Shown: one piece after another, positions 1 to 64,000 of the stretch
Layout of the letters: the number at the start of each line of letters is the position of its first letter
Position numbering within the stretch: the first letter of the stretch is position 1
Origin: Acidobacteriota bacterium
GTDB lineage: Bacteria; Acidobacteriota; Thermoanaerobaculia; Thermoanaerobaculales; Thermoanaerobaculaceae
Reading direction: 5' to 3'
Length of the DNA: 64,000 nucleotides
NCBI GenBank assembly: GCA_003133645.1
Contig: PKYI01000053.1
Location: forward strand, 2,464-66,463
Notes under the pieces: model-generated
What the model saw: the letters and a program-made list of their open reading frames with translations, nothing else
Told to the model about the DNA's origin: nothing
Databases searched by the model: none
Made by a program: the position numbers and the translations under genes

Positions 1-64
1 CGCACGGGACTTAAAATCCCGGGCCCGCAAGGGCATGAGGGTTCGACCCCCTCCTCCGGCACCA
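1..64 (+). tRNA. tRNA-Leu(TAA), 3' part (5' end outside window)
   Basis: The anticodon stem pairs bases 5-9 with 17-21, and the 7-base loop at 10-16 has anticodon TAA at 12-14. A long variable arm (GCCC/GGGC, 23-33) marks a class II tRNA. The T-arm is 37-53, the acceptor 3' strand 54-60, the discriminator A61, and CCA is encoded at 62-64. The 5' half lies before the window. The gene also serves as the left boundary of the island described at 14-65 and 5034-5085. Confidence 0.9.
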
Positions 65-65
65 C
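14..65 (+). repeat. attL-like direct repeat (3' half of tRNA-Leu)
   Basis: Bases 14-65 recur at 5034-5085 with a constant offset of 5020 and a single mismatch (21 versus 5041). The repeat runs from the anticodon loop to just past the CCA end. That is the usual extent of an attachment core for tyrosine-integrase elements that insert in tRNA genes. The boundary role is inferred from the duplication; no integrase is visible. Confidence 0.7.
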
Positions 66-419
66 TTCACTTGCGCCCAGAGCCTGGAAGGCGAAGTCGG
101 CAACTATGCCGGATCTGGTACCCAAACCGACGCTGTGGCCTGAATGAGCGACGCGACTCCCATGAAGATCCCGAACGCGAGGACGACTACCAGACCAGAG
201 TGTGCGTGGCGGCCAAAGATCGCATTGACGATCGCGCCCGCAATGAGGAGGGCTGCTCCGCCACCCAAGATGAGAAGGCACGTGCTGGCGTCGCCGGGCG
301 AACTGGATCTTGCCATGGCTGCCTGGCAGGAGCCTAGCACTCTCAACTCGACACACGCCACAACGAACAGGAAGGCCGACGATGCTCCGCCCGCGGGTTC
401 CGCTTGGCGGTGGTAATGC
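66..419. other. gene-free stretch at the left edge of the island
   Basis: No reading frame here has a convincing start, ribosome site or recognisable domain. It holds one arm of a 27-bp inverted repeat (101-127). An integrase gene would normally be expected here, next to the tRNA, and none is seen. Confidence 0.5.
101..127 (+). repeat. 27-bp inverted repeat, left arm
   Basis: It begins CAACTATGCCGGA, contains the palindrome GGTACC and ends CCCAAAC. The reverse complement occurs at 2382-2408 with one mismatch. The two arms point inward around the HNH and HEPN genes, as the ends of a transposable or once-mobile module would. Confidence 0.6.
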
Positions 420-1061
420 TCAGAAGCCGATTTTGTCGCTCTTCTGCAGGTTGCACGTTTTGCAGAGAATCTGAATGTTCTCGGAGGAGTTGCCGCCGCC
501 CTTCGCCACAGGAATGATGTGGTCGAAGTGCAGGTCCTGCTTCGCCCCACACCGCACGCAGGTGCCGCCGTCTCGTGCCCAAACCAGCAGCTTGACGTCC
601 TCGGGAATTCGATCCCTCTTCGGGCCTGTCTTGCTGTACTCCGCCGCGGCCTCAAGGTTGGCCACGCCATCCCTGAGGCTTGCCAGATCGGCTTCGTCGT
701 CATATACGGCCTTTTTCACCCGCAGAGCGACCTCCTCACGTTCGGACGCATTTCTAGGCGGTCGTTCGGCCCGGAATAGCCGATCCCGAAAGTAGACAAG
801 ACCGCCATCACCGAAGAAGAGCGGGCTATCCAGGGAATCATGCGTACTGAGTAAAGCCGGCAGCGGAACAGTGTACCGTCGCTCTGCTGAGCCCCTCCCA
901 ACAACGAGCTCGAATGTCCATCCGGATTCGTTCCTGGGATCGCGGACGGGTTCTAAGTTGGCAAGGATCGCTGCGATCTCCCCGGTCTGTTGCCTGGACA
1001 GTCGTCCGTAGACGACTGCGCCGTCGACGATGTTAGCAACCCTTGTGACCCTTATCGACAC
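420..1061 (-). CDS. HNH endonuclease domain protein
   Basis: 213 aa. The C-terminal ~50 residues form a zinc-supported HNH (beta-beta-alpha metal) nuclease module: C168-x2-C171, the core H178-x-D180-H181, N191, then C200-x2-C203 and a final K207. The first ~140 residues resemble no domain I recognise and may bind DNA or a partner. Local base composition is clearly less GC-rich than the chromosome to the right, which fits acquired DNA. It is divergent from the HEPN gene at 1440, across a 378-bp gap. HNH proteins of this size occur in restriction, phage and defence settings; the substrate cannot be told from sequence. Confidence 0.8.
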   Translation of the reverse strand: MSIRVTRVANIVDGAVVYGRLSRQQTGEIAAILANLEPVRDPRNESGWTFELVVGRGSAERRYTVPLPALLSTHDSLDSPLFFGDGGLVYFRDRLFRAERPPRNASEREEVALRVKKAVYDDEADLASLRDGVANLEAAAEYSKTGPKRDRIPEDVKLLVWARDGGTCVRCGAKQDLHFDHIIPVAKGGGNSSENIQILCKTCNLQKSDKIGF

Positions 1062-1439
1062 CGGCCGCTTCTCCCATTACAGCCTCGAGCCCTCCCACTG
1101 CCGTGCCCTACGCCTCGTCCGCGGACTACCAGCACAGCGTACTCCCGCTCGCCACCGGCCGGCGCGACTCCAAGCAGCCAGGCGCGCCCCCGCGTAGCTC
1201 GCGCCGCTGCGCCGCCGGCCTGAGCCTCGGGCGGCCGGGTTGGCCGCACTGCTTACCCCTCCGCCGCCGAGATCGCCTGTCGTGTCGCCGGCTGCAACGC
1301 GGGGGCAGAAAAACGGTAGTAGGCTTGGGCATGGCTCATCACCGATACGGAGCATCCGGCGCCACCAAGTCTTGTCTCTTCTGCCACGCATGCGTGGCGG
1401 CGTCGCGGTCCTTTCTGAGCCCTTCGTGGAGAGACCACC
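1062..1439. other. divergent intergenic region between HNH and HEPN genes
   Basis: There is no supported gene. The region presumably holds the start signals for the two divergent genes, but I cannot pick out a promoter with a good -35/-10 pair. Overlapping open frames on both strands have no ribosome sites or domain features. Confidence 0.4.
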
Positions 1440-2219
1440 ATGCGCGCAAAATCTCCAACGCCTTCGTCTGAGCCTCATACCAGAGCGTGGCTAGCGTTTG
1501 AGGAGAATCTCAAAAGCGTTAGCCATCTGCTCTACATGGGGGGACGCGAGGCGTACCTCATGCAAGCCGCGGCGGCTCGGGTCAAGGCCTACTTCGACAA
1601 GCTCGGCGATCTTAAGGTGAAGACGAACCTGGTAAAGGCAGCTCGTTCTGCAGGGCGCCTCGCCAAAGCTATGGGGCCTCGAATCGAACGATACCAAACA
1701 GCCAACCTCTGGCAAGTGGTCATGTTGGTCACGTGTGTCGAAGCGTACCTTCAAGACGTTTTCAGCGCGGCGGCCGGCGTCGATCCAGACCTCATGAACG
1801 AGTCTCAGCAACTCGCCCCGTACGCCGACATCGTCGCCGCTACGTCGTTGGACGAACTGGCAGACCAACTTCGCGCTCGATGGGCGCGCGCATGGCTGAG
1901 CGATGGTGGGCCAACCCGCTGGATCTCGCGCCTCGAGAGAATGGGCGCGCGAGGCTATCCGGCCGATCTTGCGCCTCGCTTGGAGCTGGTCTGGGGTATT
2001 CGGCATGCCGCCGTCCACGCGGCTGGCGTGGCCACAGCAGACTTCGTCAAGCGGCATCCTGGTTTCGTCAAAGCGGCAGGCGCTCGTTTGCGGATCGGAG
2101 CCCGGCCCTTTGGAGTGTTCCTTAAAGCAGTGCGGGATTTCGTGGAGCCGACAGAAAAGTACTTTGTTGCACGGCATCCTTCGCTAGGTGTCACAGGGAC
2201 TACGGGGCCGGCCAAGTGA
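1440..2219 (+). CDS. HEPN-domain protein with RX4H motif (putative RNase)
   Basis: 259 aa, predicted largely alpha-helical. A helix around residues 89-110 (LVTCVEAYLQDVF) is followed by the arginine/histidine signature RHAAVH at 188-193. This matches the RX4H active-site pattern of HEPN ribonucleases found in toxin-antitoxin, abortive infection and CRISPR-associated proteins. There is no signal peptide. It starts in a lower-GC island, divergent from an HNH nuclease, and both are framed by 27-bp inverted repeats. A defence role is inferred from family and setting. The exact HEPN subfamily is not recognised, and a non-enzymatic HEPN scaffold remains possible. Confidence 0.6.
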   Translation: MRAKSPTPSSEPHTRAWLAFEENLKSVSHLLYMGGREAYLMQAAAARVKAYFDKLGDLKVKTNLVKAARSAGRLAKAMGPRIERYQTANLWQVVMLVTCVEAYLQDVFSAAAGVDPDLMNESQQLAPYADIVAATSLDELADQLRARWARAWLSDGGPTRWISRLERMGARGYPADLAPRLELVWGIRHAAVHAAGVATADFVKRHPGFVKAAGARLRIGARPFGVFLKAVRDFVEPTEKYFVARHPSLGVTGTTGPAK

Positions 2220-2611
2220 GCCAGGCATCACCATTTAGTCTCCACGAATCGGCACCTCACGCCCCTCGAGGTCGCGTCCGATCACCCATGCAGGGCAGCG
2301 GTACCACCCTTCCCGGATCTCGGTCCCCCGTTGAGCATCAACTCGGTCAAGCACCACACCAGTGCGTCGAGTCGGTTCGGCGTTTGGGTACCAGGTCCGG
2401 CATAGTTGACAGGCGGAGCCTCCCGGGGTCCTCCCCGACCTCTTCTCACGGCAAGCGGGCCTGGAGAGACCCACGTGGTACCTCTGGGAACAGCCTTGCA
2501 GTTCGGGTCACGGGTGCCGAGCGCTTCGCAGGCCCCTCGCACGCACTCCCTTTCCTGCCCGGCCGGAGATCGCGCCTCCTGCGGCCTCGCAGCGAAGGGG
2601 TGCAACGCCGC
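2220..2611. other. gene-free stretch holding the right inverted-repeat arm
   Basis: It separates the HEPN gene from the convergently oriented FG-GAP gene. Open frames crossing it are overlaps without start signals. It contains the 27-bp repeat arm at 2382-2408. No clear terminator hairpin with a U-run was found. Confidence 0.4.
2382..2408 (-). repeat. 27-bp inverted repeat, right arm
   Basis: The reverse complement of this segment matches 101-127 in 26 of 27 positions. Together the arms bound a 2.3-kb module (101-2408) containing only the HNH and HEPN genes. Confidence 0.6.
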
Positions 2612-4168
2612 CTACATGGCCCTTTGAAGGTGGCGACGTACGCGCGGCTCCACCGAAATCGTTGCGGTGGCGGAGTCGGTAGTGCCGCAGGCGTTGAAAA
2701 CCCACACCCAGTAGCTGGTCGTCGATTCCAGGGGCGGCGTGGTGAACGTACTCGCATTGGCGCCGACGGGCGTCGAGGTGTCACCAGCGTTCCCCCGGTA
2801 CCACCGGTAGGAGAGCGGCATCGTGGCTGTCGCGGTCACCGAGAGCGTGGCGGTCTGGCCGCCCTGAACGATCTGGCTCTGGGGCTGCCCGGTGATGGAG
2901 GGCGCATCGCAGCCGTTGGCGGCGAAGACCCACACGGCGCCGATCCCGCCGGCGTCGCCATCCCCGCCGACGATGACGGTGGTGCTGTCCCCCGAGATCG
3001 CCACCGATTTCCCCTGCCGAGCAGGCCCAACGGCGCCGGTACCGACCAGCTTACCGCCCTGCTGCGACCATGCCCCGTTGTTCCGCGTGTACACCCACAC
3101 GGCGCCGGCGTTGGAGTTGTCCAGGGGCGCTCCGACGATGGCGGCGTTCCCGTCCGCCGAGATCGCCACCGAATTGCCCTGCCATGCCGGCCCGACAGCG
3201 CCCACACCGACGAGCTTGCTTCCCTGCTGAGTCCAAACACCGCCGCTGCGGGTGAACAGCCACACGGCGCCGGCACCGGAGTTGTCCTGGTATCCCCCGA
3301 CGATGGCGGTGTTCCCGTCCGCCGAGATCGCCACCGAATTGCCCTGCTCCGCAGGCCCGATAGCGCCCGTGCCGACCAGCTTGCCGCCCTGCTGAGCCCA
3401 CACACCGCCGCTGCGGGTGAACACCCACACGGCGCCGGCGCCGGAGTTGTCACTCGACCCCCCGACGACGGCGGTGTTCCCGTCCGTCGAGATCGCCACC
3501 GAAGTGCCCTGCCCGGCGTACCAACTGCCGTCTGCGCCGACGAGCTTGCCGCCCTGCTGCGTCCACCCATCGCTGCTGCGCACGAACACCCAGGCGGCAC
3601 CGGCAAAGGAATTGTCACCAGGACCCCCGACGATGGTGGTGTTGCCGTCCGCCGAGATCGTCGCGGAGGCGCCCCAGGAGGGAACCCCGACGCTGTCGTT
3701 GCCGACCAGCTTGATTCCCTGTTGCGTCCATACCCCGCCAGTGAGAGTAAACGCCCATGCGGCACCGAGGCCCGTGTAGGCACCGAAGCCGATGTAGATC
3801 GTCTGGTCATGAGGCCCCCCGACGATGGCGGTGTTCCCGTCCGCTGAGATCGCCACCGAGGTGCCCTGGTCGGATTCCCTGACGCTGTCGTTAGCGACCA
3901 GCTTGCTCCCCTGCTGAGTCCACACACCGCCATTGCGGGTGAATACCCACGCGGCACCGACACCGAAGCAGTGATAGCAGTTGTAGTCAGGGCCCCCTAC
4001 GATTGCCGTGTTGCCGTTCGCCGAGATGGCCACCGAGGTGCCCTGCCCGGCGTACCAACTGGCGTCCGTCCCGACTAGTTTGTTGCCCTGCTGGATGAAC
4101 TGGACCTGCGCCACCGCTGCATGCGCAAGGAACAACATCCCGACGACCGCACCTGCCTGCCGCGCCAT
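2612..4168 (-). CDS. secreted FG-GAP (beta-propeller) repeat protein with Ig-like C-terminus
   Basis: 518 aa from the chosen start. ATG 4168 is preferred over an in-frame start at 4201, because a G-rich ribosome site precedes it and it begins directly with a signal peptide (MARQAGAVVGML... cleaved near AVAQ). The body is seven or so repeats of about 52-57 residues with the core 'G.SVAISADGNTAIVGG...GAAWVFTR.GGVW.QQG.KLVG', an FG-GAP/integrin-alpha-like propeller. The last ~90 residues (from CDAPSITGQPQSQ) form an Ig-like fold. There is no sortase or membrane anchor. The repeats are also highly similar at DNA level, so unequal crossing-over could change their number. Likely role: an extracellular or surface adhesin-like protein; the ligand is unknown. 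Confidence 0.75.
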   Translation of the reverse strand: MARQAGAVVGMLFLAHAAVAQVQFIQQGNKLVGTDASWYAGQGTSVAISANGNTAIVGGPDYNCYHCFGVGAAWVFTRNGGVWTQQGSKLVANDSVRESDQGTSVAISADGNTAIVGGPHDQTIYIGFGAYTGLGAAWAFTLTGGVWTQQGIKLVGNDSVGVPSWGASATISADGNTTIVGGPGDNSFAGAAWVFVRSSDGWTQQGGKLVGADGSWYAGQGTSVAISTDGNTAVVGGSSDNSGAGAVWVFTRSGGVWAQQGGKLVGTGAIGPAEQGNSVAISADGNTAIVGGYQDNSGAGAVWLFTRSGGVWTQQGSKLVGVGAVGPAWQGNSVAISADGNAAIVGAPLDNSNAGAVWVYTRNNGAWSQQGGKLVGTGAVGPARQGKSVAISGDSTTVIVGGDGDAGGIGAVWVFAANGCDAPSITGQPQSQIVQGGQTATLSVTATATMPLSYRWYRGNAGDTSTPVGANASTFTTPPLESTTSYWVWVFNACGTTDSATATISVEPRVRRHLQRAM

Positions 4169-4463
4169 GGCCCACCCCCGTCTCGCGCCACACCAACGCA
4201 ATCCTTACTACTGCAGTACGCGCCGTTGGAACGCCGCCGGGGGCTTGGCCGTCGCGGGACCGATGCGGCGGCCGGTTGCGGGAGCGGGACCCCACAGAAC
4301 TGGCCCGCCTCCACGTCCCAGCGCGTTCCCCGCCTGGAAGACCTGACGAAAAGGGAGTACAAGACAGGGAGGCAACCGCCAGGCCCTCGTACTCGGCCAC
4401 GACGAACGTGGAGGTTTCAGGTTCCGGAGCGGCGGCTCGGCGCGGAAGGCGAACGGGGGCGAG

Positions 4464-4970
4464 ATGAAGAAGCACGTGCTGACTTTTGTCGCCGTGGCGC
4501 TCGTAAGCGTGGTGGCGAGCGCCTACCAAAACGAGGAGCCCGGTTTCCGCGGACACGACTGGGGGATGGCTCCCCTGAAGGCGTGGGGGTTACCCGTCCA
4601 AACCGATTCCAGCTTCGGCAGTATTCGGCTCTACGAAGACCCGGCGGAAGACCGGACGATGGGGTGCGCGAAGCTCGAGAGCGTGGAGTACGGGTTCTGG
4701 CAGGGGAGGCTGTCCGACGTGCGCGTGGAGTTCCGTGGCTACGACAGCTACAAGTGTGTCCTGGAGACCCTGAAGAAACAGTTCGGCGACGGGGTTCAAC
4801 CGAACCAATCCGTTGAGTACTACGTCTGGGTTGGTGGTGTAACGACAATCGTTCTTCACTACGACCGGGACCGGAAGGTGGGTTACCTGACTCTCGTCTC
4901 CAAGGGGATCCTGAATGAGCAGAGGGAATGGGAAAGAGCCCAAACCAAGAAGGCGGCCGGTGCACCCTGA
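4464..4970 (+). CDS. small secreted protein of unknown function
   Basis: 168 aa, preceded by a strong ribosome site (GGGGGCGAG) six to ten bases before the ATG. Residues 1-20 (MKKHVLTFVAVALVSVVASA) are a clear signal peptide. The mature part opens with FRGHDWGM and has a mixed alpha/beta composition with two cysteines (near residues 70 and 94), which could form a disulfide outside the cytoplasm. I do not recognise a named family. It is the last gene before the right tRNA fragment and so belongs to the island cargo. Confidence 0.65.
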   Translation: MKKHVLTFVAVALVSVVASAYQNEEPGFRGHDWGMAPLKAWGLPVQTDSSFGSIRLYEDPAEDRTMGCAKLESVEYGFWQGRLSDVRVEFRGYDSYKCVLETLKKQFGDGVQPNQSVEYYVWVGGVTTIVLHYDRDRKVGYLTLVSKGILNEQREWERAQTKKAAGAP

Positions 4971-5033
4971 CGTGTTTTGGCACCCTCTGGTTTCGCCTGG
5001 CGGAAGCCTCCGACCGGGCTGAACCTCCCGCTC

Positions 5034-5085
5034 AAATCCCCGGCCCGCAAGGGCATGAGGGTTCGACCCCCTCCTCCGGCACCAC
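5034..5085 (+). repeat. attR-like tRNA-Leu 3' fragment
   Basis: This is a second copy of tRNA-Leu bases 14-65 with one mismatch. Upstream sequence (CCGGGCTGAACCTCCCGCTC) does not continue as a tRNA, so the fragment is not a functional gene. It marks the right end of a ~5.0-kb insertion at the tRNA. Confidence 0.7.
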
Positions 5086-5212
5086 CTGAGTCGCGGTCAT
5101 GGGACGAAAGACGAATGTGTAAACGTTGCCGGACCTCACGCCTATCCTAGAATTTGTCCCATCGGTGCCCGCTCTGGTCGCCTCTCGTCCTACTGGTCCC
5201 GCTTCGGCTCGG

Positions 5213-5440
5213 TCAGCCCACCGGCCGGGCGCCGCTGCCCGGCTTCACTTCCCCGTCGAGTTCCTCGAGACCCGCCATCAGGAGCACACGCGCGAGGGTC
5301 GACGGGGCGATCCCCTCCCGTCTCGCCGCCGCGAACAGCAGCTGGTATTCCACCGGACTCACTCGGACGGAAACCGCACGGTCCCGCCGTACGGCGGCCT
5401 TCTCGGTCTGGAGGGCAGCGAGTAGGTTGGCTCTTGTCAT
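5213..5440 (-). CDS. small ribbon-helix-helix-like protein
   Basis: 75 aa from ATG 5440. A longer in-frame start at 5605 would add an Arg/Pro-rich tail and lacks support. The middle (residues ~20-60: RAVSVRVSPVEYQLLFAAAR followed by REGIAPSTLARVLLMAGLEEL) has the strand-helix-helix pattern of CopG/MobC-like ribbon-helix-helix DNA-binding proteins. There is no toxin gene next to it. It lies just outside the right attachment-like repeat, so it may be chromosomal or a leftover of a plasmid-type element. Probably a transcriptional regulator; assignment by pattern only. Confidence 0.5.
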   Translation of the reverse strand: MTRANLLAALQTEKAAVRRDRAVSVRVSPVEYQLLFAAARREGIAPSTLARVLLMAGLEELDGEVKPGSGARPVG

Positions 5441-5475
5441 GCTGTAAAGACTACGAGCATACAGAGCGTTGTCAA
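5438..5475 (-). promoter_or_regulatory. possible promoter/operator of the RHH gene
   Basis: A consensus -35 TTGACA (minus strand, 5470-5475) lies upstream of the start. The best -10 at 16-bp spacing is only TAGTCT. An ATGCT/AGCAT inverted repeat (5439-5443 and 5456-5460) overlaps the start codon and could be a self-operator, since RHH proteins often repress their own gene. Confidence 0.3.
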
Positions 5476-5946
5476 TGGGCGCCGGAGTGGGCGCCCCAGG
5501 AGGGTGTAAGCGCCGATGCTTCGGCGGGCAGGATCGCCCGGCCTGCGGCCTCTTGGTTCTGCGCGCCTCGCCGAGCTGGAAGGCGGACGGGGCAACCAGT
5601 ACCAAGGTGCTGCATCCAGCGATGGACGTAGCGCTTCACCCTGCGCGGCAACCCTCGCAGATGCCGGCGCTACCCGCCAGGACGCACTAGATCGAATGAA
5701 TGGGTACTTAATGGGTACCCGCTATCACCATCTCACCATGTTGGGGACGCAGGAATCGGGCGACAAGGTCGCGAATACGTACGAGAAAGCACGTTCTCAC
5801 CGTCGCCCGCCCGAACCGCACACCGACCGAGACAGGCGCTTGCCGCGCTGTCGTTGCCGCCGCCCGAACGCCGCAAGACGGCCGGCGAGACAGGTGCAAT
5901 CAGCCCTCCACGCGGCGGTGTTACCCTTCTTGCAAAGGAGAACAAA
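5441..5946. other. intergenic region
   Basis: No supported gene in about 500 bp. One small palindrome is visible: GGGTAC at 5702-5707 and GTACCC at 5715-5720, a possible operator. The ribosome site AAAGGAG of the DinB gene lies at its right end. Confidence 0.4.
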
Positions 5947-6480
5947 ATGAAGAGAGCACTGTCGGTTCTGCTCGTGGCGGTCGCCGCCCCGGTCCTCGGC
6001 CAGAGCATGAAGGCGGCCCCTCCTTCCGGAGCGGTGGGCATGCTTCGCGGGTCGTACACGTACGTCGAGGGCTTCATCACCAAGGCCGCGGACCAGGTGC
6101 CGGAGGCCAATTACGCGTTCAAGCCGACGCCCGGGGTGCGCAGCTTCGGCGAGCTCATCGCCCACATCGCGGACAGCCAGTACACGCTTTGCTCGCGCGT
6201 GCTGGGCAAGCCGAACCCGTCCCCCGACGTGGAGAAGACGAAGACCACGAAGGCAGCCATCCTCGAGGCGCTCAAAGGCTCGTCGGCCGTCTGCACAATG
6301 GCCTACGCCATCCCCGATGCCGAGGCCCACGGGACCATGAAGATCTTCGGCAAGGACCAGCCAAAGTTCCAAGGCCTCCTCATCAACCTCACCCACGACT
6401 GGGAGCACTACGGCAATATCGTCACCTACATGCGCCTGAAGGGCATGACGCCGCCGTCGAGCCAGCCGCCTTCCAAGTAG
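5947..6480 (+). CDS. secreted DinB-family protein
   Basis: 177 aa. ATG 5947 is chosen because AAAGGAG lies 6 bases upstream and the protein then opens with a signal peptide (MKRALSVLLVAVAAPVLGQ). An earlier in-frame start (5854) would bury the signal. The rest is the DinB four-helix metal-binding fold. The histidines expected as metal ligands are visible in 'ELIAHIADSQYTLC' and 'LTHDWEHYGNIVTYMR' near the C-terminus. DinB-fold proteins include thiol-dependent S-transferases and damage-inducible proteins; exported versions are common in Acidobacteria-like genomes and are mostly uncharacterised. It stands alone between unrelated genes. Confidence 0.8.
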   Translation: MKRALSVLLVAVAAPVLGQSMKAAPPSGAVGMLRGSYTYVEGFITKAADQVPEANYAFKPTPGVRSFGELIAHIADSQYTLCSRVLGKPNPSPDVEKTKTTKAAILEALKGSSAVCTMAYAIPDAEAHGTMKIFGKDQPKFQGLLINLTHDWEHYGNIVTYMRLKGMTPPSSQPPSK

Positions 6481-6754
6481 CGCGCCGGCCGCCGTCGCCG
6501 ACGCCGCACCGGGACCTTTACCGGTCTCCTGAGTGATGGGGGTGCGAAGAGACAGCCGGGCGGGGACAAGGCCTCCCTGCGAGAGGCTGGCGGCCCCGCC
6601 GGGGCCGCCCTCTGCCCGCCATCTCGTCCCCTCCGACGCCACGCCAGGGGAACACCAATCGGTCTCGGCCTCAAGCTCCAGCCGAAGAAATCCTTCCGGT
6701 TCTGGACCCGAACACCGTGAACAAAATGCCGTGCGCTCGTGTTGAACTCGACGA

Positions 6755-7681
6755 GTGAGTACTCGAAATCCACGCGGCACCTGCCCGGCATGCGGGTTCA
6801 CGGCCTTCGACGGCGGACCCGAGTGGCACCGCGTCTGCCCGCTATGCGGCTGGCGCAACGATCCGCCCCAACTCGCCCACCCCGACTCGGCCGAGGGGGA
6901 GAACCCGGGGCTCTCGCTCCGCCAGGCGCAAAACCGCGCCCGCGCAGACGCGACAGCCGCCGCGGCCTCCACGGCGTATCCAGCGCAACCCGAGGTGGCG
7001 GCCGCTCGCCCCGGGCGAGAGCCCGCGCCCGTCGGGGACCGAAATGGCGTCGGCGGTGTGCTACCTCGATCCTGCCTCGTTGCGCGACCCGGAGCCCTAC
7101 TGGCTCTGCCCGCCACCTGCGCCTTGAACGGCTCCGACAACCGGCCGCCTGGGCCGACCTCTCCCGAGAGCGCCCGCGCCGTCCGGGTGACACCCGCGAG
7201 CGCCGCCGGCGCGAGCGAGGTGCCTGTCGCAGGTGGCGCAGACCTGGCATCGGACTTGCTGCCAGATCAGAGCGAGGGGGACAGGGACATGCCGAAGACA
7301 GGGATCCTTCACACTTCACTCGCAGCCACGGCGGTCGCTGTGGGCCTCTTCGTGGCGGCCCCGGCGCAAGCCCGCTGGGGCATCCGAGTCGGCTTCGGGG
7401 GGACGATTGTCGTGCCGCCCCTGGTCGTCTCGGTCGGCAACGTTCCGCCGGTCGCGCCCTATTACCGGCCTTACGCCGCCGGCTGCAACGTCAGCCGCTA
7501 CTACGCGCCGACCTATGCGCCGCGTTACGCGCCGGCCTACGCGCCGTACTACCCGGGGTACGCGACGGCCGCCCCGGTGGTGGTCGCCCCGCCCGTCTCG
7601 TACATGCGCGTGTGGGCCCCGGGCCCGAGGCCGCACTGGGAGATGCGTCGCGCCGCGAGGTTCAACCACTGGCGCAGGTGA
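6755..7681 (+). CDS. open frame starting with a CPCC zinc-binding domain; probably not one protein
   Basis: The frame opens at GTG 6755 with about 60 residues of the cysteine-rich CPCC family: CPACGF, then WHRVCPLCGW, DPPQ and 'GENPGLSLRQAQNRAR'. After about residue 65 the sequence becomes low-complexity Ala/Pro/Arg. It runs without a stop into an independent secreted protein that has its own ribosome site and ATG at 7289. Only the first ~65 codons are credible as the CPCC protein. Either its stop codon was lost by frameshift or the two genes have become joined. CPCC proteins are small and their role is unknown. Confidence 0.4.
   Translation: MSTRNPRGTCPACGFTAFDGGPEWHRVCPLCGWRNDPPQLAHPDSAEGENPGLSLRQAQNRARADATAAAASTAYPAQPEVAAARPGREPAPVGDRNGVGGVLPRSCLVARPGALLALPATCALNGSDNRPPGPTSPESARAVRVTPASAAGASEVPVAGGADLASDLLPDQSEGDRDMPKTGILHTSLAATAVAVGLFVAAPAQARWGIRVGFGGTIVVPPLVVSVGNVPPVAPYYRPYAAGCNVSRYYAPTYAPRYAPAYAPYYPGYATAAPVVVAPPVSYMRVWAPGPRPHWEMRRAARFNHWRR
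7289..7681 (+). CDS. secreted Tyr/Pro/Ala-rich protein
   Basis: 130 aa. A strong purine-rich ribosome site (GAGCGAGGGGGACAGG) precedes ATG 7289. A signal peptide follows (MPKTGILHTSLAATAVAVGLF... cleaved near APAQA). The mature chain has a hydrophobic valine stretch, then a segment of repeated 'YAP(x)YAP' units (YYAPTYAPRYAPAYAPYYPGY) and a basic C-terminus. It resembles small exported envelope proteins with YxPxY-type repeats found in many Gram-negatives; the function is unknown. The rho-independent terminator at 7762 lies 80 bp downstream. The in-frame extension upstream is treated separately. Confidence 0.65.
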   Translation: MPKTGILHTSLAATAVAVGLFVAAPAQARWGIRVGFGGTIVVPPLVVSVGNVPPVAPYYRPYAAGCNVSRYYAPTYAPRYAPAYAPYYPGYATAAPVVVAPPVSYMRVWAPGPRPHWEMRRAARFNHWRR

Positions 7682-7761
7682 GTTACGCCGGCGGTCGCGG
7701 CGCGCTCCATACGTCGCCGTGACCGCCGGCTCGAACCTGCTCGACCGTTTTCCAGCGACAG

Positions 7762-7791
7762 CCTCCCCGGGGAAGATAACCGGGGAGGTTT
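7762..7791 (+). terminator. rho-independent terminator
   Basis: A perfect 9-bp stem (CCTCCCCGG, 7762-7770, with CCGGGGAGG, 7780-7788) encloses a 9-base loop and is followed by TTT. It lies after the secreted Tyr/Pro-rich gene and before the alcohol dehydrogenase. The U-run is short. Confidence 0.6.
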
Positions 7792-7850
7792 CGGTTGACT
7801 CGCATAGTGCGGCCATGCGACAAGAGAGCCGGCACTTCTGAGGAGATCCA

Positions 7851-8906
7851 ATGACGACCAAGGTTCCGGCCTATGCGGCGACCGCCGCGAAATCCCCCCT
7901 GGCGCCGTTCGCCGTCGAGCGACGCGAGCCGGGGGAACACGACGTGCTGATCGACATCCTCTACTGCGGCGTCTGCCACTCCGACATCCACCAGGTCCGC
8001 GACGAGTGGGGCGGCTCGCTCTTCCCGATGGTGCCCGGTCACGAGATCATCGGCCGGGTGATCCGGACGGGTGCCGGCGTCACGCGGTTCAAGAAGGGCG
8101 ACCTGGCGGGCGTCGGCTGCATGGTGGATTCGTGCCGCGAGTGCGACCCGTGCCGCCACGACCTCGAGCAGTTCTGCGCCAAGGGCGCCGCCTTCACCTA
8201 CAACGGCACCGAGATGGACCGGAGGACGCCGACGTTCGGCGGCTACTCCACCCAGGTCGTCGTGGACGAGCGCTTCACGCTGAGGATCCCGGACGGCCTC
8301 GACCCGGCCGGCGCGGCCCCGCTCCTGTGCGCCGGCATCACCACGTACTCGCCGCTGCGCCAGTGGAACTGCAAGGCCGGCGACCGGGTCGGCGTGGTGG
8401 GTCTGGGCGGCCTCGGCCACATGGCGGTGAAGCTGGCCGCCTCGATGGGTGCGGAGGTCACCATGCTCAGCACCTCCCGCCGCAAGGAAGAGGACGCGCG
8501 CCGTCTGGGGGCGCGGGCGTTCGCGCTCACCTCGGACGAGGCGACGTTCGCGAAGCTCGCCGGTCACTTCGACCTGATCATCGACACCATCTCGGCACCG
8601 CACGACTACAACAAGTACCTGGGGATGCTGCGGCCTCAGAGCACGATGGTAGTTGTCGGCGTCCCACCCCAGCCGACGCCGGTGAATGCCTTCTCCTTGA
8701 TCGGCGGGAACAAGCGGTTGGCCGGCTCGCTCATCGGCGGCATCGCCGAGACGCAGGAGGTCCTCGACTACTGCGGGGCGCACAAGATCGTTTCGGAGGT
8801 CGAGATCATCCCGATCCAGAAGATCAACGAAGCCTACGAGCGGATGCTCAAGGGCGACGTGCGCTACCGCTTCGTCATCGACATCGCGAGCCTGAAGGCG
8901 TCGTGA
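7851..8906 (+). CDS. zinc-dependent alcohol dehydrogenase / aldehyde reductase (YahK/CAD type)
   Basis: 351 aa, ribosome site GAGGAGAT eight bases upstream. It is a medium-chain dehydrogenase of the cinnamyl-alcohol/YahK branch. The catalytic zinc site is in GVCHSD (Cys ~40) and GHE (~61-63), and the structural zinc cysteines are in SCRECDPCRHDLEQFC (~93-107). The Rossmann motif is GLGGLGHMAVK (~175). Members reduce aldehydes with NADPH. The next gene is an Old Yellow Enzyme, so both may serve detoxification of reactive carbonyls, but they are 212 bp apart and need not be co-transcribed. Confidence 0.9.
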   Translation: MTTKVPAYAATAAKSPLAPFAVERREPGEHDVLIDILYCGVCHSDIHQVRDEWGGSLFPMVPGHEIIGRVIRTGAGVTRFKKGDLAGVGCMVDSCRECDPCRHDLEQFCAKGAAFTYNGTEMDRRTPTFGGYSTQVVVDERFTLRIPDGLDPAGAAPLLCAGITTYSPLRQWNCKAGDRVGVVGLGGLGHMAVKLAASMGAEVTMLSTSRRKEEDARRLGARAFALTSDEATFAKLAGHFDLIIDTISAPHDYNKYLGMLRPQSTMVVVGVPPQPTPVNAFSLIGGNKRLAGSLIGGIAETQEVLDYCGAHKIVSEVEIIPIQKINEAYERMLKGDVRYRFVIDIASLKAS

Positions 8907-9118
8907 GTTCCGGCAGGCGCGTCGCTTCCTGATCCTTTCGCCCGTCGCTGCGCCTGCGCGTATCCTCGGGTGACGGGCAAAAGAAGGGATATCTCAGGAA
9001 TGCCCGCCTGCGGAACGTGTGTCCGCACGAGTCGCGTGATCTCCGAGGCCGCGTGATTGAACGAGGGCGCCGGTGCGCACGACGCAAAACCGGGCAACAG
9101 GAGCAAGGGAGACAGAGA

Positions 9119-10204
9119 ATGGCAGAAATCTCGTTGTTCGCACCAACAAAACTCGGCTCATTGCCGCTGCGAAACCGGATCGTCATGGCGCCCATGACGC
9201 GCAGCAGGGCGATCGATGCCAACACCCCCAACGACCTGATGGCCGAGTACTACGGCCAGCGCGCCGGCGCCGGGTTGATCATCACCGAAGGCACCTCGCC
9301 GTCGCCCAACGGGACCGGCTACCCGCGCATCCCCGGCATCTGGTCCCAGGCACAGGTTGCCGGCTGGCGGAAGACCACCGATGCGGTTCACGCGCAGGGT
9401 GGACGCATCTTCGTCCAGCTCATGCACACCGGCCGTGTCGGCCACCCGCTCAACCTACCGGCGGGCGCCGAGTTGCTCGCCCCCAGCGCGGTCGCCGCCG
9501 AGGGCGAGATGTACACCGACGCCAAGGGCCTGCAGCCGCACCCGGTGCCGCGCGCCATGACCGACGCCGAGGTGCGGATCGCGGTTGAGGAGTACGTTCA
9601 CGCCTCGCGCAACGCCATTGCGGCGGGCTTTGACGGCGTCGAGCTGCACGGCGCCAATGGCTACCTCGTCGACCAGTTCCTGAGCCCCCAGACCAACCGG
9701 CGCAGCGATGCCTGGGGTGGTTCCGTCGAGAAGCGGCAGCGCTTCGCCCTCGAAGTGGCGAACGCGGTGGCAGCCGCGATCGGCGGCGAGCGCGTCGGCT
9801 TCCGCCTCTCGCCCTACGGCGTCAATGCCGGCATGAAGCCCTACCCAGAAATCGAGGAGACCTACACGACGCTGGTGCAGCGGCTCGCGTCCACCGGCAT
9901 TCAGTACGTTCACGTCGTGGACCACTCCGCGATGGGCGCACCGGCCGTCCCCGAGGAGCTCAAGCTCGCGCTGCGCCACGCGTGGCCGCGCACGTTCATC
10001 CTCTCCGGCGGCTTCGACCGCAACACGGCGGAGGTCGCGCTCAACGAGGGGCGTGGCGACCTCATCGCGTTCGGGCGACAGTTCCTCGCCAACCCGGATC
10101 TCGTGACCCGACTCGAGCGCGGGCTGCCTCTCAACGCGCCGGACTTCGCGACGTTCTACACGCCGGGGCCGAAGGGCTACACCGACTATCCGACGGCGTC
10201 CTGA
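9119..10204 (+). CDS. Old Yellow Enzyme family FMN reductase (NemA-like)
   Basis: 361 aa from ATG 9119, chosen because AGGGAGA lies just upstream. The open frame extends further to 9017 without support. It is an (alpha/beta)8 barrel binding FMN: APMTRSR near residue 26 holds the flavin-tuning Thr, and ELHGANGYLVDQFL contains the H-x2-N pair that binds the substrate. The C-terminal 'LIAFGRQFLANPDL' is the phosphate-binding region. It reduces activated C=C bonds (enals, maleimides, nitro compounds) with NAD(P)H. No TetR/NemR regulator is adjacent. Confidence 0.9.
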   Translation: MAEISLFAPTKLGSLPLRNRIVMAPMTRSRAIDANTPNDLMAEYYGQRAGAGLIITEGTSPSPNGTGYPRIPGIWSQAQVAGWRKTTDAVHAQGGRIFVQLMHTGRVGHPLNLPAGAELLAPSAVAAEGEMYTDAKGLQPHPVPRAMTDAEVRIAVEEYVHASRNAIAAGFDGVELHGANGYLVDQFLSPQTNRRSDAWGGSVEKRQRFALEVANAVAAAIGGERVGFRLSPYGVNAGMKPYPEIEETYTTLVQRLASTGIQYVHVVDHSAMGAPAVPEELKLALRHAWPRTFILSGGFDRNTAEVALNEGRGDLIAFGRQFLANPDLVTRLERGLPLNAPDFATFYTPGPKGYTDYPTAS

Positions 10205-10253
10205 TCCGGAAGGCTCCGAGCAGCCGGGCGACTCGCCCGTCGGTGGCGACGGG

Positions 10254-10745
10254 CTACTTCGCCCCGGCTGCGGCCATGCCCTGCGGGGTGGCGATCACGT
10301 ACGGCCGAGCGTCCTTCATCTGCCACTTGCCGCCAGCCTTGGCCAAAATGGCAAACACGTGGAGCGTCAACGGCGGCATCGGCGTGCCGTCGGCGCCCCG
10401 CATCCCCTTGATCGTGCCGGTGGTGTCCACCTCGACGATGGTCGACGTGAGGAACCGATACGAGAAGTTGGAGAACGTGTGGGTCGTGCCCTTGGCGAAC
10501 CCGGCGTCCTCTTGCTCGAACACCTTCTCGATCGCGGCCCGGCCATGCGCCTCGAGGCCGAACGGGTTGATGAGACTGGCGTCCTCGGCCCAGAGCGCGG
10601 CGCGGGCATGAGCGTCGCCCCTCACCCAGGCGTCCGAGAACTACTGCCACACCTTCTGAATCGCCGCTTCGTCCGCGGCATGGCCGGCGGCAACGGCCGG
10701 GACGGCCAGCGCGAGCGCAACGATAATGACAAGCAATGCTTTCAT
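10254..10745 (-). pseudogene. secreted SnoaL/NTF2-like protein interrupted by an in-frame TAG
   Basis: From ATG 10745 (ribosome site AAGGGGAAC) the frame encodes a signal peptide (MKALLVIIVALALAVPAVAA) and 'DEAAIQKVWQ'. It then meets TAG at 10641-10643 and continues in the same frame with 'FSDAWVRGDAHARAALW' and a complete NTF2-like body to 10254. Both sides of the stop belong to one SnoaL-like domain, so this is a single nonsense change, not two genes. A sequencing error or natural suppression is the alternative. If inactive, the decay is recent, because everything else is intact. Confidence 0.7.
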
Positions 10746-10995
10746 GACGGGTTCCCCTTTCCAAGCGTCCAAACCGCAGTCCTTTAAGTGGCTTCGCATC
10801 GTGTTGCGAACGGTAACGCCGCTCCCCACCGCCGTATTCCGCCCACCGCGATGCCGGCATCGGTACCAGGTGCGACATTCTCGCCAGCTTGAGGGGTGAC
10901 ACGTGCACGGTCATGGGTATCGGGTGTCACGACCTCACGCTGTTCTCGCCTCTCGCCGGGCGGGCGGCGCCCGCGGACGGCCTCGGTGTCGCGCG

Positions 10996-11001
10996 TACAA
11001 T
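10996..11001 (+). promoter_or_regulatory. -10 box placed for a leaderless transcript
   Basis: TACAAT lies seven bases before ATG 11009 and there is no Shine-Dalgarno sequence between them. Transcription would then start on or next to the A of the start codon. No good -35 is visible. Confidence 0.4.
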
Positions 11002-11008
11002 TCGCGGC

Positions 11009-11662
11009 ATGAACGTCCTGATCTTCGGCGCGACCGGCTCCGCAGGCGGCAGCGTCCTCCGCGCGAGTCTGTCGTCCCCTGCCGTGCACGAGGTGCGGGC
11101 GATCACCCGCTGCGCGCTCCCCGTCACCCACGCGAAACTCCGCACGTTCATTCACCGGGATTATCAGGACTACACCGCGGTCGCGGAGGCGTTCACGGCC
11201 GTCGACGCTTGCCTGTTCTGCCTCGGCGTCTCGGCGACGCAGGTCTCCGGCGAGCGGGAGTACCGGATCGTCACGCACGACCTCACGCTGGCCGCCGCAC
11301 GCGCATTGCGGGCGCACAGCCCCGCGGCCGCATTCCACTACATCAGCGGTCAGGGAACCAACTCATCCAGCCGCTTCATGTGGTCTCGCGTGAAGGCCCA
11401 GACCGAACGCGAGCTGATCGAGCGGTTCGGCGCGGTCTGCTGGCGTCCGGCCGTCATCGACGGCGAACCCTCCGAGAGCGCGCCGCGGCTGTACCAGGCT
11501 CTCAGGCCGCTGTTCCGACTCCTGAGACCGTTCCGAAGCCTCTACGTCACGGGCGAGGACCTCGGGCTGGCGATGCTGCAGGCCACCGCCGAGGAGATGC
11601 GCGGCTGCATCCTCGAGAACGCCCAGATCCGCGACCTCGCCGAGCGCGCCCCGCGACTGTAG
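11009..11662 (+). CDS. NAD(P)-binding atypical SDR (NmrA/HTATIP2-like)
   Basis: 217 aa from ATG 11009; longer in-frame starts (10889) lack support. The N-terminus MNVLIFGATGSAGGSVLR is the glycine-rich GxxGxxG dinucleotide loop of NAD(P)-binding Rossmann proteins. The later 'HYISGQGTN' and 'RVKAQTERELIERFGAVCWRPAVI' match the NAD-dependent epimerase/NmrA-like group, where the Tyr-x3-Lys catalytic pair is often lost. The substrate is unknown. It may be translated from a leaderless mRNA (see 10996). Confidence 0.75.
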   Translation: MNVLIFGATGSAGGSVLRASLSSPAVHEVRAITRCALPVTHAKLRTFIHRDYQDYTAVAEAFTAVDACLFCLGVSATQVSGEREYRIVTHDLTLAAARALRAHSPAAAFHYISGQGTNSSSRFMWSRVKAQTERELIERFGAVCWRPAVIDGEPSESAPRLYQALRPLFRLLRPFRSLYVTGEDLGLAMLQATAEEMRGCILENAQIRDLAERAPRL

Positions 11663-11771
11663 TTGATTCGCCGGCACGGCGGCCACTAGACTGCGGCGGC
11701 GACAAGCCGGAAAGCGCTCGCCGGTCAATCGATGAGCGACTCGCTCTTGTGGAAAGGCGGAGGTGATCTTC

Positions 11772-12074
11772 ATGCCCGACGAGAAGTTCGAGTTTACGGC
11801 CAGCCGCTGGACCCGCGGCAACCTTTTGTTTCCGGTACGGATCGAGGTCAGCCGGGAGCGGGTCGCGCGCATCAAACCGCGCCTGGTCGGCGCCAACGAG
11901 GAGAGCATTCCGATCTCGAAGGTGGCATCGGTCAACATCACGACGGGCCTCCTCTGGGCGGAAATCCGGATCGACTCGAGCGGCGGGTCCAACCCGATCC
12001 TGAGCCATGGCCACCGCAAGGCCGACGCGCGCCGGATCCGTGACCTGATCGAGAGGTTCCAAAGCGGAACGTGA
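11772..12074 (+). CDS. small PH-like domain protein
   Basis: 100 aa from ATG 11772, with GGAGGTG seven bases upstream; GTG 11763 in the same frame is less well placed. The chain (KFEFTASRWTRGNLLFPVRI, then EVSRERVARIKPRLVGANEE) alternates strands as in bacterial pleckstrin-homology-like domains and ends in an amphipathic helix (DARRIRDLIERFQ). There is no signal peptide or membrane segment. Function unknown. The gene directly downstream is a damaged VOC gene behind a repeat, so this is probably a single-gene unit. Confidence 0.6.
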   Translation: MPDEKFEFTASRWTRGNLLFPVRIEVSRERVARIKPRLVGANEESIPISKVASVNITTGLLWAEIRIDSSGGSNPILSHGHRKADARRIRDLIERFQSGT

Positions 12075-12132
12075 CGCCCGATGGGTTTCAGGCACGCGCT
12101 GGCTGCGGTCTGCGGTGGGAGCTGGACCCCCG

Positions 12133-12236
12133 CGTTCGCGGGAATGACGTCTCTTGCGGGAGGGACGGCGTTCGCGGGAATGGCGGCGCAGAATCGCCAA
12201 TTCGTGCGCCAAAACAACGCAACAACGCAAGCCTGA
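12133..12236. repeat. REP/MITE-like remnant
   Basis: Two 17-bp direct copies of CGTTCGCGGGAATGRCG lie at 12133-12149 and 12169-12185. They are followed by AACAACGCAACAACGCAAGC and CCTGACCCCAT. The 'GGGGTCAGGCTTGCGTTGTTGCG' type of end (read on the minus strand) is familiar from REP-like insertions in GC-rich soil bacteria. It ends exactly where homology of the VOC pseudogene begins. Confidence 0.45.
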
Positions 12237-12656
12237 CCCCATCTTTGGGCGATCGATTTCTACAAGCAGGCGCTCGGCGCCGAAGAGGTCGACCGCTACG
12301 TCGGGCCGGACGGCAAGTCGGTATGGCACGCGGCGCTCAAGATCGGGGACTCGGTGGTGTTCATGAACGACGAGATCGAGGGGATGACCGGGCCGGCGCC
12401 GGGTCCCGGCCGCCCCTCGCCGATCCGCCTGTGGCTGTACGTCCCCGACTGCGATGCGGCGTTCAAACGTGCGGTGGACGCCGGCGCCAAGCTGAAGAGG
12501 AAGCCGGAGGAGATGTTCTGGGGCGACCGCTGCGCCGCGGTGGGCGACCCCTTCGGCTACGAGTGGGAGCTGGCCACCCGCGTCAGGGACATGACCAAGG
12601 ACGAGACGAGGCTCGCCGCCGACGAGTTCGCGAGGAAGATGGCCAGCGGCGAGTAG
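12237..12656 (+). pseudogene. VOC/glyoxalase-fold protein missing its 5' end
   Basis: The frame is closed by TGA at 12234 and then reads PHLW-AIDFYKQALGAEEVDRY... through 'KIGDSVVFMNDEIEG', 'RLWLYVPDCDAAFKRAVDAG' and 'FWGDRCAAVGDPFGYEWELA'. This is a typical VOC (PhnB/glyoxalase-like) domain lacking only its first strand and start codon. The first internal ATG (12354 region) would begin mid-domain. The gene was evidently cut at its 5' end by the repeat at 12133-12236. Confidence 0.65.
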
Positions 12657-12726
12657 CGCGCCCGGCTCCGGCGCCCGGGGGACCGGGTGAGCGGCCCGTC
12701 CCTGAGCATCGCGGCGGCGTACAGGC

Positions 12727-13671
12727 CTACCCGCGCTGCCAGGCGTGCGCCGTCTCGATCGCGGTGCGGAGGTTCGCCCACGGCGTGTCGGCGGGGACGG
12801 TGCAGTCGGCCCCGAGGACGACCCGTTCGGGCGCGTCCCGGAGGACGGCTTCGACCTCGGCGCGGATTGCGGCCTCGCTGCCGGTGGCGACGGCGCCGCG
12901 ACGGTCGAGCCCGCCCATGACCGGACGCCCGAAGAGCCGGTGGGCCTCGGTCAGTGGCAGGGGCCGTCCGCCGACCTTGAGCGGGCAGCTCACCACCTGG
13001 CCCGGGTAGTCCCGGAAACGGGACAGGTCGCCGTACTCCCCGGCGTAGTCGCAGACGTGCAGGACGTTGAAGGGGCAGGCGCGCTCGGCCTCCCTTATCA
13101 CGGCGAGATCGAACGGGCGGACGAACGTGTCGAAGAGGGTGCGGTTGACAAGCCGGTTCGTCTCGCCCCCCTGCGTCGAGTGGTAGAAACCGTCCACACC
13201 GAGGCGGATGCACGCCCTTACGAAGGTCATGAGGCTCGTGGTGATGATTTCCATGCCCTTGACGACCGGCTCGGGATCCTCGCGGATGTGCCGCAGCACG
13301 GCGTCCTCACCCACCGCGTGGGAGGCGCACATGAACGGCGAGTACAGAGTGACGAGCACCAGGGCCTCACGTCTGACGGCCTTGACGATGCCCTTGACCA
13401 CTTCGAGCTGCGGCGCAAAGAACGCCTCGTCATAGAGCGGCATCCCGGGCCATTGGGCGGCGCGCTGAATCGCGGGTACACGCGGGAAGCCGAGCTCGTA
13501 CTGGATCTTGACGAAGTCCATCCCGGTTGCGCGCACGAACTCCAGGTGCTTCTCCACCGCGGCCTGGCCGAAGTGGCAGGAGGGGTCGAAGTGCAGGAAA
13601 AAGGCGGCGGGGATGGATGTCTGAGGCTTGCTCGGATCCAGTAGGCCGAGGACCACATCGCGCTTGTTCAT
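12727..13671 (-). CDS. uroporphyrinogen decarboxylase-family protein (MtaA/CmuA-like)
   Basis: 314 aa with GGAGG before ATG 13671. It has the UroD-type barrel but lacks the substrate-binding N-terminal Arg motif of true HemE. It carries 'FNVLHVCDYAGEYGD', the His-x-Cys zinc motif of methylcobamide:CoM-type methyltransferases (MtaA, MtbA, CmuA). It is therefore more likely a corrinoid- or thiol-dependent methyltransferase or demethylase than a haem enzyme. No corrinoid protein is adjacent. A perfect 7-bp inverted repeat lies in its promoter region (13688-13714), suggesting regulation. Confidence 0.75.
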   Translation of the reverse strand: MNKRDVVLGLLDPSKPQTSIPAAFFLHFDPSCHFGQAAVEKHLEFVRATGMDFVKIQYELGFPRVPAIQRAAQWPGMPLYDEAFFAPQLEVVKGIVKAVRREALVLVTLYSPFMCASHAVGEDAVLRHIREDPEPVVKGMEIITTSLMTFVRACIRLGVDGFYHSTQGGETNRLVNRTLFDTFVRPFDLAVIREAERACPFNVLHVCDYAGEYGDLSRFRDYPGQVVSCPLKVGGRPLPLTEAHRLFGRPVMGGLDRRGAVATGSEAAIRAEVEAVLRDAPERVVLGADCTVPADTPWANLRTAIETAHAWQRG

Positions 13672-13687
13672 CGGACCTCCTCTCGTC

Positions 13688-13714
13688 GTCCGAACGATAT
13701 CCTAATCTTCGGAC
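13688..13714 (-). promoter_or_regulatory. operator-like inverted repeat upstream of UroD-like gene
   Basis: GTCCGAA (13688-13694) and TTCGGAC (13708-13714) are perfect inverted arms with centres 20 bp apart, about two helical turns. They lie 17-43 bp before the start codon, with the AT-rich core GATATCCTAATC between them. That geometry suits a dimeric repressor covering the -10 region. The regulator is unknown. Confidence 0.5.
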
Positions 13715-13809
13715 ACAGGGGACGTGACGCCCAGGCGTCCGTGAGCGCCGCCTGCGGCGCGTGTCGTGATCAACCTCACGCCGTGGGGGTCACGCTCGGA
13801 AGGGAGACC

Positions 13810-14754
13810 CTAGGTCCGGCGGTCCTCAGGGGCGGGCGGCGCGCCGTTCGCGTACAGTTTCAGGGCCGCGTAAATGGCGCGGTTGAGCGGCGTCGGCACC
13901 TGGGTCTCCATCCCCAGCCGGACGACGGCGCCGGAGAGCCACTCCACTTCCAACCGTTTCCGCCGCGTGAGGTCGCCGAGCATCGACGAGACCATGTCCG
14001 GCGGCAGCCCGTCGATGAACTGCATCTGGGCGTCCACGATGTCGCGCGCGAGGCCGATCCCCCTGGCCCGCGCCACCGCCGCCACCTCGCCCATGACGTC
14101 CCGCAGCATCTCGCGGGTCATCGGGTCGCTGCGGATCGGGCCGGTCGGCATCCGGGTGAGCGAGTTCATGCCCGAAAGCCCCGCGATGAAGACGAACTTC
14201 TCCCAAATCGCCCGCTCGATGTCGTCCGACAGGGAGGCGTCGATGCCCGCCCTCTTGCACGCCTCCAGCAGCGCCCTGGCCCGCGGGCTGGCGCCGCCGT
14301 CCAACTCGCCGAAGGTGAGCCTGGCCAGCGTGCCGCTGTTGCGAATCACGCCCGGCCTGTCGATGACCGCCGCGATGTGGGCGACACCGCCCATCACGTG
14401 GGGCTTGCCGAAGTGCCGCGTCGCGACGTCGATGGCCTCCACCCCGTTCTGAAACGAGATCACGCCGGTCGCTGGACCGAGCAGCGGCTTGGCGTCCTGC
14501 ATCGCGTCGTCGGTGCTCCACAGCTTGACCGCGACCATCACGACGTCGACAAGGCCAACGCGGCCCGGGTCGCTCTCCGCCTTGACCTGCTCGAGTGTGA
14601 GATCGCCCAGCGCCGAGAGGACCCGCAGCCCGTTCCTGCGCATCGCCTCGAGGTGCGCGCCGCGGGCGATGAAGGTCACGTCCTCGCCCGCGGCGGCGAG
14701 CCTCGCCCCGAAGTATCCGCCGACCCCGCCGGCGCCGATGATGGCGATCTTCAT
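13810..14754 (-). CDS. ketopantoate reductase family protein
   Basis: 314 aa from ATG 14754, with GAGGGGGA upstream; the frame is open further but without start signals. The N-terminus MKIAIIGAGGVGGYFGARLA is the NADPH-binding Rossmann loop of PanE/ApbA proteins. 'QNGVEAIDVATRHFG' and 'RAIWEKFVFIAGLSGMNSLTR' are the conserved substrate-binding regions with the catalytic Lys in WEKF. It would reduce 2-dehydropantoate to pantoate for coenzyme A synthesis. Genomes often hold several paralogues with other 2-oxoacid substrates and no panB/panC is nearby, so the true substrate is open. Confidence 0.85.
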   Translation of the reverse strand: MKIAIIGAGGVGGYFGARLAAAGEDVTFIARGAHLEAMRRNGLRVLSALGDLTLEQVKAESDPGRVGLVDVVMVAVKLWSTDDAMQDAKPLLGPATGVISFQNGVEAIDVATRHFGKPHVMGGVAHIAAVIDRPGVIRNSGTLARLTFGELDGGASPRARALLEACKRAGIDASLSDDIERAIWEKFVFIAGLSGMNSLTRMPTGPIRSDPMTREMLRDVMGEVAAVARARGIGLARDIVDAQMQFIDGLPPDMVSSMLGDLTRRKRLEVEWLSGAVVRLGMETQVPTPLNRAIYAALKLYANGAPPAPEDRRT

Positions 14755-14858
14755 AGCTTCCCCCTCGGGCGATCGAGCCAACGACACGGACCCGGTCCCG
14801 GACCTCAGCCTAGCCCCTCGGTCTGGTCCGCCGCGCCGTGTTGGTGCGTCCAGCCGGC

Positions 14859-15878
14859 TCACACCTCGCGGAAGCCCACCAGGCGGCGGGCATCCTCGTC
14901 GTAAAGGCGCAGGCGAAGCGAGCGGAGGCTGGCCAGCAGTGTAAGCCGGTCCACGCGCTGGAGCAGCGGCTGCTCGCGGTACGCCTTCGGGAGCCGGTAG
15001 TTGGGGATGCGCGGAGCCAAGTGGTGGATGTGGTGGAACCCGATGTTTCCCGAGAACCACTGCAGCACACGCGGGAGCGGGTACAGCGAGCTGCCCTCCA
15101 TCGCCGCCGCCACGAAATCGCGCGCGTCGCGCCGCGCCCAGTAGACGCCCTCGAACTGGTGTTGCACGTAAAACAGCCAGATGCCGGCGGCGCCGGCCGC
15201 CGCAAGCAGCGGCAGCTCCACGAGCAGCGTCGCCTTAACGCCCACGGTCGCGAAAAGCGCCCCGAAGATCGCCAGGAGCGCCAGGTTGGTCAGGTGGACG
15301 CTCATTCTCGCGCGCGCGCTCGAGCCCCGCCGCGTGAAGCGCTGCTTGATGAGGAACACGTACAGCGGCGCGACACCGAGGAGGACGAACGGGTTGCGGT
15401 AGAGCCGGTAGCCGACCCGCCCCCAGAACGGTGCCTGCTGGTACTCCTTGACGGTCATCGTCCACACGTCGCCGGCCCCCCGCTGATCGAGGTCGCCCGC
15501 GGTGGCGTGGTGCTTGGCGTGCTCCGCCCGCCAGTCGTCGTAGGGGGTGAGCGTCAGAATGCCCGTGATGTACCCCACCACGCTGTTGGCCGCGTTCGAA
15601 TGGAAGAACGAGCCGTGGCCGCAGTCGTGGAAGATGATGAACACGCTCACCATGAAGCCGGCCGCGAGGAGCGTGACCGGGAGCGCAAACCAAAACGAAA
15701 CGGCAAGCAGGCGGTAGGCGAGGTACCACAGCGCGAGATACGGTGTGACGCTATTGGCAAGCTGCCACACGCTGCGTTTGAGGTCGGAGTGCTGATAGGT
15801 GGCGACGATCTGCCGCCAGTTGCGCTTCACCTCGTCGAAACGGGAAGAAGAGGATGGGCCAAGGGAGAGTTTGCGCAT
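14859..15878 (-). CDS. membrane fatty acid desaturase
   Basis: 339 aa with GAAGGGG five bases before ATG 15878. It has the three histidine clusters of the integral-membrane diiron desaturase/hydroxylase family: HDCGH (84-88), HAKHH (120-124) and HHIHH near residue 280. Between them lie hydrophobic membrane spans (residues ~45-110 and ~190-235). The layout matches bacterial acyl-lipid delta-12/omega-3-type (DesA-like) desaturases. It would introduce double bonds into membrane lipid acyl chains. It is separated from the upstream RRM gene by a strong terminator and so has its own promoter. Confidence 0.85.
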   Translation of the reverse strand: MRKLSLGPSSSSRFDEVKRNWRQIVATYQHSDLKRSVWQLANSVTPYLALWYLAYRLLAVSFWFALPVTLLAAGFMVSVFIIFHDCGHGSFFHSNAANSVVGYITGILTLTPYDDWRAEHAKHHATAGDLDQRGAGDVWTMTVKEYQQAPFWGRVGYRLYRNPFVLLGVAPLYVFLIKQRFTRRGSSARARMSVHLTNLALLAIFGALFATVGVKATLLVELPLLAAAGAAGIWLFYVQHQFEGVYWARRDARDFVAAAMEGSSLYPLPRVLQWFSGNIGFHHIHHLAPRIPNYRLPKAYREQPLLQRVDRLTLLASLRSLRLRLYDEDARRLVGFREV

Positions 15879-16006
15879 TGAACCCCTTCAATGTTGCAAA
15901 CCTGCCCGGCCCGCCGCGAATTTCCGGATCCGCCTACCGGCCCTGACCTGGTCAACCTCGCCGGAACGGCGACCGGCCAGGGGCTCGCGGAGCTGGCAGC
16001 TCGCAC

Positions 16007-16046
16007 AAAAAAAGAGCCCGGGATCTCATGACGTGAGACCCCGGGC
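16007..16046 (-). terminator. rho-independent terminator of the RRM gene
   Basis: On the minus strand, GCCCGGGGTCTCA pairs with TGAGATCCCGGGC (16034-16046 with 16016-16028, one mismatch) around a 5-base loop. A T-rich run follows (complement of the A-run at 16007-16013). It lies 24 bp after the RRM stop codon. Confidence 0.85.
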
Positions 16047-16069
16047 GTTTACAGCTGGTTTCCGGTTGC

Positions 16070-16339
16070 CTACATGCGCGGGGTGCGGTCTTCCTTCGAC
16101 TTCGCGACGTTGACCTTGAGCGACGCCCCGTCGAGGGGTTGGCCGTCGAGCTTCGCGATCGCGGCCTGAGCCTCGGCCTCGCTGGACATCTCGACGAAGC
16201 CGAAACCGCGGGACTGCGCCGAGTCGCGCTCGGTGACCACGACGGCCGAAGCCACCGTGCCGCACGGCGCGAAGTGCGCGCGCAGGTTCTCTGAAGTTGT
16301 GGACTGGGACAGACCGCCGACGTAGAGCTTTGTAGCCAT
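16070..16339 (-). CDS. RRM-domain RNA-binding protein
   Basis: 89 aa, a single RNA recognition motif. RNP2 is LYVGGL at residues 5-10 and RNP1 is RGFGFVEM near residue 45, with the aromatic residues needed to stack on RNA. A ribosome site GGAGG lies before ATG 16339. Bacterial proteins of this type (cyanobacterial Rbp-like) are often cold- or stress-induced RNA chaperones. It has a consensus promoter (16480-16507), a long ~130-nt 5' leader and its own terminator, so it is a monocistronic, probably highly expressed gene. Confidence 0.92.
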   Translation of the reverse strand: MATKLYVGGLSQSTTSENLRAHFAPCGTVASAVVVTERDSAQSRGFGFVEMSSEAEAQAAIAKLDGQPLDGASLKVNVAKSKEDRTPRM

Positions 16340-16479
16340 GTGTGCCTCCTGTTTGGTCCCCGGTACTCTGGGACCGGTCATCTTCCGCACTGCTGATCCC
16401 ACCCCGGACCCGCGGAAGGTGCCGCTCGGAGGCGAGGCCGGTGCCGCGCCCGTTGGCGCGATGTCCGGCAGAGGTATTG

Positions 16480-16507
16480 AGTATACAACGAAATATTTGT
16501 TTGTCAA
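16480..16507 (-). promoter_or_regulatory. sigma-70 promoter of the RRM gene
   Basis: Minus strand: -35 TTGACA (16502-16507), 16-bp AT-rich spacer, -10 TATACT (16480-16485). Transcription would start near 16473 and leave a 5' leader of about 134 nt before ATG 16339. The AT-rich block stands out in a ~70% GC background. Confidence 0.8.
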
Positions 16508-16616
16508 CACTTTACATTCGGGCGCCGATGTCCCGTCGCGAAACCGTCGACGCCAGCGTACTCTTTCCATTGGTCGATCTGCGGGACAAGCCCGGATCGC
16601 AGTCCGCCTGGAGCCC

Positions 16617-18446
16617 TCAGATGCCGCCGGCGGGGCGGAACGCCGTGTCGTAGAGGTGGCGGGCCCAGCCGCGACGGCCGAACTCGCGGCCCTTGCCACC
16701 CTTGTCGCCGCCGAGCATCCACTCGCGCACCGGTACCGAGAAGCCGGTCTTGCCGCGGGTGTAGACGGCCGGAGGGAGGCCGCCGGCGGGGCTCCTGGCG
16801 AGGAACAGCTTGCGGTTGCCGCGGGCGTGCACGAGCAAAGGCGCGACCGCGCGCAGCAGGTGGTGCTCGACGAGCGGCACCCGGACCTCGAGCGAGTGCG
16901 CCATGCTTGCCCAGTCGATGTCGCGCAGCAACTGGTCCCGCATGTAGATGCACGACTCGAGGGAAACCATGCGTAGGAACGGCTGGCGCGGGTCGGGGGT
17001 CAGCGCCTTGCCAATCAGCCCGATCATGTCGAGGCGCTCGAGGCCCGCCCGCGCCGCCTCGGCGCCCATCAGCTCCGGCAGGTCCCACGGCATGAAGACG
17101 GCGCGCTTGAGGAAGTAAGCGCCGGCGTAGCTGCCGCCGTACTTGAGGATCGCGCCGTGCTTCTGACTGATGTGCGTGCTCCGCTTCGGCGTCAGCGCGA
17201 GGTACGCGCGGTGCAGCGCCTCGGGGAGCAGCGGCAGCTTCGACGGCACCCGCGCCAGCTTCACCATCATCGGCACCTTGCGGTAGGTGCCGTAGCCGCC
17301 GAGCAGTTCGTCGCCGCCGGTGCCCGAGAGCGCCACCTTCAAGCCGCAGCGGGCCGCCGCAAGGCTCACGAAGTACGAGTTCACCGCGTCCGTCGTGGGC
17401 TGGTCCATCGCCTCGATGACGCGCGGAAACTCGGCGACGAAGTCGGCCTTGGAGATCATCACCGTGCTGTGGTCCGTGCCGTAGTGGCGGGCGACCTCCT
17501 CGGCGAGCGGCGCCTCGTCGCGCCGGCTGCCCTGGTACTCCGAAAACGTGAGGGTGACGGTCTTGAGGTCGGTCGCCCCGGCCTCGCGGGCGAGCGCCAC
17601 CGTCGAGGTCGAGTCGCGCCCGGAGGAGAGGAACATCCCCACCCTGACGTCGGCCACGAGGTGGTAGCGGACCGACTCGAGGAAGGCGAGGCGGAAGCGT
17701 TCCTGCAACTCCGCCTCGGGCAGCGGCGGCGCGTGTTCGGCCGCATCCGCGAGGATCGCGGGCACCGAGGCGAACGCCTCCGGCTCGCTCACCCCCCGCT
17801 CTCCCACCCAGACGAACGAGCCGGCCGGGAGCGCTCGCACGCCCTCGTAGAGGGTGAACGGTTCCGGGACGGCGCCGCGCAGGAAAAACCCCGCCACGCC
17901 CGCCGGGTCCTGCCGCCGCGCCACCCGCCCGCCCGCGAGCAGCGCCTTGACCTGGGAGGCGACGCGCACGACGCCGCCGCCGGCGGCGATGTACAGCGGC
18001 TTGACGCCGTACAGGTCGCGGGCGAGCAGCATGCGCCGGTTGCGCCGATCCCAGAGCGCGAACGCGAACATCCCACGCAGCTCGGCCAGCATCGCCGTGC
18101 CCCTGGCCCGGTACAGCTCGAGCAGCACCTCGGTGTCGGACGCGGTGGCGAAGCGGCGTCCCTCGGCCTCCAGCTCGGCCCGCAGCTCGCGGAAGTTGTA
18201 GATCTCGCCGTTGAACGCGATCGCGTAGTTGCCGCCGTCCGCCACCATCGGCTGCGCCGCGGCGTCGGAGAGGTCGATGATCGAGAGCCGCCGGTGCGCA
18301 AGGCCGACGCGGCCGTCGGGGGAGAACCACTCGCCGCTGCCGTCCGGCCCGCGCCGCCGCATCGCGTCGCGGACGGCGCGCAGCTCCGCGCGGTCCACCT
18401 CCCCCGCACGCGGGTCGTAAGCGAAGATCCCGGCAATTCCGCACAT
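16617..18446 (-). CDS. asnB: asparagine synthase (glutamine-hydrolysing) AsnB-type
   Basis: 609 aa from ATG 18446. This start is fixed because the nucleophile must be Cys2 (MCGIAGIF); a purine-rich site AGGGGAG precedes it. The N-terminal class II glutaminase domain (1-~210) has RGPDGSGEW and FNGEIYN. The C-terminal ATP-pyrophosphatase domain has its PP-loop at 274-279 (SSGRDS) instead of the usual SGGxDS. It also has 'SGTGGDELLGGY'. It makes asparagine from aspartate, or amidates another carboxylate, using glutamine and ATP. The PP-loop change and the long C-terminus leave room for a specialised amidotransferase. Confidence 0.85.
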   Translation of the reverse strand: MCGIAGIFAYDPRAGEVDRAELRAVRDAMRRRGPDGSGEWFSPDGRVGLAHRRLSIIDLSDAAAQPMVADGGNYAIAFNGEIYNFRELRAELEAEGRRFATASDTEVLLELYRARGTAMLAELRGMFAFALWDRRNRRMLLARDLYGVKPLYIAAGGGVVRVASQVKALLAGGRVARRQDPAGVAGFFLRGAVPEPFTLYEGVRALPAGSFVWVGERGVSEPEAFASVPAILADAAEHAPPLPEAELQERFRLAFLESVRYHLVADVRVGMFLSSGRDSTSTVALAREAGATDLKTVTLTFSEYQGSRRDEAPLAEEVARHYGTDHSTVMISKADFVAEFPRVIEAMDQPTTDAVNSYFVSLAAARCGLKVALSGTGGDELLGGYGTYRKVPMMVKLARVPSKLPLLPEALHRAYLALTPKRSTHISQKHGAILKYGGSYAGAYFLKRAVFMPWDLPELMGAEAARAGLERLDMIGLIGKALTPDPRQPFLRMVSLESCIYMRDQLLRDIDWASMAHSLEVRVPLVEHHLLRAVAPLLVHARGNRKLFLARSPAGGLPPAVYTRGKTGFSVPVREWMLGGDKGGKGREFGRRGWARHLYDTAFRPAGGI

Positions 18447-18570
18447 CGGCCACGCTCCCCTTGCAACCGAAGGTTGGCGGTACGCTGTCCCCCGTGCTGC
18501 CGTCACTCGAATGCGGGCAAAACGGTAGCACCATCGCCCGATGCGGCCAAGGCGCCGACGCGCCCGGCGG

Positions 18571-18894
18571 TCACCGTTGCAACTTGCCCGTTGCCTCCCG
18601 CAGCGCCGCGGTGATCATCTCCCACAAGGGCATCCCCGATGCCCCGTACAGCCTTCACGTGAAGCCGTAGTCGGTGCGCTCCCGCATCGCGGGATCGATG
18701 TCGAGGCCCTGGACCAGCACCGTCGGACTGCCGTGCAACCGGTACCTGTGGGCCTGGTCCACGGTTGTGACGTGGGCCATTTCGAGCCGGATCGGCAGGG
18801 CGAGTTCGGCCGCCACCTGCTCCACCAGAGCCCTGGTCGGCGGCGTGTGCTCGCACCCGTCGGTGTACGCGATGGTGACTTCGATAGGCGACAT
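18571..18894 (-). CDS. thioredoxin-fold protein with in-frame UGA (candidate selenoprotein)
   Basis: From ATG 18894 the frame encodes 79 residues (MSPIEVTIAYTDGCEHTPP... GSPTVLVQGLDIDP...RTDYGFT), reaches TGA at 18655-18657, and continues in frame with RLYGASGMPLWEMITAALREATGKLQR to a second TGA at 18571. The family I recall for this thioredoxin-like fold ends '..YGFxCRxY...G.P...I.AALR', so the TGA stands where a conserved Cys is expected and homology continues beyond it. A hairpin fitting the bacterial SECIS rules follows (18627-18645). Reading TGA as selenocysteine gives 107 aa with Sec80. A plain nonsense mutation is the alternative. Cys14 in the first loop is the other redox residue. Confidence 0.6.
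18627..18645 (-). promoter_or_regulatory. SECIS-like hairpin after in-frame UGA
   Basis: On the transcript, GGGCAUC (18644-18638), loop GGG (18637-18635) and GAUGCCC (18634-18628) form a perfect 7-bp stem, extended by one G-U pair. The apical loop lies 18-20 nt after the UGA and has G in its first positions. As I recall the bacterial SECIS rules, loop distance is about 16-37 nt with a G among the first two loop bases. Function is inferred. Confidence 0.5.
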
Positions 18895-19069
18895 CTGGCC
18901 TTTCTCCACTCTGCACAATCCCCATATTATTATCGCTCATGCCGCCCGCATCCATTTGATTTGGCGCCCGGCGTAGACCGGCGCGAGTGGCCCGACCCCG
19001 CGTCTTCTGCGACAATTCGGCCCAGGCGGGCTTCGATCAGGTCGAGAGCGCACCGCCGAAAGGGGTCCC

Positions 19070-19819
19070 ATGCGCATGAAGGATCGGGTGGTTCTGGTGA
19101 CGGGCGCCAGCCGCGGCATCGGCGCGGCCACCGCGAAGCTCCTGGCTCAGGAGGGCGCCGCGGTGGCGGTCAACTATTTTCAGTCGGCCGAGGCGGCGGA
19201 GAAGGTGGTGGCGAGTATCCGCACCGCGGGTGGTACGGCCGCGGCGGTGCGCGCGGACGTCCGCGACCAGGCTCAGGTGCAGGCCATGGTGGCCGAGGCC
19301 GAGAACGCGCTCGGTCCGATCGACACGCTCGTGTCCAACGCCTCGATCGGCTTCCCCGTCGTCCCCTTCCTCGAATACCCGTGGGAGGCGTTCGAGGCCA
19401 AGCTGACCGGTGAGCTGAGAGCGGCATTCTTCTGCTGCCGCGCCGTCGTGCCGGGGATGGCGGTGCGCAAGAAGGGGTGCATCATCGCCATTAGCAGCGG
19501 CCTCTCCCGCGTCCCGGGCCCGGGGTTCTGCGCGCACAGCGCCGCCAAGTCGGGGCTCGACGGCTTCGCCAAGAGCCTGGCGCTGGAACTCGGCCCGCTC
19601 GGCATCCGCGTCAACGTCGTCGCCCCCGGCCTGACGCTCACCGACGCGACCGCCTGGCAGCCGCAGGAGGCCAAGGAGGCCGCCGCGAAGCGTACGCCGC
19701 TGCGCCGTAACGGTCAGCCCGAGGACATCGCGGCCGCCGTCCTCGCGCTCGCCTCCGACGACGCCCGCTTCATCACCGGCGCGTACCTCCCCGTGAGCGG
19801 CGGCATCCAGATGCTCTGA
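19070..19819 (+). CDS. short-chain dehydrogenase/reductase, FabG-like, with altered active site
   Basis: 249 aa, ribosome site AAAGGGG before ATG 19070 (a second ATG lies two codons on). The cofactor loop is TGASRGIG (11-18), the structural motif is SNAS near 90, and the active-site Ser is at 142-143. The expected Tyr-x3-Lys pair reads H156-S-A-A-K160, so the catalytic tyrosine is replaced by histidine. The C-terminus 'PVSGGIQML' is normal for FabG-like proteins. The fold and length (about 250) are complete. The enzyme may have unusual chemistry, be inactive, or act as a binding partner. Confidence 0.8.
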   Translation: MRMKDRVVLVTGASRGIGAATAKLLAQEGAAVAVNYFQSAEAAEKVVASIRTAGGTAAAVRADVRDQAQVQAMVAEAENALGPIDTLVSNASIGFPVVPFLEYPWEAFEAKLTGELRAAFFCCRAVVPGMAVRKKGCIIAISSGLSRVPGPGFCAHSAAKSGLDGFAKSLALELGPLGIRVNVVAPGLTLTDATAWQPQEAKEAAAKRTPLRRNGQPEDIAAAVLALASDDARFITGAYLPVSGGIQML

Positions 19820-19893
19820 CGGCCGCCGCAAGCCCGTGAACCCGGGAGCGGAACGCCAATCGCGACCCGGGGAGCCGGCGGTGGCGCCGGCGA

Positions 19894-20481
19894 CTACTCC
19901 TCGTCGTCCTCGTCGTCCTCGTCGTCCTCGATCGGCGGCAGGGCGTACAGGAGCAGGCGCCCGTCGAATGGGATTATGACGAGGCGGTCGTGCGCGTTGA
20001 TCGTGTCGTCGTCGGGCCACGCTCCGCCCTTGGGGTCGTATGAGCGGAACCCCCACGGGACCTCGATCTCGCCGGGCGCCAGCCACTCGGGGATCACCAG
20101 CGACGGGCGCTCGTCGTCCTCCTCGACCTTGCGGAACTCGATCTCGGCGAGCTTCTTCGTCTCGACGAGCGTGGCCTCCCCCGCCTCCGCGGCGGCGGCT
20201 TCCACCTGCTCGGACACGATGTCCTGCAGCGCGTCCCGCGCCGCCTCGAGGAACTCCTTCGGCCCGGAGATCTCGGCGTAGACGTCGAGGCGGTACTTGG
20301 CACCGTCCAGGCGCTCCACCGAGGCCAGCCACACCTCCACCGCCTTGGCGGGGTCGTCCTCGGGCTCGAGGGTGATGCTCTGGCCGTACAGCCGGTCCCG
20401 GGTCGTCAGCGCCGCCAGCAGCTGCTCCGCGGTGGCGGCAGGAAGCTCGATCTCCCATTCGTGTTCAAGCTTTGCGGTCAT
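19894..20481 (-). CDS. acidic protein of unknown function
   Basis: 195 aa from ATG 20481, with AAGGAG seven bases before. The chain is mixed alpha/beta in residues 1-120 and ends in a run of Asp/Glu (DDEDDEDDEE). There is no signal peptide, membrane span or catalytic motif. I do not recognise a family. Phrases such as 'YDPKGGAWPDDDTINAHDRLVIIPFDGRLLLYALPP' look like a conserved soluble domain, not a random frame. It lies just downstream of carB on the same strand (about 130 bp), so it could be transcribed with the arginine/carbamoyl-phosphate cluster. Confidence 0.6.
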   Translation of the reverse strand: MTAKLEHEWEIELPAATAEQLLAALTTRDRLYGQSITLEPEDDPAKAVEVWLASVERLDGAKYRLDVYAEISGPKEFLEAARDALQDIVSEQVEAAAAEAGEATLVETKKLAEIEFRKVEEDDERPSLVIPEWLAPGEIEVPWGFRSYDPKGGAWPDDDTINAHDRLVIIPFDGRLLLYALPPIEDDEDDEDDEE

Positions 20482-20608
20482 CGTCGGTCTCCTTGCCGCC
20501 TCGCCGCCGCGGCGCGCGCAGGGTACACGAAACCGCCGGCGCGCGAAAGCGACGGCCGCGGCGCGGGCCCGGACCGGCGAAAGCCTGCGCGCCCCGCCCG
20601 CAGGCGGA

Positions 20609-23860
<3,252 letters not shown>

Positions 23861-23878
23861 CAGGCCCCCCCCCGCATC

Positions 23879-23910
23879 GGGGACCGGGGTCCGGGGTCCG
23901 GGGTCCGGGC
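23879..23910. repeat. GGGGTCC tandem repeat between carA and carB
   Basis: About four units of the 7-bp sequence GGGGTCC (first unit variant GGGGACC). The same repeat, three units long, occurs inside carA at 24587-24610. Confidence 0.75.
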
Positions 23911-23939
23911 ACAGTGAAACAGCCAGTCATGCCACCGGC

Positions 23940-23994
23940 TAGGGGCGGGGCTTGCCCCCGCCCGCACCGGGCGGCCGCAAGGACCGCCCCTACA
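23940..23994. repeat. 55-bp palindromic intergenic repeat, copy 1
   Basis: The ends are TAGGGGCGG and CCGCCCCTACA, with two inner hairpins (GGGGCTTGCCCC-type and GGCGGCCGC-type). A close reverse-complement copy lies at 57198-57253. The structure suggests a MITE/REP-like family. Confidence 0.75.
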
Positions 23995-24029
23995 CCCTGC
24001 ACGAGGCAGGCCGCCCACGCGAGCCCACC

Positions 24030-25211
24030 TCACGCTTGCCTCCCGCAACGCGCGACGAAGCGCGCAAAGACCCCGAGGGCGTCGTGCGGCCCGGGGCCGG
24101 CCTCGGGGTGGAATTGGATCCCTTCGGCCCGCAGATCGTCCGCGCGGATCCCCTCCACCGAGCCGTCGGTGAGGTTGGTCATCGACACCCGCACGCCCGC
24201 CGGCAGCGAGGCCGGCTCGACCGCGTAGTTGTGGTTTTGCGAGGTGATCCACACCGCGCCGCTCGAGGTGTCCCGCACCGGGTGGTTGGCGCCGTGGTGC
24301 CCGAACGGGAGCTTGTACGTCGAGCCGCCGAGCGCCCGCGCCAGGAGCTGGTGGCCCAGGCAGATGCCGAGCGCCGGCAGGCGGCCCAGGAGCGCCGCCA
24401 GCGTATCCGCAACGCCAGCGACAGCGGCCGGGTCACCCGGGCCGTTGGAAACAACCACGCCCCCGGGCGACAGGGCGAGAACCGCATCGGCGCCGGTATC
24501 CGGCGGCACGACGACGACCTCCGCGCCGGCGCCGACGAGCTGCCGGAAGATCGACCTCTTGGCACCGCAGTCGATCACGACGACGCGGGGTCCGGGGTCC
24601 GGGGTCCGGGATCCGAGAAGATCGACACCGTTGGGCGATGCGGTGGGGGCGCGCCACGGGGCTTCCCGCCAGGTGAACGCCTCGGTGCACGCCACCTCGC
24701 GGGTGAGGTCGCAGCCGTCGGTCCCGCGCGCCGCTGCGACCAGCGCGGCCATCTCGTCCGGCGACGGCTCGCGCCCGCACACCAGCACGCCCGGGAGCGC
24801 ACCCTTTTCGCGCAACCGGAGCACGAGCGCGCGGGTGTCGAACCCCCACGCCACCGGCACGCCCTGCGCGTCGAGGCTGGCAAGCAGCCCTCCGGCCGAG
24901 CGCCAGTTCGACGGCACCAGCGACAGGTCGGGCACGATCAGCCCCTCGGCCCACACCCGGCCCGACTCGCGGTCGTCCTCGTTGACGCCGACGTTGCCGA
25001 CGTGGGGCGCCGTCAGGACCAGGATCTGCCCCCGGTACGACGGGTCGGTAAGCATCTCCTGGTAGCCGAACATCGAGGTGTTGAAGACGACCTCGCCCGA
25101 GGCCGTTCCGCCCCCTCCCGCCGCATACCCCGCGAGAACCGTGCCGTCGGCGAGCCCGAGCCACGCGCGCCGCGGAGAGGCGAGAAGGGCCGGGAGCAGC
25201 GACCTGTCCAT
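24030..25211 (-). CDS. carA: carbamoyl-phosphate synthase small (glutaminase) subunit
   Basis: 393 aa from ATG 25211. The N-terminal CarA domain (ADGTVLAGYAAGGGGTASGEVVFNTSMFGYQEM) is followed by a class I glutaminase: nucleophile Cys in GICLGHQLLA, catalytic His in EGIQFHPEA. It supplies ammonia to CarB. At residues ~200-209, the linker before the glutaminase domain, the reading frame contains SRTPDPGPR, encoded by a GGGGTCC repeat found also in the carA/carB gap. An upstream GTG at 25421 overlaps the argH stop (GTGA) and would add 70 Arg/Ala-rich residues. The MDRSLL start matches the family better, though its ribosome site is weak. Confidence 0.95.
   Translation of the reverse strand: MDRSLLPALLASPRRAWLGLADGTVLAGYAAGGGGTASGEVVFNTSMFGYQEMLTDPSYRGQILVLTAPHVGNVGVNEDDRESGRVWAEGLIVPDLSLVPSNWRSAGGLLASLDAQGVPVAWGFDTRALVLRLREKGALPGVLVCGREPSPDEMAALVAAARGTDGCDLTREVACTEAFTWREAPWRAPTASPNGVDLLGSRTPDPGPRVVVIDCGAKRSIFRQLVGAGAEVVVVPPDTGADAVLALSPGGVVVSNGPGDPAAVAGVADTLAALLGRLPALGICLGHQLLARALGGSTYKLPFGHHGANHPVRDTSSGAVWITSQNHNYAVEPASLPAGVRVSMTNLTDGSVEGIRADDLRAEGIQFHPEAGPGPHDALGVFARFVARCGRQA
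24587..24610. repeat. GGGGTCC tandem repeat inside carA
   Basis: Three or more GGGGTCC units, in frame, encode Pro-Asp-Pro-Gly-Pro residues in the interdomain linker of CarA. The sequence matches the intergenic array at 23879-23910. Confidence 0.75.
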
Positions 25212-25417
25212 TGAGGCGCGAGGGTAGACGATCCGGGGCCCGCCCACAATCGGCGCTCCCGGCCGCGACGCCGCCGCCGAGCCCGCCGCTGACCTCGCCC
25301 CCCTTCGACCCGAGGCGGACCGCCGCCGGCCGGCGTTCGCAGCCGTCACGACGGGGACGATGTCGCCGTAGCCCCGCCGCGCGATTCGCACCACCCGTCG
25401 CGCCCGCTCCGCCACGC

Positions 25418-26599
25418 TCACGTCTCCTGCGCCCGGCGGTACGCCTCCCGGAACGGCAGCCCCAACTCGACCACCATCCGGTACGCTCGCTCGGCCGCCC
25501 GCAGGGAGGGGTCGACCGCGCCGCGCATCCGCGCCTCGTCGAACTCGATCCCCGGGAGGGCGTGGGCCAGGAGGCGGGCGCTGGCGCTCACCGAGTCGAA
25601 CCCGCGGAAAAGCGGCTTCTTGATGAGCTGGAGATCGCGGTGGTAGCCGGAGGGCATCTTCGCGGTGACGGCCAGCAGCTCCGCCAGCGCCGCGGCCGCC
25701 TCGCCGGTGCGTCCGCGCACAAGTTCGAACAGGTCGGGGTTGCGTTTCTGCGGCAGCATCGAGGACCCCGTCGTGAGCGCAGCCGGGAGCCTCACGAAGC
25801 CGAACTCCGCGGTCGCGAACAGGCAGAGGTCGGCGGCCAGCCGGCCGAGGTCCTGCGCCAGCAGCGCGGCCTCGAACAGCGCACCAGCCTCGGCCTTGCC
25901 GCGCGAGAGCTGGACCGCGGTGACCGGTTCGTGCGCGGCGGCGAACCCCAGCGCCCGCGTCGTCAGCGAGCGGTCGAGAGCCAGCACCGGGACGCCGTAG
26001 CCGGCGGCCGAACCGAGCGGGTTGAGGTCAGCGCGGCGCCGCGCCGCCGCGAGGCCGGTCGCATCGTCGCGAAGTTCGGCGGCGAACGCCCCGGCCCAGC
26101 CGCCGAGCGTCGTCGGCATCGCCCGCTGCATGTGCGTGTAGCCCGGCATGACCAGGGCGCCCCGGCTCTGGGCGATCGCGTCGAGCGCGGCCGCCACGCC
26201 TTCCGCCTCGCCGGCGAGCGCCGCCAGCTCGCCCTTCAGCCACAACCGCAGCGCGGCCAGCACCTGGTCGTTGCGCGAGCGGCCCAGGTGGATGCGCCGG
26301 CCCGCCTCCCCCACCGCGGCCGTCAGGCGGTTCTCCAGGGCGGTGTGGCAGTCCTCCTCTTCGAGCGCAACCCGCCACTCGCCGCGCGCGTGAGCCGCGC
26401 CGATCGCCAGGAGCGCGCGCTGCACGGCCGCGTGGTCGGCCTGGCTCAGGTACCCGGCGGCACACAGCATCTCGGCGTGGGCCGCGGAGGCCCTCACGTC
26501 GTGCGCGACCAGCCGGTCGTCGAGGGCGTGGTCCTCGCCGGCGGTGAACTCGAGCACGAGCCGGTCGAGCGGTTCGTTGCGGTCCCACAGCCTCGTCAT
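25418..26599 (-). CDS. argH: argininosuccinate lyase
   Basis: 393 aa from ATG 26599, which overlaps the stop of the deacetylase gene by four bases (ATGA). The fumarase/ASL signature GSSMLPQKRNPD is intact near residue 255, with 'HLGRSRNDQV' and 'YTHMQRAMP' for substrate binding. It splits argininosuccinate into arginine and fumarate. The chain is shorter than the usual ~460 aa, lacking part of the C-terminal helical region, but all three conserved regions are present. Confidence 0.93.
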   Translation of the reverse strand: MTRLWDRNEPLDRLVLEFTAGEDHALDDRLVAHDVRASAAHAEMLCAAGYLSQADHAAVQRALLAIGAAHARGEWRVALEEEDCHTALENRLTAAVGEAGRRIHLGRSRNDQVLAALRLWLKGELAALAGEAEGVAAALDAIAQSRGALVMPGYTHMQRAMPTTLGGWAGAFAAELRDDATGLAAARRRADLNPLGSAAGYGVPVLALDRSLTTRALGFAAAHEPVTAVQLSRGKAEAGALFEAALLAQDLGRLAADLCLFATAEFGFVRLPAALTTGSSMLPQKRNPDLFELVRGRTGEAAAALAELLAVTAKMPSGYHRDLQLIKKPLFRGFDSVSASARLLAHALPGIEFDEARMRGAVDPSLRAAERAYRMVVELGLPFREAYRRAQET

Positions 26600-27690
26600 G
26601 CGGCCCTCCCCTCGCCTAGGAAGGAGCGGCACCCGAGCACCAGCCGCTCGTAGAAGCGCGCGCCCTCCAGCACTTCTTCCTCGAGCACGAACTCGTCGGG
26701 GGTGTGCGAGCGCTCGCTGCGGCCCGGCCCCACCTTGATCCCCGGGATCCCGGTGAAGAACACCAGGTCCGATAGGCCACGGGAGCCGAACGTGCCCGCC
26801 CCCGGGCGGGCCGCGAGCGCCGCCCGGACGAGCGGGTGGTCCTCCGCGATCTCGTACGGGCGCAGCCTGGCGCTCAGCACGCGCAGCTCGCCCGACGCGG
26901 CCGCCTGCAGCCGGGCCGCGATCTCGTCCGGCGCCAGGTCCGGGTTGGTGCGCACGTCGAGCACGCACGACGCCTCGGCCGGGATCATGTTGCGCGCCAT
27001 GCCGCCCCTGGCCATCGTGGGCTCGAGCGTGACCGGCCCGAGCCTGGGGTGCGCCGGGCCGAGGTCCACCGCGTCGAGGGCGACGAGGTCGCGCGCGAGC
27101 GTGCGCAAGGCGTTCGGCGCGCCGAGCGCGCGGCCGTGGGCGGCGTGGCACGCCCGCCCCGCGGCGACCAGCTCGAGCACCAGGAGTCCCTTCTGCGACG
27201 TCGCGACCTCGAGGTCGGTGGGCTCGCCCACGACCACGGCGGCCGGCCGCAGGCCGCGCCGCGCCAGCTCGGGGACGAGTCGCTCGGTTCCCTTGCCGCC
27301 GACCTCCTCCTCCGCAGCGAGCGCGAGCAGGACGCGCACTCCGAGTTCGTCGCCGCGCCCCGTCAGGCGCAGGAACGCCGCGGTCATCGCCGCCGCGGCC
27401 CCCTTCGCGTCGTTGCTCCCGAGACCGTAGACGCGGCCGCCATCGACGGCCGGCTGGTGCGGCGGCCGCGTCCACGCCGGGGACGCCGGTACCGTGTCGA
27501 GATGGGAGTTAAGGCAGACGACCGGCCCGCGGCCGGCGACGGCGAACACGCTGTTGCCGAACCGGTGGGCCCCGACGTTGCGCGCGGCGAGGAACTCCAC
27601 CACGAAGTCCGCGAGCGGCCCCTCCTCGCCCGACAGCGACGGGATCGCGACCATTTCGCGGTGGAGTGCGAGGAGTTCGGCGTCGGTCAC
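26596..27690 (-). CDS. M20-family deacetylase, probably N-acetylcitrulline deacetylase
   Basis: 364 aa. It belongs to the ArgE/DapE/LysK zinc peptidase family: metal ligands in NSHLDTVP (~61) and GSNDAKG (~92), the catalytic Glu pair in AAEEEVGG (~127) and a further ligand in VGEPTD. Overlaps of four bases with both argB and argH show tight coupling. Because the neighbouring carbamoyltransferase is of the N-acetylornithine type, the substrate is most likely N-acetyl-L-citrulline, as in Xanthomonas ArgE'. N-acetylornithine or an acyl-lysine cannot be excluded. Confidence 0.85.
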   Translation of the reverse strand: MTDAELLALHREMVAIPSLSGEEGPLADFVVEFLAARNVGAHRFGNSVFAVAGRGPVVCLNSHLDTVPASPAWTRPPHQPAVDGGRVYGLGSNDAKGAAAAMTAAFLRLTGRGDELGVRVLLALAAEEEVGGKGTERLVPELARRGLRPAAVVVGEPTDLEVATSQKGLLVLELVAAGRACHAAHGRALGAPNALRTLARDLVALDAVDLGPAHPRLGPVTLEPTMARGGMARNMIPAEASCVLDVRTNPDLAPDEIAARLQAAASGELRVLSARLRPYEIAEDHPLVRAALAARPGAGTFGSRGLSDLVFFTGIPGIKVGPGRSERSHTPDEFVLEEEVLEGARFYERLVLGCRSFLGEGRAA

Positions 27691-28652
27691 GGCGCGGCCT
27701 CCCCCGCGCCGGCCCGCGGTGCGCCCGACTGCTCGGCCGCGGGCAGCTCGGCAAGGTCGCGCACGATGAGCGTCCCCGCCCCCTCGTTGGTGAACACCTC
27801 CATGAGCAGGGCAAGCTTGGGCTGGAACCCGACGACGTGCACCCGCCGCACGCCGCCGGCGAGCGCGGCGCGCGCCGCGTTGACCTTGGGGAGTATCCCC
27901 CCGGCCAGGGCGCCGCGCGCTTCCATTATCGCCAGAGCCTTGAGGTCGGCGCAGCTGATCATCGAGGCCTTGTCCGCCCGGTCCTCGAGGATCCCGGGGG
28001 TCTCGGTGAGGAAGAGCAGCTTCTCGGCGTCGAGGGCGCAGGCGATCGTCGCGGCCACCGTGTCGGCGTTGACGTTGAGCACGCGCCCGTCGTCGTCGGC
28101 GGCGAGCGGGCTGACGACCGGCACGTAGCCGGTGTTGAGCAGGGCGACCAGAACGGCGGCGTCCACGCCGGTGATGTCACCGACCTCGCCGAAGTCCACG
28201 ACCTCGCGTGTGCCACCGTCCTCGACCTCGACCGGAGGCCGGCGCGTCGCCCGCACGAGAGCGGCGTCCACGCCCGAAACCCCGACCGCCGGGAGATGGA
28301 CCGCGCGGCAGGCGGCCAGCACCGCGGTGTTCACGGTGCCGTTGAGCGTCATGACCACGGTTTCGAGCGCCTGCGGGGGCGTGACCCGCCGTCCGCCGAC
28401 GAACCGCGTCTCGATCCCGAGGCGCCCGGCGAGCGCCGTGGACTGTGGCCCGCCGCCGTGCACGAGCACGACCCTGATGCCGACCTCGCGCAGGACGTTG
28501 ACCTGCTCGGCGAGCCGCCGCAGGACGGCCGCGTCCGTGCTCGCCGCGCCGCCCAGCTTGATCACGAACACGCGCCCCTTGTACAGCCTGATGTACGGCA
28601 GCGCCCGGGTGAGCCCCGCCATTGCCGCCTCGCGGTCGTAGGGACCGGTCAT
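27687..28652 (-). CDS. argB: N-acetylglutamate kinase
   Basis: 321 aa from ATG 28652, which overlaps the argF' stop by four bases. It has the amino-acid kinase fold: 'FVIKLGGAA' at the start, 'VLVHGGGPQ', 'NVNADTVAATIA' and 'GGILPKVNAARAAL' for ATP and substrate. It phosphorylates N-acetyl-L-glutamate, the second step of arginine synthesis. The N-terminal helix (ALPYIRLYKG) resembles that of arginine-sensitive hexameric forms, so feedback inhibition is plausible. The extreme C-terminus is an Ala/Pro-rich tail. Confidence 0.95.
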   Translation of the reverse strand: MTGPYDREAAMAGLTRALPYIRLYKGRVFVIKLGGAASTDAAVLRRLAEQVNVLREVGIRVVLVHGGGPQSTALAGRLGIETRFVGGRRVTPPQALETVVMTLNGTVNTAVLAACRAVHLPAVGVSGVDAALVRATRRPPVEVEDGGTREVVDFGEVGDITGVDAAVLVALLNTGYVPVVSPLAADDDGRVLNVNADTVAATIACALDAEKLLFLTETPGILEDRADKASMISCADLKALAIMEARGALAGGILPKVNAARAALAGGVRRVHVVGFQPKLALLMEVFTNEGAGTLIVRDLAELPAAEQSGAPRAGAGEAAP

Positions 28653-29659
28653 GCGCCCTCCTTGGTCAGCATCTCGAGCAGCAGCGCCTTCTGGGCGTGC
28701 AGGCGGTTGCCGGCCTGGCGGACGACGACGCTCCGCGGCCCGTCGAGCACCTCGTCCGTCACCTTCACGTTGCGCCGCACCGGCAGGCAGTGCATGAAGC
28801 GGGCGCCCGGCCCCGCCGGCCGGTACCACGCCTCCGAGACGCACCAGTCGCGCAAGCCGGCGCGCAGCGGGGCCTCGTCGGCGGGCCGGCCGTAGAACGC
28901 CGGCGCCGCCCACGACTTCGCGTAGACGACGTGCGCGCCCACCATTGCGGCCTCGCGGTCGGAGGTCTCTTCGACGCGGCCGCCGCGGCGCGCCGCCCAG
29001 GCGCGGGCGCGCGCCATGATCGGCTGCGGCAGCGCGTAGCCCTCGGGTCTGAGAACTGTCACCTGCATCCCCCGCCGCGCCGCCATCGCCAGGGCGGACG
29101 CCGCCACCGCGTACGGCAGCGGCCGCGGGTGGTAGGCCCACGACAGCACGAAACGGCCGCCCTGCCGCGGGATCTCCAGGTCGTCCAGCGTCTTCCAGTC
29201 GGCCAGCACCTGGCACGGGTGCGAAACGGCCGACTCCAGGTTGACGAACGGTACCGGCGAGAGCGCGGCCATCGTGCGGATCACGCCGTCGGCGAGGTCC
29301 TCCTCGAGGTCCTTCCCACGCGCGAAGCAACGCACGGCGAGTGCGTCGGCGTACTGGGCGAGCACCGGGACCGCGTCGCGCACGTGCTCGGCGGCGTCGC
29401 CGTCCATCACGACGCCGTCGCGGGTCTCGAGCTGCCAGGAGCCCTGGCCCGGCGCGATCACGAACGAGGCACCCCCGAGCTGGGCGACGCCGGCCTGCAT
29501 CGAGGCCAGCGTCCGCAGCGACGGGTTCATGAACAGGAGCGCCACGACGCGGCCGCGCAGCGCGTCGGAAAGCGGTCGGCGTTCCAGCTCGCCGGCGCGC
29601 GCGAGCACCGCTTCGAGGCGGTCGTCGGCGAGGTCGTCGAGGTCGAGGAAGCTCTTCAT
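28649..29659 (-). CDS. N-acetylornithine-type carbamoyltransferase (ArgF')
   Basis: 336 aa. The sequence follows Xanthomonas N-acetylornithine and Bacteroides N-succinylornithine carbamoyltransferases, not ordinary ArgF: 'MNPSLRTLASMQAGVAQLGG' (45-64), W75, 'VMDGDAAEH', 'SHPCQVLAD', 'SWAYHPRPLPYAVAASAL' and 'HCLPVRRNVKVTDEV'. It transfers the carbamoyl group to an acylated ornithine. Residue 90 is the known switch position (Glu in the acetyl enzyme, Pro in the succinyl enzyme) and is Ala here; the usual SxRTR is SLRTL. Acetyl specificity is inferred from the cluster. Confidence 0.88.
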   Translation of the reverse strand: MKSFLDLDDLADDRLEAVLARAGELERRPLSDALRGRVVALLFMNPSLRTLASMQAGVAQLGGASFVIAPGQGSWQLETRDGVVMDGDAAEHVRDAVPVLAQYADALAVRCFARGKDLEEDLADGVIRTMAALSPVPFVNLESAVSHPCQVLADWKTLDDLEIPRQGGRFVLSWAYHPRPLPYAVAASALAMAARRGMQVTVLRPEGYALPQPIMARARAWAARRGGRVEETSDREAAMVGAHVVYAKSWAAPAFYGRPADEAPLRAGLRDWCVSEAWYRPAGPGARFMHCLPVRRNVKVTDEVLDGPRSVVVRQAGNRLHAQKALLLEMLTKEGA

Positions 29660-30822
29660 GGTTGCATCTCCTTCAGCGCCGCGACCAGCTCGTCGACGTG
29701 CGCATCCTCCAGGATCAGCGGGGGCAGCAGACGGACGACGTGGGGGTCGGCGCTGCCGCCGGCGAGGATCCCCTTCCCGCGCAGGCGGGCGAGCACGTCC
29801 TTGGCGGGGGAAACGGTGCGCAGGCCGAGCAGGAACCCCATCCCCTGCACCGCCGTGACCGGGCCGACAAGGCACTCGCTGCGGAGCCGGGCCGACAGCC
29901 GTCGGACCCGGGCGAGTAGGCCCTCCGCCTCGATCGTCGCGATCACCGCCTCCACCAGCGCCATCGCCAGCGGCCCGCCGCCGAACGTCGTGCCGAGGTC
30001 GCCCTTCCTGATCCCGGCCGCCAGCGCCTCGCCAACGAGCACTGCGCCCACCGGGAAACCGCCGCCGAGCCCCTTCGCGGTCGTCAGCACGTCGGGGAGG
30101 ATGCCGTGCGCCTGCGCCGCGAACGGGTGCCCCGTCCGCCCCATCCCGCACTGCACCTCGTCGAAGATGAGGATGGCGCCGGCGGCGGCCGTGGCCGTCC
30201 GCGCCGTCTCGAGGAAGGCGCGCGAGAGCGCGCGGGCGCCGGCCACGCCCTGGACCGGCTCGAGGATCACGGCCGCCACCTCGCTCGTGATGGCCCGTTC
30301 CAGTGCCGCCGCGTCGTCGAACGGCACCCACGTCACGGCAAACGGTTCGACGGGGAACCCGTACCAGCGCTCGTGGCCCGCGGTCACCGCGCCGGCGGCC
30401 GCGGTGCGGCCGTGGAACGCCCCTTCCACCGCGACGACGCGCGGCCGCCCGGTGGCGAGGAACGCGATGCGCAGGGCGTTCTCGTTCGCCTCTGCGCCGG
30501 AGTTGACGAAGAACGCGCGGGAGAGCCCCGGCGGGCCGAAGCGCACGAGGCTCGCGGCGGCGCGCTCGCGCACGTCCAGGGGCACGATGTTGGACTGGAA
30601 GAACAGCGTCCGCGCCTGGCGGTCGAGCGCCGCGACCAGCGCCGGGTGCCCGTACCCGAGGAGGGCGACCGCGTGCCCGCCGTAGAAGTCGAGGTAGCGC
30701 TCGCCCGCCGCCGTGAACAGGTGCGCCCCTTCGCCCCGCACCGGCCGGAGCGCAACCTGCTCGACGACGTCGAGGAGCGCCGAGGACGAGAGGTCCGTCG
30801 TTCGTGCCACGTTGCCCTCCAT
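29656..30822 (-). CDS. argD: N-acetylornithine aminotransferase
   Basis: 388 aa. A class III PLP aminotransferase: 'YLDFYGGHAVALLGYGHP', 'FVNSGAEANENALRIA', 'ILIFDEVQCGMGRTG' and the PLP lysine in 'TTAKGLGGGFPVGA' near residue 240. It converts N-acetylglutamate 5-semialdehyde plus glutamate to N-acetylornithine. It starts three bases before argC stops and overlaps the next gene by four bases, so it sits firmly inside the operon. Confidence 0.94.
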   Translation of the reverse strand: MEGNVARTTDLSSSALLDVVEQVALRPVRGEGAHLFTAAGERYLDFYGGHAVALLGYGHPALVAALDRQARTLFFQSNIVPLDVRERAAASLVRFGPPGLSRAFFVNSGAEANENALRIAFLATGRPRVVAVEGAFHGRTAAAGAVTAGHERWYGFPVEPFAVTWVPFDDAAALERAITSEVAAVILEPVQGVAGARALSRAFLETARTATAAAGAILIFDEVQCGMGRTGHPFAAQAHGILPDVLTTAKGLGGGFPVGAVLVGEALAAGIRKGDLGTTFGGGPLAMALVEAVIATIEAEGLLARVRRLSARLRSECLVGPVTAVQGMGFLLGLRTVSPAKDVLARLRGKGILAGGSADPHVVRLLPPLILEDAHVDELVAALKEMQP

Positions 30823-30825
30823 GGC

Positions 30826-31899
30826 TCAGTGCCAGCCGATCCCCGCGAGCCTGAGACCCGCGTCCTCCTCGAGGCCGAGGAGCCGGTTCATCCACTGCAC
30901 GCCGCCGCCGGCAGCGCCTTTGACCAGGTTGTCGATCACCGAGGTGACGACCGCGGTGCGGCTGCGCGCCGCGACCCCGAGGCGGCAGGCGTTGGTGCCC
31001 ACGACCTCGTTGAGCCGCGGTGGGGCGGTGGTGACGCGCACGAACGGGGCGCCGCGGTAGAACTCCGCGACCGCCGCGGCGAGCGCCGCCGCCGGCATCG
31101 GCTCGACGAGCTGCAGCCGCAGCGTCGCGTGGATCCCGCGCACGAACGGCCCCGAGTGCGGCACGAACTCCACCTCCGGTTCCACGCCGCCGCAGGCGGG
31201 CGCCAAGAGCTGCCGCATCTCCGCCTCGTGGCGGTGCGCGAGCGGCGAGTAGGCGTAGAGGTTCCCGCTCCGCTCCGGGTGGTGGGTCCCCGCACCCGGC
31301 GTGCGCCCGCTCCCCGAGCTGCCCGTCACCGCCGAGACGAAGACGCCGCCCGAGGCGAGGCCGAGCGCGTACAGCGGGTAGGCGGCCAGCAGGACCGCGG
31401 TGGTGAAGCACCCCGGCTGCGCCGCGTGCCCCGGCGGCCGCCCCTGGTGGTGCTCCGGGACGGCGCATAGGAACGCGCCGGCCCGCTCCGGGGCGCCGTG
31501 GGCCTGGCCGTAGATCCGTGCGAAGCGCTCGGGGTCGGCGAAGCGGAAATCCGCCGAAAGGTCCACCGCGTGCGCCTCGGCGCCCGCGGCCTCCGCCGCG
31601 GCGAGCACGGAGTCGAGCAGCGCGGCCGTGGTCCCGTGCGGCGTCGCGGCGAAGATCGCGACCAGCCCGCCGCGGGGGGTGTACGAGGCCACCGCGTCCG
31701 CCGCCTCGAAGCGTAGCTCCGCCGGCAGCACCCCGGCCAGGTGTGGGAAGCACGCCGTCACCGAGGCGCCGGCCTGGCTCGTCGAGACCACGGCTGCGAT
31801 CCGCAGGTGCGGGTGGCCGGCCAGGAGCCGGAGCAGCTCGCCGGCCACATACCCGGTCCCGCCCAGGATCACGACCGGAACCGGCGCCGGCTCAGGCAT
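30826..31899 (-). CDS. argC: N-acetyl-gamma-glutamyl-phosphate reductase
   Basis: 357 aa. The N-terminal Rossmann loop is VVILGGTGYVAGELLRLLAGHP. The catalytic Cys is in 'AQPGCFTTAVLLAAYPL' near residue 160, and 'VTGSSGSGRTPGAGTHHPERS' is the conserved substrate region. It reduces N-acetylglutamyl phosphate to the semialdehyde with NADPH. Its start overlaps the end of the P-loop gene by 8 bp, tying that gene to arginine synthesis. Confidence 0.95.
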   Translation of the reverse strand: MPEPAPVPVVILGGTGYVAGELLRLLAGHPHLRIAAVVSTSQAGASVTACFPHLAGVLPAELRFEAADAVASYTPRGGLVAIFAATPHGTTAALLDSVLAAAEAAGAEAHAVDLSADFRFADPERFARIYGQAHGAPERAGAFLCAVPEHHQGRPPGHAAQPGCFTTAVLLAAYPLYALGLASGGVFVSAVTGSSGSGRTPGAGTHHPERSGNLYAYSPLAHRHEAEMRQLLAPACGGVEPEVEFVPHSGPFVRGIHATLRLQLVEPMPAAALAAAVAEFYRGAPFVRVTTAPPRLNEVVGTNACRLGVAARSRTAVVTSVIDNLVKGAAGGGVQWMNRLLGLEEDAGLRLAGIGWH

Positions 31900-32968
31900 C
31901 CGTATCTCCGTTCGTCACCGGGGAGAGGCCCAGCTTCGCCATCACCAGCGCGGCAAGCTCGGCCGGGTTCGTGCGGGCGTTGATCCCCGGCACGCCGGTC
32001 TCGCGCTCGGTCAGCACCGTCCCGGCGACGTTGTCCGTCGCGGGCCCGGTCAACACCGCGGCCGCGAGTCCGTAGCGGTCCCGCAGGAGTTGCACGCCGC
32101 CCCACGCCGCGACCGGGTCGTTGGCGGCGAGCACCAGCACGCCGAAGCTCGCCGCGAGCGCCGCGTCGGCGAGGATCGCGTCCACGCCGTACAGGCCGAG
32201 CAGCCCGTCCCCGAGTTCGAGCACGATCACGTCCGGTGCGTCGGCCGCGAGGTGCGTGAGGATCGTCCGCGCCACCCGTGGGGCCACACCGGCCGTGGTG
32301 GTCACCACGCCGAGGTCCGTGAAGATAAGGGTGTGACGCGCCCCGGCATCCTCCATCGCGAGGATGTCGCGCCGGAGCGACACGCCGGTGGCCTTGCCCG
32401 CGGCCACCTTGAGCCCGCGATGCGCGAACGCCTGGATGAGCGAGCAGGCCGCCTGCGTCTTGCCGGCGTTCATGCACGTCCCGACGATCGCCACCACCGG
32501 GACGCCGCCGAGGTCGAGGCGGTCCTCAAGCGGCAGGGCGCCCTGCGCGATGTGCGCCGGGAGGCCGACCCGCTCGCCGAGGTACGGGAAGTGCAGGACC
32601 TGGCCGAGGACCTCGACCACGAACGGGTTGCCGAGGTCCGGGTTGACGCCGTCGCACACGCCGATCACCCCGCCCAGATTCAGGAGGTTGAGGCGGTCCC
32701 CGACCTCGACGCGCTGCGGCAGGTACCCCGAGTAGCCGAACAGCGCCTTGCGGTGGCCAAGCGCACCGGCGACCACGTCGCCCGGCTTGACCAGCGAGAA
32801 TCGGCCGGAGGGCAGCTCGAGCTGGTTGTAGGTGCTCTTCGCGTTCTCCACCCGCACCGCGACCACGCCGCCCTCGACCGCGGGGATCTCCCCGCCGAGC
32901 CGGACCTCGCGCGAGAGGCGGCAGGTCGCGGTCACCGAGCCGATCTTGTCGAGGAGCACCTTCTTCAT
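31892..32968 (-). CDS. P-loop protein of the arginine operon (DUF1611/DgcN-like C-terminus?); candidate N-acylglutamate synthase
   Basis: 358 aa from ATG 32968, which overlaps the argG stop by four bases (ATGA). Residues 1-150 are a beta-rich domain I do not recognise. Residues 155-355 form a P-loop domain: GTCMNAGKT at 163-171, then 'RGLKVAAGKATG' and 'DVIVLELGDGLLG'. This resembles the GTDCxxGK loop of DUF1611 and dethiobiotin-synthase-like enzymes. DUF1611 includes DgcN, reported as a D-glutamate N-acetyltransferase. The cluster has every arginine enzyme except an N-acetylglutamate synthase (no ArgA GNAT or ArgJ), and this is its only unassigned gene. That suggests it supplies acetylglutamate or controls flux. 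The role is inferred. Confidence 0.5.
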   Translation of the reverse strand: MKKVLLDKIGSVTATCRLSREVRLGGEIPAVEGGVVAVRVENAKSTYNQLELPSGRFSLVKPGDVVAGALGHRKALFGYSGYLPQRVEVGDRLNLLNLGGVIGVCDGVNPDLGNPFVVEVLGQVLHFPYLGERVGLPAHIAQGALPLEDRLDLGGVPVVAIVGTCMNAGKTQAACSLIQAFAHRGLKVAAGKATGVSLRRDILAMEDAGARHTLIFTDLGVVTTTAGVAPRVARTILTHLAADAPDVIVLELGDGLLGLYGVDAILADAALAASFGVLVLAANDPVAAWGGVQLLRDRYGLAAAVLTGPATDNVAGTVLTERETGVPGINARTNPAELAALVMAKLGLSPVTNGDTDA

Positions 32969-34170
32969 GGCTGCCCCCCGCCGGCGCGGGCGTGCAAAAT
33001 CCCGGGGAGCGCCAGCATGCGGGAGAACCCGCGCGCGTCCGCCGCGGTCCACTCCCCCGCCGCCTCGCCGTAGACCGCGCACGAGGCGGCCTTGAGCGAG
33101 TAGGGCGAGGCGACGCCCTCCACGAACGCCGACCCCGGCCGCAGCAACACGCGCACCTCCCCGGTGACGCGGAGCTGCGAGCGCCCGAACAGCGCCTCGA
33201 TGTCGCGGCACGCCGGCTCGAGGAACTGCCCCTCGTGGACCAGATCGCCATACACCGCCGCGAGGCCGTCTTTCACCCGCTGCTGCCGCGCGGTCAACGT
33301 CAGCTTCTCGAGCTCGCGGTGGGCGGCGATGAGCAGGACCGCGGCCGGCGCCTCGAACGCCACCCGGCCCTTGAGCCCGATGATCGTGTCGCCGAGGTGG
33401 ATCCCGCGCCCAATGCCGAACGCGCCGCCGAGCAGGTTGAGGCTTTCCACCAGCTCGACTGGCGCTATCGCGACGCCGTCCAGCGCGGCCGGCACTCCGG
33501 CCGCGAATGAGACCGCGTGCGACTCAGCAGCCCGCGTGTTCGCGAACGCGCCGCGGGTGAGGACCCACGCTTCCTCGGGCAGCGGCGCCACCGTGTCGGC
33601 GGTCTCGCGGCCGCCGATCGTGCACCCCCACAGGCCCGAGTTGACCGAGTACGCGGCGCGCTGGGCCGGCCATTCGACCCCGCGTTCCGCCAGGAACGCC
33701 ACCTCGTACGCCCGCGAGAACCCCTCGTCGCGGACCGGGGCGATGATCTCGAGCTCGGGCGCCAGGGTCCGCAGCGCGACCTCGAAGCGCACCTGGTCGT
33801 TGCCGGCCGCGGTGCAGCCGTGCGCGACCGCCTCGGCCTCGGCCTCACGGGCGGTCTCGGCGACGAGGCGCGCCTGCAGGGAGCGCTCGGCGCCGACGCA
33901 TAGCGGGTACACCTGGCCGCGCAGCACGTTGCCGGCGATCAGGTGGCGGAGGGTCTCGTCGAAGTACCGCGCCCGCGCGTCGATCAGCACGTGTCGCTCC
34001 GCCCCCAGGGCGAGGGCGCGGGCCTCGATGGCGGCGCGGTCGGCGGACGACATCCCGCCCGTGTCGACGGTCACGGTCGTCACCGCCGCGCCGTAGCGCT
34101 CGGCCAGCCAAGGGACGCAGAACGAGGTATCGAGCCCGCCCGAGAACGCCAGCACGATCCGCTTAGGCAT
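32965..34170 (-). CDS. argG: argininosuccinate synthase
   Basis: 401 aa. The N-terminal PP-loop is RIVLAFSGGLDTSFCVPWL; 'GCTAAGNDQVRFE' and 'YSVNSGLWGCTIGGRE' are the family's citrulline/aspartate-binding segments. It joins citrulline and aspartate with ATP. It overlaps argR by 8 bp and the P-loop gene by 4 bp. With free citrulline as substrate, it must act after the M20 deacetylase in this pathway. Confidence 0.95.
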   Translation of the reverse strand: MPKRIVLAFSGGLDTSFCVPWLAERYGAAVTTVTVDTGGMSSADRAAIEARALALGAERHVLIDARARYFDETLRHLIAGNVLRGQVYPLCVGAERSLQARLVAETAREAEAEAVAHGCTAAGNDQVRFEVALRTLAPELEIIAPVRDEGFSRAYEVAFLAERGVEWPAQRAAYSVNSGLWGCTIGGRETADTVAPLPEEAWVLTRGAFANTRAAESHAVSFAAGVPAALDGVAIAPVELVESLNLLGGAFGIGRGIHLGDTIIGLKGRVAFEAPAAVLLIAAHRELEKLTLTARQQRVKDGLAAVYGDLVHEGQFLEPACRDIEALFGRSQLRVTGEVRVLLRPGSAFVEGVASPYSLKAASCAVYGEAAGEWTAADARGFSRMLALPGILHARAGGGQP

Positions 34171-34636
34171 GCACGGCCTCCTTCACGAGCGCCGCCAGCT
34201 TCGCCTCGACGCGGGCTTGCTGGCGCCGCCCCGCGGTGGCGACGAAGAAGGTGTCGTCCCCGGCCACGGTCCCGGCCACCTCCGGCCAGGAGGCGCGGTC
34301 GAGCGCGAGGGCCACGAGCGCGGCGATCCCCGGCGGGGTCTTCACGACCAGGAGGTAGGGTCCGGCGGCGGCGACGCCCTTCACGAACCCGGCGGCTTCG
34401 GCGAGCTCCGAGGCGACCGGCGCGGCGCCGCCGAGCGCGTCGCCGGCGACGTAGCGGCCGTTCACCCGGACAGCGCCGATCTCCTGCAGGTCGCGGGAGA
34501 CGCTCGACTGCGTGACCGTGAACCCCCGCGCGGTCAGCAGCTCGACGAGCTCCGCCTGGCTGTGGACCTCCTCGTGGTGCAGGAGCTCCTCGATCACGGC
34601 CTGACGCTGCTGCCAGCTCTCCACCTTGCTCGGCAT
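34163..34636 (-). CDS. argR: arginine repressor ArgR
   Basis: 157 aa from ATG 34636, with GGAGGTTC directly upstream. The N-terminal winged helix (~10-75) carries 'ELVELLTARGFTVTQSSVSRDLQEIG', the ArgR DNA-reading helix. The C-terminal domain (~85-157) has 'GTVAGDDTFFVATA', which binds arginine and forms the hexamer. First gene of the operon, so arginine probably controls the entire cluster by feedback, including argR itself. A promoter and inverted-repeat operator lie just upstream. Confidence 0.95.
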   Translation of the reverse strand: MPSKVESWQQRQAVIEELLHHEEVHSQAELVELLTARGFTVTQSSVSRDLQEIGAVRVNGRYVAGDALGGAAPVASELAEAAGFVKGVAAAGPYLLVVKTPPGIAALVALALDRASWPEVAGTVAGDDTFFVATAGRRQQARVEAKLAALVKEAVHA

Positions 34637-34686
34637 AGTTGAACCTCCGCGGTCCGTCCGCCCCTCCCCCTCCGGGCGGAATACGA

Positions 34687-34725
34687 TATGCGCACAATCA
34701 TATTTCAATGCGCATAACGATGCAA
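34687..34725 (-). promoter_or_regulatory. arginine operon promoter with overlapping inverted-repeat operator
   Basis: Minus strand: -10 TATGAT (34697-34702), 17-bp spacer, weak -35 TTGCAT (34720-34725), start expected near 34690. Perfect arms TATGCGCA (34687-34694) and TGCGCATA (34709-34716), centres 22 bp apart, cover the -10 and spacer. An ArgR hexamer bound here would block polymerase. The arms do not match the E. coli ARG box closely, so ArgR binding is inferred. Confidence 0.55.
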
Positions 34726-34838
34726 GCCTCCGTCACCACCGCCGCTGCATTCATGAAGTCTTCAGCGTGCCTCGGTAAAATCTCAGCGCCTTGCCCGCTC
34801 AACGCGACGGATGGGGCGCGCCCGCGGAGGACCACGAG

Positions 34839-35640
34839 ATGACCGGACCTGAGAGATCGACGCGTCACACCTGGTGGCGCCTCGCCGCCCTCGTCCTGGC
34901 GGCGGTGCTGGCCATCCCCGCGGTCGCGGCGGGTGGCGGCGCCGCACCTCACGCACAGACGCCGAGCCTGGCCGTGATCGTCGTCGTCGACGGCCTCTCG
35001 TGGGCGCGCTTCGAGCAGTACCGCGTCGACGGGCCGCGGATCGCGGTCGGGTTCGTCCAGCGCCTCAACCGCCTTCTCGACGAAACCCTGGGCCTCGACC
35101 CGGCGAGCCGCCCGGTCGCGGCGGTCGAGGGGTGGGCTCTCTACTACACCCCGGCCGCTCGCCCTGCGCACCGTGGCCGGCCAGAACGGGCCGGCGGGTC
35201 GGCCCGTCGCACCCCGCGACGTGGACGCCGCGTTGCCCAAAGTGCTCTCGACCCTGTTCGCGGAGGAGTTCGCCGGCGTTGACCTCGCCTCGCAGGCCGA
35301 CTCGTGGCCCGCGAGCGACCCGATGACTGAGTTCGTCCGCAACGACTTCGACCCGGCGCGCTCGGGCGACGCCACCCTGATCCCGAAGCCCGGCGTCCTC
35401 ATGCACTGGGATCCGGGCCGGGGCACCGGCCACGGCTCGCCGTACGAGCCCGACACGCACGTGCCGCTGGTTTTCCTCGGCGGCCCGTTCGCGCCCGGCC
35501 GGATCGCGGCCGACACGACCCCGTACGACCTCGCGCCGACGCTCGCGGCGCTGTTGGCCGTGAAGATGCCGGCCGCCACGAGCCGCGCCCTCGTCCCGCC
35601 GCCTCCCCCCGAGATGCCGGCTCAGAGCCGCCCGAAGTAG
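34839..35640 (+). pseudogene. decayed alkaline phosphatase-superfamily (PafA-like) gene
   Basis: From ATG 34839 the frame encodes a signal peptide and the phosphatase start 'SLAVIVVVDGLSWARFEQYR'. It jumps within 40 residues to late-protein sequence and loses frame near 35160-35175. The other frame then continues to 35640 with 'LALRTVAGQNG' and the C-terminal metal site 'GRGTGHGSPYEPDTHVPLVFLGG'. About 350 central residues, including the Thr/Ser nucleophile, are missing. So one large deletion plus one frameshift have destroyed a secreted phosphomonoesterase. Its end overlaps the convergent methyltransferase by 19 bp. Confidence 0.75.
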
Positions 35641-36416
35641 ACCTGCGTGTCGTAGGCGAACGCGACCGTGCCGCGCTCGTTGTGCAGGTCGAACACCGAG
35701 CGCAGCGCCGCGAGCATCGGGGCGTGATTCGGGTGTCCTGGCGCCGGCGCGTACGAGGAGGACAGCAGCCGGCCTTCGAGCGCCTCGTCGTCGAACACCT
35801 GCCGGTTGGGGAACACCCGCACCTGGAACGCCGCGGGACTGAAGAACTCCGCGATCACCGCGTCGGTGACGTTCGCATGGTCCACCCGCTCGTAGTCCGT
35901 CGCGTACTCCAGCAGCAGCCGTTCGTACGCCACGGCAAAGGCATTTGCGTCCTTGCGGCGCAGGTTCCAGAGCAGGACCACCCACCCGCCCGGCTTGAGG
36001 ATGCGGGCAAACTCGGCCCGCGCGCGCGGCCGGTCGAACCAGTGGAACGCCTGCGCCGCCGTGATGAGATCCACGCTGGCGGCGGGGAGTGTCGTCGCCT
36101 CGGCGCGAGCGTCCACGCTGACGAAACCCGGATACGAGGCGAGCGCCCGCTCCCCCTCCGCGCGCATCTCCGCGTTCGGTTCGACGCCGAACACCCTGCA
36201 ACCGCGGGCGAGGAGCATTCCGGCGAGGATCCCCGTCCCGGAGCCGAGGTCGGCAACAATCGATCCCGGCGCCAGGCCGCACTCGCCTTCGAGGAGTGTC
36301 ACGACCCCGTCGGGGTAGCCGGGCCGGTGCCGAGCGTACAGCTCCGCGCGCCCCTTGAACCGCCGGGTCGGGTCGAAGAAGCCCCGGCTTCCGTTGCGGC
36401 CGCCGTCCTGATCCAT
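35622..36416 (-). CDS. class I SAM-dependent methyltransferase
   Basis: 264 aa. The SAM-binding motif I is VADLGSGTGILAGMLL near residue 54, followed by an acidic motif II (VFGVEPN), 'AQAFHWFDRP' and 'LKPGGWVVLLWN'. It resembles the trans-aconitate/UbiE-like group of small-molecule methyltransferases. The substrate is unknown. It is convergent with the phosphatase pseudogene and divergent from the dipeptidase. Confidence 0.85.
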   Translation of the reverse strand: MDQDGGRNGSRGFFDPTRRFKGRAELYARHRPGYPDGVVTLLEGECGLAPGSIVADLGSGTGILAGMLLARGCRVFGVEPNAEMRAEGERALASYPGFVSVDARAEATTLPAASVDLITAAQAFHWFDRPRARAEFARILKPGGWVVLLWNLRRKDANAFAVAYERLLLEYATDYERVDHANVTDAVIAEFFSPAAFQVRVFPNRQVFDDEALEGRLLSSSYAPAPGHPNHAPMLAALRSVFDLHNERGTVAFAYDTQVYFGRL

Positions 36417-36517
36417 GGCCCGATTCTCGCCCAGTCGGTGCCGCGACTCAAGGCGGCGCGGCGCCGGCGGTTGCCGGCAGCGGCGCGGGCGTGCAAGATG
36501 GCGCCCGGAGGTTCACC

Positions 36518-37897
36518 GTGGTCCAAACACCCCCCTCGTTCCCGCTTCCCGCCCGCCCCAGCCTCGCAGGCATCGCGCCGGCCGCCGTCATGGCCCTTCT
36601 CCTGCTCCTCGCGGCCGGAACCGCCGCCGCGCAGACGGCTCCCGACGCGGCCGAGCAGGCGTTGCAGGCCAGGGTCGCGCGGATCCTCGCCGAGACGCCG
36701 CTCATCGACGGCCACAACGACCTCCCCGAGAACTACAAGGAACGGGTCAACGACCACCTCGACCAACTCGACATCGCGCGCGACACGAGCACGCTCGCGG
36801 AGCCCCTGCACACCGACATCCCCCGCCTCCGGCGCGGGGGTGTCGGCGGCCAGTTCTGGTCGGTGTTCGTACCCACCACGCTCGAGGGCCCGCCGGCCGC
36901 CGTTGCGGTCCTCGAGCAGATCGACCTCGTCCACCGCATGATCGCCCGCTACCCGGGGACGTTCGCCTTCGCCGCCACCGCCGCGGACGTCGAGCGCATC
37001 CACCGCTCGGGCAAGCTCGCCTGCCTGATCGGCATGGAGGGCGGCTACTCGATCGCCAACTCCCTCGCCGTGCTGCGCCAGGCGTACGCGTGCGGCGCGC
37101 GCTACATGACACTCACCCACTGGAAGTCGATCGACTGGGCCGACGCCGCGACCGACGTCCCCCGCCACGGCGGCCTCACGCGCTTCGGGCGCGAGGTCGT
37201 GCGCGAGATGAACCGCATGGGGATGCTCGTGGACCTTGCCCACGTGTCCGACAAGGTGATGCTCGGCGCGCTGGAGACGAGCCAGGCGCCGGTGATCTTC
37301 TCGCACTCCTCCGCGCGCGCGCTGTGCAACCACGCCCGCAACGTGCCCGACGACATCCTGCGCCGCGTCGCAACCAACCGCGGCATCGTAATGGTCAACT
37401 TCGCGCCGAGCTTCGTCTCCGAGGAGGCCCGCGTCGCCTCCGAGCCGCTGGAGGCGGAGTGGGCGCGCCTGGGCGCGCTCTACCCCAACGACCCGAAGCG
37501 CGTCGACTCCGAGCTGCGGGCGTTCTCCGCGCAGCATCCCGTCCCGGACGCCACGCTCGCCCAGGTCGCCGACCACATCGAGCACATCCGCGCGGTGGCC
37601 GGGATCGACCACGTCGGCATCGGCTCCGACTTCGACGGCATCGGCCGCACGCCCGTCGGCCTGGAGGACGTCTCCAAGTACCCCGCGCTGCTCGCCGAGC
37701 TGCTGCGCCGGGGCTGGACCGACGCCGACGTCAAGAAGGTCGCGGGCGGAAACATCCTGCGCGTGATGCGCGAGGTAGAGCGCGTCGCCGCTCGGCTGCA
37801 GACCGAGCGCCCCGCCTCGGACGCGCGCATCGAGGAGCTGGACGATCCGGCCGGCTCCCCCGACCACCAGGGGCCGGAAGGGTCGTCGTCCAGGTAG
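36518..37897 (+). CDS. secreted membrane dipeptidase (M19)
   Basis: 459 aa from GTG 36518, chosen for the GGAGG at 36507-36511; a start at 36491 has no ribosome site. A signal sequence (PAAVMALLLLLAAGTAAA) comes first. All zinc ligands of renal-dipeptidase-type enzymes are present: the His-x-Asp pair in DGHNDLP, Glu in IGMEGGYS, His in VDLAHVSD and SHSSAR, and Asp in GIGSDFDGI. It hydrolyses dipeptides, including those with a C-terminal D-residue, outside the cytoplasm. The following gene is another peptidase. Confidence 0.92.
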   Translation: MVQTPPSFPLPARPSLAGIAPAAVMALLLLLAAGTAAAQTAPDAAEQALQARVARILAETPLIDGHNDLPENYKERVNDHLDQLDIARDTSTLAEPLHTDIPRLRRGGVGGQFWSVFVPTTLEGPPAAVAVLEQIDLVHRMIARYPGTFAFAATAADVERIHRSGKLACLIGMEGGYSIANSLAVLRQAYACGARYMTLTHWKSIDWADAATDVPRHGGLTRFGREVVREMNRMGMLVDLAHVSDKVMLGALETSQAPVIFSHSSARALCNHARNVPDDILRRVATNRGIVMVNFAPSFVSEEARVASEPLEAEWARLGALYPNDPKRVDSELRAFSAQHPVPDATLAQVADHIEHIRAVAGIDHVGIGSDFDGIGRTPVGLEDVSKYPALLAELLRRGWTDADVKKVAGGNILRVMREVERVAARLQTERPASDARIEELDDPAGSPDHQGPEGSSSR

Positions 37898-37954
37898 GAA
37901 GTCGCGCGCAGGCAACGAGGTTGCCCGGCGCGATGCGAAGCTGGGGAGGAACCG

Positions 37955-39073
37955 ATGGGCCAGGCACAACCATCCACGCCCGCGCGGCGGCCACGCGCCC
38001 GGCAGGCCGGTGTCGTCACTGGGATCCTGCAACCCGGCCCCCTCGACGCGATCACCGACGTGGAGGGCGTTCTCGTCGGCCATACCACCGTGTCCGAAGG
38101 GGACGACGTCCGCACCGGGGTCACGGTGATTCATCCCCACCCCCGCAACGCCTTTCAGGAGAAGGTCCCTGCCGCCGTGGCCGTGGCCAACGGTTTCGGA
38201 AAGCTGGTGGGGAGCTCCCAGGTCGAGGAGCTGGGCGTCCTCGAAACCCCCATCGCTCTCACTGGGACGCTGAACGTCTGGCGGGTGGCGGACGCTCTGG
38301 CGGAGTGGGTCCTCGCGCTTCCGGGCAACGGCGACGTGCTCTCGGTCAACCCCGTGGTCGGCGAGTGCAACGACGGGTTCCTCTCGGATATCCGGCGCCG
38401 CCCAGTCGGCCGCGAGCACGTGTCGGCGGCACTCGACTCCGCCTCGAGCGGCGATGTCGCCGAGGGTTGTGTCGGCGCCGGCACCGGATGTTGCTGCCTC
38501 GGCTGGAAGGGCGGTATCGGGACCGCCTCCAGGAAACTGCCTCCCTCCCTCGGCGGTTGGACGGTGGGCGTCCTTGCCCAGACCAACTTCAATTTCGGGG
38601 GCGTTCTCACCGTCGCCGGCATCCCCGTCGGCGTGGAGCTCGGCCGTCACGGCTTCAAGGAGGAGCTCGCAAACCCTGAGAACGGCTCGTGCGTGGTCGT
38701 CGTCGCCACCGACGCCCCGCTCGACGCCCGCCAGCTCGGACGCGTGGCGAGGCGCGTCCCGATGGGGCTCGCACGCGCGGGCAGCTTCGCTTCGAACGGC
38801 AGCGGGGACTACGGGATCGCCTCCTCGACCAACCGGTCATGCACGGTGCGGCACGAAGCCCCGGGGCTGAGGCAAATCGAGCTGCTGCCCGACGAGGACC
38901 TCTCGCAGCTGTTCCTCGCGACGGTCGAGGCCACGGAGGAGGCGGTCCTCAACTCCCTCTTCGCGGCCACAACCACCCAGGGGTTCCAGGGGCACATTGT
39001 CGAGGCCCTTCCGATCGACCGGGTGGTCGAGATCCTGCGCCGCCACCGCATGCTCGAGCCCGAGGACCGTTAG
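37955..39073 (+). CDS. P1-family peptidase (DmpA/BapA-like aminopeptidase)
   Basis: 372 aa with a GGGGAGGA ribosome site. An Ntn-type self-cleaving aminopeptidase: the nucleophile Ser is in 'FASNGSGDYGIA', where the chain is cut to free it, with 'NDGFLSDIR' and 'GWKGGIGTASR' as other conserved regions. The family removes N-terminal L- or D-residues or beta-amino acids from peptides. It has no signal peptide and lies 57 bp after the dipeptidase on the same strand, so the two may form a peptide-degrading unit. Confidence 0.9.
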   Translation: MGQAQPSTPARRPRARQAGVVTGILQPGPLDAITDVEGVLVGHTTVSEGDDVRTGVTVIHPHPRNAFQEKVPAAVAVANGFGKLVGSSQVEELGVLETPIALTGTLNVWRVADALAEWVLALPGNGDVLSVNPVVGECNDGFLSDIRRRPVGREHVSAALDSASSGDVAEGCVGAGTGCCCLGWKGGIGTASRKLPPSLGGWTVGVLAQTNFNFGGVLTVAGIPVGVELGRHGFKEELANPENGSCVVVVATDAPLDARQLGRVARRVPMGLARAGSFASNGSGDYGIASSTNRSCTVRHEAPGLRQIELLPDEDLSQLFLATVEATEEAVLNSLFAATTTQGFQGHIVEALPIDRVVEILRRHRMLEPEDR

Positions 39074-39243
39074 AAACCCGGGGTCGAGAGCAACGCGCCG
39101 AAGCGCCGGAGCCGATCCCACCGGTCGGCAACCTCTCGTGCCGGCCTACCGCCGTTCGCCGCTGGATGCCTGTCCGCGACCCTTTTCCCATGACTCTCGA
39201 CGGCCCTCCGGAAACCTGCGGACCCGGGACGTTCGAGGCCTCC

Positions 39244-40614
39244 TCACGCCGGTTCGAACGTCGCGACGAACTGCGCGAGCGACGCGGGTCGGTAGACGAA
39301 GCGCAAACCGCGGACCGACGATCGCTGTTGGAAGAGCTCAACGACCGCCTCCGCCGCGTAGTCGAGGTGGCTCTGGCTGTACACGCGGCGCGGGACCGCG
39401 AGGCGCAGCAAGTCGAGGTCGGGCCACTGCCATGCGCCCGTCGCGGGATCGTGACGTCCCTGCATCACGTTGCCCGTCTCCCAGGTGCGCACCCCGGAGT
39501 GCACGTACAGGGCGACCGAAAGCGACCACGCCGGGAGCTGCTCGTTCGGGAGGTGGGGGCAGAACGCGCGGCCGTTCACGTAGATCGCATGCGCGCCAAA
39601 CGGCGTGACGACCGGCACGCCCGCCGCCGCCAACTGCTCGCCGAGGCGCCTGGTCGATGCGACGCGGTGCGCGAGGTAGCCCTCGTCGAGCATCTCCCCG
39701 AGGGCCACCGTCAGCGACTCGAGGTCGCGCCCGGCGAGGCCGCCCGCGCTCGGGATCCCCTCGCTCACCAGCAGGCGCGCTCGAATCGCCTCGGCCCAGG
39801 CGGGGTCGTCGAGCGTGATCAAGCCGCCGGTATTGCCTAAGGCGTCCTTCTTCAAGCTCATGAACACGCCGTCGGTGAGGGAGAACAGCTCCCTGGCGAT
39901 CTCGCGCGGGGCTTTCTGGGCGTACCCCTGCTCGCGTAGCTTGACGAGATAGCAGTTCTCCGCGAAGCGGGCGGCGTCGAGCCAGAGCGGCACCCCGAAG
40001 CGGCGGCAGATCTCGCGGGCGGCGCGGACGTTGCCGAGGCTCACGGGCTGGCCGCCGCGGGAGTTGTCGGTGACGGTGAGAATCACCATTCGCGCCCGGG
40101 GGCCGGCCTCGGCGATGCCGGCCTCGAGGCGGCCGAGGTTGATGTCGCCCTTGAACGGGTGAGGGCTCGTCGGGTCGAGCGCCTCCGCGATCGGCAGGTC
40201 GCGGACCTCGGCGCCCTCCTCCTCGAGGTTCTCGCGAGTGGTGGCGAAGTGCGTGTTGGCGAAGACCACGTCGCCCGGCCGGATGACCGCGCGGGCGAGC
40301 AGATGCTCGGCGGCGCGCCCCTGGTGGCAGGGGATCACGAACGCGTGCCCGAACAACGCCTTCACCGCTTCCCGGAAGCGCTCGAAGCTGCGCGAGCCGG
40401 TGAACGACTCGTCCGAGTCGTGCATCGCGGACCACTGCCGCGTCGAGAGCGCCGAAACCCCGGAGTCGGTCACCAGATCGATCAGCACGTGCTCCGCGAG
40501 GAGAAGGAACGGGTTGTAGCCGGCCTCGCGGATGTACCGCTCGCGCTCCTCGCGCGTGGTCATGCGCAGCGGCTCCACGACGCGGCTGCGGTACGGCTCG
40601 ATCACGGTCTTCAC
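39244..40614 (-). CDS. tryptophanase / tyrosine phenol-lyase family beta-lyase
   Basis: 456 aa from GTG 40614, with GGGAGG seven bases upstream; the ATG at 40710 lacks a site. A PLP beta-eliminating lyase: 'GYNPFLLLAEHVLIDLVTDSG', 'PCHQGRAAEHLL', 'WLDAARFAENCYLV', the PLP lysine in 'FMSLKKDALGNTGG', and 'GVRTWETGNVMQGRHDP'. Members split tryptophan to indole or tyrosine to phenol, plus pyruvate and ammonia. The position before G in W-E-T-G is Arg in tyrosine phenol-lyase and Ile in E. coli TnaA, as I recall. Thr here leaves the substrate open. No TnaC leader or amino-acid permease is beside it. Confidence 0.85.
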   Translation of the reverse strand: MKTVIEPYRSRVVEPLRMTTREERERYIREAGYNPFLLLAEHVLIDLVTDSGVSALSTRQWSAMHDSDESFTGSRSFERFREAVKALFGHAFVIPCHQGRAAEHLLARAVIRPGDVVFANTHFATTRENLEEEGAEVRDLPIAEALDPTSPHPFKGDINLGRLEAGIAEAGPRARMVILTVTDNSRGGQPVSLGNVRAAREICRRFGVPLWLDAARFAENCYLVKLREQGYAQKAPREIARELFSLTDGVFMSLKKDALGNTGGLITLDDPAWAEAIRARLLVSEGIPSAGGLAGRDLESLTVALGEMLDEGYLAHRVASTRRLGEQLAAAGVPVVTPFGAHAIYVNGRAFCPHLPNEQLPAWSLSVALYVHSGVRTWETGNVMQGRHDPATGAWQWPDLDLLRLAVPRRVYSQSHLDYAAEAVVELFQQRSSVRGLRFVYRPASLAQFVATFEPA

Positions 40615-40639
40615 TCGGGGCCTCCCGGCGACGCGGCGG

Positions 40640-41152
40640 TCATCCCGCTTCGACCGGTTGGCCGGCCGCACGCCGCCGCCGAACGTACAGCGTCTTGTCC
40701 ACCTCGGCAACCACCTCGCCGCCCTCGCCGAGCACCTGCGCCGTGAACACCGGCTCGGCCCGGCCGTTGGCGTCCGCCTCCCGGCGGATCGCCTCGACCC
40801 GCTCGTCGGGGACCTCGAACGTCGCGCGGACCGTGCCCCGGCCCGGCCGCAAAAACCGGATCGTGGCCGCCTTGTCCCACACCACGTACTCCGGGCCGAG
40901 GGCCGGGATCAGGATCAACATGAAGAACGGGTCGCACATCGCGTACAGCGAGCCGCCGAAGTGGGTGCCCACGTAGTTGCGGTTGAACACCGTCAACCTC
41001 ATCCGCACCTCGAAAGCGCGGCGATCGGTGCCGGTTCGCCTGACCCTGATCCCCGCCCCGAGCAAAGGCGGGTACAGGTTGATGATCCTCAGCAGCCACT
41101 CGCGGTGAGTGCGCTTGACGCCAGTCGACTCGCCTCTCGTGCCGCCGTCCAT
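40640..41152 (-). CDS. DUF4442 hot-dog-fold protein
   Basis: 170 aa from ATG 41152. The core 'RLTVFNRNYVGTHFGGSLYAMCDPFFMLILI' and 'VVWDKAATIRFLRPGRGTVRATFEV' are characteristic of DUF4442, a hot-dog-fold group related to acyl-CoA thioesterases. There is no signal peptide. It lies between the lyase and the omega-amidase on the same strand with gaps of 25-35 bp, so it is probably co-transcribed. The acyl substrate is unknown. Confidence 0.8.
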   Translation of the reverse strand: MDGGTRGESTGVKRTHREWLLRIINLYPPLLGAGIRVRRTGTDRRAFEVRMRLTVFNRNYVGTHFGGSLYAMCDPFFMLILIPALGPEYVVWDKAATIRFLRPGRGTVRATFEVPDERVEAIRREADANGRAEPVFTAQVLGEGGEVVAEVDKTLYVRRRRAAGQPVEAG

Positions 41153-41187
41153 GGACCGGATTGTCCCACCGCTCCGGCGGCCCGGCA

Positions 41188-41991
41188 TCACGAGCCCTGC
41201 CGGGCCTCCGGCAGGAAGCGCGCGTCGAGGTCCGCCAGCACCGGGAACTCCCGCCGGTACGTCAGCAGCGCTTCGAGATCGAGGTCGGCCTCGAGTACGG
41301 CCACCGCGCCGCCGGCCTCGGCGATCACCTCGCCGCGGGGATCGAGGACCCGGCTGCGGCCCGAATACGCGGCGTTGGGGTCGCGCCCGCACCTGTTGAC
41401 GCCGACGACGTACGCCTGGTTCTCGATCGCGCGCGCCGCCAGCAGCGCAAGCCAGTGCGCCTCGCGCGCGGCGGGCCAGTTCGCGATCACGACGAGGAGG
41501 TTCGCGCCGGCCCGGGTCGCGACCCGGAACACCTCCGGAAAGCGCAGGTCGTAGCAGACGAACGGGGCGACGGCGAAACCGCCCCACGCGAACGTGACGA
41601 CCTCACCGCCGCGGGCGAACCGGCGGTCCTCCCCGGCGAACGAGAACGGGTGGATCTTGCTGTAGCGCGCGAGCTCGCCGCCATCGGGGCCGAACGCGAC
41701 GGCCTGGTTGAGGCCCAGCGCGGCGGGCGGATCGCGCCGCACGACCCCGCCAACGAGGCAGACGCCCAGGCGCGCGGCGGTCGCCGCCATGAAGCGCTCG
41801 ACGGGCCGATCCGGCGCCTGAGCGGTCGCGGCGAGGTTCATCGAGAACCCCGTCGCGAACATCTCCGGGAGGACGACGAGCGAGCCCCTCGGGGGCGGTG
41901 CCGCCTCCAGCAGCGCCGCCACGGCTCGGCAGTTGGTCTCCGTATCCTCCCACACGATGTCGACCTGGCAGGCAACGACGTGCAGCGCCAT
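41188..41991 (-). CDS. carbon-nitrogen hydrolase, omega-amidase type
   Basis: 267 aa. The nitrilase catalytic triad is complete: Glu43 (LPEMFATGFS), Lys112 (YSKIHPF), Cys146 (FVCYDLRFPE). The sequence matches YafV/NIT2 omega-amidases, which hydrolyse 2-oxoglutaramate or 2-oxosuccinamate. The start codon directly follows the aminotransferase stop codon (41992), and omega-amidases commonly finish glutamine-dependent transaminations. The pair therefore probably works together. Confidence 0.9.
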   Translation of the reverse strand: MALHVVACQVDIVWEDTETNCRAVAALLEAAPPPRGSLVVLPEMFATGFSMNLAATAQAPDRPVERFMAATAARLGVCLVGGVVRRDPPAALGLNQAVAFGPDGGELARYSKIHPFSFAGEDRRFARGGEVVTFAWGGFAVAPFVCYDLRFPEVFRVATRAGANLLVVIANWPAAREAHWLALLAARAIENQAYVVGVNRCGRDPNAAYSGRSRVLDPRGEVIAEAGGAVAVLEADLDLEALLTYRREFPVLADLDARFLPEARQGS

Positions 41992-43158
41992 TCACCCTCC
42001 GACCACGGCCCTGATGCCGCGCACGAGGCAACCCAGCCCTTCGGCGACGGTCTCACACGTGAGTGCACCGTAGGCAACGCGCAGCGTGCATTCGGACGTG
42101 ACTCCGAACGTCGAGCCCGGTATCGCCGCCACCCGGTACTCCCGCACCAGCCGCTCCACCAGCGCCATCGGATCGAGGCCCGTGCGAACCCGTACCAGGA
42201 GGTAGAACGCACCTTCGGCACGTGGTACCTCGCAGAGATCGGCGATCCCGGCGAGGGCGTCGAGTACCAGCCGGCGCACTCGGGTGGTCTCGACGAGCTG
42301 CTGCTCGCAGTACGCCTTCCCGACGCTCATCGCTCCCACTGCGGCGAACTGCGAGATCACCGGCGGGCAGATGAGGATCGTGTCCTGGATCTTGCAGACG
42401 GCGTCGAAGAGGTGCGCCGGAATCACCATGTACCCGATCCGCCAGCTCGCGAACCCGTAGGACTTCGAAAGCGAGAACAGCGAGATCGTGTGCCCGGCGG
42501 CGCCGGGCGCCGACGCCGGCGAGAAGTGGCGGGCGCCGTCGTAGACGAAGTACTCGTAGGCCTCGTCGTGCACGTGGTAGACGCCGCGCTCCCGGCACAG
42601 CGCGTTGATCGCGCGCAGCGCCGCCTCGGGGTACACCGCCCCGCTCGGGTTGTTGGGCGAGACCGTCACGACGGCGCGGGTGCGCGAGGTGATCGCGGCC
42701 TCAATGCGCGAGACCACCGGTTGGTATGCCGCGTCCGTCGGGACGACCACCGGCCGGCAGCCGGCGATCGTTACCGCCATGCGGTGGTTGAAGTAGTACG
42801 GCTCGAGCAGGATCACCTCGTCGCCGGGGTCGGTGATCGCGAGCACGGCGTTGGCGAACGCCATGTTGCCGCCCGCGGTCACCACGATGCGCGACTCGTC
42901 GGTCAACGCGATGGCGTTGTCGGCGGCGAGCTTGGCCGTGATCGCCTCGAGCAACGGGGGGATCCCCTCCACTAGGCCGTACTTGTGGTTTTCGGGATCG
43001 GCGGCGAAGCGTGCGACCGCCTCGAGCGCCTCGGGCGGCGGCGGGTAACCGACCACGCCCTGCCCCAGCGAGATCGTCCCGGGGTTGTCCCGGATCAGGC
43101 GCCCGACCACCGGGATCACCGGCGTCTGCACCATCTTCATTCGGAGGCTTTCCCGCAT
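41992..43158 (-). CDS. PLP-dependent class I/II aminotransferase
   Basis: 388 aa, fold-type I. 'VVTVSPNNPSGAVYPEAAL', 'YHVHDEAYEYFVYDG' and the PLP lysine in 'LFSLSKSYGFASWRIGYMV' are typical of glutamine transaminase/methionine (MtnE-like) and aspartate aminotransferases. Together with the omega-amidase just downstream, it would use glutamine as amino donor for a 2-oxoacid such as 4-methylthio-2-oxobutyrate. No other methionine-salvage gene is in the window, so the amino acceptor remains unproven. Confidence 0.88.
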   Translation of the reverse strand: MRESLRMKMVQTPVIPVVGRLIRDNPGTISLGQGVVGYPPPPEALEAVARFAADPENHKYGLVEGIPPLLEAITAKLAADNAIALTDESRIVVTAGGNMAFANAVLAITDPGDEVILLEPYYFNHRMAVTIAGCRPVVVPTDAAYQPVVSRIEAAITSRTRAVVTVSPNNPSGAVYPEAALRAINALCRERGVYHVHDEAYEYFVYDGARHFSPASAPGAAGHTISLFSLSKSYGFASWRIGYMVIPAHLFDAVCKIQDTILICPPVISQFAAVGAMSVGKAYCEQQLVETTRVRRLVLDALAGIADLCEVPRAEGAFYLLVRVRTGLDPMALVERLVREYRVAAIPGSTFGVTSECTLRVAYGALTCETVAEGLGCLVRGIRAVVGG

Positions 43159-43247
43159 CGCGCCGTACCGATTCTAGCCCGGGCCGCCCGTGCGGCTTCC
43201 GCTGCGGATCGCGTGGAGCCGGGACCCAGTGAACCCGGGCGCCTCGG

Positions 43248-43568
43248 TCACCGCGCCGCGGCGACCCGCAGGCCCGCGATCCCCACAACGATGAGGGCAA
43301 TGCAGGCGAGGCGCAGCCAGTCCCGCGATTCGTGGAACAGGGCGATCCCCAGAACCGCCGTCCCGACGACACCGATACCGGTCCACACCGCGTATGCGGT
43401 CCCGATCGGCAGGTCCTTCGCGGCGCGCGCCAGCAGCACGAAGCTCACGACGCCGCCCACCACAGTGAACAAGCTCGGCCACAGCCGCGTGAACCCGGCC
43501 GTGTACTTCAGTCCGACCGCCCACCCCACCTCGACCAGACCGGCCACGAACAGAATCAACCACGCCAT
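43248..43568 (-). CDS. small multidrug resistance protein, Gdx/SugE type
   Basis: 106 aa from ATG 43568, with GGAGGGGAC immediately upstream. Four transmembrane helices and the essential Glu13 ([14 protein letters not shown]). The G-L-K-Y-T and 'FTRLWPS' pattern points to the Gdx (SugE) branch that exports guanidinium, not to EmrE-like drug pumps. Its start lies 24 bp after the RND pump gene, suggesting it is the fourth gene of that operon. No guanidine riboswitch was recognised upstream. Confidence 0.88.
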
Positions 43569-43591
43569 CGTCCCCTCCAAACGTGCAACTT

Positions 43592-46500
43592 TCAGGTACC
43601 CGGTACCGCAGTTGCATTTTCTGACACGGTGAAGCGGCCGAAGCGCAACGCCAGGGTGGGCAGCACGAGCAGGTTGAGCGCCGTGGAGGTCACGAGCCCA
43701 CCCAGGATCACGAGCGCCATCGGGCCCTCGATCTCGCGCCCCGGCGCGCCGCTCCCGAGCGCGAGCGGCAGCAGGCCGAGCCCGGTCACGAGCGCGGTCA
43801 TGAGGATCGGCGCCAGCCTCTCCTCGGCGCCGCGGAGCGCCGCCGCCGGCCCCCAGGTCTCGCCCTCGGTTCCCACGAGGTGCTCGTAGTGCGAGATCAG
43901 CATGATCGAGTTGCGCAGCGTGATGCCGAACACTGTCACGAACCCCACCAGCGAGCCCAGCGAGAGATCGCCGCCGCTCGCCAGCACCACCAGGATCCCG
44001 CCGACCAGGGCGAACGGCAGGTTGGCCAAAACGAGCAGGAAGTTGCGCGCCGAGCCCATGACCATCGAGAGGAGGATGAGGATGCCGACACCGGCGATCG
44101 CCGCGTGCACGAGCAGGTCGCGGGTGGAGCGGGCCTGCTCGGCCGCCGACCCCGCGAAGTCCAGGTAGACACCGGCCGGCAGCGGCACGGCCGCGGCCAG
44201 GCGCCGCTTCGCGTCCGCGACGAACGAGGCGACGTCGCGGCCCACCACGCTGCAGGTCACGGCCTGCACGCGGCGCGCGCCCTCGTGCAGCACCGAGTAC
44301 CGTCCCGTCGCCTCGAAGACGTCGGCCACGCGCCCAAGGGGCACGAACGTTCCTTCGGCGTTGCGCAGGGGCAACGCGCCGACCGAGCCGGGGTCGGCCC
44401 GCAGCGCCGGGTCGAGGATGACGGCGGCGGCGAAGACGCGGCCGGCGTCGTACACCTGGCCCACGACCTCCCCCTGGTAGGCGGTGCGCACCGCGTCCAG
44501 TGCCGTCACCGGGTCGAGGCCCCAGCGCTGGAGCTCGCGCCGCCGCAACCGCACGACGAGCTGCGGGCTGCCGGGCGGCGACTGCACCATCACGTCAGCG
44601 GCCCCCGGCACCTTAGCGAGCGCGGCGGCGACCGCCGCCGCCTTGGCGTCGAGGACGTCGAGGTCGGGCCCGAAGATATTCACGGTCACGGGAGCGCCGT
44701 AGCCGGAGAGTGTCTCCTCCACCCTCTCCGACAGGAAGGTGTTGACCGCGAAGTTGGCGCCCGGAAAGTCGTGCAGGACGTCGCGGATCTTCGCTTCGAC
44801 CCGCCGGCTCGCCGCGCCTCCGAGCGGTTTGAGGTCCACCTCGATCTCGCTCGAGTGGGTGCCCATGATGTCGTCGGCCGCGTCCGCCCGCCCCACCCGC
44901 TGCCCCACCGCCCGCACTTCCGGCAGCGCGAGCAGCAACTTGGAGAGCTTGCCGCCCATGCGCAAAGATTCCGCCAGGGAGGTCCCCGGCACCGCGGTCA
45001 TGTGGACGACGAAGTGGCCTTCCTTGAGCTGCGGCACGAAGCCGCCGCCAAAGAACGGCAGCATCGCGAGTCCGCCGATCGTGAGCACCGCGACGGCCGT
45101 GATGACCACCCGGGGGTGGCGCTCCACCCGGACCAGCAGCGGCACGTAGCGCGCCCGCAACCACACCACCACGGGCGGTTCGTTCTCGGGCAGCCGGTCC
45201 TGGCGCAGGAGCAACGAGCACAGCGCCGGCGTCACCGTGAGCGCCACCACGAGCGAGGCCAGGATCGCGAGGATGTACGCCATGCCGAGCGGCGCGAACA
45301 GCCGCCCCGCGACCCCCGTCATCGTGAGGATGGGGACGAACACCAGCACCACCGCGAAGGTGGCGTAGACCACGGCGCTGCGCACCTCGATCGACGCGTC
45401 GTAGATGACGCGCAGGGCCGGCAGCGGTTGCTCGCGCCGGCGGTTCTCGCGCAGCCGGCGCAGGATGTTCTCGACATCGATGACGGCGTCGTCCACCACC
45501 TCGCCGATGGCGATGGCGAGCCCGCCCAGCGTCATCGTGTTGAGCGAGATGCCGAGGCGCTCGAGCACGGTGACCGCGGCGAGCAGCGAGAGCGGGATCG
45601 CCGTGCACGAGATCGCCGCGGTGCGCAGGTTGAACAGGAAGAGGCTCAGAACCACCACGACCAGGAGAGCGCCCAGCAGCAGCGCCGACCTCACGTTGCC
45701 GGTGGCGGTCGCGATGAAGCGCGCCGGGCGCAGGATGTTGTTGGCGTCCAAGCGCACGCCCTGCGCGTCGAGGGTCGGCCGCAGCTCGGCGAGGGCCCGG
45801 TCCACCTGCCCGGTCACCTCCACGGTGTTGGTCTGGTACTGGGAAGAGACCATCAGCATGACACCGGGCTTGCCCATGATGCTGGCCGCCCCAACCGGCG
45901 GCTCGGGGCCGTCGACGACCCGGGCCACGTCGCCGAGACGCACGACCGCGCCGCCGTGGCGGGCGACGACCGTGTCGGCGAGCTCGGCCGGGGTGAGCGC
46001 CTGCCCCTCGGTGTGTATCACCAGGCGCTGGTTGACCGTGTCTACCTGGCCGGCGCCGCGCACGCCGGTGGCGAGGCGCGCCGCGGCCACCACGTCCCCG
46101 ATCGCCAGGCCGAAGCGCACGAGACGTTCCGGCTCGACCTGCACCTGCAGCTGTCGCACGTCGCCGCCGAACACCGCCACCTTGGCCACGCCGGGCACCG
46201 CGAGCAGCCGCTGCCGCACCGTCCAGTCGGCGATGGTGCGCAGGTCCATGAGGCTGCGGGGCTCCGACGTGAGGCCGACCGCCAGCACCGTGCTGGTGGA
46301 CGAGGTCAGCGGCGTCATCTCCGGCGGCCCCATTCCGGCCGGCAGACTGCTCGCCACCGTGGCGAGGCGCTCCGCCACCAGCTGGCGGTCGAGGAAGATC
46401 TCGCTGCTCGGCCGGAAGATGACGGTGATGACCGACAGCCCCTGGATCGAGCCGGAGCGCAGCGACTCGATCCCCTGCAGGCCGTTGAGGACCTTCTCGA

Positions 46501-46705
46501 TCGGCTGGGTGACGAGCGCCTCGACCTGCTCGGGGGAGAGGCCCGGCGCCCCGGTCTGGATCTGGACTTGCGGCGGCGCGAACTCGGGGAAGACGTCGTA
46601 GCGCGCCTGGAACAACGAGTAGACGCCGTAACCGAGGAACGCCGCGGCAAGGGCGATGACGACCCCGCGAAAGCGCAACGCGAAACGGACGATGGCCGAT
46701 AGCAT
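43592..46705 (-). CDS. RND efflux pump, heavy-metal (CusA/CzcA-like) branch
   Basis: 1037 aa, full length. Hydrophobic TM1 ([21 protein letters not shown]), the large periplasmic loop, TM2-6 around 340-530, the second loop, and TM8-12 at the C-terminus. '[20 protein letters not shown]' carries the acidic proton-relay residues and '[15 protein letters not shown]' is typical of the metal-efflux branch. It is the inner-membrane pump of a three-part system with the two upstream genes. The metal-binding methionines of CusA cannot be placed with confidence, so the substrate could be a cation or an organic compound. Confidence 0.9.
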
Positions 46706-46720
46706 CCCGGTTTCCGCCCG

Positions 46721-47773
46721 TCAGCCCTCGGAGCCCTGGACGGCGGCGCGCCCCTCTTCCGAGAGCAGCATCTGCGCGCCGCGCACCACGACCCGGCCCC
46801 CCGCCGTCACGCCGGCCGTCACGAACCAGCCACCGGGGACGGGTGCGTCCGTCGTTACCTCGCGCCGCACGAATCGCCCCGGCCCATCCTCGACGTACAC
46901 CCACGCCCGCCCCTGCCACCACACCACGGCGGCGGCCGGCACCACGACACCGGTGACCGCCGGCCCTGCCGGCAGGAACGCTTCGACGACGGCGCCCGGG
47001 AGCAGCCCGGGTGCGGCTGGCGCGACGTAGTAGAAGCTCGCGCCCTGGATCCGCGGGTCGGTACGCGGGGCCGGCGAGACCAGGCGCGCCGCGACGGCGG
47101 CGGCGCCGCCGGCGCGCACGGTCGCCGTGGCGGGCGCCGACTTCAAGAGCGTGCCCGGCGGGAGCGTGACCTGCACCAGGCCCTGCCGCTGCGCCAGCAG
47201 CGCCTCGAGTTCCGGCGAGCCGCGCTCGAGCCACCCCGAGACCACGGCGCCCCAGCGCTGGCGCGCGGAGGCCAGCTGTGCCACCAGCGCGGCATCCGCG
47301 GCCCGGCCATCGGCCTCATCGCCGCGCCACCTCGCGGTCGCTTCCTCGAGTGCTTTGTCGGAGGCGTTGCGCTCGTCGGCGTGCAGCGCCCGCACGCGCT
47401 TGAACTCGGCGCTGGACGCCGCCAGCGCGGCGCGCGCCTTCTCCACCCGCGCCGCGGCCGCGGTCACGGCGCCGCGGGCATCGGCCAGGTCGGTGAGGTC
47501 GAGGACCGCGCCGTACGCGGTCGCCTCGACCCGGTGGGGCTGCGTCTGCAGCGCCTCGACCTCGAGGCCGCTCCTGGCCAGAGTCGCTGTGTCGAACGTG
47601 ACGACCGTTTCGCCGTGGACGATGGCCACCCGCGGCGGCGCCGACACCGGTGGCACGTTGTCGTCTTCGTCCGCCTCGCTGCGTGCAACGCCGCCCGCCA
47701 CCAGCAGCGCGAGGACGGCGGCCGCAGCGGCGGCCCGCGCCCATGCGACCAACACCTGGTCCCTGGATCTCAT
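46721..47773 (-). CDS. periplasmic membrane-fusion protein of RND system
   Basis: 350 aa from ATG 47773, overlapping the outer-membrane gene's stop by four bases. A signal/anchor (VAWARAAAAAAVLALLVAGG) precedes an HlyD-like domain with an alpha-helical hairpin (~100-190) and beta-barrel. 'VVVPAAAVVWWQGRAWVYVED' near the C-terminus is the usual adaptor motif. It connects pump and outer-membrane channel. There are no His/Met-rich metal sites at the N-terminus beyond an acidic patch (SEADEDD). Confidence 0.85.
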   Translation of the reverse strand: MRSRDQVLVAWARAAAAAAVLALLVAGGVARSEADEDDNVPPVSAPPRVAIVHGETVVTFDTATLARSGLEVEALQTQPHRVEATAYGAVLDLTDLADARGAVTAAAARVEKARAALAASSAEFKRVRALHADERNASDKALEEATARWRGDEADGRAADAALVAQLASARQRWGAVVSGWLERGSPELEALLAQRQGLVQVTLPPGTLLKSAPATATVRAGGAAAVAARLVSPAPRTDPRIQGASFYYVAPAAPGLLPGAVVEAFLPAGPAVTGVVVPAAAVVWWQGRAWVYVEDGPGRFVRREVTTDAPVPGGWFVTAGVTAGGRVVVRGAQMLLSEEGRAAVQGSEG

Positions 47774-49194
47774 GGTCGGTCCTCCATGGCGGCCGGCGCG
47801 TCGGCCCCGCTCACCGCCGGCAGCGGGGTGGCCGGCGCCAGCGGCCGCCGCACCGCGTCCTCGACCCGGCCCAGCGCCCGCTGCGCCGCCGCCTGCGCGT
47901 CGAGAACGGCGAGGGCGACGGCGCTGCGCGCGACCTCGGCGTCCACCAGGCTCAAGCGGCCGGCCTCGCCGGAGGAGAATTGCGTGTCGGCGGCGGCGAG
48001 CGCGGCATCGTCCGCCGCCAGCAGAGCGTGGGCGGTGGCGAGCGTCTCCAAGGCGCCGCGATAGCCGGCGAGCGCACCATCCGCCTCGGCGATGGCCCGC
48101 GCCTGCAGCGCGATGAACCGGGCCGCCGCCTCGCGCCGGCGCGCCTCGGCCTCGGCGATCGGCCCCTGGTTGCGGTTCATCACCGGGAGCACCAGCCCGA
48201 CGCCCAGGGCCCACTGCTTGCTGCCCTTGTCGAACGTGTACCCTGGGCCGAGGTGGATGTCGGGATACTGCCGCGCCACCTCGAGTTGCAGCGCCGTCTC
48301 GCTGGCGGCGTACTCCGCCAGCGCCGTGAGGATATCGGGCCGGTTCAGCAGCGCTTCCGCCCGCACGTCCCGCGTTCCCAGTTCTTCCTCGGCCGGCAGC
48401 CGCCCGGTAAAGCCGAAATCGATCGCCTCACCGGCCAGCGCTGGCGCGCTCACACCGATCGCGTCGGCCACCCGCACCAGGGCCACGGCCCGCTCTTCCC
48501 GCGCCTGTCCCAGCGCGAGCGCGACGCGCTCGCGCTCGCGCCGCCCGAGGATGACTTCGAGCCGGGCAACCTCTCCGTTGGCGAACCGCGCGTCGAGCAG
48601 GCGCATGCGTTCCTGCGCCACTTCGTCCTGCCGCAGCAGCAGCGCCTCGGCCTGCCTTGCCTGCAAGAGCTCCACCAGCCGCGATCGCAACCGCGAACGC
48701 ACCTGCCACGCCTGGTCGCCGAGGCGTAGGCGCGCGGCCTCGGAGAGGTTGCGCGCCTCGGCGATGCGGATGGCCCGCTTGCCCGCGGTCGTCAGCGGGA
48801 CGTCAAGTGCCACGGACAGCACCCATGGCGTCACGTCCGCCGCTGCGTTGCTCACCCACTCCGGCGTGGCCGCCACGGCGGGGTTCCCGCGCTGGCCGGC
48901 CGTCACCACCGCCGCCTCGGCGGCGGCGAGCTGCGCCCGCGCTACGTCGAGGTCGGGGCTGAAGTAGAGCGCGGCGAGGTAGAGTTGCTCGAAGTCCATC
49001 GCCGCGGGCGGCCAGTCCTTGACGGGATGGCCGATCTCCGCCTCGACGAAGCGCCGCAAACCCGCATCGTCCAACCGCCGCGCCTCGAACCGCGCCGCGG
49101 TCTCGGACGGGTGCAACGGCTGCGAACGGTAGGTGACGCACCCCGCCATCGCCGCCAGCGCCAGCAGGACCCCAAAGCCCAAGCGTATCCCCAT
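47770..49194 (-). CDS. TolC-family outer-membrane efflux lipoprotein
   Basis: 474 aa from ATG 49194; an upstream in-frame GTG (49269) is less likely. The signal ends in a lipobox (LAAMAGC), so the N-terminal Cys is lipidated. The rest is two repeated coiled-coil halves typical of the OEP/TolC family, with 'FGFTGRLP' and 'PDIHLGPGYTFDKGSKQWALGVGLVLPV' as strand regions. First gene of the efflux operon (outer channel, adaptor, pump, Gdx). A good promoter lies 60-90 bp upstream. Confidence 0.88.
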   Translation of the reverse strand: MGIRLGFGVLLALAAMAGCVTYRSQPLHPSETAARFEARRLDDAGLRRFVEAEIGHPVKDWPPAAMDFEQLYLAALYFSPDLDVARAQLAAAEAAVVTAGQRGNPAVAATPEWVSNAAADVTPWVLSVALDVPLTTAGKRAIRIAEARNLSEAARLRLGDQAWQVRSRLRSRLVELLQARQAEALLLRQDEVAQERMRLLDARFANGEVARLEVILGRRERERVALALGQAREERAVALVRVADAIGVSAPALAGEAIDFGFTGRLPAEEELGTRDVRAEALLNRPDILTALAEYAASETALQLEVARQYPDIHLGPGYTFDKGSKQWALGVGLVLPVMNRNQGPIAEAEARRREAAARFIALQARAIAEADGALAGYRGALETLATAHALLAADDAALAAADTQFSSGEAGRLSLVDAEVARSAVALAVLDAQAAAQRALGRVEDAVRRPLAPATPLPAVSGADAPAAMEDRP

Positions 49195-49253
49195 CAGCGG
49201 GTCAACTAGCGTCGGGACGCTGCGCGCCAGGGCACCGCTCGTCACAAGAATTG

Positions 49254-49282
49254 AACCTAGTCTCACCACCCGGGCCTGTCAA
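49254..49282 (-). promoter_or_regulatory. promoter of the RND efflux operon
   Basis: Minus strand: perfect -35 TTGACA (49277-49282), 17-bp GC-rich spacer, partial -10 TAGGTT (49254-49259). Start expected near 49247, giving a ~50-nt leader. No MerR-type 19-bp palindromic spacer is present, so metal sensing by MerR proteins is not indicated. Confidence 0.5.
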
Positions 49283-49307
49283 GAACCCACGTGAGCCGGA
49301 GGACTGG

Positions 49308-50222
49308 TTAGATTTCCGCGGCCTTGCCCCGGTGTAGGAGAAAGGCGAAGCCGAGGAGGCGGTAGACGAGCTTGGCGGCGAGGAAGTCCGGCGCGACGAG
49401 GCCGGGGATCGGCGCCAGCTCGACGACGTCGAACCCGACGATGCGCTTGCGCCGCGCCACCTCGCGCAGCACCGCGAGGGCGCGGTACCAGTCGAGGCCG
49501 CCAGGCTCCGGCGTGCCGGTGGCGGGCATGATCGCGGGGTCGAAGGCGTCGAGGTCCACGGTGATGTAAACCTCCTCCGGCAGCGCCTCCACCACCCGAT
49601 CCACCCAGCTCTCGACCGGTGAGCCGACCGCCTCGGGTGCGAACACCGTGCAGATCCCGCGCTCGCGGATCAGCGCGCGCTCGTCTCCGGTCAGGGAACG
49701 GACCCCCACCTGCGCGAGCGGCACGCCGTCATCGAGCAGCCGGTGCATCACGCAGGCGTGGTTGTGCGGCGAGCCCTCGAAGGAGTCGCGCAGGTCGGCG
49801 TGGGCGTCGACCTGCAGCACCCCGAGCCTGGGATGCCGCGACCGCACCGCGCGCACCAGCGGCGCGGTGATCGAGTGCTCGCCGCCCAGCGACACCAGGA
49901 ACCGGCCCGACGCCACGATCCCGCGCGCCACGCTCTCGATTCGCAGCATCGTCGCCTCGGGGCCCGATGTATCGGGGACCACTGCGGGAAGCGTCTCGAT
50001 CCCGACCTCCTCCCACGTCTCGCGCTCCAGCTCCTCGTCGTACGTCTCGAGGTGCGTCGAGGCCTCGAGGATCGCGAGCGGCCCGCGCCGGGCGCCGGGC
50101 TGGTACGAGGTCGTCAGGTCGTACGGCACCGGCAGCACCGCCACCCGAGGCTCGCGCGCCGGCTTGAGGTCGGATGGGACCCCCAGGAACTCCTGGTACG
50201 GGGCGTAACGCTCGTCGCTCAT
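49308..50222 (-). CDS. speB: agmatinase
   Basis: 304 aa from ATG 50222, with GGGAGGCGG upstream; an earlier start at 50291 is not supported. The ureohydrolase dimanganese site is complete: SLGGEHSI, VDAHADLRDSF and VDLDAFDPAIMP. It converts agmatine to putrescine and urea. Last gene of a three-gene minus-strand operon in which the first gene makes agmatine from arginine. Confidence 0.93.
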   Translation of the reverse strand: MSDERYAPYQEFLGVPSDLKPAREPRVAVLPVPYDLTTSYQPGARRGPLAILEASTHLETYDEELERETWEEVGIETLPAVVPDTSGPEATMLRIESVARGIVASGRFLVSLGGEHSITAPLVRAVRSRHPRLGVLQVDAHADLRDSFEGSPHNHACVMHRLLDDGVPLAQVGVRSLTGDERALIRERGICTVFAPEAVGSPVESWVDRVVEALPEEVYITVDLDAFDPAIMPATGTPEPGGLDWYRALAVLREVARRKRIVGFDVVELAPIPGLVAPDFLAAKLVYRLLGFAFLLHRGKAAEI

Positions 50223-50283
50223 TACCCGCCTCCCGCGCCCCGCGCGTGACGGACCAGGCGTGACGCGCGAGCGGCGAGTTGTG

Positions 50284-51390
50284 TCATGCATCCGCTCCCA
50301 ACCGCGCCACGTAATCGTCGCGCAGCCTGGCCAGCATCGCCTCCCGCCGGTCGTACAGGCGCTTGAGCGGGCGTGCTTCGCGGTTGGCCAGGGCGTACGC
50401 CGCCAGCAGCGGCAGTGCGATCGTCGAGTCGGTGTACACCACCACCGCGCTCGGGAGCTGCTCGGGATCGATCTTCCCCCACGAGACCGCTTCCGAGGGC
50501 GTCGCCCCGGAGAGCCCGCCGGTGTCGGGGCGGGCGTCGGTGATCTGCAGGAAGTAGTCGTGACCCTTCTCCGGCAGGCCGAGGACCTCCTGGATCTGCG
50601 GCTCGGTTTGCAGCACGAAGTTCTTTGGGCTGCCGCCGCCGAGGATCAAGACTCCGCTCTTGCCGCCGTCCCGCTTGGCGCCGTAGACGATCGCGGCGGT
50701 CTCGTTGACGTCGAGGTTGGGATCGATCGTCAGCTTGGAGCCGGTGAGCGCCATCGCGGCCACGTTCATGCCGATGGAGGAGTCCCCTGGGGACGACGTG
50801 TAGACCGGCACCCCGGCGCGATGGCAGGCGGCGATCAGCGAGTGGCCCTCGGTCCCGAGGAGCTTCTCTCGCGCCGCCACGTACCCTCCGAGGCGATGGT
50901 GGAACTCGGCCGACGACATCGGCCGGCCAAACTCGGGCGCCGCGATCACCTCGCGCACGAACGCGTCGGTGTCGAGCAGCACTTCGTACTCGAAGAAGAT
51001 GTCGTAGATCCGGATCACGCCGGCTTGCCGCAGCTCGACGTCCGAGACGAACGGCGAGCCCTGGTGAATTTGCATCCCGAGGCCGTAGTGCATGTCGTGG
51101 TAGACGTTCGCGCCGGTCGAGACGATCCAGTCCACGAAGCCGGCCTCGATCAGGGGGACCAGGCAGGAGATGCCGTACCCGCCGGGCGTCAGGGCGCCGG
51201 TGAGCGAGAGCGCCACCGTCGTCTCCGGCGCCAGCATCTTGCGGGCGAACAGACGCGCGCCCTCGCGCAGGCGGGCCGCGTTGTAGGCGGAAAAGACGCC
51301 GTCGACCAGCTCCGCGGCGGTCATGTCGCCGCGCACCTTGGGGGGCAGGATCCTGCCGCCGCCGAGGAACTTCTTCGTCGTTCCCACCAT
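50284..51390 (-). CDS. deoxyhypusine synthase-like protein (probable homospermidine synthase)
   Basis: 368 aa. Bacteria lack eIF5A hypusination, yet this is a full DHS-fold protein: '[13 protein letters not shown]', '[15 protein letters not shown]' for NAD, and the active-site lysine in '[13 protein letters not shown]'. Bacterial members have been shown to transfer aminobutyl groups between polyamines, giving homospermidine or related products. Lying between arginine decarboxylase and agmatinase, it would act on the putrescine made by this operon. Exact product is inferred. Confidence 0.85.
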
Positions 51391-51400
51391 CGCTCCCTCT

Positions 51401-51958
51401 CTAGTCGAACAGCAACACAGCGGCCGCGATGACCGTGGTCCACTTCCCGGAGCGCCCCACGATCGCCGACTGCGTGACGTTGCGCGTCGTCACGATCTTG
51501 TTGGAGATCTTCCAGATCTGGCGCTTCTCGTCCCACGATTGGTTCTCGTCGAACTCGACGCCTAAGGTAGAGGCAAGCATCGAGGCCGCGAGGTCCTCGG
51601 CGTAGTCGCCCGCCTCCTTGCCGGTCTGGCCGAACGCGTGGTGCTCGGAGAGGTAGCCGTACATCCTCTTGTCGGCCGGCACCGCGACGCCGATCGAGGC
51701 GGCGGCCATGCGGTGTGGCTCGTTCGACTCGGCGCGACTCATCACCACGAACGCAATCTGGCCGGGCTCAAGGTACTCCTCGCCCTTGGCGCGGGTGATG
51801 ATCCTGCACCCCGGCGGGTAGATCGAGGACACCGACACCAGGTTCAGGGCGGCGATGCCGGCGTCCCGGAGCGCGAGCTCGAACGACTGCAGCTTCTCCT
51901 GGTGCACACCGACACCGTTGGTGAGATAGAGCTTCTTCGGCACGAGGTTTGTCGGCAT
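51401..51958 (-). CDS. pyruvoyl-dependent arginine decarboxylase
   Basis: 185 aa. The self-cleavage site is the Ser-Ser bond in '[15 protein letters not shown]' near residue 45, which turns the second Ser into the pyruvoyl cofactor. '[23 protein letters not shown]' and '[14 protein letters not shown]' are family regions. It makes agmatine from arginine. First gene of the polyamine operon, 10 bp from the DHS-like gene. The family is widespread in archaea and in scattered bacteria such as Chlamydia, and it replaces the PLP-type SpeA. Confidence 0.92.
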
Positions 51959-52055
51959 CCAGGCCTCCCCTTGAGCATCCCCGCCGCGCGGGCGTGCGGA
52001 GCGTAGTCGGAAACCCCTCTCACATCAAGCGCCATCCGCCACAGACTAAGAGGCC

Positions 52056-52074
52056 GGCCGCCCGGCGGGCGGCC
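52056..52074. repeat. perfect 9-bp-arm palindrome
   Basis: GGCCGCCCG-G-CGGGCGGCC lies between the divergent polyamine operon and the kynB-like gene. It has no U-run on either side, so it is more likely a small REP-type palindrome than a terminator. It resembles the inner hairpin of the repeats at 23940 and 57198. Confidence 0.5.
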
Positions 52075-52105
52075 GCTACGTGCATTTCTATGCGACTATT
52101 GTGCC

Positions 52106-52786
52106 ATGGTCGGCAAGGTCATCGACATCAGCCGTGCGCTCGAGCCGGCGACCGCGGTCTGGCCGGGCGACACCCCGTTCACCAGGCGCTGGACGCACCA
52201 GCACGCACCGGGTCAGGCAGCCGTCACCTGCCTGCAGCTCTCGCCGCACGTCGGCACGCACCTCGACGCCCCGCTGCACACCGTCCCCGACGGGCGCGAC
52301 GTGGCCGGCGTCCCACTCACGGCCTGCGTCGGCCGCTGCGAGGTGGTGGCCGTCCTCGGCCACCGTGGCCCGATTTCGGAGGCGCACCTGCCGCCGGGCT
52401 GGTCGCCCTCCACGCCCCGCGTCCTGTTCGCTACCGGGACCTGGCCCGCCGGCTCGCCGATCCCGGCGGCGTTCGCGAGCCTCGCCCCCGGCTTCGTGGA
52501 CTTCCTCGCCCGCGCCGGCGTGATCCTCGTCGGACTCGACACGCCATCCGTGGACAGCCCCGATGCCACCGACCTGCTCGCGCACCGGCGCTGCGCCGCG
52601 CAGACGGTGTTGATCCTGGAGGGGCTCGACCTCGCGGGCGTGCTCCCCGGCTCGTATACCCTGGTGGCGGCGCCGCTACGCATGCCTGGGGTCGAGGCCT
52701 CGCCGGTCCGCGCGTTGCTCCTGCCGGCGACGACCTTGCCCACCGGCACCACCGAACGGCTCGGCAGGGTGGGCATGGCGTTGTGA
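52106..52786 (+). CDS. cyclase-family hydrolase, kynurenine formamidase (KynB)-like
   Basis: 226 aa. 'DISRALEPATAVWPGDTPF' at the start and the metal-binding 'SPHVGTHLDAPLHTVPDG' (residues ~47-64) are hallmarks of bacterial KynB; 'GLDTPSVDSPDATDLLAHRRC' is the second active-site segment. KynB hydrolyses N-formylkynurenine in tryptophan breakdown. No tryptophan dioxygenase or kynureninase is in the window. There is no Shine-Dalgarno before the ATG, so initiation may be leaderless. Confidence 0.85.
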   Translation: MVGKVIDISRALEPATAVWPGDTPFTRRWTHQHAPGQAAVTCLQLSPHVGTHLDAPLHTVPDGRDVAGVPLTACVGRCEVVAVLGHRGPISEAHLPPGWSPSTPRVLFATGTWPAGSPIPAAFASLAPGFVDFLARAGVILVGLDTPSVDSPDATDLLAHRRCAAQTVLILEGLDLAGVLPGSYTLVAAPLRMPGVEASPVRALLLPATTLPTGTTERLGRVGMAL

Positions 52787-52929
52787 TGGGCGTCAACACC
52801 GCCCGTTGGAACCGGTCGCGCGACTCGCTCTACTCGCCCGACAGGTGCCTCGCCGGTGGCTCGCCCGCGCGTCGCTGATCCGCCGGCCGGAGCGGCTACA
52901 ATCCACCCGGAGTGATCGTGGAGGCCGCC

Positions 52930-53769
52930 ATGGACAGCGTCATCGCGCGGGCCATCAAAGCACAGTACGAACCGGTCGCGCTCCTCTTCTCCGAGGAGCT
53001 CCCCGAAGGCGCGATGCAGTTCGCCGAGGGGAAGTGGGGGTGCGTCATGTGGCTCCTGCTCGCGGCTGCGGCGAAGGGAAGGCCGGCCGCGGCCGACCGC
53101 CGCACGTTCGGCTGCCTGGGCGGCGGCACCGGGCTCGGCTTCGGCAACCAGTACGAGAACTGGCCAGGCGGCATCGAGTGCTTCTACAACTTCCTCTCGA
53201 CCGGCAACGGCCCGCAGGACGGTTCCGGAGCGGCGACGGCGCCCGGACTCCGGCGCAACGCCGCGAGCGATCTCGCCTACGGCGAACGCTACATCAAGAC
53301 CCCGGAGGCCACCAAGAAGTTCGTGGACGCGCTGCCGATGATCGACGTCCCGACGCGGTACGTGGTCCTGAAGCCGCTGGCCCAGGTGCGGCCCGACGAG
53401 CGGCCCGAGGTCGTGATCTTCCTCGTCGACCCCGACCGCCTCTCGGCGCTGGTCGTGCTCGCGAACTACGGGCGTCCCGACAACGAGAACGTGATCATTC
53501 CCTGGGGCGCGGGCTGCCAGACGATCGGCATCCTGGCGTACCGCGAGGCGCGCTCCGAACGCCCGCGTGCGATCGTCGGCCTGACCGACCTGTCGGCGCG
53601 CAAGTACGTCGCGAAGCAGCTCGGCCACGACCTGCTGACGTTCGCGGTGCCGCTCGCCATGTTCCGCGAGATGGAGGCGAACGTCCCGGGCAGCTTCCTC
53701 GAGCGTGACACCTGGCGCGAGCTGATGGCGGACGCAGAAGAACGGGAAAAGGGAGAAGGTAGAAGGTGA
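52930..53769 (+). CDS. DUF169 family protein
   Basis: 279 aa from ATG 52930, with GTGGAGG upstream; an in-frame GTG at 52912 is also possible. 'PVALLFSEELPEG', 'GKWGCVMWLLLAAAAKG' and 'TFGCLGGGTGLGFG' are the DUF169 core, with two conserved cysteines that may bind a metal or cluster. 'VEIVIFLVDPDRLSALV'-like and 'NVIIPWGAGCQTIG' regions follow. Function unknown. A TACAAT box at 52897-52902 may be its -10. The last residues (EREKGEGRR) are encoded by the polypurine tract at 53736. Confidence 0.85.
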   Translation: MDSVIARAIKAQYEPVALLFSEELPEGAMQFAEGKWGCVMWLLLAAAAKGRPAAADRRTFGCLGGGTGLGFGNQYENWPGGIECFYNFLSTGNGPQDGSGAATAPGLRRNAASDLAYGERYIKTPEATKKFVDALPMIDVPTRYVVLKPLAQVRPDERPEVVIFLVDPDRLSALVVLANYGRPDNENVIIPWGAGCQTIGILAYREARSERPRAIVGLTDLSARKYVAKQLGHDLLTFAVPLAMFREMEANVPGSFLERDTWRELMADAEEREKGEGRR

Positions 53770-53841
53770 AAGGTAGAGGTAAGACGGGTCTCGCCTCTCG
53801 TCTTCCCTCTTCCGTTTCCCTTCTTCCCTCTACCCTCTTCG
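53736..53841. repeat. polypurine/polypyrimidine imperfect hairpin
   Basis: A purine-only run of GGGAGAAGG- and GGTAGAGG-type words (53736-53784) is followed by a pyrimidine run (53789-53840) that is its approximate reverse complement. It sits between two convergent genes and overlaps the last codons of DUF169. It may end transcription from both sides or form triplex DNA; the role is inferred. Confidence 0.6.
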
Positions 53842-55098
53842 CCGCGGGTACACCGGCGGCCCGGCGATCAGGCCCACGGGCAGCTCCGGGTCCTCGTCGC
53901 GCCAGCGGTCGAGCACCGCCTCCACGTCGGGCTCCGGGCGCATCCCGAGGCGCTCGGCAAGCTCGCGTTGCAGTTCGGTCTTCGCGAGCACGCGGAACCG
54001 TGCGGTCTTCTCGACGAGCCGCAGCGTCGTGTGGCCGTACTGGACGTAGTCCTCCGCCAGGCGCGCCACGATCGCCGCCGCCCGCGGGTCGGACAGGAAC
54101 GGCTCCATCGCGGGTGACCCGGCGCCGCCATCGCACGCCGCAACGAACAGCACCTCGGCGTCCGGCGCCGCGAACCGGCACGCCGCGTCGAGCGCCTTGT
54201 GCGCCTGGATCAGCGTGTGATCGGTGGGAAAGCCGCCCGCACTCACGACGACCCGGCGAAACGGTCCGGCCTCCACCTCGAACCACTCGCGCACCTTCTC
54301 GCACGCCTGCGGGAACACCGCATCGAGCGGCCCGCCGGCCGCCCACGCCGGTGCGCCGTCAGCGCCGGCCACCAACAGCAGCGCGAAGCCTGGAGGGCAC
54401 AGCCTTGCCGTGGCCAGGACCTCCTCCGCCACGGGGTTCCCCTCGACCACGCCGGGCTCGCAGCGCGGGTGGCGGCGCGGCGGATCGCTGGCCAGATCGA
54501 TCACCTTGCCGTGGTTGGCCTGGATCTCGCGGTAGCCGGCCACGCCGGGGAACACCATCTTCGGACCGCCGCCGAAGCCGACGAAGTAGTGGTGCTGGAC
54601 GCTCGAGACCGCCACCAGCAGGTCGGCCTCCACCGCGGCCCGGTGCAGGCGGACCGGCTCCCCGGAGGCCAGGGTACCGACCCGCACCAGGGCCGACTCG
54701 TCGCGGGCGTCGTGCTGCAGCACGCGTACACCCGCGGGGAGCGGGCCGACCAGGGCCGCGAGATCCTGCTCGCCGGCCGGCGGGTGCGTGCCGCAGGCCA
54801 CCAGGACGGTGACCGCATCAAGCCCGACCCCGGCTTCGGCCAGGCGCCCCAGAACGAGCGGCAGGACGACCGGCAGCGAAGCCTTGCGCGTTGCATCAGG
54901 GACCAGCACGGTGACGCGTTGCTTTCCGCGGGCGAGCGCGGCGAGCGCCGGCCCGGCGGCGGGCCGGTCGAGAGCCGCCTCAACCAGCGCCGCCACCGAC
55001 AGGGCGTGGCGCGGCGCCGCCGGCCGCAACTCCTGGCAGCGCAGCCCGCGCAGGTCCGCGGTAATGCACCCATGCGCGTACGGGAGGCGAAGGATCAT
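53830..55098 (-). CDS. lactate racemase (LarA)-like DUF2088 protein
   Basis: 422 aa. 'VLVPDATRK', 'VACGTHPP', 'SSVQHHYFVGFGGGPKMVFPGVAGY' and 'NHGKVIDL' are the LarA motifs, including the histidines and lysine that hold the nickel-pincer nucleotide cofactor. It would racemise or epimerise a 2-hydroxyacid. The cofactor-making larB, larC and larE genes are not in the window. LarA homologues act on several hydroxyacids beside lactate, so the substrate is open. Confidence 0.88.
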   Translation of the reverse strand: MILRLPYAHGCITADLRGLRCQELRPAAPRHALSVAALVEAALDRPAAGPALAALARGKQRVTVLVPDATRKASLPVVLPLVLGRLAEAGVGLDAVTVLVACGTHPPAGEQDLAALVGPLPAGVRVLQHDARDESALVRVGTLASGEPVRLHRAAVEADLLVAVSSVQHHYFVGFGGGPKMVFPGVAGYREIQANHGKVIDLASDPPRRHPRCEPGVVEGNPVAEEVLATARLCPPGFALLLVAGADGAPAWAAGGPLDAVFPQACEKVREWFEVEAGPFRRVVVSAGGFPTDHTLIQAHKALDAACRFAAPDAEVLFVAACDGGAGSPAMEPFLSDPRAAAIVARLAEDYVQYGHTTLRLVEKTARFRVLAKTELQRELAERLGMRPEPDVEAVLDRWRDEDPELPVGLIAGPPVYPRRRG

Positions 55099-55165
55099 CG
55101 TTTCATTGTAGGTGGTCGCCCGCCGACCGGTGTAGCCGATCGTGAACGCTCAGCCGCAACGCTTC

Positions 55166-57121
55166 TCACTTCACCCCGGTTCCGGGCGGTACCTCGCCGT
55201 CGGGGGCGAGCAGGAACGGGGCGCCGTCGAGCGACGCGGCGAGCAGCATGCCGCGGGACTCGACGCCCATCAGGACCGCCGGCTTGAGGTTGGCCACCAC
55301 GACGATCTGCCGCCCGACCAGTTGCTCGGGTTGGTAGCGGTCGCCGATGCCGCCGACGATCTGGCGCGGCGCGCCCTCGCCCAGGTCCACCTCGAGCCGG
55401 ATGAGCTTCTTCGACTTCGGCACGCGTTCCGCGAGCTTGACGGTCCCGACCACCAGCTTGACGCGCGCGAACTCGTCGATGCCGATCGGCTCGGCCGCGA
55501 CCAGTTGCGCCGCTGGAGCGGGAGTCGGTGCCGGCGCGCTGGGCGCGGCCGGAGCTGGCGATTGCACAGGTTTGTTCTCGTCCATCTTGACCTCCGAAAA
55601 GAACGCCTCGACGTCGGCGCGCGGGAACAGCGCGCCTTCCGGCCCGAGCGCCTGCCCGGTCCCAAGGCCACCCCACTCGAGCGACTGCGCATCGGCCGCC
55701 TCGCCGAGCTGCGCGAGCAAGCGCGCGCTCATCGCGGGCATCACGGGCGACACCATCACTGCCACCAGGCGCAACGACTCGAGACAGTTGTAGAGGACGT
55801 GCTGCAGCCGCGGCGACGACGCCCCTTCCGCCTTCGCGATCCCCCACGGCGCCTTCTCGTTGACGTAGGCGTCCACGGCCGCGAGCAGCTCCCAGACCGC
55901 CTCGAGAGCGCGGTGGAACTCGAACGCGTCCATCGTCTCGCGCCAACGGCCCACGACCTGCTCGGCCTTGGCCCGCAGGGCGCTGTCGTCGCACGCCTCC
56001 GCCGGCGTCCGGCCGTCGCAGTAGCGGCGCACCATTGCGAGCACGCGCGAGGCGGCGTTGCCGAGCCCGTTCGCGAGGTCGGCGTTGTAGCGAGCGAGGA
56101 ACCCCTCGTCGGAGAAGCTCGCGTCAGACCCGAACGTCATCTCGCGCAGCATGAAGTAGCGCAGCGCGTCGGCGCCGAAGCGCTCGAGCAAAGTGTCCGG
56201 TCGGACCACGTTGCCGAGCGACTTCGACATCTTCCGCTCGTCGCGCAGCCACCAGCCGTGGCCGAACACCTGGCGCGGCAGCGGCAGCCCCGCCGACATC
56301 AGGAACGCCGGCCAGTAGACGCAGTGGAAGCGCAGGATGTCCTTGCCGACGAGGTGCAGCGCGGCCGGCCAGTAGTGCTCGTAAAGTCCCTGCTCCGCCG
56401 ACCCGAAACCGAGCGCCGAGACGTAGTTGGTGAGCGCGTCGAGCCACACGTAAACGACGTGCTCTCTGTCGCCGGGCCAGGGGATGCCCCAGGTGATCGT
56501 CGCCCGCGAGATCGAGAGGTCCTTGAGGCCGCCTTCGACGAAGCGCACCACCTCGTTGTAGCGGGTGCCGGGGCGGATGAACTCGGGGTGCTCGCGGTAG
56601 AAGGCGAGCAGCGGCTCCTGGTACGCCGACAGACGGAAGAAGTACGACTCCTCCTTGAGCAGCTCGACGGGGTGCCCCTGGTCCGGGCATTTCCCGTCCA
56701 CGAGCTGCGTCTCGGGGAAGAACGCCTCGCACCCCGAGCAGTACCATCCCTCGTACGAGCCCTTGTAGATGTCGCCCTTGGCCTGCATGCGCGCGATCAG
56801 GGCGTGGACTCCAGCGTGGTGACGCGTGTCGGTCGTCCGGATGAAATCGTCGTTCGTGATCTCGAGCTGCCGCCACAGCTCGTGGTAGCGGCGCACGACC
56901 TCGTCGGCGAGCGCCTTGGGCTCGACGCCCCGCGCCCGGGCGCTGCGCTCCATTTTCTGGCCGTGCTCGTCGGTACCGGTGAGGAAGCGGACGTCGAACC
57001 CGCGCATCCGCTTGTAGCGGGCGATCGTGTCGGCGACCACCGTGGTGTAGATGTGGCCGATGTGCGGCAGGTCGTTGACGTAGTAGATCGGCGTCGTGAT
57101 GTAGAACGTTTCGCGTGCCAC
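55166..57121 (-). CDS. metG: methionyl-tRNA synthetase
   Basis: 651 aa from GTG 57121, with GGGGGAG upstream; the frame is open further but this start gives the family N-terminus (ARETFYITTPIYYVN). HIGH is PHIGHIYTT (19-27) and KMSKS is RKMSKSLGN. The connective zinc knuckle has C128-x2-C131 and C145, but the expected fourth Cys is Gln148. After a Pro/Ala-rich linker (~530-560), the C-terminal ~110 residues form the Arc1p-like tRNA-binding/dimerisation domain. It charges initiator and elongator tRNA-Met. Confidence 0.96.
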   Translation of the reverse strand: MARETFYITTPIYYVNDLPHIGHIYTTVVADTIARYKRMRGFDVRFLTGTDEHGQKMERSARARGVEPKALADEVVRRYHELWRQLEITNDDFIRTTDTRHHAGVHALIARMQAKGDIYKGSYEGWYCSGCEAFFPETQLVDGKCPDQGHPVELLKEESYFFRLSAYQEPLLAFYREHPEFIRPGTRYNEVVRFVEGGLKDLSISRATITWGIPWPGDREHVVYVWLDALTNYVSALGFGSAEQGLYEHYWPAALHLVGKDILRFHCVYWPAFLMSAGLPLPRQVFGHGWWLRDERKMSKSLGNVVRPDTLLERFGADALRYFMLREMTFGSDASFSDEGFLARYNADLANGLGNAASRVLAMVRRYCDGRTPAEACDDSALRAKAEQVVGRWRETMDAFEFHRALEAVWELLAAVDAYVNEKAPWGIAKAEGASSPRLQHVLYNCLESLRLVAVMVSPVMPAMSARLLAQLGEAADAQSLEWGGLGTGQALGPEGALFPRADVEAFFSEVKMDENKPVQSPAPAAPSAPAPTPAPAAQLVAAEPIGIDEFARVKLVVGTVKLAERVPKSKKLIRLEVDLGEGAPRQIVGGIGDRYQPEQLVGRQIVVVANLKPAVLMGVESRGMLLAASLDGAPFLLAPDGEVPPGTGVK

Positions 57122-57197
57122 GGCTTCTCCCCCGCCTCCAAAAACGTGAGGATAGCACCGCCAGCGCGGCCCTCGCCCCCTCCCGCGGATGGAAATA

Positions 57198-57253
57198 TAG
57201 GGGCGGCCCTTGCGGCCGCCCGCAATCGGGCGGGGACGAGCCCCGCCCCTACA
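57198..57253. repeat. 56-bp palindromic intergenic repeat, copy 2
   Basis: This is the reverse-complement counterpart of the repeat at 23940-23994: TAGGGGCGGCC... and ...CCCCGCCCCTACA ends with two inner hairpins. It lies in the metG upstream region. Confidence 0.75.
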
Positions 57254-57281
57254 TCCGATAAAGCAACGCAGTCGTTCCTCT

Positions 57282-57342
57282 ACTGACCACGGACCACTGA
57301 CCACGTCTCTTCTGTGCCCGGTGCCCGGAGCCCGGTGCCCGG
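57282..57342. repeat. short-period repeats (GACCACT and GGTGCCC units)
   Basis: Three GACCAC-type units with 8-10 bp period (57282-57304) are followed by four G(G/A)(T/G)GCCC-type units (57314-57342). They fill the gap between the DUF4388 gene and metG together with the palindromic repeat at 57198. Confidence 0.6.
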
Positions 57343-57348
57343 TCTTCG

Positions 57349-58473
57349 TCACCGGGCGCCCAGACGCTCCTGCAACGTCCGCAGCCTGATCTCGAGCGCG
57401 GTCTTTTCCATCGCGAGCCCGGCCTCCAGCATCAGCAGCTCGAGCCCGTCGATCGCGCCGATCGGCTCGCCGGAGGGCAGGTTGTCGCCGTACAGCACCG
57501 CGACGACGTTGCCACTCACGACCATCGGCACGACCACGACCTCGGCCGGGAACCCGCCGCCGAGTTCGGCGGTCAGACGCTCGTCCCACGGGTCGTGCGA
57601 GAGCTTGCCAAGGAACGGGGCCTGGCTGGCGATGACGCCCTTGAAGATCGACGGCTCGCCGGCCGGGACCTTGAACCGCCGCAGGCGCTCGCCGAGGCCG
57701 CCGGCGTCGGGTCCGAGCCCGGTCTGGCCCATCCCTCGCACGCCGTCCCTGGAGACCGAGAAGAGGACGCAGCGGCGCACGAAGCCGGAGGCATGGCGCA
57801 GCAGCCAGAGCGTGATCTCGCCGCCGAACGCCGGGGAGCGCAGCTCGGCCATGATCGACTTGAGCGATGCCAGACTGGTGGCGGCGCCTCGGGGCGCCGT
57901 CGGGCCGCCGCCCGCCTCCCGATTTCCCCGGCCGTAGCGCACCGGCTGCGTCTCGAAGTTGTGCGCGTCGAGCGACGCCCGCGCCACATCCCCGGCGTCG
58001 AGCCCCGCCTCGAGCACGAGGTCGCGCGCGTCCACGCTTACCTCGCCCTGCTCGGGGATCTCGAGCGGATCGAACGCGAAAAACCCGTACCCCCAGCCGC
58101 ACATCTCGCGGATGATCCCGGTCGTTTGCTGCCGGATCACCCGGTCGAGGTCACCGGGCGAGAGCGCGCCCATCTCGACGAGGATCGCGCCCAGCCGCGT
58201 TTCCTCCGGCGAGCTGTGCTGCAGGTCAAGGGCGCTTGCCAGCGCGGCTTCGTCGATCAGACCCTGGCAGACCAGGATGTTGCCGAGCGCCTCGCGGGCC
58301 GAGTTCGACGCGGTGTAGATGATGCGCCCGCCACGCAGGACGACGAGGCCGACTCCCTCGCGGCAGGTCAGGGTCAGCTTGCCGGTCCGCGCTTTGACCG
58401 CCAGCATCTGCAGCAGCCCCGGCAGCGTGACGTCCTCGAGCCTTCCCGCGAGTCTCACCGAGTCGGTCGCCAT
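57349..58473 (-). CDS. DUF4388 (PATAN-like) plus GAF-type signalling protein
   Basis: 374 aa. Residues ~6-130 form a DUF4388 domain (LAGRLEDVTLPGLLQMLAVK, then ARTGKLTL and 'LRGGRIIYTASNS'), a module of deltaproteobacterial and acidobacterial signalling proteins. The C-terminal half (~215-374: 'RRCVLFSVSRDGVRGMGQTG', 'VVVPMVVSGNVVAVLYGDN') resembles a GAF-like sensor domain. There is no kinase or DNA-binding part, so it probably interacts with other signalling proteins. It is just upstream of metG on the same strand, separated by repeats. Confidence 0.75.
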   Translation of the reverse strand: MATDSVRLAGRLEDVTLPGLLQMLAVKARTGKLTLTCREGVGLVVLRGGRIIYTASNSAREALGNILVCQGLIDEAALASALDLQHSSPEETRLGAILVEMGALSPGDLDRVIRQQTTGIIREMCGWGYGFFAFDPLEIPEQGEVSVDARDLVLEAGLDAGDVARASLDAHNFETQPVRYGRGNREAGGGPTAPRGAATSLASLKSIMAELRSPAFGGEITLWLLRHASGFVRRCVLFSVSRDGVRGMGQTGLGPDAGGLGERLRRFKVPAGEPSIFKGVIASQAPFLGKLSHDPWDERLTAELGGGFPAEVVVVPMVVSGNVVAVLYGDNLPSGEPIGAIDGLELLMLEAGLAMEKTALEIRLRTLQERLGAR

Positions 58474-58653
58474 CAGCGCGCGGCCCTCCGCATGCGGGCC
58501 CGAGGGACGCTGGCGCGGCGCGCCGGAGCCTCGGCGCCCGCAACCTTCACGGGAGGGATGCTCAGGGAGACCATCTGTGCGCGCCGATGATACAACGTCC
58601 GTCGCAACCGCGCAGCCCGGCGTGCGACCGGATCCCCGCCGGCGAGTCTGGCG

Positions 58654-59337
58654 TCACCGCGCCGTCAGCACCCCGCGCTGGCGCAGCGAAACGAACCCGG
58701 AACGCCCGACGACGATGTGGTCGAGCACGGAGATGTTGAGCAGCCGGCCCGCGTCGGCCAGGCGCCGTGTCAGCGTCACGTCGTCCTCGGAGGGCGCCGG
58801 GTCACCCGAGGGGTGCGTGTGCCAGACGATCAGCGCGTGCGCGTTGTCCAGGATCGCGCTGTTGAACACTTCCGACGGTTCGACGTCGGCGTGGGAGCGC
58901 GCCCCGCGGTGCAGCTCGTGCACCTGCAGCAGGCGGTTGCGCGCGTCGAGTGTGAGGGAGCCGAACCGTTCCACCCGGCTCGCGCCGTACGAGCGCATCA
59001 GGTAATCGGCCACAACCTCGGGCCGGTCGAGCAGCGGCTGCCCCTGCAGCGCGAGGCGCGCCAGCCGCCGCCCCACCTCGAGCGCCGCGGCGACGACCGC
59101 GCCCTTGGCGGGACCCACCCCCTTGGCGCGCAGGATCATGCGGCGGTCCGCGGCAGCCAGGCCCGCGAGGCCACCCGCCTCGGCCAGGAGCTTTTCAGCC
59201 AGCGCCAGCACGTCGATCCCCGCCGTGCCGGTGCGCAGCAGCAGCGCCAGCAACTCGGCGTCCGATAGCGCCTCCGGCCCCCGGTTCAGCAGCTTCTCCC
59301 GCGGCCGCTCCTCGCGCGCCAGCTCCGCCACTCGCAC
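58654..59337 (-). CDS. radC: RadC family JAB1/MPN-type protein
   Basis: 227 aa from GTG 59337. The N-terminal helix-hairpin-helix-like region ('[25 protein letters not shown]', '[13 protein letters not shown]') is followed by the JAMM metalloprotease motif '[16 protein letters not shown]' with the full H-x-H-x10-D set. Despite the name, a role in DNA repair is unproven; the family is structurally a metal-dependent isopeptidase-like enzyme. It starts three bases before the sirtuin stop, so it is probably co-transcribed with it. Confidence 0.92.
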
Positions 59338-59339
59338 GC

Positions 59340-60083
59340 TCAGCCCCCTGCCAGCATCGCGTCCACTTGCGGCAGCATCGCCCCCGCCGGCCCGCGCAGC
59401 GTCACGTCGGCGAGGTGCGCCAGCGCGCTCGCCTCCGGGTTGACCTCGATCACCTTCGCCCCCACGGCCGCCGCGACCGCCACCAGGCCCGCCGCCGGGT
59501 ACACCACCGCCGAGGTGCCAACCACCACAAGCACCTCGCACGCCTCTGCCGCGGATTCGGCACCCAGGAACGCCTCGGCGGGAAGCGCCTCTCCGAACCA
59601 GACGACGCCCGGGCGTTCGAACGCGCCACACTCGGCGCAGCGGGGTGGCAGCGCGGGCAACGGCGCCGTGCGGTCCTCCCGTTCGCGACCGCACCCCGTG
59701 CAGCGCACGCGCCAGAGCGAGCCGTGCAGCTCGACGACGCGGCGCGAGCCCGCCCCCTGGTGCAGGCCGTCCACGTTCTGCGTCACCAGCGTGTAGTTCG
59801 GGAAGCGCTCCTGCCACGCCGCGAGCACCTCATGCGCGGGGTTGGGCCGGACCTTTGCCACGTTGGTCCGGCGCTGATCGTAGAACCGCCACACGTGCAC
59901 CGGATCTGCGGCAAACGCGTGCGGCGATGCCACCTCCTCGATCCGTTGCCCCTCCCACAACCCGCCGGCGCCGCGAAACGTCGCGATGCCGCTCTCGGCC
60001 GACACCCCGGCGCCGGTGAACGCGACAACACGCGTCGCCGAACGCAGGATCTCGGCCGCGCGCCGGACCTCGTCCTGAAACAT
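59340..60083 (-). CDS. cobB: NAD-dependent deacylase, class III sirtuin (CobB-like)
   Basis: 247 aa. '[17 protein letters not shown]' (22-38) and '[12 protein letters not shown]' bind NAD; His120 is the catalytic base; zinc is held by C128-x2-C131 and the later CAEC pair. Tyr68 and Arg71 in 'FYDQRR' match the Y-x-x-R pair that lets SIRT5/CobB enzymes remove succinyl and malonyl groups. It removes acyl groups from protein lysines, linking protein activity to NAD and acyl-CoA levels. Confidence 0.93.
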
Positions 60084-60111
60084 GTTCCGATTCTAGACCA
60101 AACGGGCGGCC

Positions 60112-61026
60112 TCAGCCGCCGAGCAGCACCACCCACCCGACATACGTCGCGACCGAGAGCACTGTGGTCGCCAGGACACAGGCGCCCGCAAGGTCGGTGT
60201 CGCCGCCGAGGTCGGCGGCCACCGAGTTGCTCGCCACCGCCGTCGGCGCCGCCAGGAGCAGCACCCCCACCGCGCACTCGAGCGGCGAGGCGCCCAGGAG
60301 GCTCAGCAGCCACCAGCCGAGTGCAGGCATGGCGATCAGCTTGATCGCCGAAACCGCGGCGAGCGGCCGCCAGAGCGCGGCGATGCGCCCGAACTCGAGT
60401 TCGGCGCCGAGCGCCAACAACGCCCCCGGGAACGCGAGGTCCGCGAGGGCGTTGAGCGAGGCCGCGAGCCAACCCCACGGCTTCCAGTGGGCGATCGCGA
60501 GCGCCAGGCCGAGGAGGGCGCCGACCACGAGCGGGTTCGCGAGCACGCGCACGGCGATCGGGACCCGGCTCGCGCCGCGCGGGCGGTAGGCTTCGAGCGC
60601 GCCCACGGCGAGCAGGTTCATCGCCGGGATCAGGACCGTGGAGGTGACCGCTGCGAGGCGGAGGCCGGCGTCGCCGTACGTCGCCAGGATCAGCGGGAAG
60701 GTGAAGTAGACGATGTTGCCGCGCAGCGCGCCCTGGGCGAACACGCCGCGCTGCGGGCCGGGCAGGCCCCACCACCACGCGATGCCCAGGCCCGCGACCG
60801 TCGCGATCGCCGTCACCACAACGGTTACCAGCATCGTCCGGGGAGAAAACGCCGATTCGAGCGGCGACGCCCCGACCTTGATGATGAACAGCGCCGGGAG
60901 GGCGAAGTTGGCGACCAGGGCGTTGAGGCCGTCGGCCGCGGCCTTGTTCAGCATGCCGAACCGCCGCGCCGCCATGCCGAGCGCGATCAGCAGGAAGACC
61001 GGGACGAGGCCGGCGAGCAGCGTCAC
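60112..61026 (-). CDS. AEC-family (auxin-efflux-carrier-like) transporter
   Basis: 304 aa from GTG 61026. About ten transmembrane helices in two inverted halves; 'NKAAADGLNALVANFALPALFI' and 'LRGNIVYFTFPLILATYGD' are typical of the family, as is 'PTAVASNSVAADLGGD' in the second half. Bacterial AEC proteins move organic acids such as malate or malonate. It lies 28 bp upstream of the sirtuin on the same strand, so it is probably the first gene of an AEC-sirtuin-RadC unit. Confidence 0.85.
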   Translation of the reverse strand: MTLLAGLVPVFLLIALGMAARRFGMLNKAAADGLNALVANFALPALFIIKVGASPLESAFSPRTMLVTVVVTAIATVAGLGIAWWWGLPGPQRGVFAQGALRGNIVYFTFPLILATYGDAGLRLAAVTSTVLIPAMNLLAVGALEAYRPRGASRVPIAVRVLANPLVVGALLGLALAIAHWKPWGWLAASLNALADLAFPGALLALGAELEFGRIAALWRPLAAVSAIKLIAMPALGWWLLSLLGASPLECAVGVLLLAAPTAVASNSVAADLGGDTDLAGACVLATTVLSVATYVGWVVLLGG

Positions 61027-61110
61027 GAGCGCGGAGTCTACCAGCTCGCTGCCACAGCCCGCGTGCCTGCTTGAGCGCGAGCGGCTTTAACCCTATTCTG
61101 GCCGCACCGC

Positions 61111-61198
61111 GGAGGGGTGGCCGAGCGGTTTAAGGCAGCGGTCTTGAAAACCGCCGTTCCGCAAGGAACCAGGAGTTCGAATCTCCTCCCCTCCGCCA
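61111..61198 (+). tRNA. tRNA-Ser(TGA)
   Basis: The acceptor stem GGAGGGG/CCCCTCC (61111-61117 and 61188-61194) is complete, the anticodon loop at 61143-61149 has TGA at 61145-61147, a long variable arm (GTTCC GCAA GGAAC) follows, and the T-arm is AGGAG-TTCGAAT-CTCCT. Discriminator G61195 and encoded CCA at 61196-61198. TATTCT at 61094-61099 could be its -10. A CCCGGCC/GGCCGGG hairpin lies at 61279-61298 downstream. Confidence 0.97.
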
Positions 61199-61347
61199 AC
61201 GTTCAAGTCCCGCCTCCCACGCCCATCGTCCTGGTGCTGAATAACGCTCTCCCCCACCCGTCGGGGTTCTGCAAGTCCCCCGGCCAACAAGGGCCGGGCT
61301 CCCAACGAGAAATGGGAGGCGACAGCGGGCGACGGCAAGAGTTCGGA

Positions 61348-61716
61348 CTACGGGCGTGCGCATTGGTCGGTGGGGACCCACGGGACCTCCGTGGGCATGT
61401 CCCAGTAGAGGTCCACGACGACGCCGTCGCCGTTGACGAGCACGCCCAGGTATCTCCCCGGCGATTCCGTCTGCGTGATCCAGGTCAAGACGCGAGCCCC
61501 GTGGAGGATGCCCTCCCTGCTGGGCTCGCCGAGCGCGCGGCGAAGCTCGGCCTCCGTCGTCCTGCACAGGACTACCGACTTCGCGACCGCACGGGCGTCA
61601 ACGCTCGCGGGGAGCCTCGTCAGCGGCCACGACGCGTCCCCGGGAGGATTCGAATGCGCGCACGCCCCGAGGAACAGGAGCCCGACCGGAAGCAATCGGC
61701 GAGTCCAGGTCCCCAT
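61348..61716 (-). CDS. small lipoprotein of unknown function
   Basis: 122 aa from ATG 61716, with GGGAGGGTG upstream. The signal ends in the lipobox 'LPVGLLFLGACAHS', with Cys the lipidated residue. The mature part 'TTEAELRRALGEPSREG' then 'ARVLTWITQ...LGVLVNGDGVVVDLYWDMP' resembles a SmpA/OmlA-like (BamE) fold in outline: a helix-turn-helix segment followed by beta strands. No firm family assignment. Confidence 0.65.
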   Translation of the reverse strand: MGTWTRRLLPVGLLFLGACAHSNPPGDASWPLTRLPASVDARAVAKSVVLCRTTEAELRRALGEPSREGILHGARVLTWITQTESPGRYLGVLVNGDGVVVDLYWDMPTEVPWVPTDQCARP

Positions 61717-61836
61717 GGCTTCACCCTCCCATCGCACCGCGCCCGCCCGACACCGATGCCGGCAGCTGCCTCACACCGCGGTCCGGCGGTTGGAACAAGC
61801 GCGCGACGCAACCCCGCCAGCCGGCGTGGCCGGCGG

Positions 61837-62457
61837 TCAGAACACCAACAGCCGCGGGACGCTGACCGCCAGTTGATAGACCCCGAGGGCCGCGAGGGCG
61901 GCCGCCGACACCGCGACCAGGCCGCGCCGCGCGCGGTCGCTCAGGAAGCGGGCGGTGCCGAAGAGGACCACGAGCGCCGCGAGCGTCGCCACGATGGTTC
62001 CGTAGAACGAGACCACCAGGGCGACCGCGCTGGCCGGGTGCTGATGCCACGCCGCAACGGCGACCGGCCCGAGCACCAGCGCCCAGCCGAGGTACGGGTT
62101 GGGGTTCAGCACGTTCACGAGCACGGCCTGGAGAAGCGTGCGCGGCCCAGAAGGAGGGGCCGCCGCGGACGCCTCGGACGAGCGGCGCAGCTGCCGGAGC
62201 GCGGCCCACGCGAGGTAGAGGAGGAGAACGCCGCCGGCCGCCCGCAGGCCCTGCTGCGCGCCGGCGGCGAGCCGCCCGAGCACGAGCAGGACCAGCACGG
62301 CGATCGGGATGTCGGAGATGAGCGGGGCCAGCACCGCCGGGAGCGTCCGCTTCCATCCGGCCGCCGCCACGCGCGCGAGCAGGTACGCCTGCAACGGGCC
62401 GGGCTGGATCGCCGCCGCGAAGGCGAAGCCGCTCCCGAAGATGATCGACTCGATCAC
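61837..62457 (-). CDS. LysE-family amino-acid exporter
   Basis: 206 aa from GTG 62457. Six hydrophobic helices with the LysE/RhtB start 'FAAAIQPGPLQAYLLAR' and a conserved 'NVLNPNPYLGWALVLGP' in the middle. It exports amino acids or related small molecules. No LysG-type regulator is adjacent, so the substrate is unknown. Confidence 0.85.
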   Translation of the reverse strand: MIESIIFGSGFAFAAAIQPGPLQAYLLARVAAAGWKRTLPAVLAPLISDIPIAVLVLLVLGRLAAGAQQGLRAAGGVLLLYLAWAALRQLRRSSEASAAAPPSGPRTLLQAVLVNVLNPNPYLGWALVLGPVAVAAWHQHPASAVALVVSFYGTIVATLAALVVLFGTARFLSDRARRGLVAVSAAALAALGVYQLAVSVPRLLVF

Positions 62458-62591
62458 GCCCCACCCCCCGCCGCATCACTCGGCGACCTCGCCGGGCTGC
62501 GTCGGGCACACGGCAGCCCCGGCCGCCGCACCCGCGCCAACGCGGAAGATTCTCACGGCGCCGCCTGCCTCCGGCGGCGGCCGCCTCGGCG

Positions 62592-63110
62592 CTACTGCCG
62601 CGTCAACCGCACGCGCCCGAACGGGACGGCTTTGCCTTTCTGCACGTTGTCCATGCGCCACGTCCACGAGTCCGCAGCCGCGTCGTAGGCGAACGTGTTG
62701 TTGAACGAGACGGTGCCGTCCCGCTCCCTGAAGAGGAACGGTATGGCGTCGCCGTCGCGCGTCCCGCGAGCGATCGCCTGGGTGGAGAGCCCCCCTCCTC
62801 CGGTGGAGTCGAGCCACAGGCACTGGTACTCCCGGGCGCCCGCGTCCCAGCCGATGAGGACGATTGCCTCGTACTGCGGCTGCCCCCGGCCGTCCTTCTC
62901 ACGGGAGCGTTCGTGGATGCGCAGGTACTGGTGGCCCAGGACCCACTCCGCCGCGACGTCGTGCGTGGTCTCCTGACCGGCGATCGTGCCGCGGAGGACC
63001 CAGGCGCCTGCCAGGCGCTCCAGGAGGGGGTCTTTGAGGGCGGCAGGTTGGCCGACGGCCGAACCGGCCAGGACGCAGAAACCGGTGAACGCAGTCAGAA
63101 CGAAACGCAT
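62592..63110 (-). CDS. secreted DUF1579-like protein
   Basis: 172 aa. Signal peptide MRFVLTAFTGFCVLAGSAVG, then 'LERLAGAWVLRGT', 'AEWVLGHQYLRIHERS', 'YEAIVLIGWDAGAREYQCLWLDSTGGG' and 'TWRMDNVQKGKAVPFGRVRLTR'. This is the one-domain beta-barrel pattern of DUF1579 and related lipocalin-like proteins. Function unknown. It stands alone with about 130-200 bp gaps on both sides. Confidence 0.75.
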   Translation of the reverse strand: MRFVLTAFTGFCVLAGSAVGQPAALKDPLLERLAGAWVLRGTIAGQETTHDVAAEWVLGHQYLRIHERSREKDGRGQPQYEAIVLIGWDAGAREYQCLWLDSTGGGGLSTQAIARGTRDGDAIPFLFRERDGTVSFNNTFAYDAAADSWTWRMDNVQKGKAVPFGRVRLTRQ

Positions 63111-63311
63111 TGTGCGAACCCTCCGGGAAAGATGTGGCAGGCGATGTCTCGCCCGCGTTTCAGCTTTGGGATCGGTGGCGCAGCGGTCGGTGGGGCGGAT
63201 GGAGCCACGGAGGCAGGATAGCCGAAGCGGCCGAGGGGGACGTCCAGAGGGCGGGGTCGGGCGCCTCGGCCTCGGGAAGCCACGGCCAGACCACGTCCGG
63301 GCGGCCCGTTC

Positions 63312-63902
63312 CTACACCACGAACGGGATGAAGCGCGCGGTGCGCGCCATGTACGCCCGGTACGGCTCACCGATCGTTTCCAGCAAGGCCCTCTCCTCCA
63401 CCCGCACCCGGCGAAGGTAGATGAGCACAGGCACCAGCAGGAGGACGGCGACGCTTACCCAGCTGGCGAGGGCGATCCCGATGCCGAGGAAGATCACGAG
63501 ACCGGCCGTGTACGCCGGATGGCGCACCCAACGGTACGGGCCGCGATCGATGACAGGCTGATCCTGCTTCACGACGACCGCGCCGGTGAAGTACGGGCCG
63601 AGCGCCCGGAAGCAGACGCGCCGCAGCACGCCCCCCAGGAACAGCACGCACGTGCCCGCGATCAGCGTGATCTCGGGGCGCGGGATGGCGAGCCAAGGCA
63701 GGAACGATGCGGCGGTGGCGCCGATCAGCGCCGCGTTCTGCCCGATCACGATCAGGCGAAGCGTCCCCGCGTCCTGCGCGCCGGCCGGCGACCGCCTCGA
63801 CCGCCGGAAGACCAGGAACTCCGGCGTGAACACCCACACGTAGACGGCCCAGAAGACGAGGCCTTCGGGGAAGTGGAACACGGGAGAGATGTGAGCCTGC
63901 AC
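63312..63902 (-). CDS. isoprenylcysteine carboxyl methyltransferase-like membrane protein
   Basis: 196 aa from GTG 63902. Several transmembrane spans and the C-terminal signature 'VIDRGPYRWVRHPAYTAGLVIFLGIGIALASW', then 'EERALLETIGEPYRAYMART', shared by ICMT/PEMT-type methyltransferases and NnrU-related proteins. These bind SAM at the membrane face and methylate lipid-like or isoprenylated substrates. The bacterial substrate is unknown. Confidence 0.85.
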   Translation of the reverse strand: MQAHISPVFHFPEGLVFWAVYVWVFTPEFLVFRRSRRSPAGAQDAGTLRLIVIGQNAALIGATAASFLPWLAIPRPEITLIAGTCVLFLGGVLRRVCFRALGPYFTGAVVVKQDQPVIDRGPYRWVRHPAYTAGLVIFLGIGIALASWVSVAVLLLVPVLIYLRRVRVEERALLETIGEPYRAYMARTARFIPFVV

Positions 63903-64000
63903 AACGTTCCTCCAGCGGTCCCTCCGCCCTCGCGGCCGGAGCTCCCGCCACCGCCCGTCACACGGCGCTCGGCGGCGCCCCGATCACGGTGCCCGGAGAG

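Follow-up and report, generated by a model that had tools for sequence, protein, structure and literature searches.

Results

The window analysed here, a stretch of 64,000 nucleotides from an Acidobacteriota assembly (GCA_003133645.1, contig PKYI01000053.1), carries on its minus strand a complete gene for a putative selenoprotein of the DF family (18571..18894), 107 residues long (MSPIEV...GFT-U-RLYG...KLQR). Inspection of the reading frame places the ATG start at 18894 and the TGA terminator at 18573-18571. Between them lies the in-frame TGA reported in the initial annotation (18655..18657, minus strand), which is codon 80 of the gene and is taken here as selenocysteine (Sec), the same alignment column being Cys in most relatives; 27 sense codons separate it from the terminator. 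The Cys14 codon, TGC (18853..18855, minus strand), specifies the conserved first active-site Cys that follows β-strand 1 of the thioredoxin fold. The downstream neighbour, not part of the selenoprotein, is an asnB-like asparagine synthase gene on the same strand (16617..18446, minus strand, protein start MCGIAGIF), and a short-chain dehydrogenase (SDR) gene diverges upstream (19070..19819, plus strand). The SDR gene is kept beside the two nearest relatives, L047 and L048: the neighbours common to the window and L047 are carB, SDR and asnB, and those common to the window and L048 are carB and SDR.

The protein matches the NCBIfam profile NF049942, 'DF family (seleno)protein', with 93.7 bits against a curated cut-off of 70 and over the whole profile (1-96 of 96); in the genome search the same gene scored 86.2 bits. 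By this profile score the window protein is a member of the DF family. Relatives were sought in 396 genomes of the phylum, of which 37 contain a profile match, and in genome contigs. Close relatives, 75 to 85% identical, are found on three Acidobacteria MAG contigs and align along the entire gene, which supports its full length, and more distant ones are found elsewhere. The gene is missing from the searched genome of the same genus (G262), which suggests that it is dispensable or patchily inherited.

The alignment bears out the earlier proposals that the UGA replaces a conserved Cys and that similarity to the family goes on for 27 residues beyond it: homologues run through the UGA, the frame stays open for 27 codons, and column 80 is TGA in nine distinct loci of one phylum (L020, L071 and L049, which are one contig, being counted once) and Cys in 22 rows. 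One relative has Asn at this column, in an uncertain stretch (L037), and no relative shows TAA, TAG or a frameshift at this point. Every full-length row retains Cys14. On the tree, the distribution of Sec and Cys calls for at least four changes, two of them forced by well-supported branches, and the UGA loci include lineages that are far apart. The dN/dS ratio over the 20 codons that follow the UGA is 0.25 and 0.29 relative to L047 and L048, and noisy relative to the more distant L021; to judge from these codons, purifying selection and conservation continue downstream of UGA80.

A SECIS-like hairpin, GGGGCATC-GGG-GATGCCCT (18627..18645, minus strand), follows the UGA, with bases 18 to 20 past the codon forming its loop. 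Its core, GGGCATC-GGG-GATGCCC (18644..18628), is the perfect 7-bp stem with a GGG loop described earlier, and counts 8 bp if the outer G-U pair is included (18645..18627). The geometry rule of bSECISearch places a G within the first two bases of the loop and the loop about 16-37 bases past the UGA, and the hairpin of the window gene agrees with both. Since this hairpin taken by itself reaches only p = 0.05 against 500 synonymous recodings, the SECIS argument is carried by the comparison within the family. There the difference between the 9 UGA loci and 23 Cys loci exceeds chance: the best G-loop hairpin of the SECIS zone reaches a median of -9.2 kcal/mol in the former and -2.3 kcal/mol in the latter (Mann-Whitney p = 1.6e-5, a value that overstates the independence of the data because five of the UGA loci are close relatives of one another). 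A SECIS-like hairpin lies downstream of the UGA in 9/9 of these loci and is rare in the Cys relatives, the exceptions being a strong hairpin in one Cys row (L084) and a weak one in one UGA row (L039). The stem sequences vary among the UGA loci (GGGGCAT, CTCCCGG, GGAGGGC, CTGGCGG), which indicates conservation of the structure rather than of the letters. A search of the region against Rfam returned nothing significant.

The host assembly (3.69 Mb, 216 contigs, 89% complete) encodes SelB (306.9 bits, cut-off 242), tRNA-Sec (78.3 bits; identified by ARAGORN as SeC with anticodon tca) and SelD (366 bits). The next-best matches to the tRNA-Sec model that were checked in this genome are tRNA-Ser genes. 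The selD gene (L017:1480-2535, on contig C104 of the host assembly) is a selenoprotein gene in its own right: it has an in-frame TGA, MSREELLKLTHLVSCAG-U-ASK, at GUASK, the canonical catalytic Sec site of SelD (GUxxK). Two models found no selA in the host assembly. All four other sampled genomes of the host's family have the gene, as does G262 from the same genus, and because the same-genus genome has it, its absence here is probably a gap in the assembly. Of the sel genes expected in the genome, selB, tRNA-Sec and selD are there and selA was not found in the assembly; the prediction that the organism uses selenocysteine is supported by selB, tRNA-Sec and a selD with a UGA of its own. Among the searched genomes, selB exceeds its cut-off in 7/7 that carry a UGA form and in 10/17 that carry a non-UGA form.

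Could UGA80 be an ordinary stop, leaving a truncated protein of 79 residues or a pseudogene, with the downstream similarity as a relic? The modest p value of the single-gene hairpin and the missing selA would fit such a reading, but the recurrence of the same UGA in nine distinct loci, some of them in lineages far apart on the tree, the purifying selection past the codon, the enrichment of hairpins in the UGA loci and the presence of sel genes speak against it, and we regard it as very improbable. A reading of UGA80 as Trp, Cys or Gly, through a change of the code or suppression, draws on the open frame and nothing more; UGA also terminates this very gene, tRNA-Sec and selB are in the genome and the aligned residue is Cys, all of which makes such a decoding even less credible. 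From the gene structure, the Sec/Cys column, the SECIS trend and the decoding machinery observed here, we infer that Sec is inserted at codon 80 and that the gene encodes a selenoprotein, with a probability of about 0.93-0.95.

Two loci, L034:1492-1791 (plus strand) and L039:1489-1788 (minus strand), belong to a thioredoxin-like subfamily that is divergent (GCKNTP...APA-U-RLYPG); they too have TGA at the corresponding column, and a hairpin, weak in L039, comes after it. From its sequences, this group is probably a further selenoprotein subfamily.

The predicted structure of the window protein (AlphaFold, AF2; pLDDT 90) shows a thioredoxin-like order of strands and helices and has structural matches to thioredoxins. 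Foldseek lists thioredoxin and SelW-like chains among the top folds, with probabilities up to 1.00, and VIA gives a moderate match, with Z up to 8.9 and an rmsd of 2.9 over 82 residues. In this model the DF protein has a thioredoxin fold. Cys14 follows strand 4-10 and lies in the motif GCEHTP, which is not CxxC.

In the loci examined, the Cys form of DF frequently makes up the N-terminal portion of a longer protein. It is fused to MerT at L063:1087-1803 (minus strand) and L064:1465-2199 (plus strand), and five genomes contain a fusion with a MerC-like membrane domain (L043, L044, L085, L087 and L088). Other fusions continue after DF with zf_CopZ and HMA segments (L068, L070) or with an LMWPc domain, that of low-molecular-weight phosphatases and arsenate reductases (L075:1495-2217 and L077:1495-2214, both plus strand); one class of arsenate reductases has the LMWPc fold. 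MerR-type regulators adjoin L063, L064, L068 and L088, and at L065 the DF gene stands between a MerT-HMA gene and a gene for a pyridine-nucleotide-disulfide reductase. Among the Sec forms, that of G219 lies downstream of genes for MerR, MerT-HMA, zf_CopZ and HMA that share its strand, L049 is near genes that code for a CusB-like protein and for an outer-membrane and a cation-efflux protein, both of the efflux type, and an ArsR-type regulator and an SBF transporter are encoded no more than about 2 to 4 kb from the Sec form of G385 (L097). The linkage to mercury transporters or reductases is seen in many relatives, one Sec form included, and not at the window gene, and the search of its own genome did not find MerT. 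As regards DF-MerT fusions, the accessible parts of PMC12013277 and PMC13188914 contain no mention of them.

Discussion

The model that we propose for the DF protein combines the recoding of UGA80 with the pairing of two distant residues. The UGA would be decoded as Sec by means of tRNA-Sec, SelB and the hairpin downstream of the codon. A two-residue thiol/selenol pair would consist of Cys14, which occupies the usual place behind β-strand 1 in a thioredoxin fold, and Sec80, which falls within the loop region beyond the final strand, where CRxY is found in relatives. As the domain fusions and gene neighbours of the family suggest, this pair may bind, pass on or reduce soft metal(loid)s such as Hg and As, or their thiol adducts, and would in this be comparable to a MerP/HMA domain or an arsenate reductase's redoxin.

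On the evidence of gene context, we give an even chance to the proposal that Cys14 and Cys/Sec80 serve the DF family in the handling of soft metal(loid)s or of their adducts, and a lower one in the case of the window gene. Since the latter has asnB and SDR genes as neighbours and its genome yielded no MerT, a metal role for it would be an extension from the family, and its own role could be generic redox repair. More generally, the selenoprotein may be a thiol-disulfide redoxin that is not specialised for metals, a generic redoxin having been recruited into the mer and ars fusions, and this has a little less than an even chance. The thioredoxin fold is in keeping with a general redoxin, as are the neighbours of the window gene, carB, SDR and asnB, which are not metal genes, and a stand-alone Cys form (L067) that lies beside genes for a tyrosyl-tRNA synthetase and an 8-oxoguanine glycosylase; against it stand the many separate genomes in which DF is fused with MerT, MerC, CopZ/HMA or LMWPc, the Sec form in a mer-like cluster and the want of a CxxC motif in DF. 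We put forward tentatively a more specific form of the metal hypothesis, in which the DF domain would relay soft metal(loid)s through its thiol/selenol groups, as an equivalent of MerP with a thioredoxin fold and, in some lineages, with Sec. If it is true, the handling of mercury or arsenic has selenium incorporated in the protein itself, and as a ligand for them a selenol would be unusually strong. The fusions with MerT, MerC and arsenate-reductase-like domains make 'hypothetical protein DF' a testable candidate for such handling.

The present results correct the annotation of a gene that would otherwise be cut at 79 to 87 residues and indicate the use of selenocysteine in this lineage of the Acidobacteriota. 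They do not define a new selenoprotein family, because DF is already catalogued in NF049942 and by deep-Sep in 2025. The latter work (PMC12013277) is the source of the family, as 'hypothetical protein DF'; it describes a Sec form in Desulfosediminicola flagellatus, reports no conserved domain, mentions Cys homologues and states that a UGA homologue is absent from other Sec users. A review of 2026 (PMC13188914) lists 'hypothetical protein DF' as well, and the accessible parts of both papers give no function for it. What is new is a wider distribution of the Sec form than published and a testable hypothesis for the function of the family, which now has independent UGA homologues where it previously rested on one published organism.

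How does the protein compare with the systems already known? It resembles DF as defined by NF049942, a small Sec/Cys family, in matching the full length of the profile above its curated cut-off, and differs from DF as published in PMC12013277 in that Sec forms, there confined to Desulfosediminicola flagellatus, occur here in several lineages of Acidobacteriota. The likeness to Thioredoxin_3 (PF13192) consists of the thioredoxin fold and a weak match over residues 5-63, with 24.1 bits, below the gathering cut-off of 24.8. According to PMC13188914, Thioredoxin_3 includes the 'thioredoxin-like selenoprotein' of the CxU/UxC types, whereas the Sec of DF, at residue 80, lies in the C-terminal part, far from the usual active site, and DF has no CxU/UxC motif. 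Finally, the DF domain resembles the HMA domain of MerP in being fused to, or encoded beside, the MerT/MerC transporters; but HMA is a ferredoxin-like domain with a CxxC motif and DF a predicted thioredoxin fold with two distant Cys/Sec residues, and the relation between the two would be one of functional analogy only.
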